From Guptibacillus hwajinpoensis (lineage in GTDB: Bacteria; Bacillota; Bacilli; Bacillales; Guptibacillaceae), in contig NZ_LELK01000001.1 of the NCBI RefSeq assembly GCF_001039475.1, positions 15,436 to 79,435 of the forward strand: DNA of 64,000 nt. The letters are read 5' to 3'. Below are positions 1-64,000 of this stretch, in pieces (position 1 is the first letter of the stretch; each line of letters begins with the position of its first letter). The notes beneath the pieces are model-generated. The model did no database searches, was not told the DNA's origin, and worked only from the letters and a program-made list of their open reading frames with translations. Position numbers and translations under genes: made by a program.

Positions 1-35
1 GTAAATGAGCCTCAACATTGTTCATTAACATAGCC
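1..35 (-). repeat. Partial intergenic repeat (terminal part only)
   Basis: The bases up to position 35 match, in reverse orientation, the left end of the repeat copy at 1360-1475 (GGCTATGTT, AATGAACA and TGTTGA in the same order). The element would continue beyond the window edge. Because the family has imperfect terminal inverted repeats, this could also be a right end in plus orientation. Confidence 0.45.
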
Positions 36-38
36 TAA

Positions 39-63
39 CAAAAAACCGCACTAGCGGTTTTTT
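39..63. terminator. Bidirectional intrinsic terminator after yqfT
   Basis: An ACCGC / GCGGT stem with an A tract on one side and a T tract on the other. It can end transcription of yqfT, which stops at 65 on the minus strand, and of whatever reads into the window from the left. Confidence 0.75.
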
Positions 64-64
64 G

Positions 65-325
65 TCATTCATTTAGAAATGAAAGAATTAACTTGTTAAC
101 TCGGGATGCAACAGCTGGACTAACTTCTCGACTGATTTTCATTAAGATGCGCTTTCTTTGCGTTTGATTAGCGATATCAATGTTCTCCTGCTTTAATATT
201 TGGACGATTTTTTTGGCATCTTTTTCAGAAAGTGTGATGTTGTATTGCTTAGAAAGTTGAAGTAGTTCATCAGTGGTTATGCGATTCAATTTGAAGTTAA
301 CAAGTTGGAGTTGAATAGGATTCAT
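65..325 (-). CDS. yqfT: YqfT-like DUF2624 protein
   Basis: Small protein of about 86 residues with no known function. The sequence is hydrophilic and mostly helical in character, with no membrane segment and no cysteine pair. It matches my memory of the YqfT/DUF2624 family, and its place beside a YitT-family gene fits the B. subtilis order nfo-yqfT-yqfU. A GTG at 328 precedes the ATG at 325. The GGGGG-rich ribosome binding site spaces better to the ATG, so I use 325. It is followed at once by a hairpin terminator. Family assignment is by pattern and context; the function remains unknown. Confidence 0.8.
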   Translation of the reverse strand: MNPIQLQLVNFKLNRITTDELLQLSKQYNITLSEKDAKKIVQILKQENIDIANQTQRKRILMKISREVSPAVASRVNKLILSFLNE

Positions 326-463
326 CACGTTGCCCCCTTTGCCTACCTCATACTATGCAGGTCGCTGAAGGAAGTGTTCAAAGATTGGATTTCATTACTT
401 TAAGAAGCTCGGTATTTCTTATATAATAAATAATAATATACATAGTTAGCCTAGGAGGGCGTA

Positions 464-1330
464 ATGCAGAAAAAACAACATAGGAAAGAAAGTAAACTAC
501 ATCTGATCTATCGTTTGTTAATGATTATGTTCGGAGCATTTCTCGCAGCAGTCGCTATTGAATTATTTCTTGTTCCAAATCAGCTGATTGACGGTGGGAT
601 CATAGGTGTCTCCCTTATTCTAGATCACTTAACCCCTTTCAACTTTGCAATTCTCGTAATCGTTATAAACATTCCATTTATGTACTATGGTTACAAACAA
701 ATTGGTAAAACATTTGCATTCTCAACTTTATTTGGAATTATTGGGCTTGCAGCTTTTGAGACGTTATTGCATCATACAGAGCCGTTTACAACAGAACCTA
801 TTCTAGGGACGGTTTTCGGAGGTCTTACTTTAGGACTTGGAGTTGGGCTTGTTATAAGGCATGGAGGTTCAATGGATGGAACTGAAATACTTGGTATTTT
901 GCTAACAAAGAAAATTCCGTTCTCAATTGGTGAATTTGTGATGTTTACGAATATCTTTATTTTCATATGGGCTGGGTTTGTTTTTAGCTGGGAAAATGCG
1001 ATGTATTCCGTTATGGCTTACTATATTGCATTTAAAACAATTGATACGGTTATTCAAGGGCTCGATGAAACGAAAGCTGTTCTTATTGTGTCTGATCATT
1101 ATGAAGAGATTTCAAATGCCATCCTTGATCGACTTGGGAGAGGTACAACAAAGCTTATTGGTAAAGGTGGCTACACAGATGAAGAGAAAGAAGTCATTTA
1201 TGTTGTAATCACGCGTCTTGAAGTGACAAAGCTTAAAGGTGTTATTTATGATATCGATACTCAGGCTTTTATTACAATTATGAACACCCAAGAAACAAGA
1301 GGTGCGAAATTCAAATCACCAATACACTAA
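464..1330 (+). CDS. yqfU: YitT family membrane protein (DUF2179)
   Basis: Integral membrane protein of 288 residues. The first about 190 residues hold several hydrophobic helices (around 20-40, 55-75, 80-100, 110-130, 150-190) of the YitT_membrane type. The last about 80 residues form a soluble DUF2179 domain ([25 protein letters not shown], and a final region containing [16 protein letters not shown]). Family members are widespread in Firmicutes; transport of an unknown substrate is often suggested but not shown. A strong AGGAGGG site lies six bases upstream of the ATG, and a hairpin terminator follows. Position next to yqfT supports the yqfU name. Confidence 0.9.
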
Positions 1331-1358
1331 GACTCCTTTATAAAGGGGTCTTTTTTCT
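1331..1358 (+). terminator. Intrinsic terminator of the YitT-family gene
   Basis: GACTCC and GGGGTC arms joined by a short AT-rich loop, followed by a run of T. It begins directly after the stop codon of the YitT gene. Confidence 0.8.
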
Positions 1359-1359
1359 T

Positions 1360-1475
1360 GGCTATGTTTAATGAACAGTGTTGATTTTGAAATAATTATT
1401 ATTGAGTAAAAAGCCACAATTAGCTAATTGGAGCGGAAATTAACTCTCATGGGAACAATGTATACGAAAAGCACC
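1360..1475 (+). repeat. Short intergenic repeat copy (core-less form)
   Basis: About 116 bases related to the repeats at 54535, 56408 and 58522. It has a left end starting GGCT, the central GGAGCGGAA block (1430-1438) once only, and a right end GGAACAATG-TATACGAAAAG-CACC. The GC-rich hairpin core present in the long copies is missing. It is the most diverged copy of the set. Confidence 0.6.
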
Positions 1476-1526
1476 TAAGAAAGTGGTGAACACCCGAGCA
1501 AAATAGTAGGAAGGTTTGAGATTAAA

Positions 1527-2327
1527 ATGATAGGGTATATACTTAACTGGTGCTCTCCAGCTTTATTAATACCAGTTGAAAAGGAGTGCAAGACTATTAA
1601 TTTTATCAAAAATCATTTCAAAAAATCTCTGTCAATGATCACTGCAATTGTTCTAACTCTCGTCCTAGTACTATTTCTCGTTCAATCTCATTTATTCAAT
1701 GAGCAAGTGGCCGATGCGAAAACAAAAGTCGGGGAATTGGATCAAAAAACATCCGAGAACGATCAGATGAAAACTCAGACAGCTTTAACTAAATTAGAAA
1801 ATGAAACGGGTTATTCACTTGACCCAGGTTCTGTCAGTGTAGAAGAGTGGAAGCAAGCAAAAGCTTACTCCGAACAATTCTATGACGACAGTGAAGGGAA
1901 GTTCAGCAAAAAATGGGGTCTTTTCCTCTCATATCAATCAATGAAAGTAGATATTGATCCTGCGATTGCATATGAACTCCTCAAAGTAGAAACAGGAAAC
2001 ACCTTTGATCCTGATTTAACAGGACCTGAAACGAAATACGGACATGCATATGGCATGGCTCAATTTATGACAAATACTGCACCTTGGATTGCCGACATGG
2101 CAGGAATAAATTATTCTGAGGAAAAGTTGTTTGATCCTTATTTCTCAATGACCCTCTCAGTAACCTATCTTGATTATCTTTACGATAGATATGGTAACTG
2201 GGATGAAGCCCTGACGGCATATAATCGCGGCATTGGCGGATTGAAGGCTTATGTATCTGAAAAAGGTACTCCTAAAAGCGGCTATTCTGAAGAAATTCAG
2301 GAAATGGCAAGCCTTCATGAGTTGTAA
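1527..2327 (+). CDS. Membrane-anchored lytic transglycosylase (SLT domain)
   Basis: Predicted cell-wall lytic transglycosylase of the soluble-Slt type. A single N-terminal hydrophobic anchor (SMITAIVLTLVLVLFLVQ) is followed by a hydrophilic linker and a C-terminal SLT domain. Visible family motifs are the catalytic glutamate in KVET, GMAQFM (the GLMQ-type block) and AYNRG. It probably cleaves peptidoglycan glycan strands on the outer membrane face. The start is uncertain. ATG 1527 has a weak, distant GGAAGG site and gives 36 residues before the anchor. A strong AAGGAG at 1581-1586 points instead to an ATT codon at 1596. ATG 1635 has no ribosome binding site. The gene is not part of the B. subtilis order here. 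Confidence 0.85.
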   Translation: MIGYILNWCSPALLIPVEKECKTINFIKNHFKKSLSMITAIVLTLVLVLFLVQSHLFNEQVADAKTKVGELDQKTSENDQMKTQTALTKLENETGYSLDPGSVSVEEWKQAKAYSEQFYDDSEGKFSKKWGLFLSYQSMKVDIDPAIAYELLKVETGNTFDPDLTGPETKYGHAYGMAQFMTNTAPWIADMAGINYSEEKLFDPYFSMTLSVTYLDYLYDRYGNWDEALTAYNRGIGGLKAYVSEKGTPKSGYSEEIQEMASLHEL

Positions 2328-2373
2328 TCCTAGTTAAATAGCACCTTCGCTTTTCTTAGAGAAGCGTAAAGAA

Positions 2374-2405
2374 ATAAAATCCCCCATTCTGATGGGGGAT
2401 TTTAT
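2374..2405 (+). terminator. Intrinsic terminator after the lytic transglycosylase gene
   Basis: A strong ATCCCCC / GGGGGAT stem with a four-base loop and a T-rich tail, with an A tract on the other side. A weaker hairpin (CGCTT / AAGCG) lies just upstream at about 2348-2366. Confidence 0.8.
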
Positions 2406-2461
2406 CTTGGGTTCTATTTATATCTACTTTAATTTCAGAACTATTTCCTTCTAGATGATAT

Positions 2462-2521
2462 TTTACAAAATGCTATAACATAATGTATACTACATAAAGT
2501 AAATCGTAATCATTCTTATAA
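2462..2521 (+). promoter_or_regulatory. Promoter and Zur box of the zinc uptake operon
   Basis: A sigma-A type promoter reads TTTACA (2462-2467), an 18-base spacer and TATACT (2486-2491). Directly downstream, 2501-2521 begins AAATCGTAAT, one full half of the Bacillus Zur operator as I remember it (AAATCGTAAT-N-ATTACGATTT). The second half is degenerate. A Zur dimer bound here would cover the transcription start, giving zinc repression of znuC-znuB-zur. Confidence 0.7.
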
Positions 2522-2537
2522 ATGGCAGGTTTTGTTT

Positions 2538-3314
2538 ATGACAAATTCGAATACTATTATTGATCTCCAAAACATTTCGTTTCACTATGGAGACGATTAT
2601 GTTCTTGATGATATTACTTTCTCAATACCTGAGGGAGCTTTTGTTGGTCTAGTAGGACCAAATGGATCAGGAAAATCGACGTTGATCAAAATAATCTTTG
2701 GTCTTCTTAAACCTCAAAAAGGCTATGTGAATATATTTGGTCAGAGAATTAATAAGTTCCATGATTGGAGTAAAATTGGCTACGTTTCTCAAAAAGCGAA
2801 TAGTTTTAATTCTGGATTCCCTGCTTCCGTATTCGAAGTGGTATCAATGGGGCTAACAAGTAAGTTGGGATTATTTAAGTTTATGAAGTCTAGTCATCGA
2901 GACGCCGTACACGATGCGCTTCAGCTAGTTGGAATGAATGAGTATAGTTCTAGCAATATAGGTGATCTTTCAGGTGGTCAACAACAAAGAGTTTTTATTG
3001 CGAGGGCGCTTGTAAGTAATCCAGATATACTTATTCTAGATGAGCCGACTGTTGGTGTAGATGCAAACTCTACAAGTGATTTCTATCAACTACTTGGTAA
3101 GCTGAATAGAGATAATGGCATAACGCTTCTTCTAGTTACTCACGATATTGGAACAATTACAGATAAGGTTACTCATGTAGCATGTTTAAACAGATCTCTT
3201 CATTTCCATGGCGAAACAGAGGAATTTGAACAGTTTAGTGATCGTGACCTTTCAGGATTTTATGGACACCATGTCCACGTTTTAAGTCACGATCATGGTC
3301 ATGGAGGAGTATAA
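2538..3314 (+). CDS. znuC: Zinc ABC transporter ATP-binding protein (ZnuC/AdcC type)
   Basis: ATPase subunit of a Zn2+ (possibly Mn2+) importer of the cluster 9 ABC family. Walker A is GPNGSGKST, the signature is LSGGQQQR, Walker B is ILILDEPTVGVD and the switch histidine lies in VTHD. The C-terminus is histidine-rich (GHHVHVLSHDHGHGG), which suggests metal binding. The spaced start is ATG 2538; an in-frame TTG at 2532 lies too close to the ribosome binding site. The next gene, znuB, begins one base after this stop codon, so the two are coupled. No solute-binding ZnuA gene is present in the window. The Zur-type operator and the downstream zur gene argue for zinc rather than manganese. Confidence 0.9.
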   Translation: MTNSNTIIDLQNISFHYGDDYVLDDITFSIPEGAFVGLVGPNGSGKSTLIKIIFGLLKPQKGYVNIFGQRINKFHDWSKIGYVSQKANSFNSGFPASVFEVVSMGLTSKLGLFKFMKSSHRDAVHDALQLVGMNEYSSSNIGDLSGGQQQRVFIARALVSNPDILILDEPTVGVDANSTSDFYQLLGKLNRDNGITLLLVTHDIGTITDKVTHVACLNRSLHFHGETEEFEQFSDRDLSGFYGHHVHVLSHDHGHGGV

Positions 3315-4154
3315 ATGATTCAGGCTTTATGGCAATTTGAGTTTTTGCAAAACGCTTTTTTGGCAGGAGTACTAATTGGGATTATTGCCCCTTTACTTGG
3401 CGTATTTATTGTTGTTAGAAGGCAGGCTTTGATAGCAGATGCCCTTTCTCATATTACCCTTGCAGGGATTGCGGCAAGCTTACTTATTGGGAAGTATTCT
3501 TCATTTTGGCAGGGTATTAATCCAGTCTATATGGGGATGGCATTTTCGGCCGCAGGTTCGTTGTTTATTGAACAGCTAAGGAAGGTATACAAACACTTTG
3601 AAGAACTAGCGATTCCGATTACATTATCTGGTGGTATTGGACTAGGCGTTGTTTTCTTATCCCTTGCGGATGGATTTAATTCAGATTTGTTCAATTATCT
3701 ATTCGGGAGTGTAATTGCAATTAGTCGCTCTGATTTAGTGGCAGTTGCCGTTATTACAGTAGTGGTATTAGTTGTTGTAACATTATTATATAAGGAATTA
3801 TTCTTTCTTTCATTCGATGAAGAGCATGCGGTTGTTTCAGGTATAAGAGGAAAATCCATTCAATTTATTTTTATATTACTCGTTGCTTTTGTTATTGCTG
3901 TTTCAATGCAAATAGTTGGGGTGCTACTTGTTTCTGCCTTAATGACATTACCAGTTGCAGCTAGTATTCGAATCGCTAAAGGGTTTAAACAAACAATTGG
4001 TCTTTCCATCTTGTTTGGGGAGTTAGCTGTACTTGGTGGACTTGTTCTGGCTTATTATCTCGACATCGCACCAGGGGGCACCATTGTACTATTATCTGCG
4101 CTTATTCTGGTAGCTGTTCTTTTATTTAAGCGATTAAAGCAGAGGAAATCTTAA
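3315..4154 (+). CDS. znuB: Zinc ABC transporter permease (ZnuB/AdcB type)
   Basis: Membrane permease of the ABC-3 family, 279 residues, with about eight hydrophobic segments along its length. Family features include the early block ending RRQALIADALSHITLAGIA and the conserved GVLLVSALMTLPVA motif near residue 205. It forms the channel with the ATPase encoded just upstream, to which it is directly abutted. The zur gene follows 17 bases later, so all three probably share one mRNA controlled by the Zur box at 2501. Confidence 0.92.
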   Translation: MIQALWQFEFLQNAFLAGVLIGIIAPLLGVFIVVRRQALIADALSHITLAGIAASLLIGKYSSFWQGINPVYMGMAFSAAGSLFIEQLRKVYKHFEELAIPITLSGGIGLGVVFLSLADGFNSDLFNYLFGSVIAISRSDLVAVAVITVVVLVVVTLLYKELFFLSFDEEHAVVSGIRGKSIQFIFILLVAFVIAVSMQIVGVLLVSALMTLPVAASIRIAKGFKQTIGLSILFGELAVLGGLVLAYYLDIAPGGTIVLLSALILVAVLLFKRLKQRKS

Positions 4155-4171
4155 CATATAGAGGTGGAAGT

Positions 4172-4588
4172 ATGAATGTATCTACTGCATTGCGGATTCT
4201 AAAAGATGAGGGTTTCAAATATACTGAAAAACGCGAAGATCTCGTTACATTATTTGCAAAAGAAAAAAGGTATTTATCTGCAAGGGATGTGCTCATCCAT
4301 ATGCAAAAAAGCTATCCTGGAATGAGTGTAGATACGATCTACAGAAATCTAACGCTGTTTAAAGACTTGGAAATATTAGAAGAAACAGAGTGGAACGGCG
4401 AGAAACGCTATCGACTAAGTTGTTCGACTAACCATCACCATCACCATTTAATCTGTTTGCAATGTGGAAAAACGCGGCAAATTGAATCCTGCCCGATGGA
4501 GGATATGCCTGTAGGGGATTCTGAGTTCAAAGTAACAGGTCACAAATTTGAAGTGTATGGAGAATGCGGAGAGTGTCAGGCACAATAA
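4172..4588 (+). CDS. zur: Zinc uptake regulator, Fur family
   Basis: Metal-responsive repressor of 138 residues. The N-terminal winged helix covers roughly 1-80 (SVDTIYRNLTLFKDLEILEE is the recognition helix region). The C-terminal dimerisation and metal domain has the HHHHHL-type histidine run near 89-94, then CLQCG and a final CGEC, the two CxxC pairs of the structural zinc site. Placement in an operon with zinc transporter genes, and a Zur-like operator ahead of it, supports Zur over Fur or PerR. Regulation is likely autogenous. Its stop codon lies inside a perfect palindrome that also forms the end of the convergent gene. Confidence 0.92.
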   Translation: MNVSTALRILKDEGFKYTEKREDLVTLFAKEKRYLSARDVLIHMQKSYPGMSVDTIYRNLTLFKDLEILEETEWNGEKRYRLSCSTNHHHHHLICLQCGKTRQIESCPMEDMPVGDSEFKVTGHKFEVYGECGECQAQ

Positions 4589-4626
4589 CAAAAACGGAAG
4601 AGCTTAAGCTCTTCCGTTTTTGTTAT
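4585..4626. terminator. Perfect 42-base palindromic bidirectional terminator
   Basis: The 21 bases to 4605 are the exact reverse complement of the 21 that follow. An AACGGAAGAGCTT arm is flanked by A and T tracts, so it works as an intrinsic terminator on both strands. It contains the zur stop codon (4586-4588) and the last codons and stop of yqfW. Confidence 0.85.
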
Positions 4627-5182
4627 ACTGTTGGAGCCAATTTCTAGCTTCTGGCCAAGTATCTAATCGTTTAACGCCAGATGGAACAGCGCCCTGGTTG
4701 TATGGAGTATTAAACAGAATAACGGGAATATCACATTCTTCGGCTATATCACAAGCATTATCATGTTTATCTTCGAAGAATACATCAACTTGGTGCTTTT
4801 TAATGGAGTTTATTTTGTCATGTTTACCTATTAGGTCAATGTGATGGTATGGAACACGATTTGTAGTAAACCAATTTTTAGTTGTATCAAGTAAATGATT
4901 ACCCCTTGCACTTATATAAAAAAGTTCGTAATTTCCTTTCCAATCCTCTAATATTGGATGTGCGTGTTCAGCTATGAGGGCATTCGAATAGATGGTTTCC
5001 TCATTGCTTTTCAACCACTCAAAGAATTCTTCTTGTGTAATATTGAGTAAGTTTGCAAGATCATATTGGGTAATATCAGTAAGAGACAGTTTTTTGTTGA
5101 ACGATGAATTTAAATAAGGCAGAAAAGTTTTAGGACTCGTCACAGTCCCGTCAATATCAAGGCCAAGTCGTTTAATTGTCAT
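4604..5182 (-). CDS. yqfW: YqfW-like putative nucleotidase (HAD superfamily)
   Basis: HAD-superfamily phosphatase of 192 residues resembling the 5'(3')-deoxyribonucleotidase NT5C family. The nucleophile motif is LDIDGTVT near residue 8; a serine/threonine motif lies at FYISARG (about 89), and the acidic motif is VFFEDKHDNA (about 133). The substrate is probably a nucleotide but is not shown. It is convergent with zur, and its last seven codons and stop lie inside the shared palindromic terminator. Start at ATG 5182 is backed by an AAAGGAG-like site upstream. Confidence 0.82.
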   Translation of the reverse strand: MTIKRLGLDIDGTVTSPKTFLPYLNSSFNKKLSLTDITQYDLANLLNITQEEFFEWLKSNEETIYSNALIAEHAHPILEDWKGNYELFYISARGNHLLDTTKNWFTTNRVPYHHIDLIGKHDKINSIKKHQVDVFFEDKHDNACDIAEECDIPVILFNTPYNQGAVPSGVKRLDTWPEARNWLQQYNKNGRA

Positions 5183-5341
5183 AACAGAACTCCTTTATGT
5201 TTGCTCTTCCCTCATCATATCACACATTGGTATCTCTTTAGCTTAGGAATTGGCAGTATCTTACTGAAGTAAAAAACATATTCTTCCTAGCTCTTACGAA
5301 TACTAAGCATGCTCCACAACATGCTAAAGTGAGGGATGTAT

Positions 5342-5743
5342 ATGACAGAAGACAGACATGATGAGGATTTCATCGAGGAACGGGAGTTGCACAGCAAATC
5401 TGAAGAGGAATACCTCGAAGAAGCTGCAGCCGAAGTAGCACCAGGTGTATTAGACCGTCCTTATTTGCAGTCGCCTGAAAATGAACGTCCAACCTCTGAG
5501 GAGCGTCAAGAACATTTTGAAGCTAAAAGAAAGGAACAGGAAACGACTGGTGTAGGAGTTGGTGTAGCCGCACTAGCTTTATCAATCCTATCCTTATTTA
5601 TTCTACCCGTTATACTTGGAGCAGCGGGTATAGTCGTTGGATTTGTTGCGAGAAGAAAAGGGCTAACAGCGCTCGGTTCTTGGGCAATTGGTGTTGGTGC
5701 CGCTTCAATGATCATCAGTTTATTCTTCGCACCATTCTTTTAG
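5342..5743 (+). CDS. yqfX: YqfX-like membrane protein
   Basis: Small membrane protein of about 133 residues. The first 75 residues are strongly acidic and hydrophilic (many Glu and Asp). Two hydrophobic segments follow, around 78-103 and 112-133, separated by a basic ARRKG loop, so the C-terminus is embedded and the acidic part is likely cytosolic. This layout resembles DUF4190-type proteins, and the place between yqfW and ispG matches yqfX. An ATG at 5336 abuts the GAGGG ribosome binding site; ATG 5342 has normal spacing and is used here. Function unknown. Confidence 0.75.
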   Translation: MTEDRHDEDFIEERELHSKSEEEYLEEAAAEVAPGVLDRPYLQSPENERPTSEERQEHFEAKRKEQETTGVGVGVAALALSILSLFILPVILGAAGIVVGFVARRKGLTALGSWAIGVGAASMIISLFFAPFF

Positions 5744-5758
5744 TGGAAATACGTTCTA

Positions 5759-5796
5759 GTAAAAAGCCTGACATCCACTGGATGTCAGGCTTTTCT
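5759..5796. terminator. Bidirectional terminator between yqfX and ispG
   Basis: A strong AGCCTGACATCC / GGATGTCAGGCT stem with only a few loop bases, A-rich to the left and T-rich to the right. It ends the converging yqfX and ispG transcripts. Confidence 0.85.
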
Positions 5797-5808
5797 TCAA
5801 GAGGAAGA

Positions 5809-6927
5809 TCAAGAATTGGCTTCAGCTTTGGCCTTTTCTTCTTCCATTTTCTTATAATGTTCTTCAGCGATTTTATCGACTTCTTTTTTGAGTTCTTCAA
5901 CCATAGTTTCTTCGGGCACTTTACGGATGATTTCACCATGTCTGAATAGAAGACCTTCACCACGTGCTCCAGCAATACCGATATCTGCTTCACGTGCTTC
6001 ACCAGGACCGTTTACAGCACAACCGAGGACAGCGACTTTAATTGGTGCTTTAATAGTTGAAATATATTCTTCAACTTCATTGGCAATTGAAATGAGGTCG
6101 ATTTCAATACGACCACAAGTCGGGCAAGAGATTAAAGTTGCAGCATTTGCTGCAAGACCAAATGACTTAAGAAGTTCTCTTGCTACCTTAACTTCCTCAA
6201 CTGGATCTGCACTTAGTGAAATACGAGCAGTATTACCAATTCCTTTTGAGAGGATTACGCCAAGACCTGCTGCACTTTTAACTGTACCTGCAAAGAGTGT
6301 ACCAGATTCAGTAATACCTAGGTGCAGTGGGTAGTCGAATGAGCGTGCTGCAAGTTCGTATGCTTCAGTAGCAAGATTTACATCAGAAGCCTTCATCGAT
6401 ACAATAATATCGTAGAAGTCAAGGTCTTCAAGAATCTTGATATGATGCAACGCACTTTCTAGCATTCCCTCAGCGGTTGGATAACCGTATTTCTCAAGAA
6501 TTTTTCTTTCAAGAGAACCAGCATTCACTCCAATACGAATTGGAATTCCTTTTTCTTTTGCTGCTTTTACTACAGCTTCAACTTTCTCACGACGACCGAT
6601 ATTACCAGGATTAATTCTGATTTTATCTGCCCCACCTTCAATTGCTTTAAGTGCAAGCTTATAATTGAAGTGGATATCTACTACAAGAGGAATGTTGATT
6701 CGCTTTTTAATTTCTGGAATCGCATCTGCCGCGCGATCGTCTGGACAAGCTACGCGGACAATCTGACATCCTGCTTCTTCTAGACGATTAATTTCGGCAA
6801 CGGTTGCCTCAACGTCATGCGTTTTAGTAGTTGTCATACTCTGAATAATAACTTCATCGTTACCGCCTATTGTTAAAGGACCTACTTTAACAGGTCTAGT
6901 TTTACTACGGTGGATAATTTCATTCAT
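5809..6927 (-). CDS. ispG: 4-hydroxy-3-methylbut-2-enyl-diphosphate synthase (IspG/GcpE)
   Basis: Iron-sulfur enzyme of the MEP isoprenoid pathway that converts 2-C-methyl-D-erythritol 2,4-cyclodiphosphate to HMBPP. The length of 372 residues is normal for the bacterial form. The N-terminal TIM-barrel domain is recognisable ([36 protein letters not shown]). The C-terminal cluster domain shows SCPTCGR and [10 protein letters not shown], which supply the three [4Fe-4S] cysteines, followed by the conserved acidic residue in EARE. The start has a GGAGCGA site. The tail is rich in Lys, Glu and Ala, unlike the rest of the protein. It appears monocistronic, flanked by terminator and intergenic space. 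Confidence 0.97.
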
Positions 6928-7085
6928 GCGAAAATCGCTCCTTTTACATGTAGGATTGCTTACCTCATGATTTAGATCGCTTTGTATATACTCCCAGATA
7001 GGGAATAAGACTCATCTTTAGTACTACCCCATTGTAGCAACTTTTGAGAGCTATTGACAAGAAATAATGATTGACCGTGTTGTCT

Positions 7086-7391
7086 TCAGTATGTTGGAAT
7101 TCGATATTCCTTTCCGATTTGTATATGTGTAGGTGGGGTATTGTTTAATGTTTCGAAATCGTGAACGATTTTATCGATCGAAACAGGAACTGTTCCGTTG
7201 GCTTTTTCCACTAATGAAAGAACGGTATCTCCAGCCTGAACTTGGTAAATGATGAAGGGTTCGGCTTCTTTTTCAATGGGCTTGTCTACTACTGAAACAA
7301 CTGGATGAGAAGCGAGTGTTCCTATTGTTAAATCGTAATACGTTGTATGAAGGACTAGTAGAAAAAGCGAGATAGACAGAAATTTTCGCAT
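7086..7391 (-). CDS. yqfZ: YqfZ-like LysM protein
   Basis: Secreted or membrane-anchored protein of about 101 residues. It has a short N-terminal hydrophobic signal (MRKFLSISLFLLVLHTTYY) and one C-terminal LysM domain (YQVQAGDTVLSLVEKAN and a final IGKEYRIP), which would bind peptidoglycan. ATG 7391 has an AGGTGAAAGG site at good spacing; the ATG 18 bases upstream lacks one. Position after ispG matches yqfZ. A role in the spore or cell envelope is plausible but not shown. Confidence 0.82.
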   Translation of the reverse strand: MRKFLSISLFLLVLHTTYYDLTIGTLASHPVVSVVDKPIEKEAEPFIIYQVQAGDTVLSLVEKANGTVPVSIDKIVHDFETLNNTPPTHIQIGKEYRIPTY

Positions 7392-7573
7392 ACCTTTCAC
7401 CTCTCCCATTGTAGAAGTATTTTCGTTCTACTTTATGCTTGTCCATCCAATATATGCCACCTTTCTAAAGGAATTATCTTTTCTTTCAATCGATGGTCAA
7501 GTAAAATAACAGGGAGATGAAGAGTGCAACCCTCTTTATCAAGGAAGCCTTACGGAAAAAAGGAGATCAAAAC

Positions 7574-8449
7574 ATGTTAAAAAAAGTAATGCCATTTATT
7601 CTGTCTATGTTGTTGATCATGTCAATTATGCCTGTTGTTGCTCTAGCAGACGCTAGTGTTGGAGATGTTATTGTCACTCTTGGAGAAGACTTAACTGAGG
7701 ATCAAAAGCAAAATTTGCTGAGTGAAATGGATGCTCCTAAAGACGTAATGACAGTCACTGTTTCGAATGAAGAGGAGCATAAATACCTCGGAAATTATAT
7801 AAGTAAAGCACTAATTGGAACGCGTGCATTATCTTCCTCTTCCATAACAATTGGAGAGAAAGATGCTGGACTTAGTGTTGAAACTAAGAACATTAACTGG
7901 GTAACAGATGAAATGTACGCGAATGCGTTAATAACGGCCGGTGTTAAAGATGCAGACATCTATGTTACCGCTCCGATTGAGGTGTCTGGAACTGCAGCAC
8001 TAACAGGGCTTATCAAAGCTTATGAACTTAGTTCTGACAAAGTCATTCCTGAAGAACAAAAGCAGGTAGCGAATGAGGAGCTTGTGACAACTGCAAAGCT
8101 CAGTGATAGTATTGGTGCTGATAAAGCTACAGAATTAATGACAAAAGTTAAAGATGAGATAGCAACCAACCCACCAGAAACAGAAGAAGAGCTTAGAACA
8201 CTGATTAATGAAATCGCTAGCGATTCAGGTATTGAATTGACACAAGATGAACTTGATGGTTTAGTTGCTTTATTTAATCGAATGAAGGACCTTAATATTG
8301 ATTGGGATCAAATGAAGAGTCAATTAGAGAATGCAAGAGAAAATCTGGATGAATTCCTAAATAAAGAAGAAACACAATCGTTCATTGGTAAAATCATTGA
8401 CTTTTTTATAGCGCTTATTGATGGTCTAAAAGGGTTATTCAAATCTTAA
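7574..8449 (+). CDS. Secreted DUF1002 protein (YpuA-like)
   Basis: Exported protein of about 291 residues. A clear signal peptide is present (MLKKVMPF, hydrophobic core, cut near VVALADA), followed by a DUF1002 domain: GDVIVTLGEDLTEDQ, a short ISKALIGTRALSSSSI segment, and GVKDADIYVTAPIEVSGTAALTG. It resembles YpuA of B. subtilis. The C-terminal 110 residues are charged and helical and end in a hydrophobic stretch (FIGKIIDFFIALIDGLKGLF). The start at 7574 has an AAAGGAG site; the open frame extends 57 bases further upstream without one. Function unknown, probably envelope-related. A short NfeD gene follows within 70 bases. Confidence 0.82.
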   Translation: MLKKVMPFILSMLLIMSIMPVVALADASVGDVIVTLGEDLTEDQKQNLLSEMDAPKDVMTVTVSNEEEHKYLGNYISKALIGTRALSSSSITIGEKDAGLSVETKNINWVTDEMYANALITAGVKDADIYVTAPIEVSGTAALTGLIKAYELSSDKVIPEEQKQVANEELVTTAKLSDSIGADKATELMTKVKDEIATNPPETEEELRTLINEIASDSGIELTQDELDGLVALFNRMKDLNIDWDQMKSQLENARENLDEFLNKEETQSFIGKIIDFFIALIDGLKGLFKS

Positions 8450-8514
8450 AATGATAATAAACTGAAACTTTTTGAACTTCTAAACGTAATAGAAGAGAGA
8501 AGGAGGGAGCGAGT

Positions 8515-9171
8515 ATGGGTATTTTGTCGTTGCCGATCGCAGGTTTTCTGATCATTCTAGTTAGTGTACTATTCTTATTTGGCGAATTACTTGTTCGTGT
8601 TAAAGGGATTTTTGGATTGATTGGAATTCTAATGCTTACGTTTTACTTTAGTTTTCATTTAACATCACTATCTTCAATTCTCTGGATGGGGCTTGTTTTT
8701 GCAGTAGGGCTTGGTCTCGTTATTCTTGATGGGAAGTTGTTAAACGATGGAACGTTCGGATTAATTGGACTCTTAATGATGGTTACTGCTGTCGCTATAC
8801 CTTCTCCCACTTTCATTTACGGGCTACTAGTATCAAGCGGGTTCTTAATAGGTACAGCTGCGTCATTTCTTTTTCTACGTGTTTTCAAGGCGCGTGCAAT
8901 GTGGACTAAGATGACGCTTAAGGATCGCCTAAGTAGCGAGATGGGCTATAATTCGATGAATGAAGAATATAAGGGATTAATTGGTGAAGGGGCTACAACC
9001 CTTACAGCGTTCAGACCAAGTGGAACTATAAAAGTAAATGACAAGAAATACAGTGCAATATCAGCAGGGAACTGGATTGACAAAGATGTTGAAGTTATCA
9101 TTACATCTGTTGATGGGACGCGAATTGTGATTGAGGAACAGAAGGAAAAGAGTAAACGACATCCTATTTAA
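8515..9171 (+). CDS. NfeD family membrane protein, short form
   Basis: Protein of 218 residues. The first 125 or so contain about four or five membrane helices; the C-terminal 65 residues form the OB-fold typical of NfeD proteins (LIGEGATTLTAFRPSGTIKVNDKKYSAIS, then a region ending GTRIVIEE). The ClpP-like protease domain of long NfeD proteins is missing, so this is the short form that usually partners a stomatin/flotillin-like protein. No such partner is next to it. The upstream gene is an exported DUF1002 protein 65 bases away; the two may be co-transcribed. Confidence 0.88.
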   Translation: MGILSLPIAGFLIILVSVLFLFGELLVRVKGIFGLIGILMLTFYFSFHLTSLSSILWMGLVFAVGLGLVILDGKLLNDGTFGLIGLLMMVTAVAIPSPTFIYGLLVSSGFLIGTAASFLFLRVFKARAMWTKMTLKDRLSSEMGYNSMNEEYKGLIGEGATTLTAFRPSGTIKVNDKKYSAISAGNWIDKDVEVIITSVDGTRIVIEEQKEKSKRHPI

Positions 9172-9179
9172 TATAATTA

Positions 9180-9207
9180 GACCCCGATTCATTGATTCGG
9201 GGTTATT
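9180..9207 (+). terminator. Terminator after the NfeD gene
   Basis: ACCCCGA / TCGGGGT stem with a short AT loop and a moderately T-rich tail. Confidence 0.7.
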
Positions 9208-9251
9208 TCTTATTTATTTTTATTCCGTTAATCCCGATCAATAAACTAGGG

Positions 9252-9280
9252 TTGACATATAGTTAGATAATAGTTAAGAT
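9252..9280 (+). promoter_or_regulatory. Promoter of the sulfate assimilation operon
   Basis: TTGACA (9252-9257), a 17-base spacer and TAAGAT (9275-9280). Transcription would begin a few bases before the S-box riboswitch. Confidence 0.7.
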
Positions 9281-9290
9281 TTAGAAAATA

Positions 9291-9440
9291 ACTTATCAAG
9301 AGAGACTGAGGGACTGGCCCGATGACGTCCGGCAACCTGCTTTTTGCAAGGTGCTACTTCCAGCAAAATGGAGTCCATTTTGGAAGATAAGGGGAATCAA
9401 GGTAACTTGATCTGTCTTTCCAATTTGGGAAGGCTTTTTT
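9291..9440 (+). ncRNA. SAM-I riboswitch (S-box) with terminator
   Basis: All S-box core blocks are present in order: CTTATCAAGAGAG, GAGGGACTGGCCCGATGA, CGGCAACC, GGTGCTACTTCCAGCA and a GATAAG closing strand. A hairpin (CTTTCC / GGGAAG) with a T6 run at 9435-9440 is the expression platform. High S-adenosylmethionine should stabilise the terminator and switch off the downstream yezD and sulfate assimilation genes. Confidence 0.95.
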
Positions 9441-9493
9441 AAGTTGTTGAGCCTCTCCTATCGATTATTTCTTTCTAAGGGAGGTTGAAACTG

Positions 9494-9637
9494 GTGAGAA
9501 AAGAACAGAACTTTTCAGATGTTGCAGCTCGAATCGAACATATGCTCAGTACGTTGAAATTTGGATCAATTACCCTCGTGGTTCAAGATGGAAAAGTTAT
9601 TCAACTTGAAAGGCAAGAAAAAGAACGACTAGATTAA
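9494..9637 (+). CDS. yezD: YezD family small protein (DUF2292)
   Basis: Protein of 47 residues starting with GTG, preceded by a strong GGGAGG site. The body contains the DUF2292 pattern: an amphipathic first half (VAARIEHMLSTLKFGSIT) and LVVQDGKVIQLERQEK. Such small proteins are common beside sulfur assimilation genes in Firmicutes, but their role is unknown. The gene is sandwiched between the S-box terminator and a second strong hairpin terminator before cysH, so it may be made in excess over the rest of the operon. A small DNA- or RNA-binding role is conceivable but speculative. Confidence 0.85.
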   Translation: MRKEQNFSDVAARIEHMLSTLKFGSITLVVQDGKVIQLERQEKERLD

Positions 9638-9658
9638 AAAGCGCTGACTAGAGAAACT

Positions 9659-9697
9659 AGAGGCGGTTCTAACCACATAGGTTAGAACCGCCTTTTT
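9659..9697 (+). terminator. Terminator between yezD and cysH
   Basis: Long GGCGGTTCTAACC / GGTTAGAACCGCC stem with a four-base loop and a T5 tail. A small CTAG-AGAAA-CTAG hairpin lies just ahead of it. Unless bypassed, it would sharply reduce transcription into cysH. Confidence 0.85.
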
Positions 9698-9726
9698 CTT
9701 TGAAGGTTGGAAGAGGAGGGATCTTC

Positions 9727-10449
9727 ATGCACTATTCTTACAGCAGTTGGTCAGGGCAAATGCCCGACTTTGATAGCAATTCAAAAACAAAAGGAGCGCT
9801 TGAAGTTTTAAAGTGGGCTTATCACACTTATCAAAATGACATTGTATATGCTTGTAGCTTCGGTGTAGAAGGTGTCGTCTTAATTGACTTGATTTCTAAA
9901 GTCACTAAGCAAGGTGAAATAGTCTTTCTAGATACGGGTCTCCATTTTGATGAAACATATGAATTAATTGAAAAGGTTAAAGTGAAATATCCTTTTTTAA
10001 CGATTAAATTAAAAAAGCCCTTGCAGTCTGTAAGTGAACAAGCAGACTCACATGGAGATGAATTATGGAAACGTGACCCAACAAAATGTTGTAATCTTAG
10101 AAAAATCATGCCACTACACGAAGAATTGGATCCAAAAAGTGCATGGATATCAGGATTACGAAGAGAACAGTCACCATTGAGACAAAAGACGAACTTTCTA
10201 AACAAAGACGAGAAATTTGAGGCTATTAAGGTATGTCCCCTTATTCATTGGAGGTGGAAAGAAGTTTGGCGATATGTGCATGAGAACAATCTTGCTTACA
10301 ATCCACTCCATGACAAGGGGTACCCAAGTATAGGATGTTCGGTGTGTACGGAAAGAGTACTTTCGGGTAGTGATTCGAGGTCTGGAAGGTGGGCTAACCA
10401 GAAGAAAACAGAATGCGGCTTGCATTTTGATTCGGCACCTAAGGACTGA
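9727..10449 (+). CDS. cysH: Phosphoadenylyl-/adenylyl-sulfate reductase
   Basis: Reduces activated sulfate (PAPS or APS) to sulfite using thioredoxin. About 240 residues with a PP-loop type nucleotide-binding fold (YACSFGVEGVVLIDL, VFLDTGLHFDETY). It carries both the CC pair (TKCCNLRK) and the CxxC pair (GCSVCTE) that ligate a [4Fe-4S] cluster, plus the C-terminal ECGLH. This cysteine set is the mark of APS-reducing enzymes and of the B. subtilis CysH, which uses both APS and PAPS. ATG 9727 is chosen because of the GAGGAGGG site; the open frame extends upstream through a TTG. First of a tightly packed operon; cysP overlaps its stop codon. Confidence 0.95.
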   Translation: MHYSYSSWSGQMPDFDSNSKTKGALEVLKWAYHTYQNDIVYACSFGVEGVVLIDLISKVTKQGEIVFLDTGLHFDETYELIEKVKVKYPFLTIKLKKPLQSVSEQADSHGDELWKRDPTKCCNLRKIMPLHEELDPKSAWISGLRREQSPLRQKTNFLNKDEKFEAIKVCPLIHWRWKEVWRYVHENNLAYNPLHDKGYPSIGCSVCTERVLSGSDSRSGRWANQKKTECGLHFDSAPKD

Positions 10450-11501
10450 TGATTATGACGATTCTTGTCATAGCAGTTGCGATGTTCTTTGCAATGAATA
10501 TTGGAGCGAGCGGAGCAGCTGCATCTATGGGAGTAGCTTATGGAGCAGGTGCGATTAAACGAAGACAAACAGCATTGCTTCTTTGTGCAATTGGGATTAT
10601 CTTGGGAGCGGCTTTTGGTGGGGGAAACGTAATCAAGACAATGGGAAGTGGAATTATTCCATCTTCTGTTCTAAGCATTAAAGTGATCCTAATCATTTTT
10701 ATATCGGCAACTGTTGCTCTCTTTTTAGCGAATATGTTAGGCATACCTCTTTCAACAAGTGAAGTGACGGTTGGCTCAGTAGTAGGAGTCGGTATAGCCT
10801 TTCGTGCATTATATTTCCAAAATGTAATGAGCATCATGCTGCTTTGGATCGTTATTCCGATTGTCTCCTTTTTGATTGCTTATTTCGCAGGAAAGCTTGT
10901 TTCATGGCTAAAGCATCGTTGGAAATTGACGCACAAATACCAACGGACACTAGGGATTGTACTAATTGTATCAGGCTTTCTTGAAGCTTTCTCAGCAGGT
11001 ATGAATAATGTGGCAAATGCTGTAGGCCCTCTTGTTGGAGCGGGTGTCTTATCTTTATCTACTGGGGCCTTGTTAGGTGGGAGTTTTGTTGCGCTTGGTG
11101 CCCTCGTGTTTGGTAAACGAGTGATTGAAACAAATGGATACCGAATTACAAGGTTCTCACTTGCGGAAGGATGTGCTATTTCAGGAACTAGTGCGGGGCT
11201 AGTAATTGGTGCCTCTTTGTTAGGTATTCCAGTACCACTCACGCAAATTACAACATCTTCGATCATAGGAATTGGAACAGCAAAAAATGGATTTCAGCTT
11301 TGGCAAAAAGATGTAATTACTCGTATGTTGAAAGTCTGGGCCGTTTCACCTGTGTTCTCACTAGTTATTTCATATAGCATGGTGAAGCTGTTTCTAGAGA
11401 GTGATCTATATACACTAGTAGCCATTGGCAGCGTCGTTCTTGCTACAGTTGGCTCGAGTAGTCTTATAAAGTCGATTCGCACACAAAAACGAACTGTTTA
11501 A
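10449..11501 (+). CDS. cysP: Sulfate permease of the PiT family (CysP)
   Basis: Membrane transporter of 350 residues with about ten hydrophobic segments. It belongs to the inorganic phosphate transporter (PiT) superfamily, with the two signature repeats near the N-terminus ([24 protein letters not shown]) and mid-protein ([21 protein letters not shown]). In B. subtilis the orthologue between cysH and sat imports sulfate, and the same gene order is seen here, so sulfate rather than phosphate is the likely substrate. The start ATG overlaps the cysH stop by one base (TGATG), indicating coupling. Confidence 0.93.
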
Positions 11502-11538
11502 TCATCGGAGAAGAATCTACATTTTTGGAGGGATAGAG

Positions 11539-12687
11539 ATGACAACCATTAAACCACACGGTGGCCAATTGGTTAGCCGTTATAAGCCGAATGCTTCATT
11601 GCAAGGAATAAAGAATGAAATTGAATTAGATGATACTGCATTAAGTGATCTGGAGTTAATAGGTACAGGTGCTTACAGTCCACTAGTAGGTTTCCTAAAT
11701 GAAAATGACTACCAATCTGTCGTACAACACCTAACGTTAGAAAACGGAGTGCCCTGGAGTATCCCGATTACTTTACCTGTAAATCACGATATAGCCAAGA
11801 AGGTAGAAGTAGGTGAGCTAGTAAAACTCGTGAGCAAAGGAACTGTGTATGGGACGTTGTTCATTGAATCCATTTATGAGCCAGATAAAAAAGAAGAAGC
11901 TCGATGTGTGTATCTTACTGAAGATGATGAACACCCTGGAGTGAAGAAGGTTTATGAAAGACCAGCTGTTTATGTTGGAGGAACAATTACGCTTATTGAA
12001 AGAAGTAATAAAGGACAGTTCAAGAAGTATCATTTTGATCCTGCAGAAACAAGAAGCTATTTTAAGAGCAAAGGATGGGAAACTGTTGTGGGATTTCAAA
12101 CAAGAAATCCAGTGCATAGAGCGCATGAATACATTCAAAAAACAGCTCTCGAGACAGTAGACGGATTATTTTTGAATCCGCTAGTAGGTGAGACGAAGTC
12201 TGATGACATACCAGCAGAAATACGAATGGAAAGCTATGAGGTTCTTTTAGGAAACTATTATCCGTCAGAGCGCGTTCATCTTGGTGTATTTCCTGCAGCT
12301 ATGCGATATGCAGGTCCAAGAGAGGCTGTTTTTCATGCGATAGTTAGAAAGAATTTTGGCTGCTCTCACTTTATCGTTGGAAGGGACCATGCAGGAGTAG
12401 GAAATTATTACGGAACGTATGATGCACAGAAAATATTCAGTATGTTTACGAAAGAGGAGCTTGGTATTACACCAGTGTTCTTCGAGCATAGTTTCTATTG
12501 TGAGAAGTGTGAAAGTATGGCAACTGCCAAAACGTGTCCACATGATAAAGATCATCATGTCATTCTTTCAGGAACAAAAGTCCGCTCTCTATTGCGAAAA
12601 GGGGAGCCTCTCCCTGAAACGTTTAGTAGACCTGAAGTTGTTGAAGTGCTAATCAAAGGAATGAGTAATCAATCAATTAAGGCATAG
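11539..12687 (+). CDS. sat: Sulfate adenylyltransferase (ATP sulfurylase)
   Basis: Forms APS from ATP and sulfate, the first activation step. 382 residues, the usual length for the Sat/MET3 family without a fused kinase. Visible motifs are [12 protein letters not shown] (the QXRN and HXXH nucleotide-binding motifs) and [14 protein letters not shown]-terminal [19 protein letters not shown] segment has three cysteines (the CxxC pair and one further Cys) and may bind zinc. Ribosome binding site GGAGGG. The next gene is cysC, 13 bases downstream. Confidence 0.97.
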
Positions 12688-12700
12688 AAAGGAGAAAGGT

Positions 12701-13306
12701 ATGGGAGTGAACAATCATTTAACATGGCACGATTCCGTTGTTACCAAAGAGTTGCGGCATCAAAGAAATCAGCATAAGAGTGCTGTGCTCTTTTTTACAG
12801 GTCTTTCAGGATCAGGTAAATCAACTATAGCTAACCTTGTTTCTATTAAATTACACGAACTGTGCGTTCAAAGCTACGTATTGGATGGTGATAACATTCG
12901 TCAGAGGCTGAATAGGGACTTGGGCTTTCAAGAAAGTGATCGAAAAGAGAATATAAGGCGCATCGGCGAAGTATCGAAATTATTCGTTGATAGCGGTCAA
13001 TTCGCTATAACTGCATTTATCTCTCCATATCAATGTGATCGAAAACTTGTACGGGACCTTTTTCCATCAGGTGAATTTGTAGAAATCTATGTAAAGTGTC
13101 CAATCGATGAATGTGAGCTTAGGGACCCTAAGGGGTTATACAAAAAAGCACATAATGGTGAAATACAAAACTTTACTGGCGTTTCTTCGCCTTATGAGGA
13201 GCCAATTAATTCAGAGATTGTTATTGAATCAAACCATGAGACACCTGAAGCGTGTGCGAATAAAGTTATTTCTTATTTGGCTCAGCAAGAACTATTACCG
13301 AAATGA
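12701..13306 (+). CDS. cysC: Adenylyl-sulfate kinase
   Basis: Phosphorylates APS to PAPS. 201 residues, the standard size. P-loop FTGLSGSGKST near residue 30, then LDGDNIRQRLNRDLGF, ENIRRIGEVSKLF, the FISPYQCDR loop, and DPKGLYKKAHNGEI with the PYEEP motif. Together with cysH it suggests that PAPS is made and reduced. Strong AAAGGAG site; lies directly after sat in the same operon. Confidence 0.96.
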   Translation: MGVNNHLTWHDSVVTKELRHQRNQHKSAVLFFTGLSGSGKSTIANLVSIKLHELCVQSYVLDGDNIRQRLNRDLGFQESDRKENIRRIGEVSKLFVDSGQFAITAFISPYQCDRKLVRDLFPSGEFVEIYVKCPIDECELRDPKGLYKKAHNGEIQNFTGVSSPYEEPINSEIVIESNHETPEACANKVISYLAQQELLPK

Positions 13307-13358
13307 TGCTTTCAGCGGGGTAAAGTTTTCATTACTGATGAGGACAGGAGGAGAATGC

Positions 13359-14147
13359 ATGTTGGGAAAAGTATATTTAGTTGGTGCAGGTCCAGGTGAC
13401 GTTGATCTTATTACAGTAAAAGGCGTAAAGTGCATTGAAGAAGCAGATATCATTTTGTATGATCGTTTAATTAATAAGGATCTTTTGAATTATGCAAAGA
13501 AAGATGTTGAATTGATTTACTGTGGAAAACTCCCTCATTATCACACTCTTAAACAAGAAACGATCAACAAATTTCTTGTTAAGCATGCCTTAAAAGGGAA
13601 AGTTGTGACCAGATTGAAAGGTGGCGATCCTTTTGTTTACGGTAGAGGGGGCGAGGAAGCAGAGGCGTTGGCGAATAAAGGTGTTCATTTCGAAATAGTG
13701 CCTGGTATCACTTCAGGTATTGCTGCTCCAGCTTATGCGGGGATTCCAGTAACGCATCGTGAACTTAGTTCTACTTTTGCTTTTGTCACTGGTCACCGTA
13801 AAGAGGGCGAGGAAGAAGAGCTACGCTGGGAAAGTCTTGCGAAAGGGATTGATACATTAGCTATTTACATGGGTGTAAGTAACTTACCTTATATTTGCTC
13901 AATGCTTCAAAAGCATGGAAGAAAGAAGGAAACACCTGTTGCACTTATCCACTGGGGTACAACTGGTGCGCAAAGAACAGTCACGGGTACGCTTGAGAAC
14001 ATAATCGAAGAAGTAAAGAAAGCAGACATTCAGAATCCGAGCATGATTGTGGTTGGCGAGGTAGTTAACTTAAGATCCAAATTGAGCTGGTTTGAGGAAA
14101 TGTCTCACGACCAGAAGAATGCATCTATAGCTGTTAATGCTTTATAG
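13359..14147 (+). CDS. sumT: Uroporphyrinogen-III C-methyltransferase
   Basis: SAM-dependent enzyme that makes precorrin-2, the first step from uroporphyrinogen III to siroheme. About 262 residues. Tetrapyrrole methylase motifs are VGAGPGDVDLITVKG near the N-terminus, RLKGGDPFVYGRGGEEAEAL and PGITSGIAAPAYAGIPVTHR. The open frame extends 84 codons upstream across cysC. I chose ATG 13359, which has an AGGAGGA site and begins the conserved domain. It corresponds to ylnD of B. subtilis. Siroheme is needed by sulfite reductase, which explains its place here; no sulfite reductase gene is in the window. Confidence 0.95.
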   Translation: MLGKVYLVGAGPGDVDLITVKGVKCIEEADIILYDRLINKDLLNYAKKDVELIYCGKLPHYHTLKQETINKFLVKHALKGKVVTRLKGGDPFVYGRGGEEAEALANKGVHFEIVPGITSGIAAPAYAGIPVTHRELSSTFAFVTGHRKEGEEEELRWESLAKGIDTLAIYMGVSNLPYICSMLQKHGRKKETPVALIHWGTTGAQRTVTGTLENIIEEVKKADIQNPSMIVVGEVVNLRSKLSWFEEMSHDQKNASIAVNAL

Positions 14148-14159
14148 GAGGGGTTAAGC

Positions 14160-14897
14160 GTGCAGGCTGTCTTATATATTTGCCACGGTAGTCGAGTGAA
14201 AGAAGGGCGCGATCAGGCGGTAGCGTTTGTAGAGAAATGCAAATCTGATATTCCATATCCCATACAAGAAACGTGCTTTCTCGAACTCGCCGAGCCGACC
14301 ATTCAGCAAGGTATTGAATTGTGTATCCAAAAAGGAGCGACAGATATCGCGATCATACCAGTGCTACTGTTAGCTGCAACACATGCCAAAAAAGATATTC
14401 CTAAAGAAGTCGAGATTGCTCAGACGAAGTTTCCTGAAGTAGTATTTCAAATTGGTCGTCCTCTCGGTGTTCATGAAAAACTAATATCTGTTATTTCTGA
14501 TCGTGTACGAAATACAGGCATTATGGTTAAAGCTGAATCAACTGCGCTGCTTGTTGGGAGAGGGAGTAGTGATCCGGATATAAAAAGAGAGATGGAACAA
14601 ATTGCAGAGATGATTAACTTAAAACTACCGTTTAATAAGGTATCCGTATGCTTTCTAGCGGCTGCTAATCCAACTTTCGAAGAAGGATTAGAGCACGCTA
14701 AAACGACAAATAGTCAGGTATTTGTTATCCCATACCTTTTATTTACAGGCATTCTCATGAGAGAGATGGAAGATGATATAAGGAAGTTAAATCAATTTCA
14801 TCAGGAATTTGTACTTACCGATAACCTTGGGTACCACGCGGACTTAAGAGAGGTATTGAGAGAACGTATTATTGAAGCAACCGGAATAAAAGCATGA
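14160..14897 (+). CDS. sirB: Sirohydrochlorin ferrochelatase (SirB)
   Basis: Inserts Fe2+ into sirohydrochlorin, the last siroheme step. 245 residues made of two CbiX-like halves. The active-site histidines lie in YICHGSRVKEGRD (near 9) and LLAATHAKKDIPKE (near 80). The second half repeats the fold with VGRGSSDPD. The start is GTG with an AGGAGGGG site. Corresponds to ylnE. The next gene overlaps its end by four bases. Confidence 0.94.
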   Translation: MQAVLYICHGSRVKEGRDQAVAFVEKCKSDIPYPIQETCFLELAEPTIQQGIELCIQKGATDIAIIPVLLLAATHAKKDIPKEVEIAQTKFPEVVFQIGRPLGVHEKLISVISDRVRNTGIMVKAESTALLVGRGSSDPDIKREMEQIAEMINLKLPFNKVSVCFLAAANPTFEEGLEHAKTTNSQVFVIPYLLFTGILMREMEDDIRKLNQFHQEFVLTDNLGYHADLREVLRERIIEATGIKA

Positions 14898-15475
14898 ACG
14901 AATATCCAGTAATGCTTAACCTTAGTGGGAAAAAAGTGATCATTGTAGGTGGAGGGAGAATTGCGAGAAGAAAGATAAAGAATTTACTGGGATGTGGTGC
15001 ATTAATTACGGTCATTAGTCCAAAGATTCATCAAGAAATCCAGCAACTTGTACTCGAACATCGAATACATCTAATTGAACGTGAAGTTGTTGCTGAAGAC
15101 TTACGTAAAGCATTCCTAATCATTACAACGACAAATTCTATTGCTGTGAACGATTTTGTTGTAAAGCATGCGAGTGAGCATCAGCTTGTAAATGCATCGC
15201 ACAGTTACAAGGCGGGTAATGTTTCCATTCCAGCTATACTAAGGCGAGGGAAGCTGAGTATTGCAGTCTCGACAGGAGGAGCAAGTCCTATACTTGCTAA
15301 GAAGATAAGAGATGATCTCGCAATGAGGTATAATAACTCCTATAGTAATTATGTAGATCGACTATATGAACTTCGTTTAGAAACTAAGAAGTTATGTATA
15401 GATGAAGAAGAACGTAAAAGAATTCTAGAAAAAGCAATGATAACGAAATTCATCAATGTAGGGAATGGGCACTAG
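14894..15475 (+). CDS. sirC: Precorrin-2 dehydrogenase (SirC)
   Basis: NAD-dependent oxidation of precorrin-2 to sirohydrochlorin. 193 residues with a Rossmann motif (VIIVGGGRIARRKIKNLL), matching the SirC/Met8 N-terminal type, a VNASHSYKAGN segment and IAVSTGGASPILAKKIRDDL. ATGA overlap with sirB shows translational coupling. Corresponds to ylnF. Last gene of the sulfur assimilation operon; a terminator shared with the convergent metH follows. Confidence 0.94.
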   Translation: MNEYPVMLNLSGKKVIIVGGGRIARRKIKNLLGCGALITVISPKIHQEIQQLVLEHRIHLIEREVVAEDLRKAFLIITTTNSIAVNDFVVKHASEHQLVNASHSYKAGNVSIPAILRRGKLSIAVSTGGASPILAKKIRDDLAMRYNNSYSNYVDRLYELRLETKKLCIDEEERKRILEKAMITKFINVGNGH

Positions 15476-15513
15476 TTATCATGTGTTGTGCTACATAATT
15501 CTTTACTGACAGA

Positions 15514-15553
15514 ACAAAGAGAAGCATTCGAACCTTTCGAATGCTTCTCTTTG
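15514..15553. terminator. Bidirectional terminator between sirC and metH
   Basis: A perfect AAAGAGAAGCATTCGAA arm and its complement around a five-base loop. It ends both sulfur operons, which converge here. Confidence 0.88.
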
Positions 15554-15557
15554 CAGT

Positions 15558-18500
15558 TTAAAGTACGTTAAAGTATCTCCCTTCTGGATGAGCGAACACC
15601 ATAGCTGTTACAGAAGCTTCAGGCTCCATCATACATCCGTCGGTTAGTTCTATACCAATTTCACCTGGGTAAATGAGATCGAATAACTTCTTTTGATCAT
15701 CGAGCTCAGGACATGCAGGATATCCGAATGAAAATCGTTGCCCCTGATATTTAGCAGAGAAGCGATTTTGCATAGTGAAATCTGTTGGATCTGGGAATCC
15801 CCATTTGTCACGCATCAGTTGATGGACATGCTCGGCAAGACCTTCAGCTGTTTCAAGTGCAAGTGCTTGTAGTGCATGACTCTCAAGATAGTCACCCTGG
15901 CTCTTGAGTTCTACAGACCGTTCTCTAATTCCACTTCCAGCTGTCACTGCAAAAAATCCAACATAATCCATTACACCGCTTGAGACTGGATGAAGGTAAT
16001 CTGCTAGACACAAAAACGGTTCCTTATATTGCCTCGGAAATGTAAAGCGCTCAATGATTGTTTGATGATCAATTGGATCATATATAATAACATCATTTCC
16101 ATTAGACTGAGCTGGAAAGAACTGGTACTTAGCAGAAGGCTTAATCCAGTTTTCTGTTTTTGCTCGTGCAATGAGTTGGTCAACAACACCTTTTAGAAAG
16201 AGAGCCTTTGCGTTTTTTTCATTAAGAAGTCTTGATACTTTTCCTTTAAGGCCTAGATGATGCCCAATTAACATTTGCATGTTAATATATGGTTCGATGT
16301 GGGCTACTGAATAATTCCTTAATACATGAGGAGCAAGATCATAAGGCGTAAATACTGGTGCTAAGGATACCGTGGATTCTTGCTTAATCGCCACGGCTGT
16401 AGTTGATGATGAGGAAGGAAGAGTAGTCAGCGATGCTGCTTTTCTCGTATGCTCTTCAACCAGAGCTCTTTTCTCATCTTCATTACTGAGCTGGTTTGAA
16501 ATGCTTAATCCAGACATTGCATCTTTTGCATAAAATACTGGTCCATCATACTCTGGCGAAATTCGATTATCTGTAAACTTTCTAGATAGTGCCGCACCAC
16601 CGACGAGAATGGGTATAGAAATTTTTGCTTGTTTCATATCCTGCGCAGTTAATACCATTTGTTGAGCGGATTTGACAAGTAAACCAGAAAGGCCGATGAA
16701 ATCAGGCTGATGATTCTCAATCTGTTTAATTAAGTCGGTAGGAGTTACTTTGATTCCAAGATCAACAACCTCAAAACCATTGTTGCTCAAAATGATCTCG
16801 ACCAGGTTTTTTCCAATGTCATGCACATCGCCTTTCACAGTTGCTAATAATACTTTACCTTTCGAGCTTGAAGAATCTTCTTTCTCCATATGCGGTTCAA
16901 GAAACGCAACAGATGCTTTCATAACTTCAGCACTCTGGAGAACTTCAGCTACGATCAATTGATTATCATTAAAAAGCTTCCCGACCTCAGCCATACCGGT
17001 CATTAAAGGTCCGTTGATAATTTGGAGTGGGGAAGTATACTCATGCAAAGCTTTCTCTAAGTCTGGGATTAGCCCTTCCTTTGTTCCTTCAACTACATAC
17101 ATGGCAAGGCGTTCTTGAAGTGTTAGAGTGGAGTGCACCTTCGTTTCTTTTTTCTTGCCTCTATAAAAAGCTGTGAAATCTGCAAGTGTTTCATCAGTTG
17201 TTGTGAAAAGCAATTCATCCGCAAGCAGAATTTCCTTCTCAGAAATTGATGCGTATCGTTCAAGTTTTTCAGTGTTTACGATCGCATAATCAAGACCTGC
17301 TTTTGTACAATGATACAGATAAGAAGCATTCAAAACTTCTCTACCAACTGGTGGTAAACCAAAAGAAACATTACTTATGCCGAGAATTGTTTGACAATCA
17401 GGCAGCTCTTTCTTGATCATTCGAATTCCTTCAATCGTTTCCGCTGCTGAACCAATGTACTGCGCATCACCAGTACCTACTGGAAAAACAAGCGGATCAA
17501 AGATGATATCTGAAGAGTTAAGTCCATATTTACAAACGAGTAAGTCATGAGATCGCTTAGCGATTTCAAGCTTTCGTTCTGCTGTAATCGCCATCCCAGT
17601 TTCATCAATCGTTCCTACCACAACCGAAGCTCCATATTGATGAATTAAAGGTACAACTGCTTCGAATCGTTCTTCTCCATCTTCAAGGTTAATCGAATTA
17701 ATGATTGCTTTACCCTGGGAATAGGAAAGAGCTTTTTCAATTACGGCGTCATCCGTCGAGTCAATAATTAGAGGGGTTTTCACTTTATTTACAACGTATT
17801 TCATAAAGTTCTCGGTATCAGCCAATTCATCGCTATCGGGGTTTGCGAGGCAGATGTCAATAACCTGTGCCCCTTTTTTTACCTGTGACCTAGCAATTTC
17901 TGATGCTTCTTCAAATTTTTCTTCCGCAATAAGGCGCTTGAATTTCCTTGAACCAATAACGTTCGTTCGTTCACCAACAAGAATGGGCCTAGCACTTTCA
18001 TCGTAAATTAACGGCTCTATACCAGAAATCGCATGCGGGTGTGATGAAGGACCAGTTCTAGGTTTGATGTTTTTTACAGATTCCTTAATGGCTGCAATAT
18101 GTGCTGGAGTAGTGCCACAACAACCACCTACAACGTTAAGCCAACCTTTGTTAGCAAAGCCGGTTATTTTAGCAGCTAGCGTTTCTGGCGTTTCGTGATA
18201 ATTGCCTTCTTCATCAGGAAGACCTGCATTTGGATAGCAGCTGACTGCAGTAGTTGCAAGGTCAGAAAGAGAGCGAATATGATCTCTCATAAACTCCGGT
18301 CCAGTTGCACAGTTTAGTCCTACAACTGCTGGATTCATATGTTCGAGAGATAAGTAAAATGCTTCAATGCTTTGACCTGCGAGTGTTGTTCCCATAGGTT
18401 CAATCGTACCTGATATCATCAGCGGAACGGTTTGGTTTAGTTCTTTAAAAGACCTCGAAATGCCAACATACGCTGCTTTAACGTTTAACATATCCTGACT

Positions 18501-18989
18501 CGTTTCAATAAGGAGAAGGTCGACACCCCCTTTCAACAATCCTTTCGCTTGTAGAGCATAAGAATTGCAGAGGGCTTTAAACGTTGTTCCTCCTGTAACA
18601 GATAATGTTTTTGTCGTTGGCCCCATTGCACCTGCAACATAGCGAGGGTTAGAAGGTGTAGAAACGGTAGAGGCCGCTTCCTTTGCAAGAAGAGCAGACG
18701 TATAATTGATTTTTTCTGTTAAATGCCCGAGGTCATACTCGTCCAAAACAAGATCAGTTGCTCCAAACGTGTTTGTTTCGATAATATCAGCACCTGCTGA
18801 CAAATAGTCTTCATGTATTAATTGAATGAGATCAGGTCTCGTTAATGATAGGTATTCGTTACAGCCTTCGTATGCTTCACCTCCAAAATCTTCTGCTGCT
18901 AAGTTTGCCTGTTGAATCATTGTCCCCATAGCTCCGTCTAGAACAAGGATTTTCTTCTGTAGATGATCTTTAAACGATGTGTAGGCCAT
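15558..18989 (-). CDS. metH: Cobalamin-dependent methionine synthase
   Basis: Methylates homocysteine from 5-methyl-THF through a B12 cofactor. About 1143 residues with all modules: homocysteine domain (1-320, zinc site in [11 protein letters not shown]), pterin-binding domain (from about 335, [19 protein letters not shown]), cap and B12-binding domains (about 640-870, with [12 protein letters not shown] giving the DxHxxG cobalt ligand) and the SAM-reactivation domain (from about 900). ATG 18989 has an AAAGGAAG site and overlaps the end of yitJ by 20 bases. It is the last gene of a SAM-riboswitch methionine operon. A Ser/Ala-rich linker around 855-885 precedes the activation domain. Confidence 0.96.
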
Positions 18990-20826
18990 TACGAATCTTC
19001 CTTTCATCTTCTAAACGAGTTTTTTCTTTAATATATCGAGCTAACTCTACAGTTAGTTCATACCGTAAAAATGGCGTAATTAAATAAATGCCGTTAAATA
19101 AATCAAAGGCTGTATCGATGAGGTACTTGGCTATAGCGAGTCCTTCTAGTTGAGCCTCTTGATCGTCAGAAGCTTTTGTCATTCTACTCCTTATAGAATC
19201 AGATAGTTTGATTCCGGGTACTTCATTATGAAGAAATTCTGCATTTCGAGAGCTTGTTAACGGCATAATGCCTATATAAATCGGGCATGTTAAATGCTTT
19301 GTTGCCTCATATACCTCTACTATTTGTTTGTCATCGAAGATCGGTTGACTAATAAAATAATCAGCACCATGTTGCTGCTTCTTTTCAAGTCTTGAAACGG
19401 CTCGGTCAAGGTGGCGGATATTTGGATTAAAAGCACCTGCAATGGAGAAAGATGTTTTGATGCCGAGTGATTTACCTGAATACGAGATTCCTTCATTAAA
19501 CTGCTTGATTAGTTTAATAAGATCAAATGAAGAAACATCATATACAGATGTGGCACCCGGAAAATCTCCTATCTTAGTTGGATCTCCTGTGACGGCGAGT
19601 ACTTGATTTATTCCGAGTGTATGAAGACCCATTAAATGAGATTGAAGACCAATGATATTCCGGTCGCGACATGCAATATGAACAAGAGGGCGGGCATTAT
19701 AGTGAGATTGGATCGTAGATGCCATTGCAGTATTGCAAATGCGAGGTGAAGCAAGTGAGTTATCTGCAAGAGTGATAGCGTCAACTCCAATTTCTTGGAG
19801 AGCTTTTGCACCTTTAAGATATTTATCAATCGATAATTTCTTAGGTGGATCAAGCTCCACAATGGTTGACTTCTTGTTAAGAGCGATTTCATGAAGATGG
19901 GGTATTCGTTCATTTTTAGTTTCAGAGATTAATGAATCGCTCTCTTTAATAGTTATTTTTTTAGAAGTGATAGGCTTAACGTCTTTTAATACACTAGCTG
20001 CAGCTGCAATGTGTTCTGGCGTTGTACCACAACAGCCGCCAATTAACCTTGCTCCCTGTTGATGTAGAGCCTTTGCACTTTCTTTAAAGTAGTCTGGTGC
20101 AGTTGGGTAGGTGAGTCGTCCATCTTCATAATCGGGCAAACTAGCATTTGGATAGGCAGATAGAAAACTGTGTGATAACGGAACCTGCTCTAATGATTGG
20201 ATCATGTGATAGGGTCCAAGACGACAGTTAACGCCAGTAACATTTGCCCCAGCAGCTTCTAACTGGTTAAGTGCAGATGAAAGTGAAGTCCCATCTTGAA
20301 GAACGCCTGGTTCGTGCATAGACACTTGTGCAATTAGAGGGAGGTCCGTATGTTTTCTCGCGATTTCAAGGACTGTTATCAGTTCCTCTAGATCGTAATA
20401 TGTCTCAAGCATGATGCCGTCTACACCTTCAAACAGGAGACAATAAAGTTGTTCTCGAAAACTACGCTTTACTTCATCAAGTGGTGTAGATGAGGCGTTT
20501 ATTCCTCGTATGCCACCTATCGTCCCTAGAATATATGTTGATTCTTTTGCAGCCATCCTCGCTAACTTTACTGCTTCAGTATTTATTTCTTTAACAAGGT
20601 CCTCAAGACCATAACGAGCTAATTTACTGTAATTCGCACCATACGTATTGGTTTGTATAACTTCTGATCCAGCATCAACATAAGCCCGGTGAACATTTAC
20701 AACTTGTTCTGGGTGGGAAAGGTTTAATTCTTCAAAACATTGATCAATACCGTAGGAATAGAGAAGTGTCCCCATTGCTCCATCACCAATTAGAACTTTA
20801 TTCTCGAGTGCTTTAAGCAGATTCAT
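18970..20826 (-). CDS. yitJ: Bifunctional homocysteine S-methyltransferase / methylenetetrahydrofolate reductase
   Basis: Fusion protein of 618 residues. The N-terminal half (1-290) is a homocysteine S-methyltransferase domain with the zinc-binding [12 protein letters not shown]. The C-terminal half (about 325-605) is a MetF-type FAD-dependent methylene-THF reductase ([40 protein letters not shown]). It supplies 5-methyl-THF for MetH, encoded next. This matches YitJ of B. subtilis. Its ATG overlaps the metC stop (ATGA). Confidence 0.95.
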
Positions 20827-22013
20827 ACCTGAAGTCCCCTAGTAGGTGTGTCATACCGTTTTATTGCTGCCAAGGCATTTTGAAAGTCTTGGAGCAAGTC
20901 GTCTGCGTTTTCAAGTCCTACCGAAATGCGTAACAATCCATCCGTGATTCCGCGTTTCTTTCTTTCTTCAGAAGGCATTGATGCATGAGACATTTTAGCA
21001 GGGTAAGAAAGGATTGATTCTACAGCACCAAGACTAACCGCATATACAGGGAGTTGAACGTGTTTTGTAAAAAATCGAACAGCATTTTCATCAGGAAGAC
21101 GAAAGGAAAGAACAGCTCCAGGACCTCCAGCTTGATAAAGGTGTGTAGAATGGCCTGGATGAAATGAGAAGCCAGGGTAGTAGACTTCTTCAATGATTGG
21201 TTCTTTCGCCAGTGCGTGCGCGAGACGAAATGCTGATCTTGATGATTGCTCAAGTCGACAATGGAGCGTTTTTAACCCTCGAAGAACAAGCCATGAATCA
21301 TGCGGACTTAGGATTGAGCCAAAAGAATTCTGAAGAAACGAAAGCTTCTCGGCAAGTTGCTCATTTCTAACAACGGCAAGGCCTGCGACAACGTCACTAT
21401 GGCCAGCTATAAATTTCGTTGCGCTATGAAGAACAATATCTGCTCCAAATTCTAAAGGGCGTTGAAGAGCGGGAGTCATAAAGGTGTTATCTACAAAGGT
21501 TAAACACTCATTCGCTTTGGCAAGTTTCACAACAGCTTGGATATCTGTGATTTTAAGCAGCGGGTTAGAAGGTGTTTCAATGTAAATCACTTTAGTGTTT
21601 GGCTGAATGGCAGTAGCCACTTCTTCTAGGTTCGTCATATCTACAAATGTATGCTCGATTCCAAATCGAATAAGGACATCATGAATCATGCGATAAGTCC
21701 CTCCGTAGACATCTTCAGATACAAGTACGTGGTCGCGTTGTGATAAGAGCATGAAGGAAGTAGAAATTGCCGCCATGCCTGAGGCAAATGCAAAACCTCG
21801 AAAACCACTTTCAAGATTTGCGATCGTTGTTTCCAGTGCTTCACGGGTAGGGTTGCCAGATCGGCTGTAATCATAACGACCGGGTTGATCGAAATCGGTT
21901 TGATGAAACGTAGAAGCGTGATGGATTGGAACGCTCACCGCTCCAGTCTCCTCATCAGCTTTGTGTTTATTATGAAGTAGCTTTGTTTGAAATGTATGAG
22001 AATGGTCAGTCAT
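20823..22013 (-). CDS. metC: Cystathionine beta-lyase
   Basis: PLP-dependent trans-sulfuration enzyme, 396 residues, Cys/Met metabolism family. PLP lysine lies in [16 protein letters not shown] (near 200); other motifs are [25 protein letters not shown] and [16 protein letters not shown]. As second gene after a cystathionine gamma-synthase paralogue it most likely converts cystathionine to homocysteine. The two paralogues cannot be told apart by motif alone; the assignment follows operon order in B. subtilis. It overlaps both neighbours by four bases. Confidence 0.9.
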
Positions 22014-23125
22014 GTTGAACGGCCTCCCTTATTAGTTAGTGCCTGTTGTAGGTCCTGTAAAAGATCGTTAATTGCTTCGATTCCAACGGAGAAGCGAAGC
22101 AATCGATTGCAAATTCCTTTTTCAAATCTCGTTTCCTCTGGGATTTCTGAATGAGTTTGAGTAGCAGGATAGGTAATAAAGCTCTCAACTCCTCCAAGAC
22201 TTTCTGCGAAAGTGATGATCTTCAGGTTTCTTAGGAAAATGTCGACACCTTCTTCGGAACTTAAGCGGAATGAGAGCATTCCGCCTTTCCCTGGATAAAA
22301 AACATCTGTTATAGCTTCGTGTTTAGTCAAGTATTCCACAACTAGCTTTGCGTTTATTTCATGTTGCTTGAGTCTAAGGGGGAGAGTTTTCATTCCACGT
22401 ATGACTAACCATGAATCGAATGGAGAAAGAACTGCACCTGCTCCATTCTGATATCGTTCAAGATCAGCACAAAGGGTTTCGCCTTTTGCTACAACAAGTC
22501 CAGCCAGAACATCATTATGACCAGCAAGATACTTCGTTGCACTATGGACAATAATATCTGCACCTGTAACAAGTGGATTTTGTAAAAGAGGGGTAAACAG
22601 CGTATTGTCTACGATTAGTTGCAGGGTGTGTTCATGAGCGATATGTGCGAGTTCTGTTAAGTCGGTCAGTTTCATTAATGGATTAGACGGATTTTCAACA
22701 AAGATTGCCTTTGTGGAATCATGAATAATTGATGGGATGGATTCAAGTTGCTGGCTGTCGAAATAAGTGAATGTAATACCAAAATGATTTTCAGCATGTG
22801 AAAAGAGCCTATACGTGCCACCGTATAAATCGTCAGAAACGAGTATATGATCACCTGTTTTATAGAGAGAGAGAACTGCTTGAATGGCTGCCATTCCAGA
22901 GCTAAATGCAAAACCTTGATCACCTTGCTCAAGTTCAGTTATAGCTGTTTCCAGAATGGATCGTGTTGGATTTTTCGTTCTTGAATAATCGTATCCAGTA
23001 GATTGGCCAACCCCTCTATGGCTGTATGAAGTAGAGAAGTAAACCGGTGGATTTACAGCCCCTGTTTGAGGATCGGACCTGTTACCTAATTGAACGAGTG
23101 AGGTTTCATACTGTTTGTTTGACAT
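22010..23125 (-). CDS. metI: Cystathionine gamma-synthase / O-acetylhomoserine thiolyase
   Basis: PLP enzyme of about 371 residues that joins an O-acylhomoserine with cysteine (or sulfide). The PLP lysine is in HSATKYLAGHNDVLAG; YDYSRTKNPTRS and SDDLYGGTYRLF are also present. Three ATG codons in tandem follow an AAAAGGAG site; the third, at 23125, has normal spacing. The open frame continues upstream into the riboswitch terminator and is not coding there. First gene of the methionine operon under the S-box at 23161-23310. Confidence 0.9.
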   Translation of the reverse strand: MSNKQYETSLVQLGNRSDPQTGAVNPPVYFSTSYSHRGVGQSTGYDYSRTKNPTRSILETAITELEQGDQGFAFSSGMAAIQAVLSLYKTGDHILVSDDLYGGTYRLFSHAENHFGITFTYFDSQQLESIPSIIHDSTKAIFVENPSNPLMKLTDLTELAHIAHEHTLQLIVDNTLFTPLLQNPLVTGADIIVHSATKYLAGHNDVLAGLVVAKGETLCADLERYQNGAGAVLSPFDSWLVIRGMKTLPLRLKQHEINAKLVVEYLTKHEAITDVFYPGKGGMLSFRLSSEEGVDIFLRNLKIITFAESLGGVESFITYPATQTHSEIPEETRFEKGICNRLLRFSVGIEAINDLLQDLQQALTNKGGRST

Positions 23126-23160
23126 CATCATTCTCCTTTTCCAATAAGTAAAGGGCAATA

Positions 23161-23310
23161 AAAAAAAGCCCTCTATAAGAAGAAGACTTTGGCTGCTCTT
23201 CTTCTTATCGTTCAAGTTGAATTCAACTTGCTGGAATTAGCACCTTTCCAGAAATAATCCGGTGGTTGCTGAAGCTTCATAGGGCCAGTCCCTCTGCTTC
23301 TCTAGATAAG
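23161..23310 (-). ncRNA. SAM-I riboswitch (S-box) of the methionine operon
   Basis: On the minus strand the blocks read CTTATCTAGAGAAG, GAGGGACTGGCCCTATGAAG, AGCAACC and GGTGCTAATTCCAGCAAG, followed by an AAGAAGAAGA / TCTTCTTCTT terminator stem and a run of T before metI. High SAM should terminate transcription of metI-metC-yitJ-metH. Confidence 0.95.
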
Positions 23311-23411
23311 AAATGAAATTGTATAAAGTTTTTGTGATGATTCTTGTTCAATAATCTACATGATGTGAAAACGAATTGCAAGTGTTTTTTGAGAATTATC
23401 TGAAATCTGCT

Positions 23412-24209
23412 TTATTTTACTTCATCAGTGCGCTCATTTGTTACTCGTTTTTTCGGAAGAGGTATTTCTTTAATTGTTAAGTAAAGAAGCATGATCGCTA
23501 TAAACCAGTATAGCAAGAATCCTAATGGTACTGATGTTTTTAAAGTCGCCATAATTGCAAAGAAAACAGTGGGAATTGTAACGGCATAAACAGAAAGTAC
23601 CCATAGTTGTTTATAAGATACTTTGCGTTTGGAGATACTTCTCAAAAGTAAACCAATTGTAGCTAGCACTGTAATGCCAATAAACTTAAGCCCAGTTTGA
23701 AATAGATAGACAACAAAGATAAGCAGGGGAATAAAAATTGGCAACAGGCTATCTAAGTTTTGAGAAAGCTCACTTACATCCTGTTTTGTAAGTGTCATCG
23801 TACTGAAATTACTGTAATCAAACTCTTGACTTGTACCTCCATCATTTACAACTATACGATCTTCAAGAAAGGCGATGACTGCATCATATTCTAGAGCATC
23901 ATCAGGTTTCGTTTCTCCTGTTGAGTCGAATATAAACGTTTGCCCGTCTCTATTTCGTATAAGAGGTTCCGATTGCTCAGAAGTAAGCTTCCCGTCTTCC
24001 AATGTAAATTCAGGTACTTCATTCATGTACGTCTTAAGCTCGTCGTAAGCGTTTGTGAACGAAACAGCCGTGATGATTCCAACAGGAACAGAAGTGAGTA
24101 GCATAAGTAAAAATACATAAAGAATAGGCTTTCCGAGTTTTTGGAAACGAAAGCGAGCCATCATTTTAGGTGAGTATAAACTGTAATAAAGTTGTTTAAA
24201 AACGTTCAA
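23412..24209 (-). CDS. yqgB: DUF1189 membrane protein (YqgB-like)
   Basis: Membrane protein of 265 residues. One helix near 28-50 and a cluster of about four between 155 and 250 flank an extracellular-sized hydrophilic domain of about 100 residues (50-150). The start FKQLYYSLYSPKMMARFRFQKLGK is typical of DUF1189. The family is linked by annotation to maltodextrin genes in some bacilli, but its function is unknown. Position before yqgC and sodA fits yqgB. The neighbour on the other side is a divergent Na/Pi cotransporter gene. Confidence 0.82.
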   Translation of the reverse strand: MNVFKQLYYSLYSPKMMARFRFQKLGKPILYVFLLMLLTSVPVGIITAVSFTNAYDELKTYMNEVPEFTLEDGKLTSEQSEPLIRNRDGQTFIFDSTGETKPDDALEYDAVIAFLEDRIVVNDGGTSQEFDYSNFSTMTLTKQDVSELSQNLDSLLPIFIPLLIFVVYLFQTGLKFIGITVLATIGLLLRSISKRKVSYKQLWVLSVYAVTIPTVFFAIMATLKTSVPLGFLLYWFIAIMLLYLTIKEIPLPKKRVTNERTDEVK

Positions 24210-24330
24210 ATCAAAATCTCCTCTCCAATTAAGGGGTCTTTCCTCAAAACCAGTTTAGCTTAAATCGGAGTACGTGAACAACAAAAGATCTGAAACTTTT
24301 CTGAAACAATGGTCACTTACTAATAATAAA

Positions 24331-24380
24331 TTTACAAATCTATATTAACTCTTTACAAAGGGGGTGTCGATGTAGATAAT
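24331..24380 (+). promoter_or_regulatory. Candidate PhoP boxes and promoter of the Na/Pi cotransporter gene
   Basis: TTTACA at 24331 and 24352 with TATTAA between them, roughly one and two helical turns apart, resemble PhoP boxes. The second TTTACA sits 17 bases before GATAAT (24375-24380), a possible -10. The fit is weaker than the array ahead of pstS. Confidence 0.4.
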
Positions 24381-24439
24381 AGACAAGGGACTTTGTTGAG
24401 TATTGTCGAAAAAAATAAATCTAGGTGCAAGGGGTTGAA

Positions 24440-26071
24440 ATGATGGAACTCAACGTTCAGGAGATGATCTTTCAGTTTGTGGGAGGTCTAGGTATATTCC
24501 TGTTTGGACTTAAGTATATGGGAGATGGCCTTCAAAGATCAGCAGGCGATCGGTTAAGAGATATATTGGACCGGTTTACGACGAATCCTTTTATGGGTGT
24601 GCTAGCAGGGATAGTAGTTACTATCTTATTACAAACTAGCTCAGGTACTACAGTTCTTACAGTAGGACTAGTTAATGCAGGATTTATGACTCTTAGACAG
24701 GCTATCGGCGTCATAATGGGTGCAAACATAGGTACAACCGTAACAGCATTCATAATCGGTATACCTATCAAAGATTACGCATTACCAATAATCTTTATCG
24801 GTGCAGCACTAATCTTCTTTGTTAAAAACAAAAAGATAACGTATCTCGGACAAATAATATTTGGTTTTGGTGGATTATTCTATGGTTTAGAACTGATGAG
24901 TAATGGTATGAAACCTTTAAGAAGCCTTCAGGCGTTCCAAGACCTTACTGTTAGTATGAGTGACAATCCAATATTAGGAGTAGTCATTGGTACCGTATTT
25001 ACCGTTATTGTACAAAGTTCGAGTGCGACTATTGGCGTTCTTCAAAGTTTATTCTCTCAGGATGCTATGTCGCTTCAAGCTGCTATGCCAGTACTATTTG
25101 GAGATAACATAGGAACAACCGTAACGGCTGTATTAGCATCAATTGGTGCCTCAGTAGCAGCAAGAAGAGCAGCTCTTACACATGTTATTTTCAACTTAAT
25201 TGGAACAACGATCTTCTTGATTATTTTATCACTGTACACACCTTTCATATCATATATCCAAGGTGTATTGAATTTAAATGAAGAAATGACAATAGCATTT
25301 GCGCATGGTATCTTTAATGTTTCTAATACAATTATTCAGTTCCCATTCATTGCTTTACTTGCTGTATTAGTAACAAAGATTATTCCTGGTGATGATACTA
25401 CTATTGAGTATAAGCCCAAACATCTTGATCCAGTCTTTATCGAACGTTCTCCATCTGTTGCGCTTGGTCAGGCTAAAGAAGAAGTTATCCGTATGAGCGA
25501 ATTTGCTTATAAAGGTGTAAAAGAAGCTTCTAAATATGTGACTTCAAAAGATCAGAAGAGTGCAGAAAAGACGGCTCAGTATGAAGAAGCTATTAATAAC
25601 TTAGATACTAAGATTACAGATTATCTAATCCAACTGTCGGCAACTTCTCTATCAGGTGAAGAATCGACTCGACACGGAATGTTAATGGACTCTGTACGTG
25701 ATATTGAACGTATAGGAGACCACATGGAAAATATCGTTGAACTTGCAGATTATCAACTTAGTAATAAAGTGAAAATGACAGATGTTGCTATGAAAGATCT
25801 TGACGATATGTTCGAGTTGACTCTCACAACTCTTCAACAAGCATTCGATGCATTGGATAAATGGGATACTGAGAAAGCTCATGAAGTTGTGAAGTTAGAA
25901 GATAAGATAGATAAGATGGAAAGATCCCTTCGTAAACAGCATATTCTAAGGTTGAACGAAGGCGAGTGCACAGGTAGTGCAGGAATCGTATTCGTTGATA
26001 TGATCAGTAATCTAGAGCGTATCGGCGACCATGCTGTGAATATTGCTGAAGCAGTTATTGGCGAAGAATAG
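24440..26071 (+). CDS. Na+/phosphate cotransporter family protein
   Basis: Protein of about 543 residues. Two Na/Pi-cotransporter repeats lie in the first 320 residues, each with the QSS-type motif (LLQTSSGTTVLTVGLVN and IVQSSSATIGVLQSL) and a GANIGTTVTA or GDNIGTTVTA block. The C-terminal 200 residues form a PhoU-like helical domain (SVRDIERIGDHMENIVE and DMISNLERIGDHAVNIAE). It probably imports phosphate with sodium. Two ATG codons (24440, 24443) follow the AAGGGG site. This gene has no counterpart in the B. subtilis order here. Confidence 0.92.
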   Translation: MMELNVQEMIFQFVGGLGIFLFGLKYMGDGLQRSAGDRLRDILDRFTTNPFMGVLAGIVVTILLQTSSGTTVLTVGLVNAGFMTLRQAIGVIMGANIGTTVTAFIIGIPIKDYALPIIFIGAALIFFVKNKKITYLGQIIFGFGGLFYGLELMSNGMKPLRSLQAFQDLTVSMSDNPILGVVIGTVFTVIVQSSSATIGVLQSLFSQDAMSLQAAMPVLFGDNIGTTVTAVLASIGASVAARRAALTHVIFNLIGTTIFLIILSLYTPFISYIQGVLNLNEEMTIAFAHGIFNVSNTIIQFPFIALLAVLVTKIIPGDDTTIEYKPKHLDPVFIERSPSVALGQAKEEVIRMSEFAYKGVKEASKYVTSKDQKSAEKTAQYEEAINNLDTKITDYLIQLSATSLSGEESTRHGMLMDSVRDIERIGDHMENIVELADYQLSNKVKMTDVAMKDLDDMFELTLTTLQQAFDALDKWDTEKAHEVVKLEDKIDKMERSLRKQHILRLNEGECTGSAGIVFVDMISNLERIGDHAVNIAEAVIGEE

Positions 26072-26082
26072 AATCGTTTAAG

Positions 26083-26118
26083 ATGGAAGCAGAGAAATAA
26101 TCTGCTTCCATTTTTTTA
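26083..26118 (+). terminator. Terminator after the Na/Pi cotransporter gene
   Basis: TGGAAGCAGA / TCTGCTTCCA stem with a small AT loop and seven T residues. Confidence 0.88.
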
Positions 26119-26196
26119 TAGTGTTTAACTAATATTAATAGAAGGAAATAAATTGTGAGTATATAATAGAAGGAAAAGGAAAAGGAGGGTGAAAAC

Positions 26197-26679
26197 ATGG
26201 AAATTTTATTTTGGTTACTCATTAGTATTTCGTTTCTAGTGGCTTTTGTAGGATTAATATATCCCATTATCCCTGCTGTGTTATTTCTCTACATAGGATT
26301 TATGATGTATGGTCTGTTTTTTGAGTTTGCTCCGATGACGATTTATTTCTGGGTTATTCAGTTACTTCTCACTGTTTTATTGTTCGCAGCAGATTATGCA
26401 AGCAACTTATTCGGGGTAAAGAAATACGGTGGTTCAAAAGCAGCTATATGGGGAAGTACGATTGGGTTGTTAATAGGACCCTTTGTCATTCCGTTCGCTG
26501 GAATACTCCTTGGACCATTTATAGGAGCTGTGGGCGCTGAATTACTTCTTCACCGTAAACCGTTTAAAGAATCTGTTCAAGTTGGAGTAGGATCACTACT
26601 AGGGTTTTTAGGAGGAGCATTAATGAAAGGTGTTCTTCAAGCTATCATGGTGATTGTATTCTTAGTCTATGTACTATAA
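26197..26679 (+). CDS. yqgC: DUF456 membrane protein (YqgC-like)
   Basis: Small membrane protein of 160 residues with four to five hydrophobic segments and glycine-rich loops (GLLIGPFVIPFAGILLGPFIGA), the DUF456 pattern. The middle contains DYASNLFGVKKYGGSKAAIWG. Function unknown. Excellent AGGAGG site. The place before sodA matches yqgC. Confidence 0.88.
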   Translation: MEILFWLLISISFLVAFVGLIYPIIPAVLFLYIGFMMYGLFFEFAPMTIYFWVIQLLLTVLLFAADYASNLFGVKKYGGSKAAIWGSTIGLLIGPFVIPFAGILLGPFIGAVGAELLLHRKPFKESVQVGVGSLLGFLGGALMKGVLQAIMVIVFLVYVL

Positions 26680-26768
26680 TTTTGGCGTTCTTGATGAGTA
26701 AACGAAAGAATGGTATAGTGTTTTCAGAATTAATTTAGTTAAAGCGAAAATAAATTTCAAATAAGTTA

Positions 26769-26798
26769 TTGACGCTTTGTTTTCTAATATGGTATATT
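26769..26798 (+). promoter_or_regulatory. Promoter of the tRNA cluster
   Basis: TTGACG (26769-26774), an 18-base spacer and TATATT (26793-26798), 22 bases ahead of the first tRNA. Confidence 0.65.
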
Positions 26799-26820
26799 AG
26801 TTCTTGTCGTTAAGAAATAT

Positions 26821-26895
26821 TCCACAGTAGCTCAGTGGTAGAGCTATCGGCTGTTAACCGATCGGTCGTAGGTTCGAATCCTACCTGTGGAGCCA
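26821..26895 (+). tRNA. tRNA-Asn (GTT)
   Basis: Acceptor TCCACAG pairs with CTGTGGA; anticodon GTT in CTGTTAACC; TTCGAATC T-loop; CCA is encoded. Confidence 0.97.
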
Positions 26896-26898
26896 TAT

Positions 26899-26975
26899 GG
26901 CGGTGTAGCTCAGCTGGCTAGAGCGTACGGTTCATACCCGTGAGGTCGGGGGTTCGATCCCCTCCGCCGCTACCA
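26899..26975 (+). tRNA. tRNA-Met (CAT), probably elongator
   Basis: Acceptor GGCGGTG pairs with CGCCGCT (one G-U pair at the end); anticodon CAT; encoded CCA. A paired first base separates it from the initiator tRNA at 27330. Confidence 0.93.
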
Positions 26976-26998
26976 TTTATTTTAAAACGACACACAGT

Positions 26999-27075
26999 GG
27001 CGGTTGTGGCGAAGTGGTTAACGCACCGGATTGTGATTCCGGCATTCGTGGGTTCAATTCCCATCAGCCGCCCCA
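26999..27075 (+). tRNA. tRNA-His (GTG)
   Basis: Anticodon GTG in GATTGTGATTC. The extra 5' G (position -1) opposite the discriminator C, a hallmark of histidine tRNA, is present. CCA encoded. Confidence 0.97.
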
Positions 27076-27088
27076 CTATATTACATAA

Positions 27089-27165
27089 GGACCCTTAGCT
27101 CAGCTGGTTAGAGCTGACGGCTCATAACCGTCCGGTCGCAGGTTCGAGTCCTGCAGGGTCCACCA
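27089..27165 (+). tRNA. tRNA with CAT anticodon, probably Ile2 (lysidine-modified)
   Basis: Acceptor GGACCCT / AGGGTCC, anticodon CAT in GGCTCATAACC, CCA encoded. The body resembles the B. subtilis Ile tRNA whose C34 becomes lysidine; Met identity cannot be excluded without comparison. Confidence 0.9.
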
Positions 27166-27175
27166 AATGCATATC

Positions 27176-27268
27176 GGAGGAATACCCAAGTCTGGCTGAA
27201 GGGATCGGTCTTGAAAACCGACAGGGGCTTAATCGCCCGCGGGGGTTCGAATCCCTCTTCCTCCTCCA
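27176..27268 (+). tRNA. tRNA-Ser (TGA)
   Basis: 93 bases with a long variable arm; anticodon TGA in GGTCTTGAAAACC; acceptor GGAGGAA / TTCCTCC. The discriminator before CCA reads T, where serine tRNAs usually have G. Confidence 0.95.
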
Positions 27269-27329
27269 TTTACTCTTTCAATGCATTGAAGCATTATCTT
27301 GTAGAGGAACATTAATTCATTTATATCGT

Positions 27330-27409
<80 letters not shown>

Positions 27410-27454
27410 ATAAATTCTGACTACGTCGAATAAACTTCTACGTTAAAACTTAAT

Positions 27455-27520
27455 TCGGAGTCCCATTAGGGCAACCTAGACTCAAACTTAGGTGCTAATA
27501 CACTCAAGAGTAAGTGAACG
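27455..27520 (+). other. Decayed structured RNA between tRNA genes (S-box-like or tRNA-like)
   Basis: The 186-base gap between tRNA-fMet and tRNA-Phe has no open frame. It contains GGGCAACC followed by a CCTA / TAGG hairpin and GGTGCTAATAC, which resembles the P3 half of an S-box. The hairpin loop ACTCAAA also resembles a Leu(CAA) anticodon loop. The remaining conserved parts of either RNA are missing, so this is at best a remnant. Confidence 0.3.
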
Positions 27521-27592
27521 ATACATATTAATAATATTGCATTCTTTGTATAGAGATTAACTTGTTTTCTCTAACATTTAAGAAGATCCCTC

Positions 27593-27668
<76 letters not shown>

Positions 27669-27680
27669 CTTAACAAAGAT

Positions 27681-27713
27681 CCCACTCGTCATTTATGACG
27701 AGTTTTTTTGTTT
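27681..27713 (+). terminator. Terminator of the tRNA cluster
   Basis: ACTCGTCAT / ATGACGAGT stem followed by seven T residues. Confidence 0.88.
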
Positions 27714-27791
27714 CTATTTTTACTCGGATGTTTAATTTTAAATATAGCGGGGAAAATCTATATGTGTTGCGGAAGTTCAAATGTTTATTAT

Positions 27792-27862
27792 TTGAAAACG
27801 CATGACAAATCTGCTACTGTAAACTTGTGACGTCGTCATGTCCTAGTGACGGGATTCCCGTC
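27792..27862 (+). promoter_or_regulatory. sodA promoter and inverted repeats in the leader
   Basis: TTGAAA (27792-27797), a 17-base spacer and TACTGT (27815-27820). Downstream lie two inverted repeats, TGACG-T-CGTCA (27828-27838) and GACGGGA-T-TCCCGTC (27848-27862), which could be operators or mRNA hairpins ahead of the sodA ribosome binding site. Confidence 0.5.
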
Positions 27863-27903
27863 CTGACAGCAAGTTACATATTATTTTAAGGAGGAGATTC
27901 ACA

Positions 27904-28515
27904 ATGGCTAAATTTGAACTACCAGAACTACCTTACGCTTACAACGCACTAGAACCACATATTGACGAAGAAACAATGAAGATCCACCACGACAAGCATC
28001 ACAACGCATATGTAACAAAGTTGAATGGTGCACTAGAAGGTCATGAAGACCACTCATCTAAGAGCCTTGAAGACCTTCTTGGTAACCTTGATGCTCTACC
28101 TGAAGGCATCCGTACTGCTGTTCGAAACAATGGCGGTGGACATGCAAACCACTCACTTTTCTGGCAACTTCTAAGCCCAAATGGCGGTGGAGAACCATCA
28201 GGTAACTTAAGTGAAGCAATTAAAACGAAATTCGGTAGCTTTGAAAGCTTTAAAGAAGATTTCGCTAACGCTGCTGCTGGACGCTTCGGCTCAGGCTGGG
28301 CATGGCTAGTAGTTAAAGGCGGCGAACTTGAAGTAACGAGCACACCTAACCAAGATACTCCTGTAATGGAAGGTGTTACACCTATTCTAGGTCTTGATGT
28401 TTGGGAGCATGCTTATTATCTTAAGTATCAAAACAAACGTCCTGATTACATCAGCGCATTCTGGAATGTTGTAAACTGGGATGAAGTTGCTAAGCGTTAC
28501 GAAGCAGCTAAATAA
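27904..28515 (+). CDS. sodA: Superoxide dismutase (Mn type)
   Basis: Converts superoxide to oxygen and hydrogen peroxide in the cytosol. 203 residues, as usual. Metal ligands are His in [10 protein letters not shown] (near 27), His in [11 protein letters not shown] (near 83), and Asp and His in [11 protein letters not shown] (near 165-169). The [11 protein letters not shown] region together with PNQDTP favours manganese. Codon use looks strongly biased, as expected for a highly expressed gene. AAGGAGG site; a hairpin terminator follows. Location matches sodA of B. subtilis. Confidence 0.97.
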
Positions 28516-28531
28516 TAAAAGGTAATTGATT

Positions 28532-28562
28532 AACCCCGACAACTCTGTTGTCGGGGTTTTTA
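28532..28562. terminator. Terminator after sodA, shared with the convergent small gene
   Basis: CCCCGACAAC / GTTGTCGGGG stem with a T5 tail. The convergent gene ends at 28560, inside its right flank. Confidence 0.85.
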
Positions 28563-28850
28563 GTATTCAATTCGAACAGAAATGGAACCAAAAATAGCTA
28601 GTGCCTTTTCAATGACGAGATCAGTAAGGCTAGAGCCGTCTTCAAAGTCGTACTCGCTTATTATAAGGATTTGCCTGTCTGACATGGTAATGATAAGTTC
28701 TTCCAAGTCATTATTAATGAGTATGGTATGGCGATTTTTGTGATAGACATAATAGCCATTGAGTTGGTTAAGCACTTCTTCTAACGTCATAATGAAATGA
28801 TTTCGAACTTCAGGAATGATTGATTTGTGTTGGTGTTTAAAGCAGAACAT
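28560..28850 (-). CDS. Hypothetical protein of 96 residues
   Basis: I do not recognise this protein. It has no signal peptide or membrane helix. It contains a short amphipathic helix (MTLEEVLNQLNGYYVYH), then alternating hydrophobic residues that suggest beta strands (HTILINNDLEELIITMSDRQILIISEYDF), then a final helix and strand. A small alpha/beta domain is likely. An AAAGGGG site precedes the ATG. It is convergent with sodA and divergent from the MFS gene, so it has its own promoter. Confidence 0.65.
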   Translation of the reverse strand: MFCFKHQHKSIIPEVRNHFIMTLEEVLNQLNGYYVYHKNRHTILINNDLEELIITMSDRQILIISEYDFEDGSSLTDLVIEKALAIFGSISVRIEY

Positions 28851-28951
28851 GTCATATCCCCTTTCAAAAACAGTTTATCCTTTTTGAAACATCCGCATAA
28901 CGAGCAGGAATTAATACAAAATAAGGGTGGATGAAAAAAGGGGAGTTTGCT

Positions 28952-30202
28952 ATGAAAGTCATTAAACACATGATTGGTGATATAGAAGTAACAAAGGATT
29001 TATTGTTATTGCTTACAATCGGTGGATTATATGCATTGAGCATTGCGCTCTCAAACACGTTTGTAAATGTGTACCTGTGGAAACAGTCCGGTGAGTTTAC
29101 TGATATAGGCATTTACAATCTTGCAGCTGTAATTAGTCAACCATTAACCTTTATCCTGGCTGGTAAGTGGGCGAAGAAAATGGACAGGGTAATTGTATTA
29201 AGAATAGGGGTCATATTTCTTGCACTTTTCTATATTACAGTCTTAGCTCTAGGTCAGAATGCGAGTCACTTACTGATCTTACTAGGAGCATTACTTGGTA
29301 TAGGTTTTGGCTTTTACTGGCTTGCTTTTAATGTGTTAACATTTGAGATTACTGAACCAGAAACGAGAGATTTTTTTAATGGGTTTCTAGGTCTACTTAC
29401 ATCATTTGCAGGGATGATTGGACCGATTTTCGCGGGATTTGTAATATCAAGCCTCGAAGCGTTTACAGGCTATAAAGTAATTTTTGCGGTTTCACTTGCA
29501 TTGTTTTTCACGGCTGTAATTTTAAGTTTCTTCTTAGAAAGACGCTCCGCAAAAGGCACATTTTCATTTAGACGAGTGTTCCAAGAGAGGAAATCAAATT
29601 CAGACTGGTTGAATATATTGCATGCTCACTTCTTTCAAGGAATTAGAGAGGGGACTTTTATTTTCATTATTGTTGTCCTTGTCTTTATTACAACTGAAAG
29701 TGAACTAGCGATTGGAACGTTTGGACTTGTTAATTCAGCAGTCGCTTTTCTTGCTTATTACCTTGCAACCCGACTCATTAAACCGCGCTTTAGAAAAAAA
29801 GCTATATTATATGGTGGAATTATGCTTTATGCGTCTGTTTTTCTTCTCATATCTGATTTGACCTTCGGGAAGCTACTCGTTTATGGAATATGTATTTCTC
29901 TTGCTTATCCTTTACTTCTCGTACCATATATTTCTTTAACGTATGATGTAATAGGGAAAGCATGGAATGCTGCTGAAATGCGAATAGAATATATTGTGGT
30001 TCGAGAAGTATATCTCAATTTAGGCAGGATAGTTTCCATCATCCTATTTCTAATCGCTGTCTCTTTGTTTAACGACGCAAAAAGTATCCCGATCTTATTG
30101 TTGATTGTAGGTGCAGGATATTCGTTTATCTATCTGTTTATTAGGAAGCTGAAAAGCAAACCTGTTTCAGAAACAGAATCACCACCAGAAGCGTTACAAT
30201 AG
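28952..30202 (+). CDS. yqgE: MFS transporter (YqgE-like)
   Basis: Membrane transporter of about 416 residues with around eleven or twelve hydrophobic segments, major facilitator type. A cytosolic stretch between about 190 and 215 (LERRSAKGTFSFRRVFQERKSNSDW) separates the two halves. The substrate cannot be told from sequence. ATG 28952 is chosen because of the AAGGGGAG site; the frame opens 21 bases earlier. Location between sodA and pbpA matches yqgE. Confidence 0.88.
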   Translation: MKVIKHMIGDIEVTKDLLLLLTIGGLYALSIALSNTFVNVYLWKQSGEFTDIGIYNLAAVISQPLTFILAGKWAKKMDRVIVLRIGVIFLALFYITVLALGQNASHLLILLGALLGIGFGFYWLAFNVLTFEITEPETRDFFNGFLGLLTSFAGMIGPIFAGFVISSLEAFTGYKVIFAVSLALFFTAVILSFFLERRSAKGTFSFRRVFQERKSNSDWLNILHAHFFQGIREGTFIFIIVVLVFITTESELAIGTFGLVNSAVAFLAYYLATRLIKPRFRKKAILYGGIMLYASVFLLISDLTFGKLLVYGICISLAYPLLLVPYISLTYDVIGKAWNAAEMRIEYIVVREVYLNLGRIVSIILFLIAVSLFNDAKSIPILLLIVGAGYSFIYLFIRKLKSKPVSETESPPEALQ

Positions 30203-30264
30203 CTCCTTAGTCCCTTTACTTTTGTGACACCAGTAAGTATAGTTAGTAGAAGAGATTACAGAGG

Positions 30265-30287
30265 GACACCTGTCTGCAACAGGTGTC
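30265..30287 (+). promoter_or_regulatory. Hairpin in the pbpA leader
   Basis: A perfect nine-base inverted repeat, GACACCTGT / ACAGGTGTC, with a CTGCA loop, just ahead of the pbpA ribosome binding site. No T tract follows, so it is not a plain terminator. Confidence 0.5.
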
Positions 30288-30312
30288 TATATGTGTTGGA
30301 GGGGAGTTAATC

Positions 30313-32340
30313 GTGAAACATTCAAAAAAGAAAAGCCATGTTCCGTTCAGGCTTAATATATTGTTTCTATCCGTTTTTCTACTGTTCTCTACGTTGATCT
30401 TGCGATTGGGAGTCATTCAAATCGTGAATGGTGAAGAATATCAACGTGTATCTGAACAAACAGAAAATGTGACTGCAGAATCAACAGCACCAAGAGGAAA
30501 AATGTATGACCGTTACGGTCGCGTTCTTGTAGACAATAATCCGGAATTTGCGCTTACATATATTCGAACGCAAAATACGAAGCAGGCTGAGAGACTCGAA
30601 TTAGCCCAGAAATTAGCTAGCTTCATTGAAAAAGATACAGATGATGTGATTGATCGAGACTTGAAAGATTACTGGATTATCGCAAACCCTGAAGAAGCAA
30701 AAGCGAAATTAACTGAAAAAGAATGGGAAGAGATGGAGTCTGGTGATGCCTATCAGCTTCAAATTGAGCGCATTTCTGATAAAGATTTAAATACGATCAA
30801 AAACGATCCTGCTGAGTTGGAAGTAGCTGCGATCAAAAGAGCGATGGATAATGGGTATGCACTTTCTTCGCAAACAATCAAAGTCGGTTTAACAGAAGAT
30901 GAAATTGCAAAGATAAGTGAAAATCTTGGAGAGCTTCCAGGTATCGAAATTCAGGCTGATGCGACACGAGAGTATCCATATGGAGATACACTTCAGACAA
31001 TCTTTGGGAATGTAGGACCGATTCCTCGCGATGAACTTAGCTATTACGGACTAAGAGATTATGAACGAAACGACCAAGTTGGTATTAGCTATCTTGAGAA
31101 AGAATATGAAGAGTATTTAAAAGGCCAAAAAGAAAAGCTTACGTATGTTACTGATAAATCAGGGGAACCAATTGGTGAGCCCGAAGTAATTGAAGGTAAA
31201 CGAGGAAATGACTTGGTTCTATCTCTTGATATTGATTTGCAACAAGAAGTAGAAAAAATTCTAGATGAAGAATTACGTGATGCCAGACAATATGGAGCTA
31301 CTCGTGGTTATGTAGTCATGATGGATCCTGAAACTGGCGAGATTCTTTCTCTTGCAGGTAAAGAATATAGCAAAGGTGAATTTAAAGATCGAACGTTTGG
31401 CGTTATTGGTGACGCTTATGCCATGGGGTCCACTGTAAAGGGAGCTACAGTTTTAACCGGATATCAATATGACGTAATTAAACCAAATACAGTACTAAGA
31501 GACGAAGTATTGTATTTTAAAGATGAAGGTAAAAAATCTTCCTATACTGCAAATGCAATGGGGCCAATTACAGATCTAGTGGCGTTACAGAGATCTTCAA
31601 ACGTTTATATGTGGAAAATTGCTATGATGATGGCAGAATATGATTATGCACCATATGAAAGCAGTAGCTATGACCCTACAGCTTATAATGAATTTAGGGA
31701 ATCCTTCTCTCAGTTTGGTCTGGGGGTCAAAACAGGTATCGATTTACCAGGAGAAAGTTCTGGTTTGAGTGGTGGTTCTAATGATTTTGGTAAGATTCTT
31801 GATTTTTCAATTGGACAATATGATACGTATACACCTGTTCAAATGGCTCAATATATATCAACTATTGCTAACGATGGATATCGTATTGAACCCCATCTCC
31901 TAAAAGAAGTGCATGAACCATCTGATAAAGAAAATTTATCCAATACAGTTCTTTATCAACACACACCTAAATTGTTGAATAAAATAAAAATGAGTGAAGA
32001 TAAAGTAGAACATGTACAACGAGGAATGTGGATGGTTATGAACACCAAGGAAGGAACAGCAAGATCAGGATCATATTTCGAGAGTAATGATTATGTGGCA
32101 GCCGGAAAAACTGGTACGGCTCAGATAGGTGATGATTATAACCTCACTCTTGTTGGTTACGCTCCATATGAGAATCCTGAAGTAGCTTTTTCTGTTGTTG
32201 TTCCAGAATTAAATGATTCAACTTCTGGTAAAGTTAACAAAAAGATCGGTGGACGTATTCTTGATGCTTACTTTGATTTAAAAGATGAAGCCAAGAAGCC
32301 AAAAAACTATGAAGAAACCAAAAAAGAAGATTTGGATTAA
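30313..32340 (+). CDS. pbpA: Class B penicillin-binding protein (PBP2A type)
   Basis: Peptidoglycan transpeptidase, about 675 residues, with one N-terminal membrane anchor (LNILFLSVFLLFSTLILRLGVIQI). A dimerisation domain follows and contains PRGKMYDRYGRVLVDNNP. The transpeptidase domain has the three active-site motifs STVK (serine nucleophile), SSN and KTGTA. It acts outside the membrane in cell-wall elongation, like PbpA of B. subtilis in the same position. The start is GTG 30313 with a GGAGGGG site. The C-terminus is rich in Lys and Glu. Confidence 0.93.
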   Translation: MKHSKKKSHVPFRLNILFLSVFLLFSTLILRLGVIQIVNGEEYQRVSEQTENVTAESTAPRGKMYDRYGRVLVDNNPEFALTYIRTQNTKQAERLELAQKLASFIEKDTDDVIDRDLKDYWIIANPEEAKAKLTEKEWEEMESGDAYQLQIERISDKDLNTIKNDPAELEVAAIKRAMDNGYALSSQTIKVGLTEDEIAKISENLGELPGIEIQADATREYPYGDTLQTIFGNVGPIPRDELSYYGLRDYERNDQVGISYLEKEYEEYLKGQKEKLTYVTDKSGEPIGEPEVIEGKRGNDLVLSLDIDLQQEVEKILDEELRDARQYGATRGYVVMMDPETGEILSLAGKEYSKGEFKDRTFGVIGDAYAMGSTVKGATVLTGYQYDVIKPNTVLRDEVLYFKDEGKKSSYTANAMGPITDLVALQRSSNVYMWKIAMMMAEYDYAPYESSSYDPTAYNEFRESFSQFGLGVKTGIDLPGESSGLSGGSNDFGKILDFSIGQYDTYTPVQMAQYISTIANDGYRIEPHLLKEVHEPSDKENLSNTVLYQHTPKLLNKIKMSEDKVEHVQRGMWMVMNTKEGTARSGSYFESNDYVAAGKTGTAQIGDDYNLTLVGYAPYENPEVAFSVVVPELNDSTSGKVNKKIGGRILDAYFDLKDEAKKPKNYEETKKEDLD

Positions 32341-32343
32341 GAA

Positions 32344-32370
32344 GAAAACCGCTGAAAAGCGGTTTTTTTA
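32344..32370 (+). terminator. Terminator after pbpA
   Basis: AACCGCT / AGCGGTT stem with a four-base loop and seven T residues. Confidence 0.88.
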
Positions 32371-32491
32371 TATATCAGGGGACACATTAAGGGGAGATGC
32401 ATCTCTGTTATTAATAAATTCATAATCTGAATGTATATAAATATCCCTAAGTCCCCAGAAAAAGACAAATTAAAACGTTTTCCTACACGTC

Positions 32492-32530
32492 TTTACAATT
32501 TCTTTACATTCGGTTTATATGTCATTAATA
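32492..32530 (+). promoter_or_regulatory. PhoP box array ahead of pstS
   Basis: Four hexamers TTTACA (32492), TTTACA (32503), TTTATA (32514) and TTAATA (32525) are spaced exactly 11 bases apart. This is the direct-repeat arrangement bound by PhoP dimers in Bacillus (TTAACA-like, five-base gaps). Phosphate starvation would activate pstSCAB-phoU through it. Confidence 0.8.
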
Positions 32531-32617
32531 TCTGGGCTGTATTCTATGACTTGTGAGAGAGATGAGTAACGGCATCTCACCATTCACAGTACAAACATCC
32601 ATTTAGGGGGAAATCAC

Positions 32618-33577
32618 ATGAAGTTCAAAGGCATTATGCTTATGCTAGTTATGTCGATGGTGTTAGTTTTCGCAGCAGCTTGCGGAAATAATAGCGAAGG
32701 CAATGGCGGTAACGGTGAAGAGTCTTCTGATAAAGTATCCGGAGATGTATTGATGGACGGATCTTCTACAGTATTTCCAATTATGGAAGCTGTTGCTGAA
32801 GAATATGCTTCTGCACAACCTGATGTTAAGGTAAGCGTTGGTGTATCCGGTACTGGCGGTGGATTCGAGAAATTCTCAGCTGGAGAAACTGACATGAGTA
32901 ACGCTTCTCGTCCTATTAAAGAAGAAGAAGTGAAAGCACTTGAAGAAGCAGGTATTGATTTCACTGAGTTTGAAGTCGCTAAAGATGGTCTTTCAATCGT
33001 AGTAAACAAAGAAAACGACTGGGTAAACCAGCTTACTATTGAAGAACTTCAGAAAATTTGGTTAGGCGAAGCAACAATGTGGAGTGATATTAACTCTGAA
33101 TGGCCAGAAGAAAAAATCGTGCTATTTAGCCCTGGTACTGACTCTGGTACGTACGACTACTTCAACGAAGTCGTTCTTGAAGAAGAGCAAATGAATAAGG
33201 AAGCAACGCTTTCTGAAGATGATAATGTTCTTGTGAATGGTGTGACTGGTTCTAAGAATGGAATGGCATTCTTTGGATATGCATACTACCTTGAAAATAA
33301 AGAAAATCTTAATGTAGTACCAATTGTAAACGGTGAAGGCGAAGCTATTGAGCCTAACGCTGAAACAATTCAAGATGGCACATACGAACCACTTTCTCGT
33401 CCAATGTACACTTATATTAAGCATTCGTCTGTTAAAGATAAACAAGCAGTAAATGACTTTGCTAAGTATACTTTTGAAAATGCTGGTGACATGGCCGAGG
33501 CTGTTGGTTATGTAGCACTTCCTGAAGAGAAATACACTGAAGCATTGGACAAGCTAAACGAAATCGCTGGTAAGTAA
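32618..33577 (+). CDS. pstS: Phosphate ABC transporter substrate-binding lipoprotein
   Basis: Binds inorganic phosphate outside the membrane. 319 residues with a lipoprotein signal (MKFKGIMLMLVMSMVLVFAAACG; the lipid-bearing cysteine is residue 22). Phosphate-contact regions include DGSSTVFP, GTGGGFEKF and the SRPIK segment, and a later FSPGTDSGTYDYF. A glycine/asparagine-rich linker follows the cysteine. A good GGGGG site precedes ATG. A stable hairpin separates it from pstC. Confidence 0.97.
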   Translation: MKFKGIMLMLVMSMVLVFAAACGNNSEGNGGNGEESSDKVSGDVLMDGSSTVFPIMEAVAEEYASAQPDVKVSVGVSGTGGGFEKFSAGETDMSNASRPIKEEEVKALEEAGIDFTEFEVAKDGLSIVVNKENDWVNQLTIEELQKIWLGEATMWSDINSEWPEEKIVLFSPGTDSGTYDYFNEVVLEEEQMNKEATLSEDDNVLVNGVTGSKNGMAFFGYAYYLENKENLNVVPIVNGEGEAIEPNAETIQDGTYEPLSRPMYTYIKHSSVKDKQAVNDFAKYTFENAGDMAEAVGYVALPEEKYTEALDKLNEIAGK

Positions 33578-33595
33578 TATTAAATGAAACAGTTT

Positions 33596-33619
33596 AGTGA
33601 GGAGTTAGAACTCCTCACT
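33596..33619 (+). terminator. Attenuating hairpin between pstS and pstC
   Basis: A perfect 11-base inverted repeat (AGTGAGGAGTT and its complement) with a two-base centre, followed by a mixed T-rich tail rather than a clean T run. It probably gives partial termination or protects the pstS 3' end, allowing more PstS than membrane subunits. Confidence 0.7.
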
Positions 33620-33656
33620 TTATCCTGTTTTGCTCTTTTGTGAGGGGGAGTAATAA

Positions 33657-34589
33657 ATGCAAGGGTCAATTCGTCAGATGATAAAAGATAAAAAAGAGAA
33701 ACAACAGTCTCGTTCGAAAATTGTTGAAAAAATTGTTCCAGGGATATTACTGATATGTGCAATCATATCGGTATTAACAACACTTGGAATCGTATTTACA
33801 TTAATCGTTGAAACAATTACTTTCTTTAGCCAAGTATCTGTTATTGAATATTTTACAAGTAAAGATTGGTATCCGTTTTTTGAAAGTGATCCAGACTATG
33901 GCATTTGGCCATTGATCTCAGGAACTCTTTTGATTACTGGTATTGCTATGCTTGTTGCAGTGCCATTTGGACTTGGAGCAGCCATTTATTTGAGTGAATA
34001 TGCAACTGATCGAGTTAGACGAATCATTAAACCGATTTTAGAAGTTTTAGCAGGAATTCCAACAATTGTGTATGGTTTCTTCGCTTTAACCTTTGTCACT
34101 CCCGTTCTACAAAATGTTATTCCAAGTTTACCTGTTTTTAATGCACTAAGCCCAGGAATTGTAGTTGGTATCATGATTATTCCTATGATTGCTTCACTTT
34201 CGGAAGATGCAATGAGCTCTGTGCCAAATGCAATCCGTGAAGGAGCTCTCGGTTTAGGTGCAACACGTTTTGAAGTTGCTGTTAAAGTTGTTCTTCCAGC
34301 AGCACTCTCAGGAATCATCGCTTCAGTTGTACTTGCGATATCTCGTGCAATTGGGGAGACGATGATTGTAACGGTAGCAGGTGGGGCAACACCAAAACTT
34401 ACACTTGATGTGACAGAGTCTATCCAAACGATGACTTCATATATTGTACAGGTGAGTCTTGGTGACGCAGGGTTCGGAACAACGATTTACTACAGCATTT
34501 ACGCTGTTGGTATGACGCTGTTTTTATTTACACTCATTATGAACCTTGTTGCTCAATATATTTCTCGTAGATTCAGGGAGGAATACTAA
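33657..34589 (+). CDS. pstC: Phosphate ABC transporter permease PstC
   Basis: Membrane subunit of the high-affinity phosphate importer, 310 residues with about six helices. The ABC permease (EAA) loop reads AIREGALGLGATRFEVAVKVVLPAALSGI. An N-terminal cytosolic stretch is rich in Lys and Gln. The stop codon overlaps the pstA start (TAATG), so the two are coupled. Confidence 0.96.
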   Translation: MQGSIRQMIKDKKEKQQSRSKIVEKIVPGILLICAIISVLTTLGIVFTLIVETITFFSQVSVIEYFTSKDWYPFFESDPDYGIWPLISGTLLITGIAMLVAVPFGLGAAIYLSEYATDRVRRIIKPILEVLAGIPTIVYGFFALTFVTPVLQNVIPSLPVFNALSPGIVVGIMIIPMIASLSEDAMSSVPNAIREGALGLGATRFEVAVKVVLPAALSGIIASVVLAISRAIGETMIVTVAGGATPKLTLDVTESIQTMTSYIVQVSLGDAGFGTTIYYSIYAVGMTLFLFTLIMNLVAQYISRRFREEY

Positions 34590-35467
34590 TGCAATTAGTT
34601 GATCAGGCAAAAGTCAAAAGTAGAATGCAAACTAGACTCAAGCAAAATAAAGTTCTTAAAGGTGTTTTCTTTGGAACAACAATTTTTGCGTTAGTCGTTC
34701 TTGTTATCTTGCTATATCGGATATTGACTCAAGGAATTGGTTATCTGGACTTACAATTCTTCCAAAACTTCGCTTCCAGATTCCCAGAAAAAGCAGGGAT
34801 TAAAGCAGCTTTCTTTGGATCTTTATGGCTAATGGCCGTTATTGCTCCAGTGTCATTGATAATCGGAGTAGGAACAGCGATATACCTTGAGGAATACGCA
34901 AAGAAGAACCGTTTTACGACGTTTATTCAAATTAATATTTCAAACCTAGCTGGTGTTCCATCAATTGTGTTTGGTTTACTTGGACTAACTGTCTTTGTAA
35001 GAATGCTTGAAATGGGTAGAAGTGTCCTAGCGGGTGGTTTAACGATGAGTTTGCTAATCTTGCCAATCATTGTTGTAGCAGCTCAGGAGGCAGTTCGTTC
35101 TGTACCGAAAGAATTACGTGAAGCATCATATGCTATGGGTGCAACAAAGTGGCAAACGATTAAAAAAGTCGTCTTACCTGCTGCAATACCAGGAATTCTG
35201 ACTGGAGGAATCCTAGCGTTATCGCGTGCTATCGGTGAAACAGCGCCACTTCTCATGATTGGTGCGCTTACGTTTGTGGCGTATTTACCTGAGAATTTAT
35301 TATCTGGGTTTACTGTTATGCCTATTCAAATATTTAACTGGACAAGTCGTCCGCAAACCGAATTCCATGATGTTGCTGCAGCTGGTATTATAGTATTATT
35401 AGCAATGCTTCTTATCATGAACTCCATTGCGGTCCTAATTCGAAATAAATTTTCAAAACGATTATAA
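34589..35467 (+). CDS. pstA: Phosphate ABC transporter permease PstA
   Basis: Second membrane subunit, 292 residues, about six helices. EAA loop: ELREASYAMGATKWQTIKKVVLPAAIPGI. It overlaps pstC by one base and is followed by pstB. The C-terminal RTSRPQTEFHDVAAAG-like region (ending in IRNKFSKRL) is typical of PstA. Confidence 0.96.
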   Translation: MQLVDQAKVKSRMQTRLKQNKVLKGVFFGTTIFALVVLVILLYRILTQGIGYLDLQFFQNFASRFPEKAGIKAAFFGSLWLMAVIAPVSLIIGVGTAIYLEEYAKKNRFTTFIQINISNLAGVPSIVFGLLGLTVFVRMLEMGRSVLAGGLTMSLLILPIIVVAAQEAVRSVPKELREASYAMGATKWQTIKKVVLPAAIPGILTGGILALSRAIGETAPLLMIGALTFVAYLPENLLSGFTVMPIQIFNWTSRPQTEFHDVAAAGIIVLLAMLLIMNSIAVLIRNKFSKRL

Positions 35468-35509
35468 GAGAATAGATGCTCTCATCATCAAGTAAAGGGG
35501 ATTTTGATC

Positions 35510-36331
35510 ATGAAGACAATTATGGATGAAAAGAAGGTTGTAAAAGCTCCACGTCCTGAAGAAAAGAAAAAAGAAGTCAATACAGTCTATAGCATTGAGA
35601 ATTTCAACCTCTGGTATGGTAAGGATCAGGCGCTAAAGGATATTAAATTCGATATTCCTGAGAAGCAAGTGACAGCAATTATCGGCCCTTCAGGTTGCGG
35701 TAAATCAACTTTTATTAAAGCACTTAACCGCATGGTAGAAATGGTCCCAATTGTGAGAATGTCTGGTGACATCAACTATCGCGGGAAGAACATCTTTGAG
35801 AACAAGTACAAAGTGGAAGATCTTCGCACAAAAGTAGGAATGGTTTTTCAGAAACCGAATCCATTTCCAAAATCAATTTATGAAAATGTTGTTTATGGTC
35901 CAAAGATCCATGGTATTAAAAACAAGAAGATTTTAGATGAAATTGTGGAGAAAAGCCTTAAAGGTGCTGCTCTTTGGGAAGAAGTTAAAGATCGTTTAAA
36001 CGAGAATGCTTATGGACTTTCAGGTGGTCAGCAACAACGTCTCTGTATCGCACGCTGTCTTGCAATTGAACCAGATGTTATTCTCATGGATGAACCAACT
36101 TCTGCGCTTGACCCAATTTCAACACTGAAAGTAGAAGAGCTTGTACAGGAATTGAAAAAGGAATTCAGCATTATTATTGTGACGCATAACATGCAGCAGG
36201 CTGCTCGTATTTCTGATAAAACTGCATTCTTCTTAAACGGAGAGGTAGTTGAGTACTCTGATACGAATCAGTTGTTCTCAAACCCTTCTGACAAACGCAC
36301 AGAAGATTATATTACAGGTCGTTTCGGTTAA
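35510..36331 (+). CDS. pstB: Phosphate ABC transporter ATP-binding protein
   Basis: ATPase of the phosphate importer, about 273 residues. Walker [10 protein letters not shown], signature LSGGQQQR, Walker [13 protein letters not shown] and switch His in VTHNMQQA. The first 25 residues are charged (Lys/Glu/Pro) and extend beyond the core. ATG 35510 has an AAGGGG site. Only one pstB copy is present, unlike B. subtilis, which as I recall has two. Confidence 0.96.
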
Positions 36332-36353
36332 TATTACTCGGGGGTGAGCATAC

Positions 36354-37013
36354 ATGGTAGTTAGAGAAAATTTTCAGGAACAATTAGACGAAATCAAATC
36401 ACAGCTACTTGAACTGGGATCTTTAGCACAAATTTCTGTTGATGAAGCCATTACAGCACTTAAAAATCAAGATGTTGATAAAGCACTCGAAATCATTGAA
36501 AATGACAATAAAATCAATCGACTTGAAGAGGAAATTAACGAAAGAGCCATTTGGCTCATTGCTAAAGAACAGCCTCTTGCCACTGACCTTAGACGATTGA
36601 TCTCAGCATTGAAGATTACGACTGATGTTGAGCGCGTTGGGGATCTTGCAGTTAATATCGCGAAGTCTATCATCAGGATCGGTGATAAACCTTTCGTGAA
36701 ACCTATTGAGGAAATCCCTGCACTAGCTCAGAAAGCGAATAATATGTTGAGAGAAGTACTCGCATCATTCTACGATGAGGATGTTAACCAAGCGATGGCA
36801 GTTGCAGATGCAGATGATGAAATTGATAACATGTACGGTCGCCTTGTGAAAGAATTACTAGAACTGATGACAAAGCATCCTGAAAGTGTTAGTCAAATTC
36901 AACAGCTATCCTTTATTTGTCGCTACATCGAGCGAATTGGAGATCACTGTACGAACATCTCTGAAAGTGTCATTTACGTTGTTAAAGGCAAACGTTACGA
37001 CTTGAATGCTTAA
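36354..37013 (+). CDS. phoU: Phosphate signalling protein PhoU
   Basis: Cytosolic negative regulator of phosphate uptake and signalling, 219 residues, made of two three-helix PhoU repeats. Metal-binding type motifs appear in each: TDVERVGDLAVNIAKS (near 90) and RYIERIGDHCTNISES (near 195). It ends the pst operon and probably links PstB activity to a PhoR-type sensor. A terminator follows. Confidence 0.96.
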   Translation: MVVRENFQEQLDEIKSQLLELGSLAQISVDEAITALKNQDVDKALEIIENDNKINRLEEEINERAIWLIAKEQPLATDLRRLISALKITTDVERVGDLAVNIAKSIIRIGDKPFVKPIEEIPALAQKANNMLREVLASFYDEDVNQAMAVADADDEIDNMYGRLVKELLELMTKHPESVSQIQQLSFICRYIERIGDHCTNISESVIYVVKGKRYDLNA

Positions 37014-37022
37014 TAATGTAGG

Positions 37023-37053
37023 GAACCACATTCCATTTGGAATGTGGTTTTTT
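37023..37053 (+). terminator. Terminator of the pst-phoU operon
   Basis: ACCACATTCCA / TGGAATGTGGT stem with a very short loop and seven T residues. Confidence 0.9.
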
Positions 37054-37126
37054 TATGAAAACCATAGTAATGACCTGTCCATTTCTGCAATACACTAATG
37101 TAGGAGATTGACAGGGGGGCGTTTAG

Positions 37127-39106
37127 ATGCCAAGACATTTAGTTATTGGAAATGGGCAACTGCTTATTAATATGGATCAGTTTTTACAAATAAGGGATAT
37201 TTACTATCCATATGTAGGACAGCAGAATCATGTACAGGGACATGCAAATCGGATTGGCGTTTGGGTCGATGGTAAATTCTCATGGCTCCACTCATCTGAA
37301 TGGGAAATTCATCCTGATTATGATCAGGACACGCTTGTGACCTATAGTACGGCTTATCATCCTCATCTTGGTCTTAAACTGATATTTGAAGAAGGCGTTC
37401 ATCAGAGGGAAATGTTAATGATTCGTAAGATTACTGTTCATAATTTAGAGAATCAAAGCCGTGAAGTTAGACTTTTTTTCCATCAGGATTTAAATATCTA
37501 TGAAACAGAAGTTGGAGATACAGCATATTACTGTCCTGATACGAAATCTGTTATCCATTATAAGCGGTATCGCTACTTTCTATTTAATGGGGAATTTGAT
37601 GAGACGGGAATTAAACAATACACAACAGGTGTGAAACGATTTCAGGCAGCGGAAGGCACGTGGCGGGATGCCGAGGATGGACATCTACACGCAAACCCAA
37701 TTGCACAGGGATCTGTCGATAGTACGTTCTCTCTTGAAACAATACTAGAGGCCAATAGTAAGAAAACAGCGTACTACTGGATGACGGTTGGGAGAACGAA
37801 AGAAGAAGTAAGTAACATTCATGAATATGTAAGTGAAATTGGTACTCTTCTAACTGTTGAAAAGATTAGGATGTACTGGAACCGCTGGGTAAACAAATCA
37901 GTGCTACCAGAATCAGATTTGGATCAAGCGCTCCTTTCACTATATAAACGAAGTTTGCTTATTGTGCGTACGCAAACAAATCAGAACGGTACAATAATAG
38001 CGGCGAATGATTCAGATATCTTGCACTACAATCGAGATCACTATAGCTACATGTGGCCAAGAGATGGTGCATTGATTGCTTCTGCTATGTCAAAGGCGGG
38101 TTACCATGGGATGGTGTCGAACTTCTATCGATGTTGTGCTGAACTTCTTTCAAAGGAAGGCTATTTGCATCATAAATACAACCCAGATGGGTCAGTAGGG
38201 TCAAGCTGGCATCCTTATATTGATCGATCAAAACATTCACAGCTACCTATTCAGGAAGATGAAACGGGTCTTGTATTATGGGCATTTTGGGAGCATTACA
38301 AATCTACAGGGGACATTGAATTCGCACAGTCTCTATATAAATTTCTAGTAAGACCAGCTGCGAAATTTTTACTTGAGTTCATGGATGAGAACCTAAATTT
38401 ACCTTTGCCGTCCTATGATCTTTGGGAAGAGCGGTTCGGAATATTTAGTTTCACGTCTGCAGCTTGTTACGGTGGATTGATGGCTGCCCATTCGTTTGCA
38501 AGGTTGTTTGGAGAAGACGACCGAGCAGACAGTTATTACGAAGGAGCAGAGCGGATCAAGAACGGTATCGAAACGCATCTATACGATAGTGATTGTGCTT
38601 GCTTTATTAGAGGACTTTATACGAATAACGAAACAGGAGAAGTAACGAAGGACTATACAATTGAGAGCAGTGTTTTCGGACTGTTTGCTTTCGGTGTTTT
38701 CCAGGCTGACGATGCTCGAATTGTTCGTACTATGGAAGAAGTTGAAAAGCGATTAACTGTCAATACAAGTATCGGTGGAGTAGCTCGGTATGTGAGTGAT
38801 TATTATTTTCAACAATCACAGAATGTTGAAGAAGTTCCTGGTAATCCATGGGTAATTTGTACGCTCTGGATTGCTAAATGGAAAATTGCTCGTGCTGAAT
38901 CGATTGAACAATTAGGTGAAGCAAAGGGCCATATTAGTTGGGTATTTAAACAAGCGCTGTCAAGTGGTATACTACCAGAGCAGGTTCATCCATATACGGG
39001 GAAGCCGCTTTCAGTGGCCCCGCTTACCTGGTCGCATGCAACTTATGTTGATGTTGTTAAAGATTATCTTGAAAAATATGAAGAGTTATCAAGAAAAACA
39101 ACTTGA
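37127..39106 (+). CDS. Glycoside hydrolase family 15 protein (glucoamylase or trehalase type)
   Basis: Protein of 659 residues of the GH15 group. The N-terminal third (1-265) is a beta-rich domain (GNGQLLINMDQFLQIRDIYYPYVG); the rest is an (alpha/alpha)6 barrel. Conserved parts are YMWPRDGALIASA and LWEERFGIFSFT, which should carry one catalytic glutamate, and the final PLTWSHATYV. No signal peptide, so it is cytosolic. Substrate could be maltodextrin, isomaltose-type oligomers or trehalose; sequence alone does not decide. It has its own GGGGGG site and stands between the pst operon and rpmG. Confidence 0.88.
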   Translation: MPRHLVIGNGQLLINMDQFLQIRDIYYPYVGQQNHVQGHANRIGVWVDGKFSWLHSSEWEIHPDYDQDTLVTYSTAYHPHLGLKLIFEEGVHQREMLMIRKITVHNLENQSREVRLFFHQDLNIYETEVGDTAYYCPDTKSVIHYKRYRYFLFNGEFDETGIKQYTTGVKRFQAAEGTWRDAEDGHLHANPIAQGSVDSTFSLETILEANSKKTAYYWMTVGRTKEEVSNIHEYVSEIGTLLTVEKIRMYWNRWVNKSVLPESDLDQALLSLYKRSLLIVRTQTNQNGTIIAANDSDILHYNRDHYSYMWPRDGALIASAMSKAGYHGMVSNFYRCCAELLSKEGYLHHKYNPDGSVGSSWHPYIDRSKHSQLPIQEDETGLVLWAFWEHYKSTGDIEFAQSLYKFLVRPAAKFLLEFMDENLNLPLPSYDLWEERFGIFSFTSAACYGGLMAAHSFARLFGEDDRADSYYEGAERIKNGIETHLYDSDCACFIRGLYTNNETGEVTKDYTIESSVFGLFAFGVFQADDARIVRTMEEVEKRLTVNTSIGGVARYVSDYYFQQSQNVEEVPGNPWVICTLWIAKWKIARAESIEQLGEAKGHISWVFKQALSSGILPEQVHPYTGKPLSVAPLTWSHATYVDVVKDYLEKYEELSRKTT

Positions 39107-39182
39107 TTGAATAACATTTGTTTGTTATCATGATGAAGTATGTTGTTAAATGAACAGTTTGATAGGATTTGGAGGGATATTC

Positions 39183-39332
39183 ATGCGCGTACAAATTACA
39201 TTGGCTTGCACTGAGACAGGCGATCGTAACTACATCACGACTAAGAACAAACGTACTAACCCTGATCGTCTTGAACTTAAAAAATACAGCCCAAGACTTA
39301 AAAAGCAAACGTTACACCGTGAAACAAAGTAA
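39183..39332 (+). CDS. rpmG: 50S ribosomal protein L33
   Basis: Ribosomal protein of 49 residues. The sequence [20 protein letters not shown] and KKYSPRLKK shows a zinc-free (C-minus) type: only the first of the four zinc cysteines remains. GGAGGG site upstream. Position ahead of the 5-formyl-THF cyclo-ligase gene matches rpmGA of B. subtilis. Confidence 0.96.
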
Positions 39333-39359
39333 GCAGTAGGATATCCTACTGCTTTTTTA
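39332..39359 (+). terminator. Terminator of rpmG
   Basis: Perfect AGCAGTAGGAT / ATCCTACTGCT palindrome with a T6 tail, beginning at the last base of the stop codon. Confidence 0.9.
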
Positions 39360-39404
39360 TTTGCATATTATCCGTTAAACTAAATGTAAGTAGGGGGAAT
39401 GAAT

Positions 39405-39971
39405 GTGCAATCAAAACACGAATGGCGTACAAATATGAAAGCGCGATTAAATGAAATAACTCCAAATGAAAAAGAAAAACTCGATAACGAAATCAAAGAA
39501 CAACTTTTTACATATAAACATTATTTAAGATCAGAAACGATTGGGTTAACAATTGCAATGAAAAATGAAGTCAATACGAAGAGCATAATTGAAGCGGCTT
39601 GGTCAGAAGGAAAGAAAGTAGCTGTACCAAAATGCGATCCAAAGTCAAAGCAGATGACCTTTTATTACTTAACCGAGTGGAATCAACTAGAAACCGTATA
39701 CTTTGGTTTGAAAGAACCTAAGCCAGAAGAGACAATCATTTGTCATACTCATGAGATCGATTTACTAGTTGTCCCAGGCCTCATTTTTGATCAAAAAGGA
39801 TATAGAATTGGATTTGGTGGAGGATTCTATGATCGATTCTTGCAGAATTATCCTAACGCAACAGTTTCTCTTGCCTATGAATTTCAATTAGTGGATTCAG
39901 TTCCAGTTGAATCTTTTGATATTCCTGTGCAAGCGATTATTACAAATGAACAACTTCTAAGCGTCAGATGA
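39405..39971 (+). CDS. yqgN: 5-formyltetrahydrofolate cyclo-ligase
   Basis: ATP-dependent conversion of 5-formyl-THF to 5,10-methenyl-THF. About 188 residues. Family signatures are VPGLIFDQKGYRIGFGGGFYDRFL and the early basic helix. An ATG at 39399 abuts the GGGGG site, so the GTG at 39405 is preferred. The gene overlaps the next one by four bases (ATGA), indicating coupling. Matches yqgN by position. Confidence 0.93.
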   Translation: MQSKHEWRTNMKARLNEITPNEKEKLDNEIKEQLFTYKHYLRSETIGLTIAMKNEVNTKSIIEAAWSEGKKVAVPKCDPKSKQMTFYYLTEWNQLETVYFGLKEPKPEETIICHTHEIDLLVVPGLIFDQKGYRIGFGGGFYDRFLQNYPNATVSLAYEFQLVDSVPVESFDIPVQAIITNEQLLSVR

Positions 39972-40741
39972 TGCTTCTATACTTCTTGTTGAGTGGAATA
40001 ACAGGTTTTATAGGATATAAAGTGAATTCCCTAACAAAGGGTGGAGCGATTGCTGCAACGATTGTTGGGACTTTAATAGCATATGGCTTTGAATGGAAAG
40101 GGCTTTTATTACTTGGAGTTTTCTTCTTATCTTCGACTGTGTGGAGTAAATACAAAGCAAGGAAAAAAGAAGCGATAGAAGATATTGTAGAAAAGGGATC
40201 AGCTAGGGATCAGTATCAGGTAATGGCAAACGGGGGAGCTGCTGCGTTTGCCGGTATTATGATGGCGTTCTTTCCATCTAACTGGTGGTTGGGATTTTTT
40301 CTAGCAGCCCTTGCAGCTTCTAATTCCGATACTTGGGCTTCTGAGCTAGGCGTTCTATCGAAGCGTTCACCATTTCACATTAAGACAAGACAGTTTGTTC
40401 CCGCTGGTACATCTGGCGCAGTTAGTTTGTTCGGAGTAACGGCTTCTTTTCTTGGAGCATTGTTGATTGGAAGTATAGGTACTTTCGTTTTTGAGGGATC
40501 TATTACACTTTTACTATTCGTAACACTTGGTGGGTTCATAGGTTGTCAGTTTGATACACTAATTGGTGCGTCCTTTCAAGAAGAGTTTCGATGCCGAGTG
40601 TGTGGAATTAATACTGAACGTCATGAACATTGTCAAACCGCTACCCTTAGAACAAAAGGATTCTCGGGATTAAATAACGATGTTGTTAACTTTATTTCAT
40701 CCATTATCGGTGGATTTTCGGGAGGGTTTTGGTTTATATGA
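39968..40741 (+). CDS. DUF92 family membrane protein
   Basis: Membrane protein of 257 residues with about six hydrophobic segments. Family motifs include KVNSLTKGGAIAATIVGT and AASNSDTWASELGVLSKRSPFHIKT, then GTSGAVSLFG. The DUF92/TMEM19 family includes plant VTE6 phytyl-phosphate kinase, so a polyprenyl-phosphate role is possible. Near the C-terminus a CRVCGINTERHEHC segment may bind metal. It overlaps both neighbours by a few bases. Confidence 0.88.
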   Translation: MMLLYFLLSGITGFIGYKVNSLTKGGAIAATIVGTLIAYGFEWKGLLLLGVFFLSSTVWSKYKARKKEAIEDIVEKGSARDQYQVMANGGAAAFAGIMMAFFPSNWWLGFFLAALAASNSDTWASELGVLSKRSPFHIKTRQFVPAGTSGAVSLFGVTASFLGALLIGSIGTFVFEGSITLLLFVTLGGFIGCQFDTLIGASFQEEFRCRVCGINTERHEHCQTATLRTKGFSGLNNDVVNFISSIIGGFSGGFWFI

Positions 40742-41337
40742 AAATCAATGGCCTAATACTTGCTGGTGGGGAATCGAGAAGGTTTGGCTCACCTAAAGTT
40801 TTCGCAACATTAAATGGTTTACCATTTTATCGCATTGTTTTGAATCAACTTCTTCCACTTGTAAGTGAAACAGCTATCGTTACAAAAAATGATTTGATGA
40901 AACAATTTAGTATTGGCGAGGGCGATCGAGTGACATTGTTAACGGATGTTGATTCATTTGACGGTATGGGCCCTCTTGCAGGTATTTATTCTGCTATGGA
41001 AAGGACGGAAGGTGATTATTTCGTTACGATCGCATGTGATATGCCTTTTCTAACAGAAGGTCTTATTACCATGTTAATTGATGAATTAATGCTTCATCCA
41101 GATGCAATGGCTATTGTTCCAGTAGAGAATGGAAGAATTCAGCCGCTGTGCGCAATCTACCATGCTTCTTGTGAGAATGTAATTAAACATCATTTGCAAG
41201 ATGAACGAAAGCGAATGACGGATTTACTCCATGAAATTAAGGTGCATTATGTTTCTGTTAATGCATCGAATCAACGACATTTTATGAATGTAAATACAAC
41301 TGAAGAATACGAGACTATTCAGAAGGGGATCGACTAG
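40738..41337 (+). CDS. mobA: Molybdenum cofactor guanylyltransferase
   Basis: Attaches GMP to molybdopterin. About 199 residues; nucleotidyltransferase motif ILAGGESRRFGSPK at the N-terminus and the metal-binding region ACDMPFL near 100. The start ATG lies four bases before the end of the DUF92 gene. The neighbouring MoeB-like gene starts right after the stop codon, supporting a molybdenum cofactor role, though no moaA, moaC, moaE or moeA is visible here. Confidence 0.92.
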   Translation: MKINGLILAGGESRRFGSPKVFATLNGLPFYRIVLNQLLPLVSETAIVTKNDLMKQFSIGEGDRVTLLTDVDSFDGMGPLAGIYSAMERTEGDYFVTIACDMPFLTEGLITMLIDELMLHPDAMAIVPVENGRIQPLCAIYHASCENVIKHHLQDERKRMTDLLHEIKVHYVSVNASNQRHFMNVNTTEEYETIQKGID

Positions 41338-42357
41338 ATGGGAGACTTTAAACGATACTCACGGCAAATGCTTTTTTCACCTATTGGAGAAGAGGGACAA
41401 AATCAGTTTAGTCAATCAAGCGCATTAATTGTTGGGATGGGAGCACTTGGAACCGCAATTGCGAATCATCTTGTCCGAGCAGGGTTTGGTTACGTAAGAA
41501 TTGTTGATCGCGATTATGTAGAGCAAAGCAATTTGCAAAGACAAATGCTCTTTGATGAGGAAGATGTAGCAGCTTCGTTACCCAAAACGGTTGCGGCAAA
41601 GAAAAAACTTGAAAAGATGAACTCTTCCGTTACGATTGATGCGGTAACAGCTGACGTAAACGCTGGGAACATCATGGATCTCCTTGACGGAATTGATTTT
41701 GTAATGGACGGAACAGATAACTTTTCAACTCGTTTTCTACTAAATGATGCTTGTTTTAAGGAAAACATTCCATTTGTGTATGGTGGTGCTGTAAGCTCTC
41801 GTGGTATGACCGCTTTGTTTGTACCTGAAGAAACCCCATGTCTTCGTTGCTTTATACAGAGTGGGGAAGGATCGTCAGGTGAAACGTGTGACACGATTGG
41901 TGTCATTTCACCTATTGTTGATATGATCGCATCCTATCAGGTAACTGAAATTATGAAATATGTGTCAGGAGCGCATGATCAACTTCATCGTAGTTTACTA
42001 ACGATGGATATTTGGAATAATCATCGTTACGCTATGAAATTCTCTACCCCAAAAGAAGGGTGCCCTACTTGTCAAAAGCGCGAATACCCAGCATTACAGG
42101 GAGGCGGTAGGCAAGAAGTAACATCGTTGTGTGGAAGAGAAACGATTCAAATTCATCTTGAACCTCAGTTTGATTTACAAAAGTGGGCAACAAAACTCGA
42201 GAAAACAACAACCGTTAAGAAGACACCCTTTCTCCTCAGGGTTCAGTTGGAAGAGGGAGAAAGACTTGTGCTATTTCCAGACGGTCGTGTTCTCATTCAG
42301 GGCACAGAGGACAGTGGAAGAGCAAAAGCCTTGTACGCAAGGTATATAGGAATGTAG
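41338..42357 (+). CDS. moeB: MoeB/ThiF family adenylyltransferase
   Basis: E1-like enzyme that adenylates the C-terminal glycine of MoaD or ThiS. 339 residues. ATP-binding GMGALGTAIANHLVRAG, RDYVEQSNLQRQ, catalytic DGTDNFSTRFLLNDAC, and a zinc site from CLRC and CPTC. The C-terminal 90 residues form the extension seen in Bacillus MoeB and ThiF. Coupling to mobA favours MoeB, but the thiamine operon downstream lacks thiF, so it may serve ThiS too. Confidence 0.88.
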   Translation: MGDFKRYSRQMLFSPIGEEGQNQFSQSSALIVGMGALGTAIANHLVRAGFGYVRIVDRDYVEQSNLQRQMLFDEEDVAASLPKTVAAKKKLEKMNSSVTIDAVTADVNAGNIMDLLDGIDFVMDGTDNFSTRFLLNDACFKENIPFVYGGAVSSRGMTALFVPEETPCLRCFIQSGEGSSGETCDTIGVISPIVDMIASYQVTEIMKYVSGAHDQLHRSLLTMDIWNNHRYAMKFSTPKEGCPTCQKREYPALQGGGRQEVTSLCGRETIQIHLEPQFDLQKWATKLEKTTTVKKTPFLLRVQLEEGERLVLFPDGRVLIQGTEDSGRAKALYARYIGM

Positions 42358-42389
42358 AAAATGCATCAGCCATATGGCTGATGCATTTT
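42358..42389 (+). terminator. Terminator after moeB
   Basis: A perfect 32-base palindrome (AAAATGCATCAGCCAT and its complement), with a short T tract on the right. Confidence 0.85.
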
Positions 42390-42406
42390 CTATGAAAGTA
42401 TACATC

Positions 42407-42435
42407 TTGACAGAGTTACAGATCGGTTATAAAAT
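42407..42435 (+). promoter_or_regulatory. Promoter of the T-box transcript
   Basis: TTGACA (42407-42412), a 17-base spacer and TAAAAT (42430-42435). Confidence 0.7.
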
Positions 42436-42477
42436 AACAATGTTACTTAAACGCACAAAAGCATAAAAGTATAAAAG

Positions 42478-42686
42478 TGATGAGTTAGACGAGTAGCTTC
42501 TAATAGAGGGCAGTAGCAGAGACCTGATGGATGGTGAGAATCAGGGCATCTAGAAGTGAATTTACATCTAATGAACTTTGTCGTTGTCCTCACGCTATAG
42601 AGGATCCAAGGTGGACAGTAAATACTGTCAAAAAGGGTGGTACCGCGAATTCGTTCGTCCCTTCAATTATTGAAGGGCTTTTTTTA
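42478..42686 (+). ncRNA. T-box leader, probably tyrosine-specific (TAC specifier)
   Basis: A Stem I with AGTA on its 5' side and GAA on the 3' side of the specifier loop is followed by the T-box core AAGGGTGGTACCGCG (about 42637-42651) and a CCCTTCAAT / ATTGAAGGG terminator with a T7 run. Between GAA and the lower stem (TCTAAT) the codon TAC followed by A is best placed as specifier. Uncharged tRNA-Tyr should bind and allow read-through into the NhaC-family gene. Confidence 0.9.
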
Positions 42687-42750
42687 ATGGAGAAGGATAG
42701 AGAAAGCAACACTATAGATAGGACAACTTAGATTAAGGGAGAGAATAGCA

Positions 42751-44118
42751 GTGAAGAAATTATCATTTTCCATGGCGCTAACTGTAATAGCGCTTTTGAT
42801 GAGCTGGATGCTTTTCAGTATCATCGTATTGAAGGTAGAACCACATATGCCACTGCTCGCTGGCATTGTAGGGATGGGCATACTTGGCTTAGCCCTTGGA
42901 ATGAAGTGGGAAACCATTGAAAAAGGACTTCTAGAAAGTATCACAACTGGACTTAAACCTATATTAATTTTGTTTATTGTTGGGATGATGATTTCTGTAT
43001 GGATGCAAAGCGGAACTGTTCCGACATTATTATATGGCGGCCTTCAGTTTATTCAACCAGAGTGGTTTTTAATAAGTGCACTTATTGTAACAATTATCGT
43101 ATCTAGTTTTACCGGCAGTTCTTTTACGACAATAGGCACAATAGGAATCGCGATGATGGGAATTGGATCGGCGATGGGAGTTAATCCTGCACTTGCTGCA
43201 GGGGCAGTCATATCTGGTGCGTGTTTTGGTGACAAAATGTCTCCTCTTTCAGATACGACAAATTTCGCTCCAGCCGTAGCAAAAGTAGATTTGTTCACTC
43301 ATATTCGTCATATGATGAAGACGACAATACCAGCTATTATCGTGACGGTCATTTTCTTCTTTATGATGAGTAAGAACTTATCGACTTCAGTTAATCCCGA
43401 AGATATGCAGAATGCGATTAATGTATTAAAAAGTGAATTTAATTTATCGATCTGGACATTAATTCCACCAGTAATCGTCCTGGTACTTGCAGTTCGTCGT
43501 GTTCCTGTACTCCTTACTTTATTTGCTGGATTGCTAGCTGGTATTGTTGTAGCCATATTAACTCAGAGCGTGTACTCGGCAACAAGTATACTTTCAACGA
43601 TGCAAAATGGGTTTGTAAGTGAGACGTCCAGTGACCTAGTTAATGGCATTATCAATAGAGGTGGCCTTCAATCTATGATGTGGAGTGTTTCCCTCATTGT
43701 TCTAGCACTAGCGTTGGGAGGAGTTCTCCAAGTCATGGGTATCATTCAATCGCTCATGAGTGGATTAACTAAACTTCTAAGTAGCAGAGGCCATTTAATT
43801 TCTGCCACAGCCGGTTCTTCAATAGGTGTTAACTTGCTAACTGGGGAGCAGTATTTATCCATTCTTCTACCTGGTCAGACCTTTGAACCTTTTTATGATA
43901 AAGCAGATGTGGATCGTAAGTATTTATCACGCACGCTTGAAGATGCAGGAACATTAGTAAACCCGCTAATTCCTTGGGGCGTTTCAGGAGCATTTTTTGC
44001 TGAGACACTAGGAGTGGCAGTCCTGAGCTATCTTCCATTTGCGATATTTCTTTGGTTGTCTCCTATATTTACAATCGTTCTAGGCTATTGGAATGATTTC
44101 AAGTTGCGTAAAGCTTAA
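42751..44118 (+). CDS. NhaC-family transporter, candidate tyrosine transporter
   Basis: Membrane protein of 455 residues with ten or more hydrophobic segments, annotated by family as a Na+/H+ antiporter (NhaC). Conserved GACFGDKMSPLSDTTNFAPA lies near 155, and TAGSSIGVNLLTGEQYLSILLPG near 350. The T-box leader suggests amino-acid control; comparative work has proposed that T-box-linked NhaC/YheL proteins carry tyrosine, so an amino-acid/ion exchange role is likely. Start is GTG. A hairpin whose right arm is the next ribosome binding site follows. Confidence 0.88.
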   Translation: MKKLSFSMALTVIALLMSWMLFSIIVLKVEPHMPLLAGIVGMGILGLALGMKWETIEKGLLESITTGLKPILILFIVGMMISVWMQSGTVPTLLYGGLQFIQPEWFLISALIVTIIVSSFTGSSFTTIGTIGIAMMGIGSAMGVNPALAAGAVISGACFGDKMSPLSDTTNFAPAVAKVDLFTHIRHMMKTTIPAIIVTVIFFFMMSKNLSTSVNPEDMQNAINVLKSEFNLSIWTLIPPVIVLVLAVRRVPVLLTLFAGLLAGIVVAILTQSVYSATSILSTMQNGFVSETSSDLVNGIINRGGLQSMMWSVSLIVLALALGGVLQVMGIIQSLMSGLTKLLSSRGHLISATAGSSIGVNLLTGEQYLSILLPGQTFEPFYDKADVDRKYLSRTLEDAGTLVNPLIPWGVSGAFFAETLGVAVLSYLPFAIFLWLSPIFTIVLGYWNDFKLRKA

Positions 44119-44140
44119 CCTATAAAAATGGATAAAAAAA

Positions 44141-44188
44141 GACCCTCCTGTAAACAGTAGAACTAAAGTACTTTTTCAGGAGGATTTT
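44141..44188 (+). promoter_or_regulatory. Hairpin sequestering the ribosome binding site of the next small gene
   Basis: CCTCCTG (44144-44150) can pair with CAGGAGG (44178-44184), the ribosome binding site of the gene starting at 44190. AGTA / TACT adds pairs inside. The right arm is followed by five T residues, so the same structure can act as the terminator of the NhaC gene. Confidence 0.6.
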
Positions 44189-44189
44189 T

Positions 44190-44363
44190 ATGAGAATATC
44201 GAAACTCATTGTAATATTATCTTTGCTAGTCGTGATCTATGAATACCGATATCGAATTCTTAACTGGGCGCTAGGGATTGCTGTTATTAGACGGTTTGTG
44301 GTGGGAAACACGTTGAAAGTACCTGGCGTAAGAAAAAAACTTTTCACATCCTTTTTGTCTTAA
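44190..44363 (+). CDS. Small membrane protein, 57 residues, unknown
   Basis: Starts with ATG six bases after an excellent CAGGAGG site. The first 17 residues form a hydrophobic segment (ISKLIVILSLLVVIY). A basic region follows (EYRYRILNW), a second weak hydrophobic stretch (ALGIAVIRRFVV), then a basic tail (VRKKLF). It could be a single-pass or surface-lying membrane peptide. I do not recognise a family. The ribosome binding site forms the right arm of a hairpin that also looks like the NhaC terminator, so expression may depend on read-through and unfolding. A clear terminator follows, which supports a real transcription unit. Confidence 0.6.
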   Translation: MRISKLIVILSLLVVIYEYRYRILNWALGIAVIRRFVVGNTLKVPGVRKKLFTSFLS

Positions 44364-44364
44364 A

Positions 44365-44390
44365 TCTCTCCCAAATGGAGAGGTTTTTTG
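44365..44390 (+). terminator. Terminator after the small membrane protein gene
   Basis: CTCTCC / GGAGAG stem with an AAAT-type loop and six T residues. Confidence 0.85.
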
Positions 44391-44457
44391 TTTTAATAAA
44401 GGGGGTAGAAGGGTTAGATAATATGGTAAAGAGGGTTTAAGGGAGGTGGTGTTAGAA

Positions 44458-45162
44458 ATGAAGTGGACACATATTTACTTTGATTTAGATAATACGCTTT
44501 ACGATCATGAACTAGCTTTTCAAAGAACAATCGAGCATTGTGCAGAGCAAATGCTTAAAAGAAAAGGTTCTAACATTACACCAGCTCAGTGGTTTAGGGT
44601 ATTTAAAACGTATTGTGATCACTATTGGGATAATTATGAGAAGGGAACCTGGTCAAGGGATACCTATCAAATACAGAGATATTGCAGTGCGAATGACGAA
44701 TTCAATTTAACTTGTTCAGAGGAAGAAGCTCTCAACTTCCAGAAAGAATACCAATCTAAAGTAGCCTCTTTTGCAGAGCTTTATTCTGACGCTTCACTTC
44801 TATTATCTCGTCTACAGCTCAGAAATGTACACTTAGGTATCATTACAAATGGACGGAAACAAACGCAAATGGCAAAAATAAAAGCGCTTAACATTCCGCA
44901 GTGGTTCCCAATGGAAAATATATTTATCTCTGAGGAAGTGGGTCTAGCTAAGCCTGAACTTGATTTATTTAACTATGTGATGAATGAGCAGGGGAGTTAC
45001 CTCTATATAGGCGACACATGGGAGCATGACATAGAGCCAGCCCTAGAAGCTGGCTTCGATGCCGTATATTTTAATTCACGTAATGAGGATATGGAACAAT
45101 CCACTAAACACGTTCCTGAAGTATCTACATATAAACAATTGCTGGATTTATTCCATGTTTAA
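44458..45162 (+). CDS. HAD family hydrolase
   Basis: Phosphatase of the haloacid dehalogenase superfamily, about 234 residues, cap type I (helical cap at 15-100). Motif I is FDLDNTLYD, motif II is IITNG, motif III the lysine in LAKPELD, motif IV is IGDTWEHDI. Candidates include a nucleotide or sugar-phosphate phosphatase. The GGGAGG site is 11 bases before ATG 44458; GTG codons at 44446 and 44449 are too close. Confidence 0.88.
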   Translation: MKWTHIYFDLDNTLYDHELAFQRTIEHCAEQMLKRKGSNITPAQWFRVFKTYCDHYWDNYEKGTWSRDTYQIQRYCSANDEFNLTCSEEEALNFQKEYQSKVASFAELYSDASLLLSRLQLRNVHLGIITNGRKQTQMAKIKALNIPQWFPMENIFISEEVGLAKPELDLFNYVMNEQGSYLYIGDTWEHDIEPALEAGFDAVYFNSRNEDMEQSTKHVPEVSTYKQLLDLFHV

Positions 45163-45181
45163 TCCTTCTTCATTAAGATTC

Positions 45182-46072
45182 CTAACTATCTAAAATAGGC
45201 TCATTGAGATATTGAATCAGCTGAATATTCCTGCCGCTCTTGCTTTGAAATAAAACTAGGAGGTACGGAGATTGCTTATGAAGTAAGATCATAGGAATTG
45301 TGCTGCCAATTGGCGATTCGGTTCGTCCACCCGTTGACTCAATTCCTAGAAAATAGTTCTTGTAGAGCCCTGCCCATAAGCCCCCAATAACATCTGTTGT
45401 CTCATTTTTAGATAAACCTGGTAAAGGTTTATCTTGATAGCGGTAAAGAGAGGTTAATGGGATGATGTAGTAATCTTCTGGATGAATCTTATATTCTGTT
45501 ACCATGGCTTTGAAAATTAATTGGGACTGTTGAATCATTGCATGATCAAGAATATACTCCCACTCTTTTTCTTCTTCATTTGTTGCTTTTTTAAATGATT
45601 CAAGTGGTGTCATCGGTGAGTCGATTACATAAAGTTGATCGTAGCTCATTTCTTGTGCACTTCTAATGATGTCGTTAGGGTAATGAATTTCACCATAGTG
45701 ATAGCTAATTGCTTCATAATGACCGCTATCTTCGCTCGTAAATTCTTGTTTTTGATGGATAGTTGCCGTATTTTCTTTCCACGAAGACATCGTATCAATT
45801 AAGCGACCTTCTTCATATAGAAACGACAAGTCCTGGCGGAGGTAGGCTACTTCACTAAGCGTAGATTCTGACTTCCAATTCAAGGTGTATTCATCTTCAT
45901 CTTCCTGCGTTAGAATAGAAAGGGAAGTACGTGCAGATACAAATGAGACGTCTGGATCGGGAGGGAAATACGTAAATGATTCTCGAACAGGATTATTATT
46001 TGTGTTAACAAGAATGAGAGCAAAAACTCCAATCATTCCTAACATTATTGTGTATTGTACTTTTTTGATCAT
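45182..46072 (-). CDS. Uncharacterised membrane-anchored protein
   Basis: About 296 residues that I cannot assign. An N-terminal hydrophobic anchor (VQYTIMLGMIGVFALILV) without a lipobox cysteine is followed by an exported acidic domain with many Asp, Glu, Ser and Tyr. It has a repetitive beta/alpha look (YEAISYHYGEIHYPND, YYIIPLTSLYRYQDKP, then IGGLWAGLYKNYFLGIE). ATG 46072 has a strong GGAGG site; the frame extends 18 codons upstream without one. It is convergent with the HAD gene and divergent from the M42 peptidase gene. Confidence 0.7.
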   Translation of the reverse strand: MIKKVQYTIMLGMIGVFALILVNTNNNPVRESFTYFPPDPDVSFVSARTSLSILTQEDEDEYTLNWKSESTLSEVAYLRQDLSFLYEEGRLIDTMSSWKENTATIHQKQEFTSEDSGHYEAISYHYGEIHYPNDIIRSAQEMSYDQLYVIDSPMTPLESFKKATNEEEKEWEYILDHAMIQQSQLIFKAMVTEYKIHPEDYYIIPLTSLYRYQDKPLPGLSKNETTDVIGGLWAGLYKNYFLGIESTGGRTESPIGSTIPMILLHKQSPYLLVLFQSKSGRNIQLIQYLNEPILDS

Positions 46073-46184
46073 CCCAAACCTCCAAATCATTAAGCTTGTC
46101 ATCATATTTATGATGGTTGGAGTCAATTTATGAAGAGGGAATACCTATGAACGAGAGATTATGCCTAAGGAGAGGATGAATGCA

Positions 46185-47237
46185 ATGAATGACTTTTTTA
46201 AAGCGGAAGAGCTCCTAAACACAACAAGGGATTTAGTTCGTATTCCAAGTCCGTCCGGCTTTACTGATGAAGTGATTAGTTGGGTAGAAGGTCGAATGCA
46301 GGAACTCAATGTTCCAACGTATCGCAATAATAAAGGTGGCCTTATTGCTACGATTGAAGGAAATGATTCTTCAAAGCACCGTATGCTAACGGCACATGTG
46401 GATACACTCGGTGCAATGGTGAAAGAAATTAAAAGTGACGGCCGTCTACGTCTTTCCTTAATTGGAGGGTTTCGCTTTAACGCTATTGAGGGGGAATACT
46501 GTGAAATCATTACATCGTCTGGCAAGCGTTATACAGGTACCATTCTTTTGCATCAAACGTCTGTTCATGTTTATAAAAATAATGGTGATGTCAAACGAGA
46601 TGAGCAGAATATGGAAGTTCGACTTGATGAACGAGTATTCTCGGTAGACGATGTTGAAAAACTTGGTATTCACGTTGGTGATTTCACAGCATTTGATCCC
46701 CGAGTTCAACTAACCGAAAGTGGATTTATTAAATCACGACATCTTGATGACAAAGCAAGCGTTGCACTATTACTTGCGAACATTAAAAAGATTAAAGAAG
46801 AGAACATCAAACTACCATATACAACTCATTTTTTGATTTCAAATAATGAAGAAATCGGTTACGGTGGTAATTCTAATATTCCAGATGAGACAGTTGAATA
46901 CATAGCGGTTGATATGGGAGCACTTGGCGATGGTCAAACCTCAGATGAATACACCGTTTCCATTTGTGCGAAGGATTCAAGCGGTCCGTATCATTATCGA
47001 TTGCGTAAGCATCTTGTCGGTCTTGCTGAGGAGTATAACATTGCTTATAAACTAGATATCTACCCTTACTATGGGTCAGATGCTTCTGCTGCAATCCGAG
47101 CTGGTGCTGACGTTCGTCATGCGCTAATTGGACCAGGAATTGATGCATCACATGCGTACGAACGCACACATCAGGATTCGATGTTGCATACTGCTAATTT
47201 AATTTATAACTACCTTCGATCATCAATGATTGATTGA
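46185..47237 (+). CDS. M42 family aminopeptidase
   Basis: Cytosolic metallo-aminopeptidase of about 350 residues, glutamyl-aminopeptidase/endoglucanase-M type. Metal and catalytic residues are seen in TAHVDTLGAM (His, Asp), HLDDKASVALLL (bridging Asp), SNNEEIGYGG (catalytic Glu pair), DMGA and the C-terminal HAYERTHQDS. It likely trims N-terminal acidic or hydrophobic residues. ATG 46185 is spaced normally from the AGGAGAGG site; ATG 46176 and 46161 are less likely. Confidence 0.92.
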   Translation: MNDFFKAEELLNTTRDLVRIPSPSGFTDEVISWVEGRMQELNVPTYRNNKGGLIATIEGNDSSKHRMLTAHVDTLGAMVKEIKSDGRLRLSLIGGFRFNAIEGEYCEIITSSGKRYTGTILLHQTSVHVYKNNGDVKRDEQNMEVRLDERVFSVDDVEKLGIHVGDFTAFDPRVQLTESGFIKSRHLDDKASVALLLANIKKIKEENIKLPYTTHFLISNNEEIGYGGNSNIPDETVEYIAVDMGALGDGQTSDEYTVSICAKDSSGPYHYRLRKHLVGLAEEYNIAYKLDIYPYYGSDASAAIRAGADVRHALIGPGIDASHAYERTHQDSMLHTANLIYNYLRSSMID

Positions 47238-47245
47238 AGTGCAGA

Positions 47246-47275
47246 GCCAGTCTCATTTATGAGGCTGGCTTCTTT
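47246..47275 (+). terminator. Terminator after the M42 peptidase gene
   Basis: GCCAGTCTCAT / ATGAGGCTGGC stem with a T-rich but interrupted tail. Confidence 0.75.
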
Positions 47276-47343
47276 GTGCCCAATTATTCTGCATGTATGC
47301 AATGGTAAAGAATGGTGAATGATGGATATGAGGAGGGGGACTT

Positions 47344-48807
47344 ATGTCTGATAAAGAAATCATTCATCCAGTTAGCGAGTCGTTTGAGAAAAATATAGAT
47401 TTCCTACATGAAGAGCTCGGGGTAGAAAAGAGCTTTGATGTTATTCAGCTAGACCTTGAGTATGCAGGAAGAAAAATGGCCATGTTTTTAATAGATGGAT
47501 TTGTTAAAGATGATATTCTTCATTATTTAATGAAACTTCTATCAAGACTTGAACCGGATCAGCTTGAACCAGATCCTCTCGAAAAATTAATGAAGGTACA
47601 TATTCCATACGTAGAAATTGACAGGCAAAAGGACCTTGATATTGTCATGGACTTAGTGCTTGCAGGACCTACGGCACTTGTTGTAGAGGGTATGAGCGAG
47701 ATAATCATGATTGATGCGAGAACGTACCCTGTTCGTGGTCCGCAAGAACCAGATTTGGAACGAGTGACAAGAGGCGCTAGGGATGGGTTTGTAGAAACAA
47801 TAATATTTAATACATCTCTGACGAGAAGAAGAGTTAGAGATAAGACTCTGCGCATGGAATACATGCAAGTAGGCAGAAGATCAAAAACAGACATTTGCAT
47901 TAGTTATATTGAAGATATAGCAGACCCTGAAATTGTCAAAAAAATCAAGGATTCAGTTAGCAAAATTGATACAGATGGTTTACCCATGGGAGAAAAAACA
48001 ATTGAGGAGTTCATTTGTGGCCGCCCTCTAAATCCATATCCTCTTGTAAGGTATACAGAACGACCTGATACTGCAGCTATTCACCTTTATGAAGGGCACG
48101 TTTTGATATACGTAGATGGATCGCCGAGCGTATTAATCACACCTACAACATTCTGGCACCACCTTCAGCACGCTGAGGAATACAGACAAAAGCCTGTAGT
48201 TGGAGCATACATGAGACTAGTTAGATTTATTGCAGTGTGGATTGGTATCTTCATTCTACCTCTCTGGTATTTGTTTGCAACGAATCCAAGGTTACTCGGT
48301 TCGAATATGCAGTTTATCGGAGTTGATGAGAGCGGTACACTTCCCCTGTTTCTTCAGTTTATAATGATTGAATTAGGTCTTGATATATTGCGGATGGCCA
48401 CAATTCATACGCCATCCGCTTTAGCGACAGCGCTTGGTCTCGTTTCAGCCATACTAATCGGTCAAGTAGCTGTTGAAGTTGGCTTGTTTATAAACGAAGT
48501 AATTTTGTATCTTGCGCTTGCTGCGATGGGTACATTCGCAACTCCTTCTTATGAGCTAAGTCTTGCCAATCGACTCTTTCGTCTTGCTCTCTTGTGCTTA
48601 ACAGCAGTTTTTGGAGTATCTGGATTTGTTGTTGGATTTACACTCTGGATGTTTCTTTTGGTTCGAACAAAGTCATTTCATATTCCTTATTTATGGCCGT
48701 TTATTCCATTCTCATATCGAGCGTTCAGAGATGTTATTTTCCGCTCTCCAATGCCGATTAAAAATAGAAGGCCGACGGTACTTCACCCGAAGGATCCAGA
48801 TCGTTAA
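47344..48807 (+). CDS. spoVAF: GerA-family spore germination protein (SpoVAF-like)
   Basis: Membrane protein of 487 residues of the GerA A-subunit family. The N-terminal half (1-285) is soluble, with PTALVVEGMSEIIMIDARTYPVRGPQEPDLER and GARDGFVETIIFNTSLTRRRVRD. The C-terminal half has about five helices (290-460). It is closer to SpoVAF than to nutrient receptors by size and by the FDVIQLDLEYAGRKMAMFLIDG start. SpoVAF takes part in ion or DPA release during germination. It lies alone, without spoVA genes or B and C receptor subunits. Confidence 0.85.
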   Translation: MSDKEIIHPVSESFEKNIDFLHEELGVEKSFDVIQLDLEYAGRKMAMFLIDGFVKDDILHYLMKLLSRLEPDQLEPDPLEKLMKVHIPYVEIDRQKDLDIVMDLVLAGPTALVVEGMSEIIMIDARTYPVRGPQEPDLERVTRGARDGFVETIIFNTSLTRRRVRDKTLRMEYMQVGRRSKTDICISYIEDIADPEIVKKIKDSVSKIDTDGLPMGEKTIEEFICGRPLNPYPLVRYTERPDTAAIHLYEGHVLIYVDGSPSVLITPTTFWHHLQHAEEYRQKPVVGAYMRLVRFIAVWIGIFILPLWYLFATNPRLLGSNMQFIGVDESGTLPLFLQFIMIELGLDILRMATIHTPSALATALGLVSAILIGQVAVEVGLFINEVILYLALAAMGTFATPSYELSLANRLFRLALLCLTAVFGVSGFVVGFTLWMFLLVRTKSFHIPYLWPFIPFSYRAFRDVIFRSPMPIKNRRPTVLHPKDPDR

Positions 48808-48810
48808 AGA

Positions 48811-48853
48811 TAGAATGCATTTACCAAATAAAGGTGAATGCATTCTATTTGTG
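48811..48853 (+). terminator. Terminator after the spoVAF-like gene
   Basis: ATAGAATGCATTTACC / GGTGAATGCATTCTAT stem with an AT loop and a short T run. Confidence 0.8.
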
Positions 48854-48906
48854 CTTAATCATTTTTTTTACTGTTAGGGATTGCTATAATAAGTGTGGTG
48901 AGGAAA

Positions 48907-49119
48907 ATGAAAACATTCTACGATGTACAACAGCTTTTAAAGAGATTTGGCATGATTGTCTATACTGGGAATCGGTTGGGCGATCTTGAATTAATGGAAG
49001 AAGAACTCCAAGAGATCTATGAAATGAAGATGCTTGAACAAGATAATTATCTTGTCGCCAAAATGATACTTCGAAATGAAATCAGCAGGGAGAGAGACAA
49101 ACATGAATCAAACAATTGA
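48907..49119 (+). CDS. yqgQ: YqgQ family protein (DUF910)
   Basis: Small protein of 70 residues, helical, acidic in the centre (FYDVQQLLKRFGMIVYTGNRLGDLELMEEELQEIYE). The YqgQ fold is a three-helix bundle suggested to bind nucleic acid; function unknown. ATG 48907 is spaced from a GGTGAGG site. The next gene starts inside its last codons. Location just before a nitroreductase and glcK recalls yqgQ-glcK in B. subtilis. Confidence 0.9.
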   Translation: MKTFYDVQQLLKRFGMIVYTGNRLGDLELMEEELQEIYEMKMLEQDNYLVAKMILRNEISRERDKHESNN

Positions 49120-49852
49120 AACTATGCTCGCTCATCGCTCAATCAGAGCGTTTAAAGATGAACCGCTCACTGATGATCAAGTCTTTACACTTGTAAAAGC
49201 GGCTCAATCTGCTTCAACCTCGAGCTACATTCAAGCGTATTCAATAATAGGAGTTAAGGATCAAGAAAAAAAGAAGAAACTGGCTAAACTAGCCGGTGAA
49301 CAAAGTTATGTTGAGACAAATGGTCACTTTTTTGTTTTCTGTGCTGATTATCATCGTCATCATGCTGCAGCTGAAATGCATGGGACAACTGTTACCGAAA
49401 CAACGCAAACAACAGAGAAATTTATGGTAGGGTTGATTGACGCTTCACTAGCAGCTCAAAATGCAAGCGTTGCAGCCGAATCAATGGGTCTAGGAATTTG
49501 TTATATCGGGGGAATTCGAAACGCACTTGAAGAGGTTAGCGATCTATTAAACCTACCGAATTATGTAGTACCGTTATTTGGACTTTGTGTGGGCTATCCT
49601 GATCAAGCTCCAGATGTAAAACCTCGTTTACCACTGAAAAATATCTATCATGTAGATGAATATGAGCAAAATACCGATGTGTTTAAAGAAAGTTTAAGAG
49701 AGTACGATCAAACAATATCAGCATATTACGGGGAAAGAACAGGTGGACAGCGGACAGCTGGATGGTCATCACTCATGGCGAATAAACTAACAACCCCTGT
49801 TCGTACGTACATGAAGAAGTTTCTTGAGAATAAAGGGTTTCCATTAAAGTAA
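49103..49852 (+). CDS. NAD(P)H-dependent nitroreductase / flavin reductase (NfrA type)
   Basis: FMN enzyme of about 249 residues of the nitroreductase superfamily. The start MNQTIETMLAHRSIRAFKDEPL contains the HRSIR FMN-phosphate contact; other motifs are SASTSSYIQAY, VAAESMGLGICYIGGIR and LCVGYPDQAPDVKPRLP, typical of oxygen-insensitive NADPH nitroreductases. ATG 49103 has a GGGAGAG site and overlaps yqgQ by 17 bases. In B. subtilis no such gene lies here, so it is an insertion into the yqgQ-glcK pair. Confidence 0.9.
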   Translation: MNQTIETMLAHRSIRAFKDEPLTDDQVFTLVKAAQSASTSSYIQAYSIIGVKDQEKKKKLAKLAGEQSYVETNGHFFVFCADYHRHHAAAEMHGTTVTETTQTTEKFMVGLIDASLAAQNASVAAESMGLGICYIGGIRNALEEVSDLLNLPNYVVPLFGLCVGYPDQAPDVKPRLPLKNIYHVDEYEQNTDVFKESLREYDQTISAYYGERTGGQRTAGWSSLMANKLTTPVRTYMKKFLENKGFPLK

Positions 49853-49879
49853 TAATTCTGTTGAAAAAGGGTGGATGAG

Positions 49880-50851
49880 ATGAAAGATGAGAAGTGGTTT
49901 ATTGGTGTTGATTTAGGAGGCACGACAATTAAATTAGCCTTTCTAAATTATTATGGTGAAATTCAACATAAATGGGAAATACCCACCGACAAATCAGAAG
50001 AAGGTCGTCATATCACGATGCATATTGCACGGGCAATTGACGATAAAATAGATGAGATCGATGTAAAAAAGGATCAGTTTGCTGGAATTGGAATGGGAGC
50101 ACCAGGTTTTATTGAAATGGAAACAGGATTTATCTATCACGCTGTTAATATTGGATGGATAAATTTCCCACTTAAGGATAAATTGGAGTTAGAAACCGGC
50201 CTTCCTGTCATTATAGATAATGATGCCAACATTGCAGCACTAGGTGAGATGTGGCGCGGTGCAGGGGATGGAGCAAAAGATTTATTATGCGTTACGCTAG
50301 GAACAGGCGTTGGTGGAGGTATTATAACCAATAGCACCATTATACACGGAACAAATGGGATGGCTGGAGAAATTGGACACATCACATCAATTCCCGATGG
50401 TGGAGCACCATGTAATTGTGGTAAAACTGGTTGTCTTGAAACCGTAGCTTCAGCAACTGGTATTGTGCGCATAGCAATGGAGGATCTTGAATCTCATAAA
50501 GATAGTAAACTTTATGATACATACCAAGACAATCATGAGTTAACTTCTCGCGATGTTTTTGAAGCTTCAGAAAAAAAGGATGCTTATGCAATGAGTGTCG
50601 TGCAAAACGTGACATTCCACCTGGGTCTTGCAATAGCTAATCTTGCAAATTCATTAAATCCATCCAAGATTGTAATTGGTGGGGGCGTATCGAAAGCCGG
50701 AGAATCTTTGCTAACTCCATTAAGGGAACAATTTGAGAAGTATGCACTACCACGAGTTAAAGAAGGTTCTGATTTTGCGATTGCTACACTTGGAAATGAT
50801 GCGGGTGTCATTGGCGGAGCGTGGCTCGTTAAAACAAAATTGATTAAATAG
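49880..50851 (+). CDS. glcK: ROK-family glucokinase
   Basis: Phosphorylates glucose with ATP. About 323 residues. ATP site [13 protein letters not shown], catalytic region [13 protein letters not shown] with the general-base Asp, GTGVGGGI, and the ROK zinc motif [14 protein letters not shown] with the metal-binding His in GEIGHI. ATG 49880 is preferred over GTG 49871, which touches the ribosome binding site. Same place as glcK (yqgR) in B. subtilis. Confidence 0.95.
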
Positions 50852-50879
50852 TCCCGATACACAACAAAGCCTTTATTGT

Positions 50880-50930
50880 CACAAGGTTGGAGAAGTGGTT
50901 AATTCATATTGACTGCTTCTTTTTTGTGAG
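50880..50930 (+). terminator. Weak terminator after glcK
   Basis: GAGAAGTGGT and ACTGCTTC arms with two mismatches, followed by six T residues. Confidence 0.45.
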
Positions 50931-50942
50931 TTAGTGAAAAAA

Positions 50943-50969
50943 CGAAACTTTTTATAGGGCTCGTTCGTT
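50943..50969 (+). promoter_or_regulatory. Possible ECF sigma promoter ahead of the LTA synthase gene
   Basis: CGAAAC followed by a T tract, a 17-base spacer and CGTT resembles ECF (sigma M/X/W) promoters (TGAAAC and CGTC-type). The remaining about 150 bases before the start codon show no clear open frame. Confidence 0.35.
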
Positions 50970-51144
50970 ATAAGTAATGGACGAGGAAGACAGAATCAGA
51001 ATCTAGAAGTGAAGAAATAATAAAAATAGGGACTAAAGTTAGTTGATTAAATTTCTTAAACATACTACAATTGCTTTTATGTATGGTCGAAGAAACACAC
51101 GGTAGCTTTTCCTTATATCCAACTAAGGAGGTACTTTAAAAAAT

Positions 51145-53016
51145 ATGAAAAAGCTACAAAACAAGTATTCATTCTTTTTCATCGTAGCCTTTATGCTATG
51201 GTTAAAAACGTATCTAGTGTATGAATTCGCATTTAACATTGAACCCGAAAATAAAATGGAAGGATTTATCCTTCTACTGAATCCAATTAGTTCTGTTTTG
51301 TTATTCCTCGGTTTTGCATTGTTCGCCTCACCAAAATATCGCAACAGAGTTCTACTAGTTATCAATTTTATTGGTTCGTTTATTCTTTTTGCTAACGTTG
51401 TCTACTATCGAGAATTTACAGATTTCATTACAATACCTCTGTTATTCCAAACAAATAACATGGGTGAACTTGGTAACAGTATTGCAGAGCTCGTAAGCGG
51501 TTTTGACTTCTTATTGTTCTTTGACGTGTTGATTCTTGCTGTATACCTATTCGTTCGCAAAACAAAAGTGTATGCAGTGAAAAAGAAAGAAATTGCCATT
51601 GTTTTTGCAAGTGCAATAGCACTTTTCGCAATTAACGTTGGACTTGCTGAAACAGAACGTCCGCAGCTTCTAACGCGTACATTTGATCGTGAAATGTTAA
51701 TCAAGTACATTGGCACATATAATTATCATGTTTACGATGCTGTCCTTCAATCGAAAGCGAAAGCACAGCGAGCATTCGCTGATGGAAGTGAAATAGTTGA
51801 TATTGAGAACTATGTGAAAGCAAATCATATAGAGCCAAATCCTGAAATGTTTGGTAAAGCAGAAGGAAAGAACATCATTCTCGTTTCATTAGAATCTACT
51901 CAGAGTTTCGTAGTGAATGAAGAAATTGATGGTAAAGAAATCACACCTTTCCTAAATGATTTAATTGATGAAAGTTATTATTTCCCTAATTTCTATCATC
52001 AAACTGCACAGGGGAAAACATCTGATTCGGAGTTTATTCTCGAGAACTCGCTTTATGGACTTCCGAGTGGAGCCGTATTCTTCACGCATTCTGGAAATGA
52101 ATACAACGCTTCTCCAGAGATCTATAGTGAAAACGGTTATTACAATGCTGTATTCCATGCAAACAACAAAAGCTTTTGGAATCGTGATGTGATGTATGAT
52201 GCTCTTAAGTACGATAAATTTTATGATATTAATGACTTCACGGTAACACCTGATAATTCAATTGGTTGGGGATTAAAAGATGAGTATTTCTTTGATCAAT
52301 CGATTAAGTACCTTGAAACATTGCCTGAACCATATTATGCAAAGTACATTACGCTAACAAATCATTTTCCTTTCTCACTAGAAGCAGAGGATGAATATAT
52401 TCCTGAGTGGACATCAGAAGATGGAACTGTTAATCGTTTCTTTACCACGGTTAGGTATCAGGATGAAGCGGTGAAGAAATTCTTTGAACGAATGAAAGAA
52501 GAAGGTCTTTACGAAGATTCGATCTTCGTAATGTTTGGAGACCATTACGGTATTTCTCAGAACCATAATAAAGCAATGGGAGAATTTCTAGGCAAAGAAA
52601 TTACACCGTTCGAAACGACTGAGCTTCAGAAAGTACCGTTGGTTATTCATATTCCTGGCCAAGAAGGGAAAGTAATGGAGCAAGTTTCTGGACAAATTGA
52701 TCTGAAACCAACAATCATGCATCTTCTTGGGATTGATACGAAGGATATGATTAAATTCGGTAATGATCTATTTGCTGAAGAACAGGATAATTTCACTATC
52801 CTTCGAGATGGAAGCTTTATTACTGAAGACCATCTGTATACAAACAACGTCTGTTACGACAAAGAAACAGGAGAAGAAACGGATAAGGCTGACTGTGAAC
52901 CATACATGGAAAAAGCGAAAACTGACCTAGCCTACTCTGACAAAATTGTTTACGGAGATTTACTCCGTTTCTTAGGAAAACATGATGATCAAACACCTGA
53001 GACAGAAAACAATTAA
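51145..53016 (+). CDS. yqgS: Lipoteichoic acid synthase (LtaS/YqgS type)
   Basis: Polyglycerolphosphate polymerase or primase of 623 residues. Five N-terminal membrane helices (8-30, 40-60, 68-90, 118-138, 148-168) precede a possible signal-peptidase site near AQRAFA (about 210). The extracellular sulfatase-type domain carries the metal ligand in SLESTQSF, catalytic threonine in QGKTSDSEF and the metal pair in FGDHYGIS. It transfers glycerol phosphate from phosphatidylglycerol. Position equals yqgS. An ECF-type promoter may drive it. Confidence 0.94.
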   Translation: MKKLQNKYSFFFIVAFMLWLKTYLVYEFAFNIEPENKMEGFILLLNPISSVLLFLGFALFASPKYRNRVLLVINFIGSFILFANVVYYREFTDFITIPLLFQTNNMGELGNSIAELVSGFDFLLFFDVLILAVYLFVRKTKVYAVKKKEIAIVFASAIALFAINVGLAETERPQLLTRTFDREMLIKYIGTYNYHVYDAVLQSKAKAQRAFADGSEIVDIENYVKANHIEPNPEMFGKAEGKNIILVSLESTQSFVVNEEIDGKEITPFLNDLIDESYYFPNFYHQTAQGKTSDSEFILENSLYGLPSGAVFFTHSGNEYNASPEIYSENGYYNAVFHANNKSFWNRDVMYDALKYDKFYDINDFTVTPDNSIGWGLKDEYFFDQSIKYLETLPEPYYAKYITLTNHFPFSLEAEDEYIPEWTSEDGTVNRFFTTVRYQDEAVKKFFERMKEEGLYEDSIFVMFGDHYGISQNHNKAMGEFLGKEITPFETTELQKVPLVIHIPGQEGKVMEQVSGQIDLKPTIMHLLGIDTKDMIKFGNDLFAEEQDNFTILRDGSFITEDHLYTNNVCYDKETGEETDKADCEPYMEKAKTDLAYSDKIVYGDLLRFLGKHDDQTPETENN

Positions 53017-53028
53017 ATCTGCTATCCT

Positions 53029-53057
53029 AACCATGCCTTTATAAGGCATGGTTTTTC
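53029..53057 (+). terminator. Terminator after the LTA synthase gene
   Basis: AACCATGCCTT / AAGGCATGGTT stem with an AT loop and a T5 tail. Confidence 0.88.
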
Positions 53058-53132
53058 TTTTATATCAACGCATACACTCGCATACAAGTCTCATATTATA
53101 GTATGAAGGCAATAATTGCGGGGGGATAAGGA

Positions 53133-54320
53133 ATGCAAATAAGAGTGAAAAGTGGGGACAGCCTCTGGAAATACAGCCGCGTATTTCAAATACCGCTCAA
53201 GCTTATATTAGATAGTAATAATCTAGATAATCCTAATCAGCTCATGATTGGTGAAGTGATTCAAATTCCTGGATATGTGACGAAAAGCTATACAATAAAG
53301 CCAGGTGATACCTTATGGAAAATTGCTGGTTGGTATCAAGCACCGCTTGACGGTGTGCTTTTACTTAATGATGCAAATCCGTTCGCATTAAAGCCGGGCG
53401 AGAAAGTAAATATTCCTATTCGTGTAACATGGTCTCTCGTGAATCCAATCCAGAACTATGACTACAACACCTTAGTTACAGATGTACGTAAGATTCATGC
53501 CGTATACCCCTTTATCAAACAAGGTGTAATCGGTGAATCGGTTATGGGAAAGCCGCTGCCAGAATTAGTGGTTGGAAAGGGAAACAAAAAGGTACACATG
53601 AATGCTTCTTTCCATGCGAATGAATGGCTCACTTCTGCGCTCCTGATGAAGTTTATAGATGATTATGCTCGCGAACTCACAAACAGTCAAATGTTAAGTG
53701 GTGTGTCACTTCCTCCCCTCTACGAATCTACATCATTGTCTCTAGTTCCGATGGTCAATCCAGATGGAGTTGATATTGTCATAAATGGATTACCTGAAGA
53801 AGAGCCTTATCGTACTTTGGTAGACGAGATCAATAACGGTAGTAATCAATTCAATCGGTGGAAAGCAAATGTTCGGGGCGTAGATCTAAATAATCAATAT
53901 CCTGCTAAGTGGGAAGTAGAGGCTCAACGTAAGCCAACTAAGCCATCTCCAAGAAATTATCCTGGGAAGGCTCCTCTAACTGAACCGGAAGCGATTGCTC
54001 TAGCAGATTTATCTAGACGAAAAAAGTTCGATCGTGCTCTTGCTTTTCATTCACAGGGAGAAGTGATTTATTGGGGTTATGAGGGACTTGAGCCTCCTGA
54101 ATCAGAAAGGCTCGTTACTGAATATTCGCGTCTAAGTGGCTATACTGGTGTACGCTACGTAGATAGCTACGCGGGTTATAAAGATTGGTTTATTAAAGAA
54201 TTTAGAAAACCAGGTTTTACAGTAGAGATAGGGAAAGGAGAAAGTCCACTTCCACTTTCGCAATTCAGTAAAATTTATCAGGATACGATTGGAATTTTTC
54301 TATCCTCGCTATACATGTAA
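53133..54320 (+). CDS. yqgT: gamma-D-glutamyl-L-diamino acid endopeptidase I (LysM-M14)
   Basis: Peptidoglycan hydrolase of 395 residues. Two LysM domains (1-47, beginning IRVKSGDSLW, and 50-97, YTIKPGDTLW) are followed by an M14 carboxypeptidase-like domain. Zinc ligands are in HANEWLTSAL (HxxE) and FHSQGEV; VNPDGVDIV and VDLNNQYPA are substrate-pocket motifs; the catalytic glutamate is in TVEIGKGESP. No signal peptide is visible, as for the Bacillus sphaericus enzyme family active in spores. Position matches yqgT. Confidence 0.93.
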   Translation: MQIRVKSGDSLWKYSRVFQIPLKLILDSNNLDNPNQLMIGEVIQIPGYVTKSYTIKPGDTLWKIAGWYQAPLDGVLLLNDANPFALKPGEKVNIPIRVTWSLVNPIQNYDYNTLVTDVRKIHAVYPFIKQGVIGESVMGKPLPELVVGKGNKKVHMNASFHANEWLTSALLMKFIDDYARELTNSQMLSGVSLPPLYESTSLSLVPMVNPDGVDIVINGLPEEEPYRTLVDEINNGSNQFNRWKANVRGVDLNNQYPAKWEVEAQRKPTKPSPRNYPGKAPLTEPEAIALADLSRRKKFDRALAFHSQGEVIYWGYEGLEPPESERLVTEYSRLSGYTGVRYVDSYAGYKDWFIKEFRKPGFTVEIGKGESPLPLSQFSKIYQDTIGIFLSSLYM

Positions 54321-54329
54321 TAGCGTCGG

Positions 54330-54357
54330 TTGTCATTTGGGCTATTTTCTGTAATAA
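54330..54357 (+). promoter_or_regulatory. Candidate promoter of the thiamine operon
   Basis: TTGTCA (54330-54335), a 16-base spacer and TAATAA (54352-54357), about 25 bases ahead of the riboswitch. Confidence 0.5.
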
Positions 54358-54379
54358 TAAAACTAATTTCATATTGTTT

Positions 54380-54523
54380 AAGACTAGGGGTGCCTTCATT
54401 TTGGGAAGGCTGAGAAAAGGAAACCTTATTTCCTTTACCCTTGAACCTGATCTGGTTTGTACCAGCGTAGGGAAGTCGGTAGTGTTTTCTACCCCCATTC
54501 CATACGTGGAATGGGGTTTTTTG
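54380..54523 (+). ncRNA. TPP riboswitch (THI element) with terminator
   Basis: The conserved blocks CTAGGGGTGCC, GGCTGAGA, ACCCTTGAACCTGATCTGG and CAGCGTAGGGAAGT occur in order (aptamer to about 54480). A CCCCATTCCA / TGGAATGGGG terminator with a T6 run follows at 54492-54523. Thiamine pyrophosphate should terminate transcription of thiE-thiS-thiG-thiO-thiD. Confidence 0.97.
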
Positions 54524-54534
54524 TTTTTATAATT

Positions 54535-54752
54535 GGCTTTTTTCTAAAAGGTTGTTGCTTTTGGAAATATTTTCGCAAAAGAACCTGACTTCGCAAATTG
54601 GAGCGGAAGGATGCTCGACTCCTGCGGGACTAGCGGGACAGGTGAGACCCCACAGGAGCGTTAGCGACGAGGAGGCCCACCGCCCGCCCCGCGGAAAGCG
54701 AGCATCCTGTAGCGGAAATTAACCCTTATAGCAACAAAGTATACGAAAGAGC
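54535..54752 (+). repeat. Long intergenic repeat copy in the thiE leader
   Basis: About 218 bases with imperfect terminal inverted repeats (GGCTTTTTTCTAAAAG versus CTTTTCGTAT-type at the far end). The GC-rich core (about 54609-54710) folds through GGATGCTCG / CGAGCATCC and CTCCTGCGGG / CCCACAGGAG-type stems and is flanked by GGAGCGGAA (54600-54608) and AGCGGAA (54711-54717). No open frame. It lies between the TPP riboswitch terminator and thiE. Confidence 0.85.
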
Positions 54753-54810
54753 CTTTTAATTTAATTTTTAATACGAGCTCACTATTTTAATATCCTTAAG
54801 GAGGCTACTT

Positions 54811-55446
54811 ATGAAAGATTTTCGATTATATGTGATTACAGGAGAAGAATTTCATCCAACACGTGGTGTTGTAGAAGTGATGGAAGAAGCGATTAAGGGT
54901 GGAGCAGATATCATTCAGCTTCGTGATAAGACGAATTCAAAACGAGTTGTACTAGACAAAGCAAGAAAACTTAGAGAGTTAACAAGAAAATACGACGTTC
55001 CATTTATTGTGAATGATCATATTGACATTGCGCTTGCCGTTGATGCGGATGGTATTCATCTTGGTCAGGATGACATGCCCCTACATCTTGCGCGAGACAT
55101 CGTTGGAAAAGACAAAATAATTGGCATTTCTACTCACCGTATTCAAGAAGCTCGAGAGGCTGAACAAGGAGGGGCGGATTATATAGGTGCCGGCCCGATA
55201 TTCCCGACAAATAGCAAGAGCGATGTGGTTGATCCTGTTACAACATCTTATCTTGATGAAGTTGTTTCTGAAATCAGCATTCCATTTGTTGCGATAGGTG
55301 GAATTAAACTGCATAACGTAGCTGATGTCGTCAATTCTGGCGCGAACCGCATCTGTGTGATTAGTGAAGTAGTCGGGAGTGAAGATGTGAAAGGGACGTG
55401 CGAAATGTTCATTCAGAAAATTGGAGAAAAGGTGATTCAGTTATGA
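54811..55446 (+). CDS. thiE: Thiamine-phosphate synthase
   Basis: Joins HMP-PP and the thiazole phosphate to thiamine phosphate. 211 residues, TIM barrel. Conserved parts: GADIIQLRDK, VNDHIDIALAVDADGIHLGQDDMP, GADYIGAGPIFPTNSK and FVAIGGI. The intact phosphate and pyrophosphate motifs favour ThiE over the regulator TenI. AAGGAGG site. Overlaps thiS by four bases. Confidence 0.94.
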   Translation: MKDFRLYVITGEEFHPTRGVVEVMEEAIKGGADIIQLRDKTNSKRVVLDKARKLRELTRKYDVPFIVNDHIDIALAVDADGIHLGQDDMPLHLARDIVGKDKIIGISTHRIQEAREAEQGGADYIGAGPIFPTNSKSDVVDPVTTSYLDEVVSEISIPFVAIGGIKLHNVADVVNSGANRICVISEVVGSEDVKGTCEMFIQKIGEKVIQL

Positions 55447-55640
55447 ATCTATTAATTAATGGTGAACCCTATCATCTTGAAGTAACAACATTAAAAGAGG
55501 TTGTTTCGTCCTTTGGACTTCAAGAAGGGTTAGTCGTCACAGAAATAGATGGAACAATCATTGATCGATCTAAATGGGCAAATACAAACGTTGAGGAAGG
55601 CATGAAAATTGAGTTAGTTCATTTTGTTGGGGGAGGGTGA
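55443..55640 (+). CDS. thiS: Sulfur carrier protein ThiS
   Basis: Ubiquitin-like carrier of 65 residues ending in the GGG tail (VHFVGGG) that is adenylated and converted to a thiocarboxylate for thiazole formation. ATG 55443 overlaps the thiE stop (ATGA); the open frame extends 45 bases upstream within thiE. The activating enzyme ThiF is not encoded in this operon. Confidence 0.95.
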
Positions 55641-55645
55641 CACTA

Positions 55646-56407
55646 ATGGGGGATAAATTAACGATTGCTGGGATTCAGTTATCATCTCGTCTTTTTCTAG
55701 GAACAGGTAGGTATCCAAATCCCTATATTCAGAATCAAGCAATAGAAGCATCAGAAGCTGAAGTTCTTACATTCGCTATTAGAAGGGTGAATTTAAATGA
55801 GCCTGGTGAAGATGCTATTCTACAGCATATTGAAGGGAAATCATTTCGTTATTTGCCGAATACCTCGGGTGCAACAACAGCGGAGGAAGCAATTAGAATA
55901 GCACGCTTAGCAAAGGCATCTGGATTGAGTGATTGGATTAAAGTTGAGATAAGCAATAACGAGAAAACCCTCATGCCTGATCCTATCGAAACGTTGAAGG
56001 CGACAGAAGTACTTGCTAATGAGGGATTTATCGTTCTACCGTATACGTCAGATGATCCTGGCCTTTGCTATAAACTGCAGGAAGCTGGAGCAGCAGCAGT
56101 TATGCCAGGTGGGTCACCAATTGGGACCGGACTTGGGATCTTAAACCCCTATAACATCGAGATGATTACAGAACAGCTTACGGTTCCAGTCATCGTAGAT
56201 GCAGGACTAGGTAATGCTTCGGATGTGACGAAAGCGATGGAGCTAGGTGCGGAAGGTGTGCTTCTTAATACTGCAATTGCCAAAGCAAGAAATCCAGTAA
56301 AAATGGCTGAAGCTGTGAAATATGCCATCTATGCAGGAAGATTATCTTATTTAGCTGGCCGAATTCCAAAGAAGAAGTATGCAACCGCAAGCAGTCCAAT
56401 TCTTTAA
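55646..56407 (+). CDS. thiG: Thiazole synthase
   Basis: Forms the thiazole phosphate from DXP, ThiS thiocarboxylate and dehydroglycine. About 253 residues; Schiff-base lysine in DWIKVEI (near 95), with [11 protein letters not shown] and VIVDAGLG as phosphate-binding loops. ATG 55646 is spaced from the GGGGGAGGG site. A repeat element begins immediately after its stop codon. Confidence 0.95.
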
Positions 56408-56514
56408 GGCTGTTTTGTGAAAAATTGTTGCTTTTGTAACAAATATTGAAAAAACCACACTGAGTGATTGGAGCGGAAATAATCGCAATAGCAACATTGT
56501 TTACGAAAAGAGCC
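56408..56514 (+). repeat. Short intergenic repeat copy between thiG and thiO
   Basis: 107 bases beginning at the base after the thiG stop codon. Left end GGCTGTTTTGTGAAAAATTGTTGC, a single GGAGCGGAA (56470-56478) and right end GCAACATTG-TTTACGAAAAG-AGCC. The GC-rich core is absent. It lies inside the operon, so it is transcribed. Confidence 0.8.
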
Positions 56515-56542
56515 TTTTTGAAAAAAGCGAAGGGGGAGTTAG

Positions 56543-57628
56543 ATGGCAAGGATAACGATTGTAGGTGGTGGTGTTATTGGACTTTCAATTGCATATGAGT
56601 GTCAGAAGAGAGGACATGAACTGACCATCGTTGAAGCCGGGGAATGTGGTGGACAAGCTTCAGGAGCAGCTGCAGGTATGCTTGCTCCTTATTCTGAGAT
56701 TGAAGAGGATCCCGATGATTTTTTTAGACTTTGTCAACGAAGTCTTCAGCTCTTTCCAGCATGGCAGAATGAAATTAAACAATCTGCACAAATAGATTTT
56801 GAATATAACGAAAGTGGAAGTCTTTATTGTATCTTTCATGAAGCTGATCGACTATCACTTGAAACAAAGAAAAGCTGGCAAAAGAAATTTGGGGTTGAAT
56901 CATTTATTTTGAGTGGGGACGAAGTTAGACAAAAAGAACCTGAGTTATCTGGCGAAATAGTGGCTGGGCTATGGTGTCCAGAAGAATCACATATCTATGC
57001 ACCTGACTATGTCTCGGCTCTATTACAAGCTTGTCGAAATACAGGCGTTTGCGTAATTGAACATGCAGGTGAAGCTACGCTAGGAGAAGATAATGAGGTT
57101 ATTACGGAACATTATGAAATAGAAGCTGATTATACAGTCATAGCAACCGGGGCCTGGGCAATGAAATGGGAAGAGAAACTTGGTTTTTCTCTACCTATAT
57201 TTCCAATTAGGGGACAAATTTGTGCTTATGAAGGTCCTTCCCTCAAGCATATCATCTTTACAAGTCAGGGTTATCTTGTATCAAAAGAAAACGGGTCACT
57301 AGTGTCAGGGGCTTCTGAGGATATAGCGGGATTTAATACTGACGTAACAACACATGGAATTCGCCGTCTTGAGAAATGGAGTAAAAAAATTGTACCAAAG
57401 TTACTATCTGAAACACCATTCCATACGTGGGCTGGTTTGAGACCTGCAACACAAGATGGGTTCCCCCTTATTGGGAGGTTGCAAGATAGCCCGAAAGTTA
57501 TTCTAGCAACAGGCCACTACCGAAATGGCATTTTGCTTAGTCCTGTTACCGCAAAGATAGTTGCAGATGAAATAGATGGAAAGACACATGATTTAGCGAT
57601 AGGTAATTTCAGACCAGAACGTTTTTAG
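56543..57628 (+). CDS. thiO: Glycine oxidase ThiO
   Basis: FAD enzyme that oxidises glycine to the imine (dehydroglycine) used by ThiG. 361 residues of the DAO family. FAD-binding VGGGVIGLSIAYECQKRG at the N-terminus, SGAAAGMLAPYSE, ATGAWA and the C-terminal GHYRNGILLSPVTA. AGGGGG site. The order thiG-thiO differs from that in B. subtilis, where thiO leads. Confidence 0.94.
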   Translation: MARITIVGGGVIGLSIAYECQKRGHELTIVEAGECGGQASGAAAGMLAPYSEIEEDPDDFFRLCQRSLQLFPAWQNEIKQSAQIDFEYNESGSLYCIFHEADRLSLETKKSWQKKFGVESFILSGDEVRQKEPELSGEIVAGLWCPEESHIYAPDYVSALLQACRNTGVCVIEHAGEATLGEDNEVITEHYEIEADYTVIATGAWAMKWEEKLGFSLPIFPIRGQICAYEGPSLKHIIFTSQGYLVSKENGSLVSGASEDIAGFNTDVTTHGIRRLEKWSKKIVPKLLSETPFHTWAGLRPATQDGFPLIGRLQDSPKVILATGHYRNGILLSPVTAKIVADEIDGKTHDLAIGNFRPERF

Positions 57629-57654
57629 TATACATAGAATGGGAGAGGATGGGA

Positions 57655-58461
57655 ATGAGAAAAACACTAACGATAGCAGGGTCCGATAGTGGAGGTGGAG
57701 CTGGAATACAGGCAGACTTAAAAACATTTCAAGAACGAGATGTTTTTGGTACAAGCGTTATTACAGCTATAACAGCACAAAATACGCTTGGCGTTCACGA
57801 TGTATATCCTCAAACAGTAGAGGCGGTTCGTTCACAACTTAACGCAGTGCTTTCAGATATTGGAGCAGATTCAGTGAAAACAGGCATGCTTTTCTCGAGC
57901 GAACTGATTGTTGCTGTTTCGGAAATCATAAAAGCGTACCAAGTACCTAATTTGGTAATTGACCCTGTAATGATTGCGAAGGGTGGGGCATCTCTTCTTC
58001 AAAAAGAAGCCATTCTTGCTCTAAAGGAAAAGTTGCTTCCAATTGGGAAAGTGATTACTCCAAATCTTCCTGAGGCATCTGAGCTACTAAATGGACAATC
58101 AATTAGGTCAGTTGACGAGATGGAACAAGCGGCTAAGTTATTACATCAAAGTGGAGCAGAAAGTGTATTAATAAAAGGCGGTCATTTGGAAGGTGCTACT
58201 TCTATTGATGTGTTGTACGATCAAGGTCGATTTTATCATTACGAAGCGAAGCGAATTGATACGAAGCATACACACGGAACTGGGTGTACGTATTCCGCAT
58301 GTATCGCAGCAGAACTTGCAAAAGGTCAATCGTTGCCGGAAGCTGTTTCGATTGCAAAAGATTTCATCACAGCGGCAATTACACACTCTTTATCCATTGG
58401 AGAAGGCATCGGACCTACAAATCACGCCGCCTATCGTCATTTTGTATCGACACGCATATAG
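57655..58461 (+). CDS. thiD: Hydroxymethylpyrimidine / phosphomethylpyrimidine kinase
   Basis: Phosphorylates HMP and HMP-P to HMP-PP. About 268 residues, ribokinase fold. Motifs: GSDSGGGAGIQADLKTF at the N-terminus, VIDPVMIAKGG in the middle and HTHGTGCTYSACIAAELA with the catalytic Asp/Cys region. ATG 57655 has good spacing to the GGGAGAGG site; ATG 57649 touches it. Last gene of the thiamine operon; terminator follows. Confidence 0.95.
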   Translation: MRKTLTIAGSDSGGGAGIQADLKTFQERDVFGTSVITAITAQNTLGVHDVYPQTVEAVRSQLNAVLSDIGADSVKTGMLFSSELIVAVSEIIKAYQVPNLVIDPVMIAKGGASLLQKEAILALKEKLLPIGKVITPNLPEASELLNGQSIRSVDEMEQAAKLLHQSGAESVLIKGGHLEGATSIDVLYDQGRFYHYEAKRIDTKHTHGTGCTYSACIAAELAKGQSLPEAVSIAKDFITAAITHSLSIGEGIGPTNHAAYRHFVSTRI

Positions 58462-58492
58462 CAACCCTGCATTCATTGCAGGGTTTTTTATA
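58462..58492 (+). terminator. Terminator of the thiamine operon
   Basis: AACCCTGCA / TGCAGGGTT stem with a short loop and a T6 tail. Confidence 0.88.
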
Positions 58493-58521
58493 TGCCTGTT
58501 TTGAAATGGCTCTTTTCTAAA

Positions 58522-58736
58522 GGCTCTTTTCTAAAAGATTGTTGTTATGAAAGGATTTTCTTAAAAGAACCTGACTTCGCTAATTGGAGCGGAAGAAAGC
58601 TCGACTCCTGCGGGACTAGCGGGACAGGTGAGACCCCGCAGGAGCGTTAGCGACGAGGAGGCTCACCGCCCGCCCAAAGCGAGCATTCTGGAGCGGAAAT
58701 TGATCACCTATAGCAACAATGTCTACGAAAAGAGCC
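58522..58736 (+). repeat. Long intergenic repeat copy after thiD
   Basis: About 215 bases. Ends GGCTCTTTT and AAAAGAGCC are exact inverted repeats; the inner ends match imperfectly. The GC-rich core (58595-58689) contains a perfect CTCCTGCGGG / CCCGCAGGAG stem and is flanked by identical GGAGCGGAA repeats (58586-58594, 58690-58698). A tandem 14-base duplication of the left tip (GGCTCTTTTCTAAA) starts at 58508. No open frame. Confidence 0.88.
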
Positions 58737-58832
58737 TTTTAAAGAAAATTCTTAAAACCCTTTAGAATGGTGTATAGAAACGTAATATGATATAAACGAT
58801 AAGAGAAACCCATTTAATAGAAAGGTTGCCCG

Positions 58833-59528
58833 ATGAAAACAATTATGGAAGCAAGAAATGTGAAAAATGAACGAGTGGACGATGTCCATTTCGAATTGAT
58901 GGAAGAAACACTTACCACTATGATCGGTCCATCAGGTTCTGGAAAGAGCAGTTTATTAATGCTGCTAAATAGACTTGAAGATCCTGATGAGGGAGAAATT
59001 TATTTCAAGAGTAAAAAAATCGAGCAGTATCCTATTAATGAGTTAAGACGCAATATTGGTATGGTATTTCAACAAGCTCATTTATTTGATGGGACTGTAG
59101 AAGATAACTTAAAATTTGGTCCTCGTCTTAAAAAGAAATGGAGTCAAAATCTTGGATCAGAACTACTTGAGAAAGTGCAGTTACCTGTAGATATTTTGAC
59201 GAAAGATGTTAGTCATCTATCGGGTGGTGAGCAACAAAGAGTAGCATTTGCTAGAACGCTCGCAAATGATCCTGAAGTGCTACTTCTTGATGAGGTGACA
59301 AGTGCCTTAGATATGCGTACGGTTGAGTGGATGGAAAAGTTATTACATAGGCTCGTTGATGAAGAGGGGAAGACCATTTTAATGATTACACATGATTTGA
59401 AGCAGGCGGAGCGATTAGGGAGCTACACTCTGTTTATGAATGAAGGGCGTTTGGAAGAAAAAGGCGAAACGAGTGAATTATTTCGTCATCCAAACTCTAA
59501 TGCGCTGAAGAAATTTATTGAGGCTTAA
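58833..59528 (+). CDS. ABC transporter ATP-binding protein (FetA/YbbL-like)
   Basis: ATPase of 231 residues. Walker A GPSGSGKSS, Q-loop VFQQAHLF, signature LSGGEQQR, Walker B LLLDEVTSALD (EV in place of the usual EP, as in FetA-type proteins), and VTHD-like MITHDLKQ. Partner of the UPF0014 permease three bases downstream. Related E. coli FetAB is annotated as an iron exporter; substrate here is open. Its ribosome binding site (AAAGGTTG) is weak. Confidence 0.86.
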   Translation: MKTIMEARNVKNERVDDVHFELMEETLTTMIGPSGSGKSSLLMLLNRLEDPDEGEIYFKSKKIEQYPINELRRNIGMVFQQAHLFDGTVEDNLKFGPRLKKKWSQNLGSELLEKVQLPVDILTKDVSHLSGGEQQRVAFARTLANDPEVLLLDEVTSALDMRTVEWMEKLLHRLVDEEGKTILMITHDLKQAERLGSYTLFMNEGRLEEKGETSELFRHPNSNALKKFIEA

Positions 59529-59531
59529 CGC

Positions 59532-60305
59532 ATGACGAATATTTCTAATTTATCTTTGTTAACGATGATTCTTTTTGTCATGATTCCCGTATCGCTTTCA
59601 TATTTGTATTCGCTTGGAATTGGGAAATCGGCTATATGGTCGTCGCTTCGTGGTGTAGTTCAACTGTTCTTGATTGGCTATATTCTAACATTCTTGTTTT
59701 CTATACCTGATTGGCAGGGTATAGGGTTGTGGGTAGCTGTTATGTTAGTGATTGCTTCATTTCAAGCTAGTAGGAGAGGTCAGGGTATTCCACATGCCTT
59801 TCTTTTATCATTAAGCTCATTAATCTTAATTGAAGTTTTTGTTCTTTCCCTATGGATTGTATTTGATATTATTCCATTTCGTTCTGAACAGGTTATTCCT
59901 ATGAGTGGAATGATTATCGGAAATAGCATGGTAGCGGCAGGACTTGCATTTGAACGAATGAAAAATGAGTTTCACAGCAACCAGGGTAAGGTTCTTGCTG
60001 CGCTGTCACTCGGAGCAAATGCTTCTCAAGCATCCCAAATGATTATTAGAAAGACCATTCGTGCAGCGATGATCCCTAATGTAGATAGGTTGAAAACGAT
60101 AGGGCTTGTTCAACTTCCTGGTATGATGACTGGTCTAATACTTGGAGGAGCTTCGCCTATTGAGGCGATTCGATATCAAATTGTGATTTCAATTAGTGTC
60201 TTTTCAACTGTTTCGATATGTGCGATGATTATTTCACTTGTGACCTATCGCTTTTTCTTTAACCAAAATATGCAGTTGCAAACTATTGAAGGAGGTAATG
60301 ACTAA
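59532..60305 (+). CDS. ABC transporter permease (FetB/YbbM, UPF0014)
   Basis: Membrane protein of 257 residues with about seven hydrophobic segments. UPF0014 motifs include GVVQLFLIGYIL, MSGMIIGNSMVAAGLAFERM and the C-terminal GLVQLPGMMTGLILGGASPIEAIRYQI. It pairs with the ATPase upstream. Its stop codon overlaps the start of the thiamine-binding YqgV gene (TAATG), so all three are coupled. Confidence 0.88.
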   Translation: MTNISNLSLLTMILFVMIPVSLSYLYSLGIGKSAIWSSLRGVVQLFLIGYILTFLFSIPDWQGIGLWVAVMLVIASFQASRRGQGIPHAFLLSLSSLILIEVFVLSLWIVFDIIPFRSEQVIPMSGMIIGNSMVAAGLAFERMKNEFHSNQGKVLAALSLGANASQASQMIIRKTIRAAMIPNVDRLKTIGLVQLPGMMTGLILGGASPIEAIRYQIVISISVFSTVSICAMIISLVTYRFFFNQNMQLQTIEGGND

Positions 60306-60610
60306 TGGCAATTGTAGACGTTACAGTAATTCCAATAGGTACAGAAAGCCCGAGTGTTAGTAAGTATGTAGCTGATGTACAGAAAATACTTGATTCCTAC
60401 ACCGATCGAATTTCTTATCGATTAACACCAATGAGTACACTAATTGAAGGAGATTTAAAAGATCTTCTCGAGGTTGTACAAGCTATACATGAAGCGCCAT
60501 TTCAAGCTGGAATTGATCGGGTTGCAACGAATATCCGAATTGATGATCGACGTGATAAGAAAGTGAAAATGGATGATAAACTTGATTCTGTAAAGAAGCA
60601 TTTAACATAA
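60305..60610 (+). CDS. yqgV: MTH1187-family thiamine-binding protein (YqgV)
   Basis: Protein of 101 residues with a ferredoxin-like fold. The start MAIVDVTVIPIGTESPSVSKYV, YRLTPMSTLIEGDLKDLLEV and a later RVATNIRIDDRRDK are the DUF77/MTH1187 pattern. Members bind thiamine or related pyrimidines; physiological role unclear. It overlaps the ABC permease stop codon and is followed by a terminator. Its distance from the thiamine operon is only about 1.8 kb. Confidence 0.92.
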   Translation: MAIVDVTVIPIGTESPSVSKYVADVQKILDSYTDRISYRLTPMSTLIEGDLKDLLEVVQAIHEAPFQAGIDRVATNIRIDDRRDKKVKMDDKLDSVKKHLT

Positions 60611-60640
60611 AAAAAACAGCCATAATGGCTGTTTTTTTTA
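60609..60640. terminator. Bidirectional terminator between yqgV and yqgW
   Basis: AAACAGCCAT / ATGGCTGTTT stem with A8 and T8 tracts on the two sides. Confidence 0.9.
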
Positions 60641-60823
60641 GTGGCCTCCGCCGCCCCCAGATCCGAAAAGAATATCGATCATAGTAGCAACAGTAAAGGC
60701 ACCAAAGACTAGAACTGTTAGTCCTGCAAAAGCAAGGCCCATAAAGTTCTTTTCACGAAGTGAGCGGAATACGCCCCATACGCAAAAAATCGTAACAACT
60801 GCAAAAATAATGGCTAAACCCAT
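60638..60823 (-). CDS. yqgW: DUF2759 membrane protein (YqgW-like)
   Basis: Small membrane protein of 61 residues with two hydrophobic helices (LAIIFAVVTIFCVWGVF and LAFAGLTVLVFGAFTVATMI) joined by a basic loop, ending in SGGGGGH. DUF2759 pattern. ATG 60823 has a GGGAGG site; the frame extends seven codons further without one. Function unknown. Confidence 0.88.
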   Translation of the reverse strand: MGLAIIFAVVTIFCVWGVFRSLREKNFMGLAFAGLTVLVFGAFTVATMIDILFGSGGGGGH

Positions 60824-60970
60824 TCGGAATACCTCCCTATCCATGCGTTCATAATCAGTATACCCGGAAATATGCTATGGCATGGTTAAATCTGAAATTT
60901 TTCTAACTTGAAGGGTATGTACTATAAGTCCTTTCTTATTTTAACCGTTTTCTTTTCGTTTGTCGAGGTG

Positions 60971-61447
60971 TTATTCCGTCATAAATGTAAGTTGAAGACC
61001 GTATGCACGAGCAATTCCCTCTATTAACTCAATGTAACTTTGATCAATATACAAAACTTCTTGATCTTGTGCGATAACATGTTCCTCGAACTGAATCAGA
61101 GCCATTTTTATTTCCTCATCTTCTCCATGGTTTATTGTGAAACCTGCCACCATATTCTTGTAGAGGTAATAGTCATTATTTTGAGATACAAATCCGTAAT
61201 CTGTGAAAATGGCCTTTTGTACTGTTAATTTTGAAAGGACAAGAAGTGGGTAGAATTCTTCATATACATCTTTTGAGATATAGTAATCTTTAAGAGCCAT
61301 CGCTTCCTGTTTATTCGATATGATTACAAGTTGCTTATCACGATCAATTACTGTTGCGAGCTCTGCTGTTTTTCTAACAAGTTGAGCTGTAAATCCAGGT
61401 AACTTACCTATAGGTGGTTTCATTTCAACTCCGTAAACAGTGTTCAT
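60971..61447 (-). CDS. Hypothetical protein of about 158 residues
   Basis: I do not recognise a family with confidence. The protein is soluble, with mixed helix and strand, and no cysteine. Parts: VYGVEMKPPIGKLPGFTAQL, KTAELATVIDRDKQLVIISNKQEAM, LLVLSKLTVQKAIFTDYGFV and a C-terminal helix that contains YIDQSYIELIEGIARAYGL. The start ATG 61447 has an AAGGAG site nine bases upstream; ATG 61456 directly abuts it. It is divergent from yqgX. Confidence 0.75.
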   Translation of the reverse strand: MNTVYGVEMKPPIGKLPGFTAQLVRKTAELATVIDRDKQLVIISNKQEAMALKDYYISKDVYEEFYPLLVLSKLTVQKAIFTDYGFVSQNNDYYLYKNMVAGFTINHGEDEEIKMALIQFEEHVIAQDQEVLYIDQSYIELIEGIARAYGLQLTFMTE

Positions 61448-61523
61448 TGCGAACATCTCCTTTTGTACAACCTTTTGTATAGTGTAGAATAAGAAGCATA
61501 ATCTTTCAATGGAGGCGATGACA

Positions 61524-62165
61524 ATGGAATGGAAGCAAATGCCTGTCGGTCCTGTTCAAGCGAACGCAGGACTGTTGTGGAATGAGAAGAACGAAGCACT
61601 GCTAATTGATCCTGGTGCAGAAGGGGGCCGGATTAAGCGTAAGATTGAGAAATTAGAGTTAAAGCCTATCGCTATTCTCTTAACTCATGCTCATTTTGAT
61701 CACATTGGTGCGGTTGATTTAATGCGAGAGACTTATAAAATTCCGGTATATATCCACCAGTATGAAGAAAAGTGGCTTTCCGATGCTTCATTAAACGGTT
61801 CGAAGTTATTTCCTGTTGTTGAAAATGTTGAGGGAAAACCTGCAGATCATCTCATTGATCGTGAAGGTGAAATGACGATCGGTTCTTTTACGTTTGAAGT
61901 CCTAGAGACACCTGGGCATTCTCCTGGCAGCGTCTCATTCTATTTCAAAGAAGCAGCAATTGTATTCTCGGGAGATGCGTTATTCGCAGGTAGTATTGGT
62001 CGAACTGATCTTCCAGGTGGGAATCAAAAACAGCTTTTAGACAGTATACATAATCGACTTCTTGAACTGCCCGAGCAAACAATTGTCGCTTCAGGACATG
62101 GACCTGTGACAACAATTGAACAAGAAATGGTAGGCAATCCTTTTCTTAATGGCTTCTCATTATAA
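61524..62165 (+). CDS. yqgX: MBL-fold metallo-hydrolase (YqgX, glyoxalase II-like)
   Basis: Metallo-beta-lactamase fold hydrolase of about 213 residues. Metal ligands are seen in LTHAHFDHIGAVD (HxHxDH), ETPGHSPGS, FSGDALF and the final SGHGPVTT. Related to hydroxyacylglutathione hydrolase; the B. subtilis orthologue is thought to act on a thiol adduct. ATG 61524 is spaced from GGAGG. A methyltransferase gene starts three bases after its stop. Confidence 0.9.
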   Translation: MEWKQMPVGPVQANAGLLWNEKNEALLIDPGAEGGRIKRKIEKLELKPIAILLTHAHFDHIGAVDLMRETYKIPVYIHQYEEKWLSDASLNGSKLFPVVENVEGKPADHLIDREGEMTIGSFTFEVLETPGHSPGSVSFYFKEAAIVFSGDALFAGSIGRTDLPGGNQKQLLDSIHNRLLELPEQTIVASGHGPVTTIEQEMVGNPFLNGFSL

Positions 62166-62168
62166 CTA

Positions 62169-63248
62169 ATGGAGCTTCTAGAAATAATAAAGAATGAAAT
62201 CAGGGATAGCGATGAAAATGCCATTACTTATGAAAGATACATGTCGCTAGCTTTATATCACGAGCAGTTTGGGTACTATCGTTCAGATAAACAAAAAGTA
62301 GGGCGAGATGGTGATTTTTATACGTCTACAACCGTTCATGATGTATTTGCTCGTGTGATGGCAAGCGTGATGAGTAAGGATTTTTCAAACCAGCTAATCG
62401 ATCCCATTATTGTCGACGTAGGATCAGGAGACGGAAGATTTATACAAAGTTTTCTGAAAGAACTAAAGAAAATTGATGCCTTGTTATACAATAAGCTCAT
62501 TTATTTTGTAATTGAATCAAGTCCGTATCATCATCGTTTAATAAAGGAACGTATAGATTCAGCTAATGTTCGAATTTTTTCTTCGCTTACGAACCTTCAG
62601 CAGGTATTGCCGAAATTAAACGGTCTTCTTTTCTCAAACGAATTGTTAGATGCATTTCCAGTTCGAGTAGTAGAAAAATATGATGGTGAGCTATTGGAAG
62701 TATGTGTTGGTATTGATGATAGAGATCATCTTATTGAGGTGTACAAACCATGTACAGATGTAGAAATCCAAAGATGGATAAGAGAATATGGGTATCCAAT
62801 CTCTGAAAATCAACGATTTGAAGTGCCATTAATGATGACGGAATGGTTGCATCGTACTGGTGAATGGTTAGGGAGTGGAAAAATATATACCATTGATTAT
62901 GGTTATAGAGATGAAGAATGGAGAGAACCTGCTAGGATGAATGGAAGCTTGAGGGGCTATCGCAATCACAAACTTATAACCGATTCCCTTTTATCTCCTG
63001 GCCAAATGGACTTAACAACGCATATCCCAATTGACACCGTTCGTAAGGTTGGCGAACAACACGGGATTAACTGGCTTTCTTGTGAACCGCAGGGAACGTT
63101 TCTTTCTAAACATGGTCTGTGGAATTATCTTCGTACTTCTAATCCAGACAAGCCATTTTCACTTGAACAGAAGCAGAATCGAGCTGTTAGATGGCTTATT
63201 GAATCTAACCAATTTCAAGTTATGGTGCAAGAGAAAAATAGACATTAA
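62169..63248 (+). CDS. MidA/NDUFAF7-like SAM-dependent methyltransferase (DUF185)
   Basis: Class I methyltransferase of 359 residues. The start ITYERYMSLALYHEQFGYYRSDKQKVGRDGDFYTST is diagnostic for the MidA family. The SAM motif is IVDVGSGDGRFIQ, and LFSNELLDAFPVRVV is the conserved NELLDA block. Mitochondrial members methylate an arginine in complex I subunit NDUFS2; the bacterial target is unknown. No clear ribosome binding site is seen, so translation is probably coupled to yqgX. A terminator follows. Confidence 0.9.
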   Translation: MELLEIIKNEIRDSDENAITYERYMSLALYHEQFGYYRSDKQKVGRDGDFYTSTTVHDVFARVMASVMSKDFSNQLIDPIIVDVGSGDGRFIQSFLKELKKIDALLYNKLIYFVIESSPYHHRLIKERIDSANVRIFSSLTNLQQVLPKLNGLLFSNELLDAFPVRVVEKYDGELLEVCVGIDDRDHLIEVYKPCTDVEIQRWIREYGYPISENQRFEVPLMMTEWLHRTGEWLGSGKIYTIDYGYRDEEWREPARMNGSLRGYRNHKLITDSLLSPGQMDLTTHIPIDTVRKVGEQHGINWLSCEPQGTFLSKHGLWNYLRTSNPDKPFSLEQKQNRAVRWLIESNQFQVMVQEKNRH

Positions 63249-63277
63249 AAAGACGATGCCATAAGCATCGTCTTTCT
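63246..63277 (+). terminator. Terminator after the MidA-like gene
   Basis: AAAGACGATGC / GCATCGTCTTT stem with a short loop, A-rich before and T-rich after; it can serve both converging genes. Confidence 0.88.
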
Positions 63278-63287
63278 AGTGTTCTAA

Positions 63288-63533
63288 TTAATGTCCGCCT
63301 GAACCAGGTGTCATCATGAACACAGACCAGTATGAAAACCCGACCATAAATAATGTTAAGTATACACCAAAAATATACAAATAAGTACGTTCTGTTAAGT
63401 TCAAATAACTTAACGCGAAAAACATGCCGGCCTGGCCAAGGAACAGCAATCCTAATACAGGCATCCCACCAACAAAGCCCATTAGTGAGAAAATGCCGGT
63501 CCAGAAAGCTAAAACTCGGTACATTCTAGGCAT
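63288..63533 (-). CDS. yqgY: DUF2626 membrane protein (YqgY-like)
   Basis: Small membrane protein of 81 residues with three hydrophobic segments (VLAFWTGIFSLMGFVGGMPVL, LFLGQAGMFFALSYL, and a final one containing LYIFGVYLTLFMVGFSYW), ending GSGGH, much like the yqgW end. ATG 63533 has a GGGAGG site; the open frame extends 53 codons upstream without support. Function unknown; location matches yqgY. Confidence 0.9.
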   Translation of the reverse strand: MPRMYRVLAFWTGIFSLMGFVGGMPVLGLLFLGQAGMFFALSYLNLTERTYLYIFGVYLTLFMVGFSYWSVFMMTPGSGGH

Positions 63534-63714
63534 AAAAGGTTCCTCCCTTGCTCGTTCATTCCCCATACATATCGTATTATATATGAGTTCTTGTCTAAAA
63601 GTAAATGCTAGTCTTGGCAAAATCATGTCTTTTATTAAGTAACCTTGAAAAGGGTTCCAATTTATTATCCCAAATCGTTCACAAAAATACAAATCTTTTT
63701 CTTGTACAATGTTT

Positions 63715-63740
63715 GTTTAACTGATGTATAATATGGGTAA
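63715..63740 (+). promoter_or_regulatory. Sigma-B type promoter of the Spx/MgsR-family gene
   Basis: GTTTAA (63715-63720), a 14-base spacer and GGGTAA (63735-63740) match the general-stress consensus (GTTTAA, 12-15 bases, GGGTAT). A looser sigma-A pair (TTGTAC and TATAAT, 19-base spacer) overlaps it. Confidence 0.75.
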
Positions 63741-63780
63741 AGTTAGTTATCAACGGAAAACAAATCGGGGAGGATTTAAA

Positions 63781-64000
63781 TTGGAAGATAAATTATTGTT
63801 TTATACTTATCCAAGTTGCACATCTTGTAGGAAAACAAAAGCATGGTTAAAAGAAAATGGTGTTGATTTTGAAGAGCGTCATTTATTTAAAGATACACCT
63901 TCAATTGAAGAGTTGAAAGAAATCATTACACTGTCTACAGAAGGAATTGAAGAAATCCTTGCTAGAAGAAGCAGTTCTTTTAAAGGGCTTGATATTGAAA
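63781..64000 (+). CDS. mgsR: Spx/MgsR family transcriptional regulator (incomplete at window end)
   Basis: N-terminal 73 residues of an ArsC/Spx-fold protein. The redox CxxC is in YPSCTSCRKTKAWLKENG; DFEERHLFKDTPSIEELKEII is the usual continuation. Start is TTG with a GGGGAGG site. In B. subtilis, YqgZ/MgsR modulates a subset of the general stress regulon with RNA polymerase and is itself sigma-B controlled; the promoter here agrees. The gene runs off the window. Confidence 0.9.
   Translation, partial: MEDKLLFYTYPSCTSCRKTKAWLKENGVDFEERHLFKDTPSIEELKEIITLSTEGIEEILARRSSSFKGLDIE

Follow-up and report, generated by a model that had tools for sequence, protein, structure and literature searches.

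A probable two-layer, tyrosine-responsive control region precedes an NhaC-family transporter gene of Guptibacillus hwajinpoensis

The window, the whole 64,000-nucleotide stretch of Guptibacillus hwajinpoensis DNA that was analysed, contains an NhaC-family transporter gene preceded by a predicted promoter, a tandem 8-bp array and a T-box leader with an intrinsic terminator (Table 1). The gene order assigned with Pfam is DUF92-MobA-ThiF-nhaC-HAD, which is complete in Bacillus taeanensis and takes the form DUF92-ThiF-nhaC-HAD in Alkalihalophilus pseudofirmus (Bacillus) OF4, the genes of both relatives being named by eye. The window protein scores 522.6 bits on the NhaC model TIGR00931, above the cut-off of 370, and also matches PF03553; a second model, that of the arginine/ornithine antiporter ArcD, gives 383.1 bits where 650 is required. 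Among named nhaC genes, the closest belongs to Pseudalkalibacillus hwajinpoensis Y2 (98%). A sequence search for a solved homologue returned none at E ≤ 1. The predicted structure (pLDDT 85) has the fold of an organic-ion elevator transporter, and its best structural match is the integrative model of MleN (9a59, TM 0.92), followed by the TRAP, NaS and NaDC organic-ion transporters. MleN, a malate/lactate antiporter, shares this predicted fold at 34% identity; its substrates, as given in the available part of the literature, are organic acids, unlike the tyrosine proposed here for the window protein.

Table 1. Coordinates of the nhaC locus, numbered from the first letter of the window
Feature	Position	Strand	Evidence
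ThiF/MoeB-family gene upstream, part of the synteny with OF4	41338..42357	+	Pfam; relatives' counterparts by eye
Predicted sigma-A-type promoter, TTGACA-17-TAAAAT	42407..42435	+	11/12 matches; layout recurs in relatives
Tandem 8-bp array, candidate operator: CTTAAACGC, then AAAAGC/AAAAGT/AAAAGT	42446..42478	+	
T-box leader (RF00230)	42471..42665	+	Rfam, 106.3 bits, gathering cut-off 93
Stem I lower helix, 5' strand TTAGA	42485..42489	+	Leader read; Stem I alignment/covariation
AGTA, specifier-loop S-turn	42492..42495	+	Invariant in 14 aligned leaders
GAA, specifier-loop S-turn	42558..42560	+	Invariant in 14 aligned leaders
Specifier codon TAC (Tyr), followed by A at 42566	42563..42565	+	Related leaders; covariation
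Stem I lower helix, 3' strand TCTAA	42567..42571	+	Leader read; Stem I alignment/covariation
T-box sequence AGGGTGGTACCGCG	42634..42647	+	Sequence read; Rfam
TGGT within the T-box sequence, facing the tRNA NCCA end	42638..42641	+	
Intrinsic terminator, stem CCCTTCAA/TTGAAGGG and T run (stem 42659-42677)	42659..42684	+	Terminator scan
NhaC-family transporter, 455 aa, GTG start (TIGR00931; clade B of the family tree)	42751..44118	+	
HAD hydrolase downstream, part of the synteny with OF4	44446..45162	+	Pfam; relatives' counterparts by eye

The place of the transporter in its family was determined from a redone NhaC set with open ends, in which all 231 loci gave an open reading frame; near-identical sequences counted once, these amount to 206 distinct proteins, 205 of them in the tree, and the clade counts below come from this set. 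A first set, which left out genes whose stop lay beyond the fetched stretch, underlies the shuffle control, the specifier tally, the signature residues and the spacing count. Clades A and B group together with a support of 99 (FastTree; long branches exist), and clade B holds both the window protein and the NhaC of OF4. A T-box lies within ~900 bases upstream of 21 of the 33 members of clade A, 28 of the 102 members of clade B and one of the 70 members of the rest (C). Of the 171 proteins of the first set, all 126 from clades A and B have T126, N404 and V411, and the other 45 mostly differ at these residues. Mapping the T-box onto the first tree takes 10 changes, at least six of them forced, which makes the T-box, taken by itself, a labile trait. 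The nhaC relatives of Gottfriedia have a Tyr T-box and no array, in the order T-box-tyrS-T-box-GNAT-nhaC (tyrS and GNAT by eye), indicating that tyrosine control takes more than one form. Within this group the open reading frames were read in loci L075, L083 and L097, and two T-boxes were seen in L077, L079, L081, L084 and L088.

The earlier note stated that comparative studies had assigned tyrosine transport to some T-box-linked NhaC proteins, and this is in keeping with Wels 2008 (PMC2494555), which lists NHAC under the Tyr T-boxes in the passages available. The Tyr T-box on NhaC genes is therefore already known, with cases from B. anthracis, O. iheyensis, three Lactobacillus species and E. 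faecalis that have the same kind of T-box and gene. The window gene differs from these in being a clade-mate of OF4 NhaC and in a two-base linker before TAC, and the promoter array is unmentioned in the passages available. The window locus is accordingly a member of a known group with a variant linker, to which is added a second layer that may define a larger regulon.

A few other features were seen around nhaC genes. Two to three consecutive Tyr T-boxes (GAA-N-TAC) stand upstream of nhaC in L378, L379 and L381, where short open reading frames between T-box and nhaC seemingly have a common GG(I/L/V)(A/V)RY motif (by eye). The clade C gene of L365 has a T-box ~118 bases before it with the loop GAA-T-AAC-A (Asn), suggesting that NhaC relatives may serve other amino acids. 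Of 79 named loci, 16 have a cobalamin riboswitch on the downstream side of nhaC; most of these are from Metabacillus (L042, L058, L060, L073, L076, L082, L086, L087 and L089-L096, the one in L090 cut by the locus end).

The array, CTTAAACGCACAAAAGCATAAAAGTATAAAAGT, closely follows the -10 box and lies at the predicted transcription start, beginning near +4 of the predicted transcript; its last unit overlaps the 5' end of the T-box. Promoter-like sites as a class occurred at chance in the scan (one found, 1.1 expected). The same array design is present upstream of nhaC relatives with and without a T-box, including the nhaC of OF4. Consensus scores of at least 18 (of 24.5) were obtained for 117 of 172 upstream regions and for none of their 172 letter-shuffled counterparts; of the thresholds tried, 18 was the first to give no shuffled matches (at 16, 134 versus 29 shuffled). 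Within the 117 sites, AAG-AAG distances of 8 (244), 16 (147) and 24 (53) stand out as peaks, and no other distance up to 26 is counted more than 20 times; the usual array is made up of 3-5 half-sites every 8 bp (92 of 117 nhaC sites). By clade, the array is found at 29 of 33 genes in A, 87 of 102 in B (116 of 135 for both together) and six of 70 others, one of these six exactly at the threshold. Rfam at the gathering cut-off gave no family over the array in 79 relatives' loci except T-box matches covering its last unit; in that scan the T-box of L032 fell below the cut-off and was seen by motif only. A Bacillaceae-1 RNA lies close to the array in L090.

The array also occurs before other genes. 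One pattern was matched exactly 69 times in 51 of 101 genomes, overlaps inside a single array included, against three times for the reversed control, and a second pattern gave 35 matches against two in 28 of 120 genomes. The 72 array loci opened represent 67 distinct places (five were second copies), the remaining placed matches of the 101-genome search lying, outside these 67, before nhaC genes already in the set. The array stands before a TrpX-like binding protein gene at 17 of the 67 places, nhaC at 14, a DRE-TIM aldolase-like gene at six, DAHP synthase-chorismate mutase at five, phenylalanine hydroxylase and chorismate synthase at four each, an APC permease at two (one weak, 47 bits) and MoaA at one; 13 places precede unclassified or no genes and one is inside an open reading frame. 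Family names were obtained with NCBIfam on one member each, with the others named by similarity to it and MoaA by eye. The tested members gave 697 bits for the aromatic amino acid hydroxylase (cut-off 346), 643 for DAHP synthase/chorismate mutase (279) and 444.7 for chorismate synthase (TIGR00033, 212.2), and the TrpX-like protein gave 240.9 bits, below its family cut-off of 390. The DRE-TIM aldolase-like and MoaA targets have no obvious aromatic role; as the former (L268, L275, L387, L390, L391 and L392) is found repeatedly behind the same promoter array, a link of this gene to aromatic metabolism is suggested.

In the genome of the window itself, the array is found at nhaC and at the DAHP synthase gene, the latter with a slightly different first unit, and the DAHP synthase array recurs in all three other genomes of the same genus in the 120-genome search. 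At a third place that matches the second pattern exactly (C8:189873), no evident aromatic gene follows, and when up to three mismatches were allowed the own-genome count did not exceed that of the reversed control (16 versus 20). Judged from its sequence and gene company, the array is most likely the candidate operator of an aromatic-amino-acid regulon in Bacillales. Panina 2003 reportedly deals with aromatic regulation in Gram-positives. No description of the array was found in the openly licensed PMC literature; within that scope, the array, the aromatic genes it accompanies and the membership of an OF4-type NhaC are new.

The array is perhaps bound by the TrpR-family protein YerC/HisR, as suggested by its half-sites of CTTTA-N6-WAAAG, which resemble the published HisR (YerC) operator frame CTTTA-N6-TAAAG. 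The likeness extends to the half-site frame only: the HisR operator is one 20-bp palindrome at his genes, whereas the array repeats its half-sites at aromatic genes. A TrpR-family (YerC) protein over the cut-off is encoded in 97 of 101 genomes, and a second paralogue was not found, each genome having at most one match over the cut-off, plus a broken 34-bit fragment in genome G021. Of the 19 genomes of the Gottfriedia family, 18 are without a TrpR-family match over the cut-off, genome G138 being the exception. All 17 nhaC upstream regions fetched from this family score below 18 for the array and 16 of them have a T-box; the T-box of the clade C locus L365 has an Asn-like specifier and the others have TAC where read. 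The array is lacking in all 16 clade A and B rows of this YerC-poor family versus three of the 119 others (L036, L098 and L142), the remaining 116 having it. As the absence is essentially that of one lineage, the joint absence of array and YerC is a lead and not proof. The B. cereus group is described as being without HisR (PMC9413887, in the part available), and T-boxes are reported there on nhaC (B. anthracis) and on phenylalanine hydroxylase (PMC2494555, in the passages available), which fits this absence. In G138, a YerC/TrpR-family gene lies just behind nhaC and a tyrosine decarboxylase gene two genes upstream, with one gene between. This is much like the tdcP-tdcA-tyrT-hisR2 clusters, which pair a putative tyrosine transporter with a TrpR-family regulator in the available part of PMC9413887; the window genome differs from them in having YerC on another contig (L399) and in combining a promoter array with a T-box.

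We give a slightly better than even chance to the array belonging to a regulator other than YerC/HisR. HisR is described for histidine genes, and the part of its target table available (PMC9413887) includes the tdcP-tdcA-tyrT cluster in four Lactobacillales and no aromatic biosynthesis genes. The near-universal presence of YerC discriminates little, its absence falling mainly in one family, and an own-genome search for the HisR consensus cacTTTAnnnnnnTAAAgtg with up to three mismatches was uninformative (281+281 matches versus 380+380 for the control). What argues for YerC/HisR is the similar half-site frame together with the lack of the array throughout the clade A and B rows of the YerC-poor family.

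The start of the array at about +4 of the predicted transcript and a perfect hairpin in one copy (L030) would also be consistent with an element of the 5' untranslated RNA, either bound by a protein in the manner of TRAP or acting as a hairpin. A DNA operator is the preferred reading and the RNA element seems improbable: the window copy folds weakly (-3.3 kcal/mol, z -0.77), two nhaC copies (L227 and L234) score better on the opposite strand, and in several relatives the -10 box is immediately followed by the array.

Over 445 aa, the window protein and the NhaC of OF4 share 57% identity. The OF4 protein has 462 residues, in agreement with the size given in the available parts of two papers, and scores 734 bits on TIGR00931; the OF4 genome also has a second homologue that is broken between two reading frames (218 and 215 bits), besides one match of 50 bits. 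Because strain, length and score agree, the OF4 locus is taken to be the characterised nhaC. The same two papers, as far as available, describe its product as a measured Na+/H+ antiporter, the original work being Ito 1997; OF4 NhaC is given there as an electrogenic Na+/H+ exchanger, and one of the papers says the same of B. subtilis YheL and describes YqkI as exchanging malate and lactate. The earlier note had called the antiporter label probably wrong for the window gene. This is not shown, and with a counterpart reported as a measured antiporter the label cannot simply be called wrong. The two nhaC genes have similar neighbors, the three signature residues and the promoter array in common; they differ in that no T-box was found before nhaC in OF4 or its close relatives in Alkalihalophilus, Shouchella and B. 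taeanensis, and in that the OF4 product was studied as an antiporter.

This identity, the similar gene order and the missing T-boxes speak for a true Na+/H+ antiporter, whose tyrosine control would be regulatory drift after a Tyr T-box landed in this lineage. We regard this as unlikely. The array is kept at the nhaC of OF4 and in 71 of 74 clade B rows without a T-box, TAC is kept in nearly all T-box leaders (see below), the Tyr T-box appears in another setting in Gottfriedia, and nhaC is near a tyrosine decarboxylase gene in G138. A recent landing of a meaningless T-box, considered separately, is weakened by the promoter array in relatives without a T-box. A tyrosine transporter coupled to both Na+ and H+ would fit the tyrosine control as well as the antiport data.

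The T-box leader was described in the earlier note as complete, with its T-box sequence and terminator, and the Rfam covariance-model search upholds this, with E 1.8e-22 for a score over the gathering cut-off and a terminator stem followed by T's. The AGTA/GAA loop is flanked by covarying helices, and the TGGN bulge is followed by the terminator; terminator-like sites as a class numbered two in the scan against 0.3 expected. A TGGT in the T-box sequence expects A73 in the tRNA. Among 14 Pseudalkalibacillus leaders (13 distinct), 96.8% of Stem I cells are paired and eight pairs have changes on both sides, compared with 23.5-47.8% paired and 0-1 double-changed pairs when the partners are slid by 1-3 columns. 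The lower helix, which starts one base after TAC, varies among U-A, C-G and U-G. When the pieces are folded in isolation, the stability of Stem I (z -0.90) and that of the terminator region (z -1.34) do not clearly exceed the stability of shuffled sequences, so the evidence for the T-box is that of homology and covariation and not of energy.

Two frames fit the specifier loop of the window leader, GAA-TT-TAC-A and GAA-T-TTA-C. Structural alignment to the T-box model, proposed in the earlier note as a check, recovered the T-box but did not bring TAC under the consensus specifier columns, as two bases were left as an insert. The assignment comes instead from the related leaders, which keep TAC, and from the covarying lower stem, which sets TAC and a purine beside the helix. 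TAC followed by a purine is read in 42 of 43 nhaC T-boxes of the first set, by a pattern that admitted TAC or GAC only and by reading the leaders by eye, and the remaining one (L233, clade A) has GAC (Asp). The two-base linker is found in 15 of the 43, namely 14 of the window's clade and L032, and the own-genome T-box ahead of a gene reading as tyrS has GAA-T-TAC (by eye). The Tyr specifier named in the earlier note is thus supported by sequence comparison, as is its view that TTA (Leu) is less well placed. A leader sensing tRNA-Leu is very improbable and was rejected on the comparison of the 43 leaders: GAA-N-TTA-C does agree with a linker of the usual one base, and all 15 two-base-linker leaders retain it, but this frame is not TTA in nine of the 43 (L085, L163, L199, L203, L214, L218, L219, L225 and L233), the covarying helix adjoins TAC, and the own-genome T-box of a leuS-like gene (L006) appears to have CTC (by eye).

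Taken together, these data probably describe a two-layer tyrosine-responsive control region before a tyrosine-type NhaC transporter. For the first layer, the sequence is conserved and stands before aromatic genes; most likely a repressor that reports aromatic amino acids binds the half-sites spaced every 8 bp on the predicted transcription start and would occupy the array when aromatic amino acids are ample. For the second, the T-box is established by the covariance model, covariation and specifier conservation, and tRNA binding, expected from the family, would lead to antitermination: uncharged tRNA-Tyr read by the TAC specifier would prevent the terminator at 42659, and with charged tRNA-Tyr the terminator would form. 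A shortage of tyrosine would relieve both layers and nhaC would be made. From this regulation and the gene context, the product most likely imports tyrosine in a manner coupled to Na+/H+ movement, and the antiport measured for the OF4 counterpart could be one face of the same transporter. Tentatively, and with rather less confidence, this may be extended to a Bacillales aromatic regulon of tandem 8-bp arrays read by YerC, in which the founding antiporter NhaC would be a Na+/H+-coupled tyrosine transporter and the Tyr T-boxes a layer added here and the sole layer where YerC was lost.

The common annotation of NhaC is that of a sodium/proton antiporter. If the subfamily to which the type protein belongs is controlled in the way of a tyrosine gene, a large number of annotations would have to be reconsidered, and with them the interpretation of older work on alkaliphile physiology. 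An operator common to these genes would also suggest that Bacillales have a general regulator for aromatic amino acids, which was not found in the openly licensed literature; the candidate named here, YerC, is tied there to histidine genes.

Further elements were noted in the genome of the window and in OF4. A gene reading as an NSS-family transporter lies behind a T-box with GAA-T-TTC-A (Phe) in L003, and one reading as an MFS transporter lies behind a T-box with an ambiguous specifier (CGAAACAAGCC) in L010, both in the own genome. Rfam places two SAM riboswitches and one TPP riboswitch in the window, at 23202-23312 (-), 9290-9393 (+) and 54376-54490 (+). Between ThiF and the nhaC of OF4 (L029, 1617-2495), there are seemingly repeated coding-like segments.
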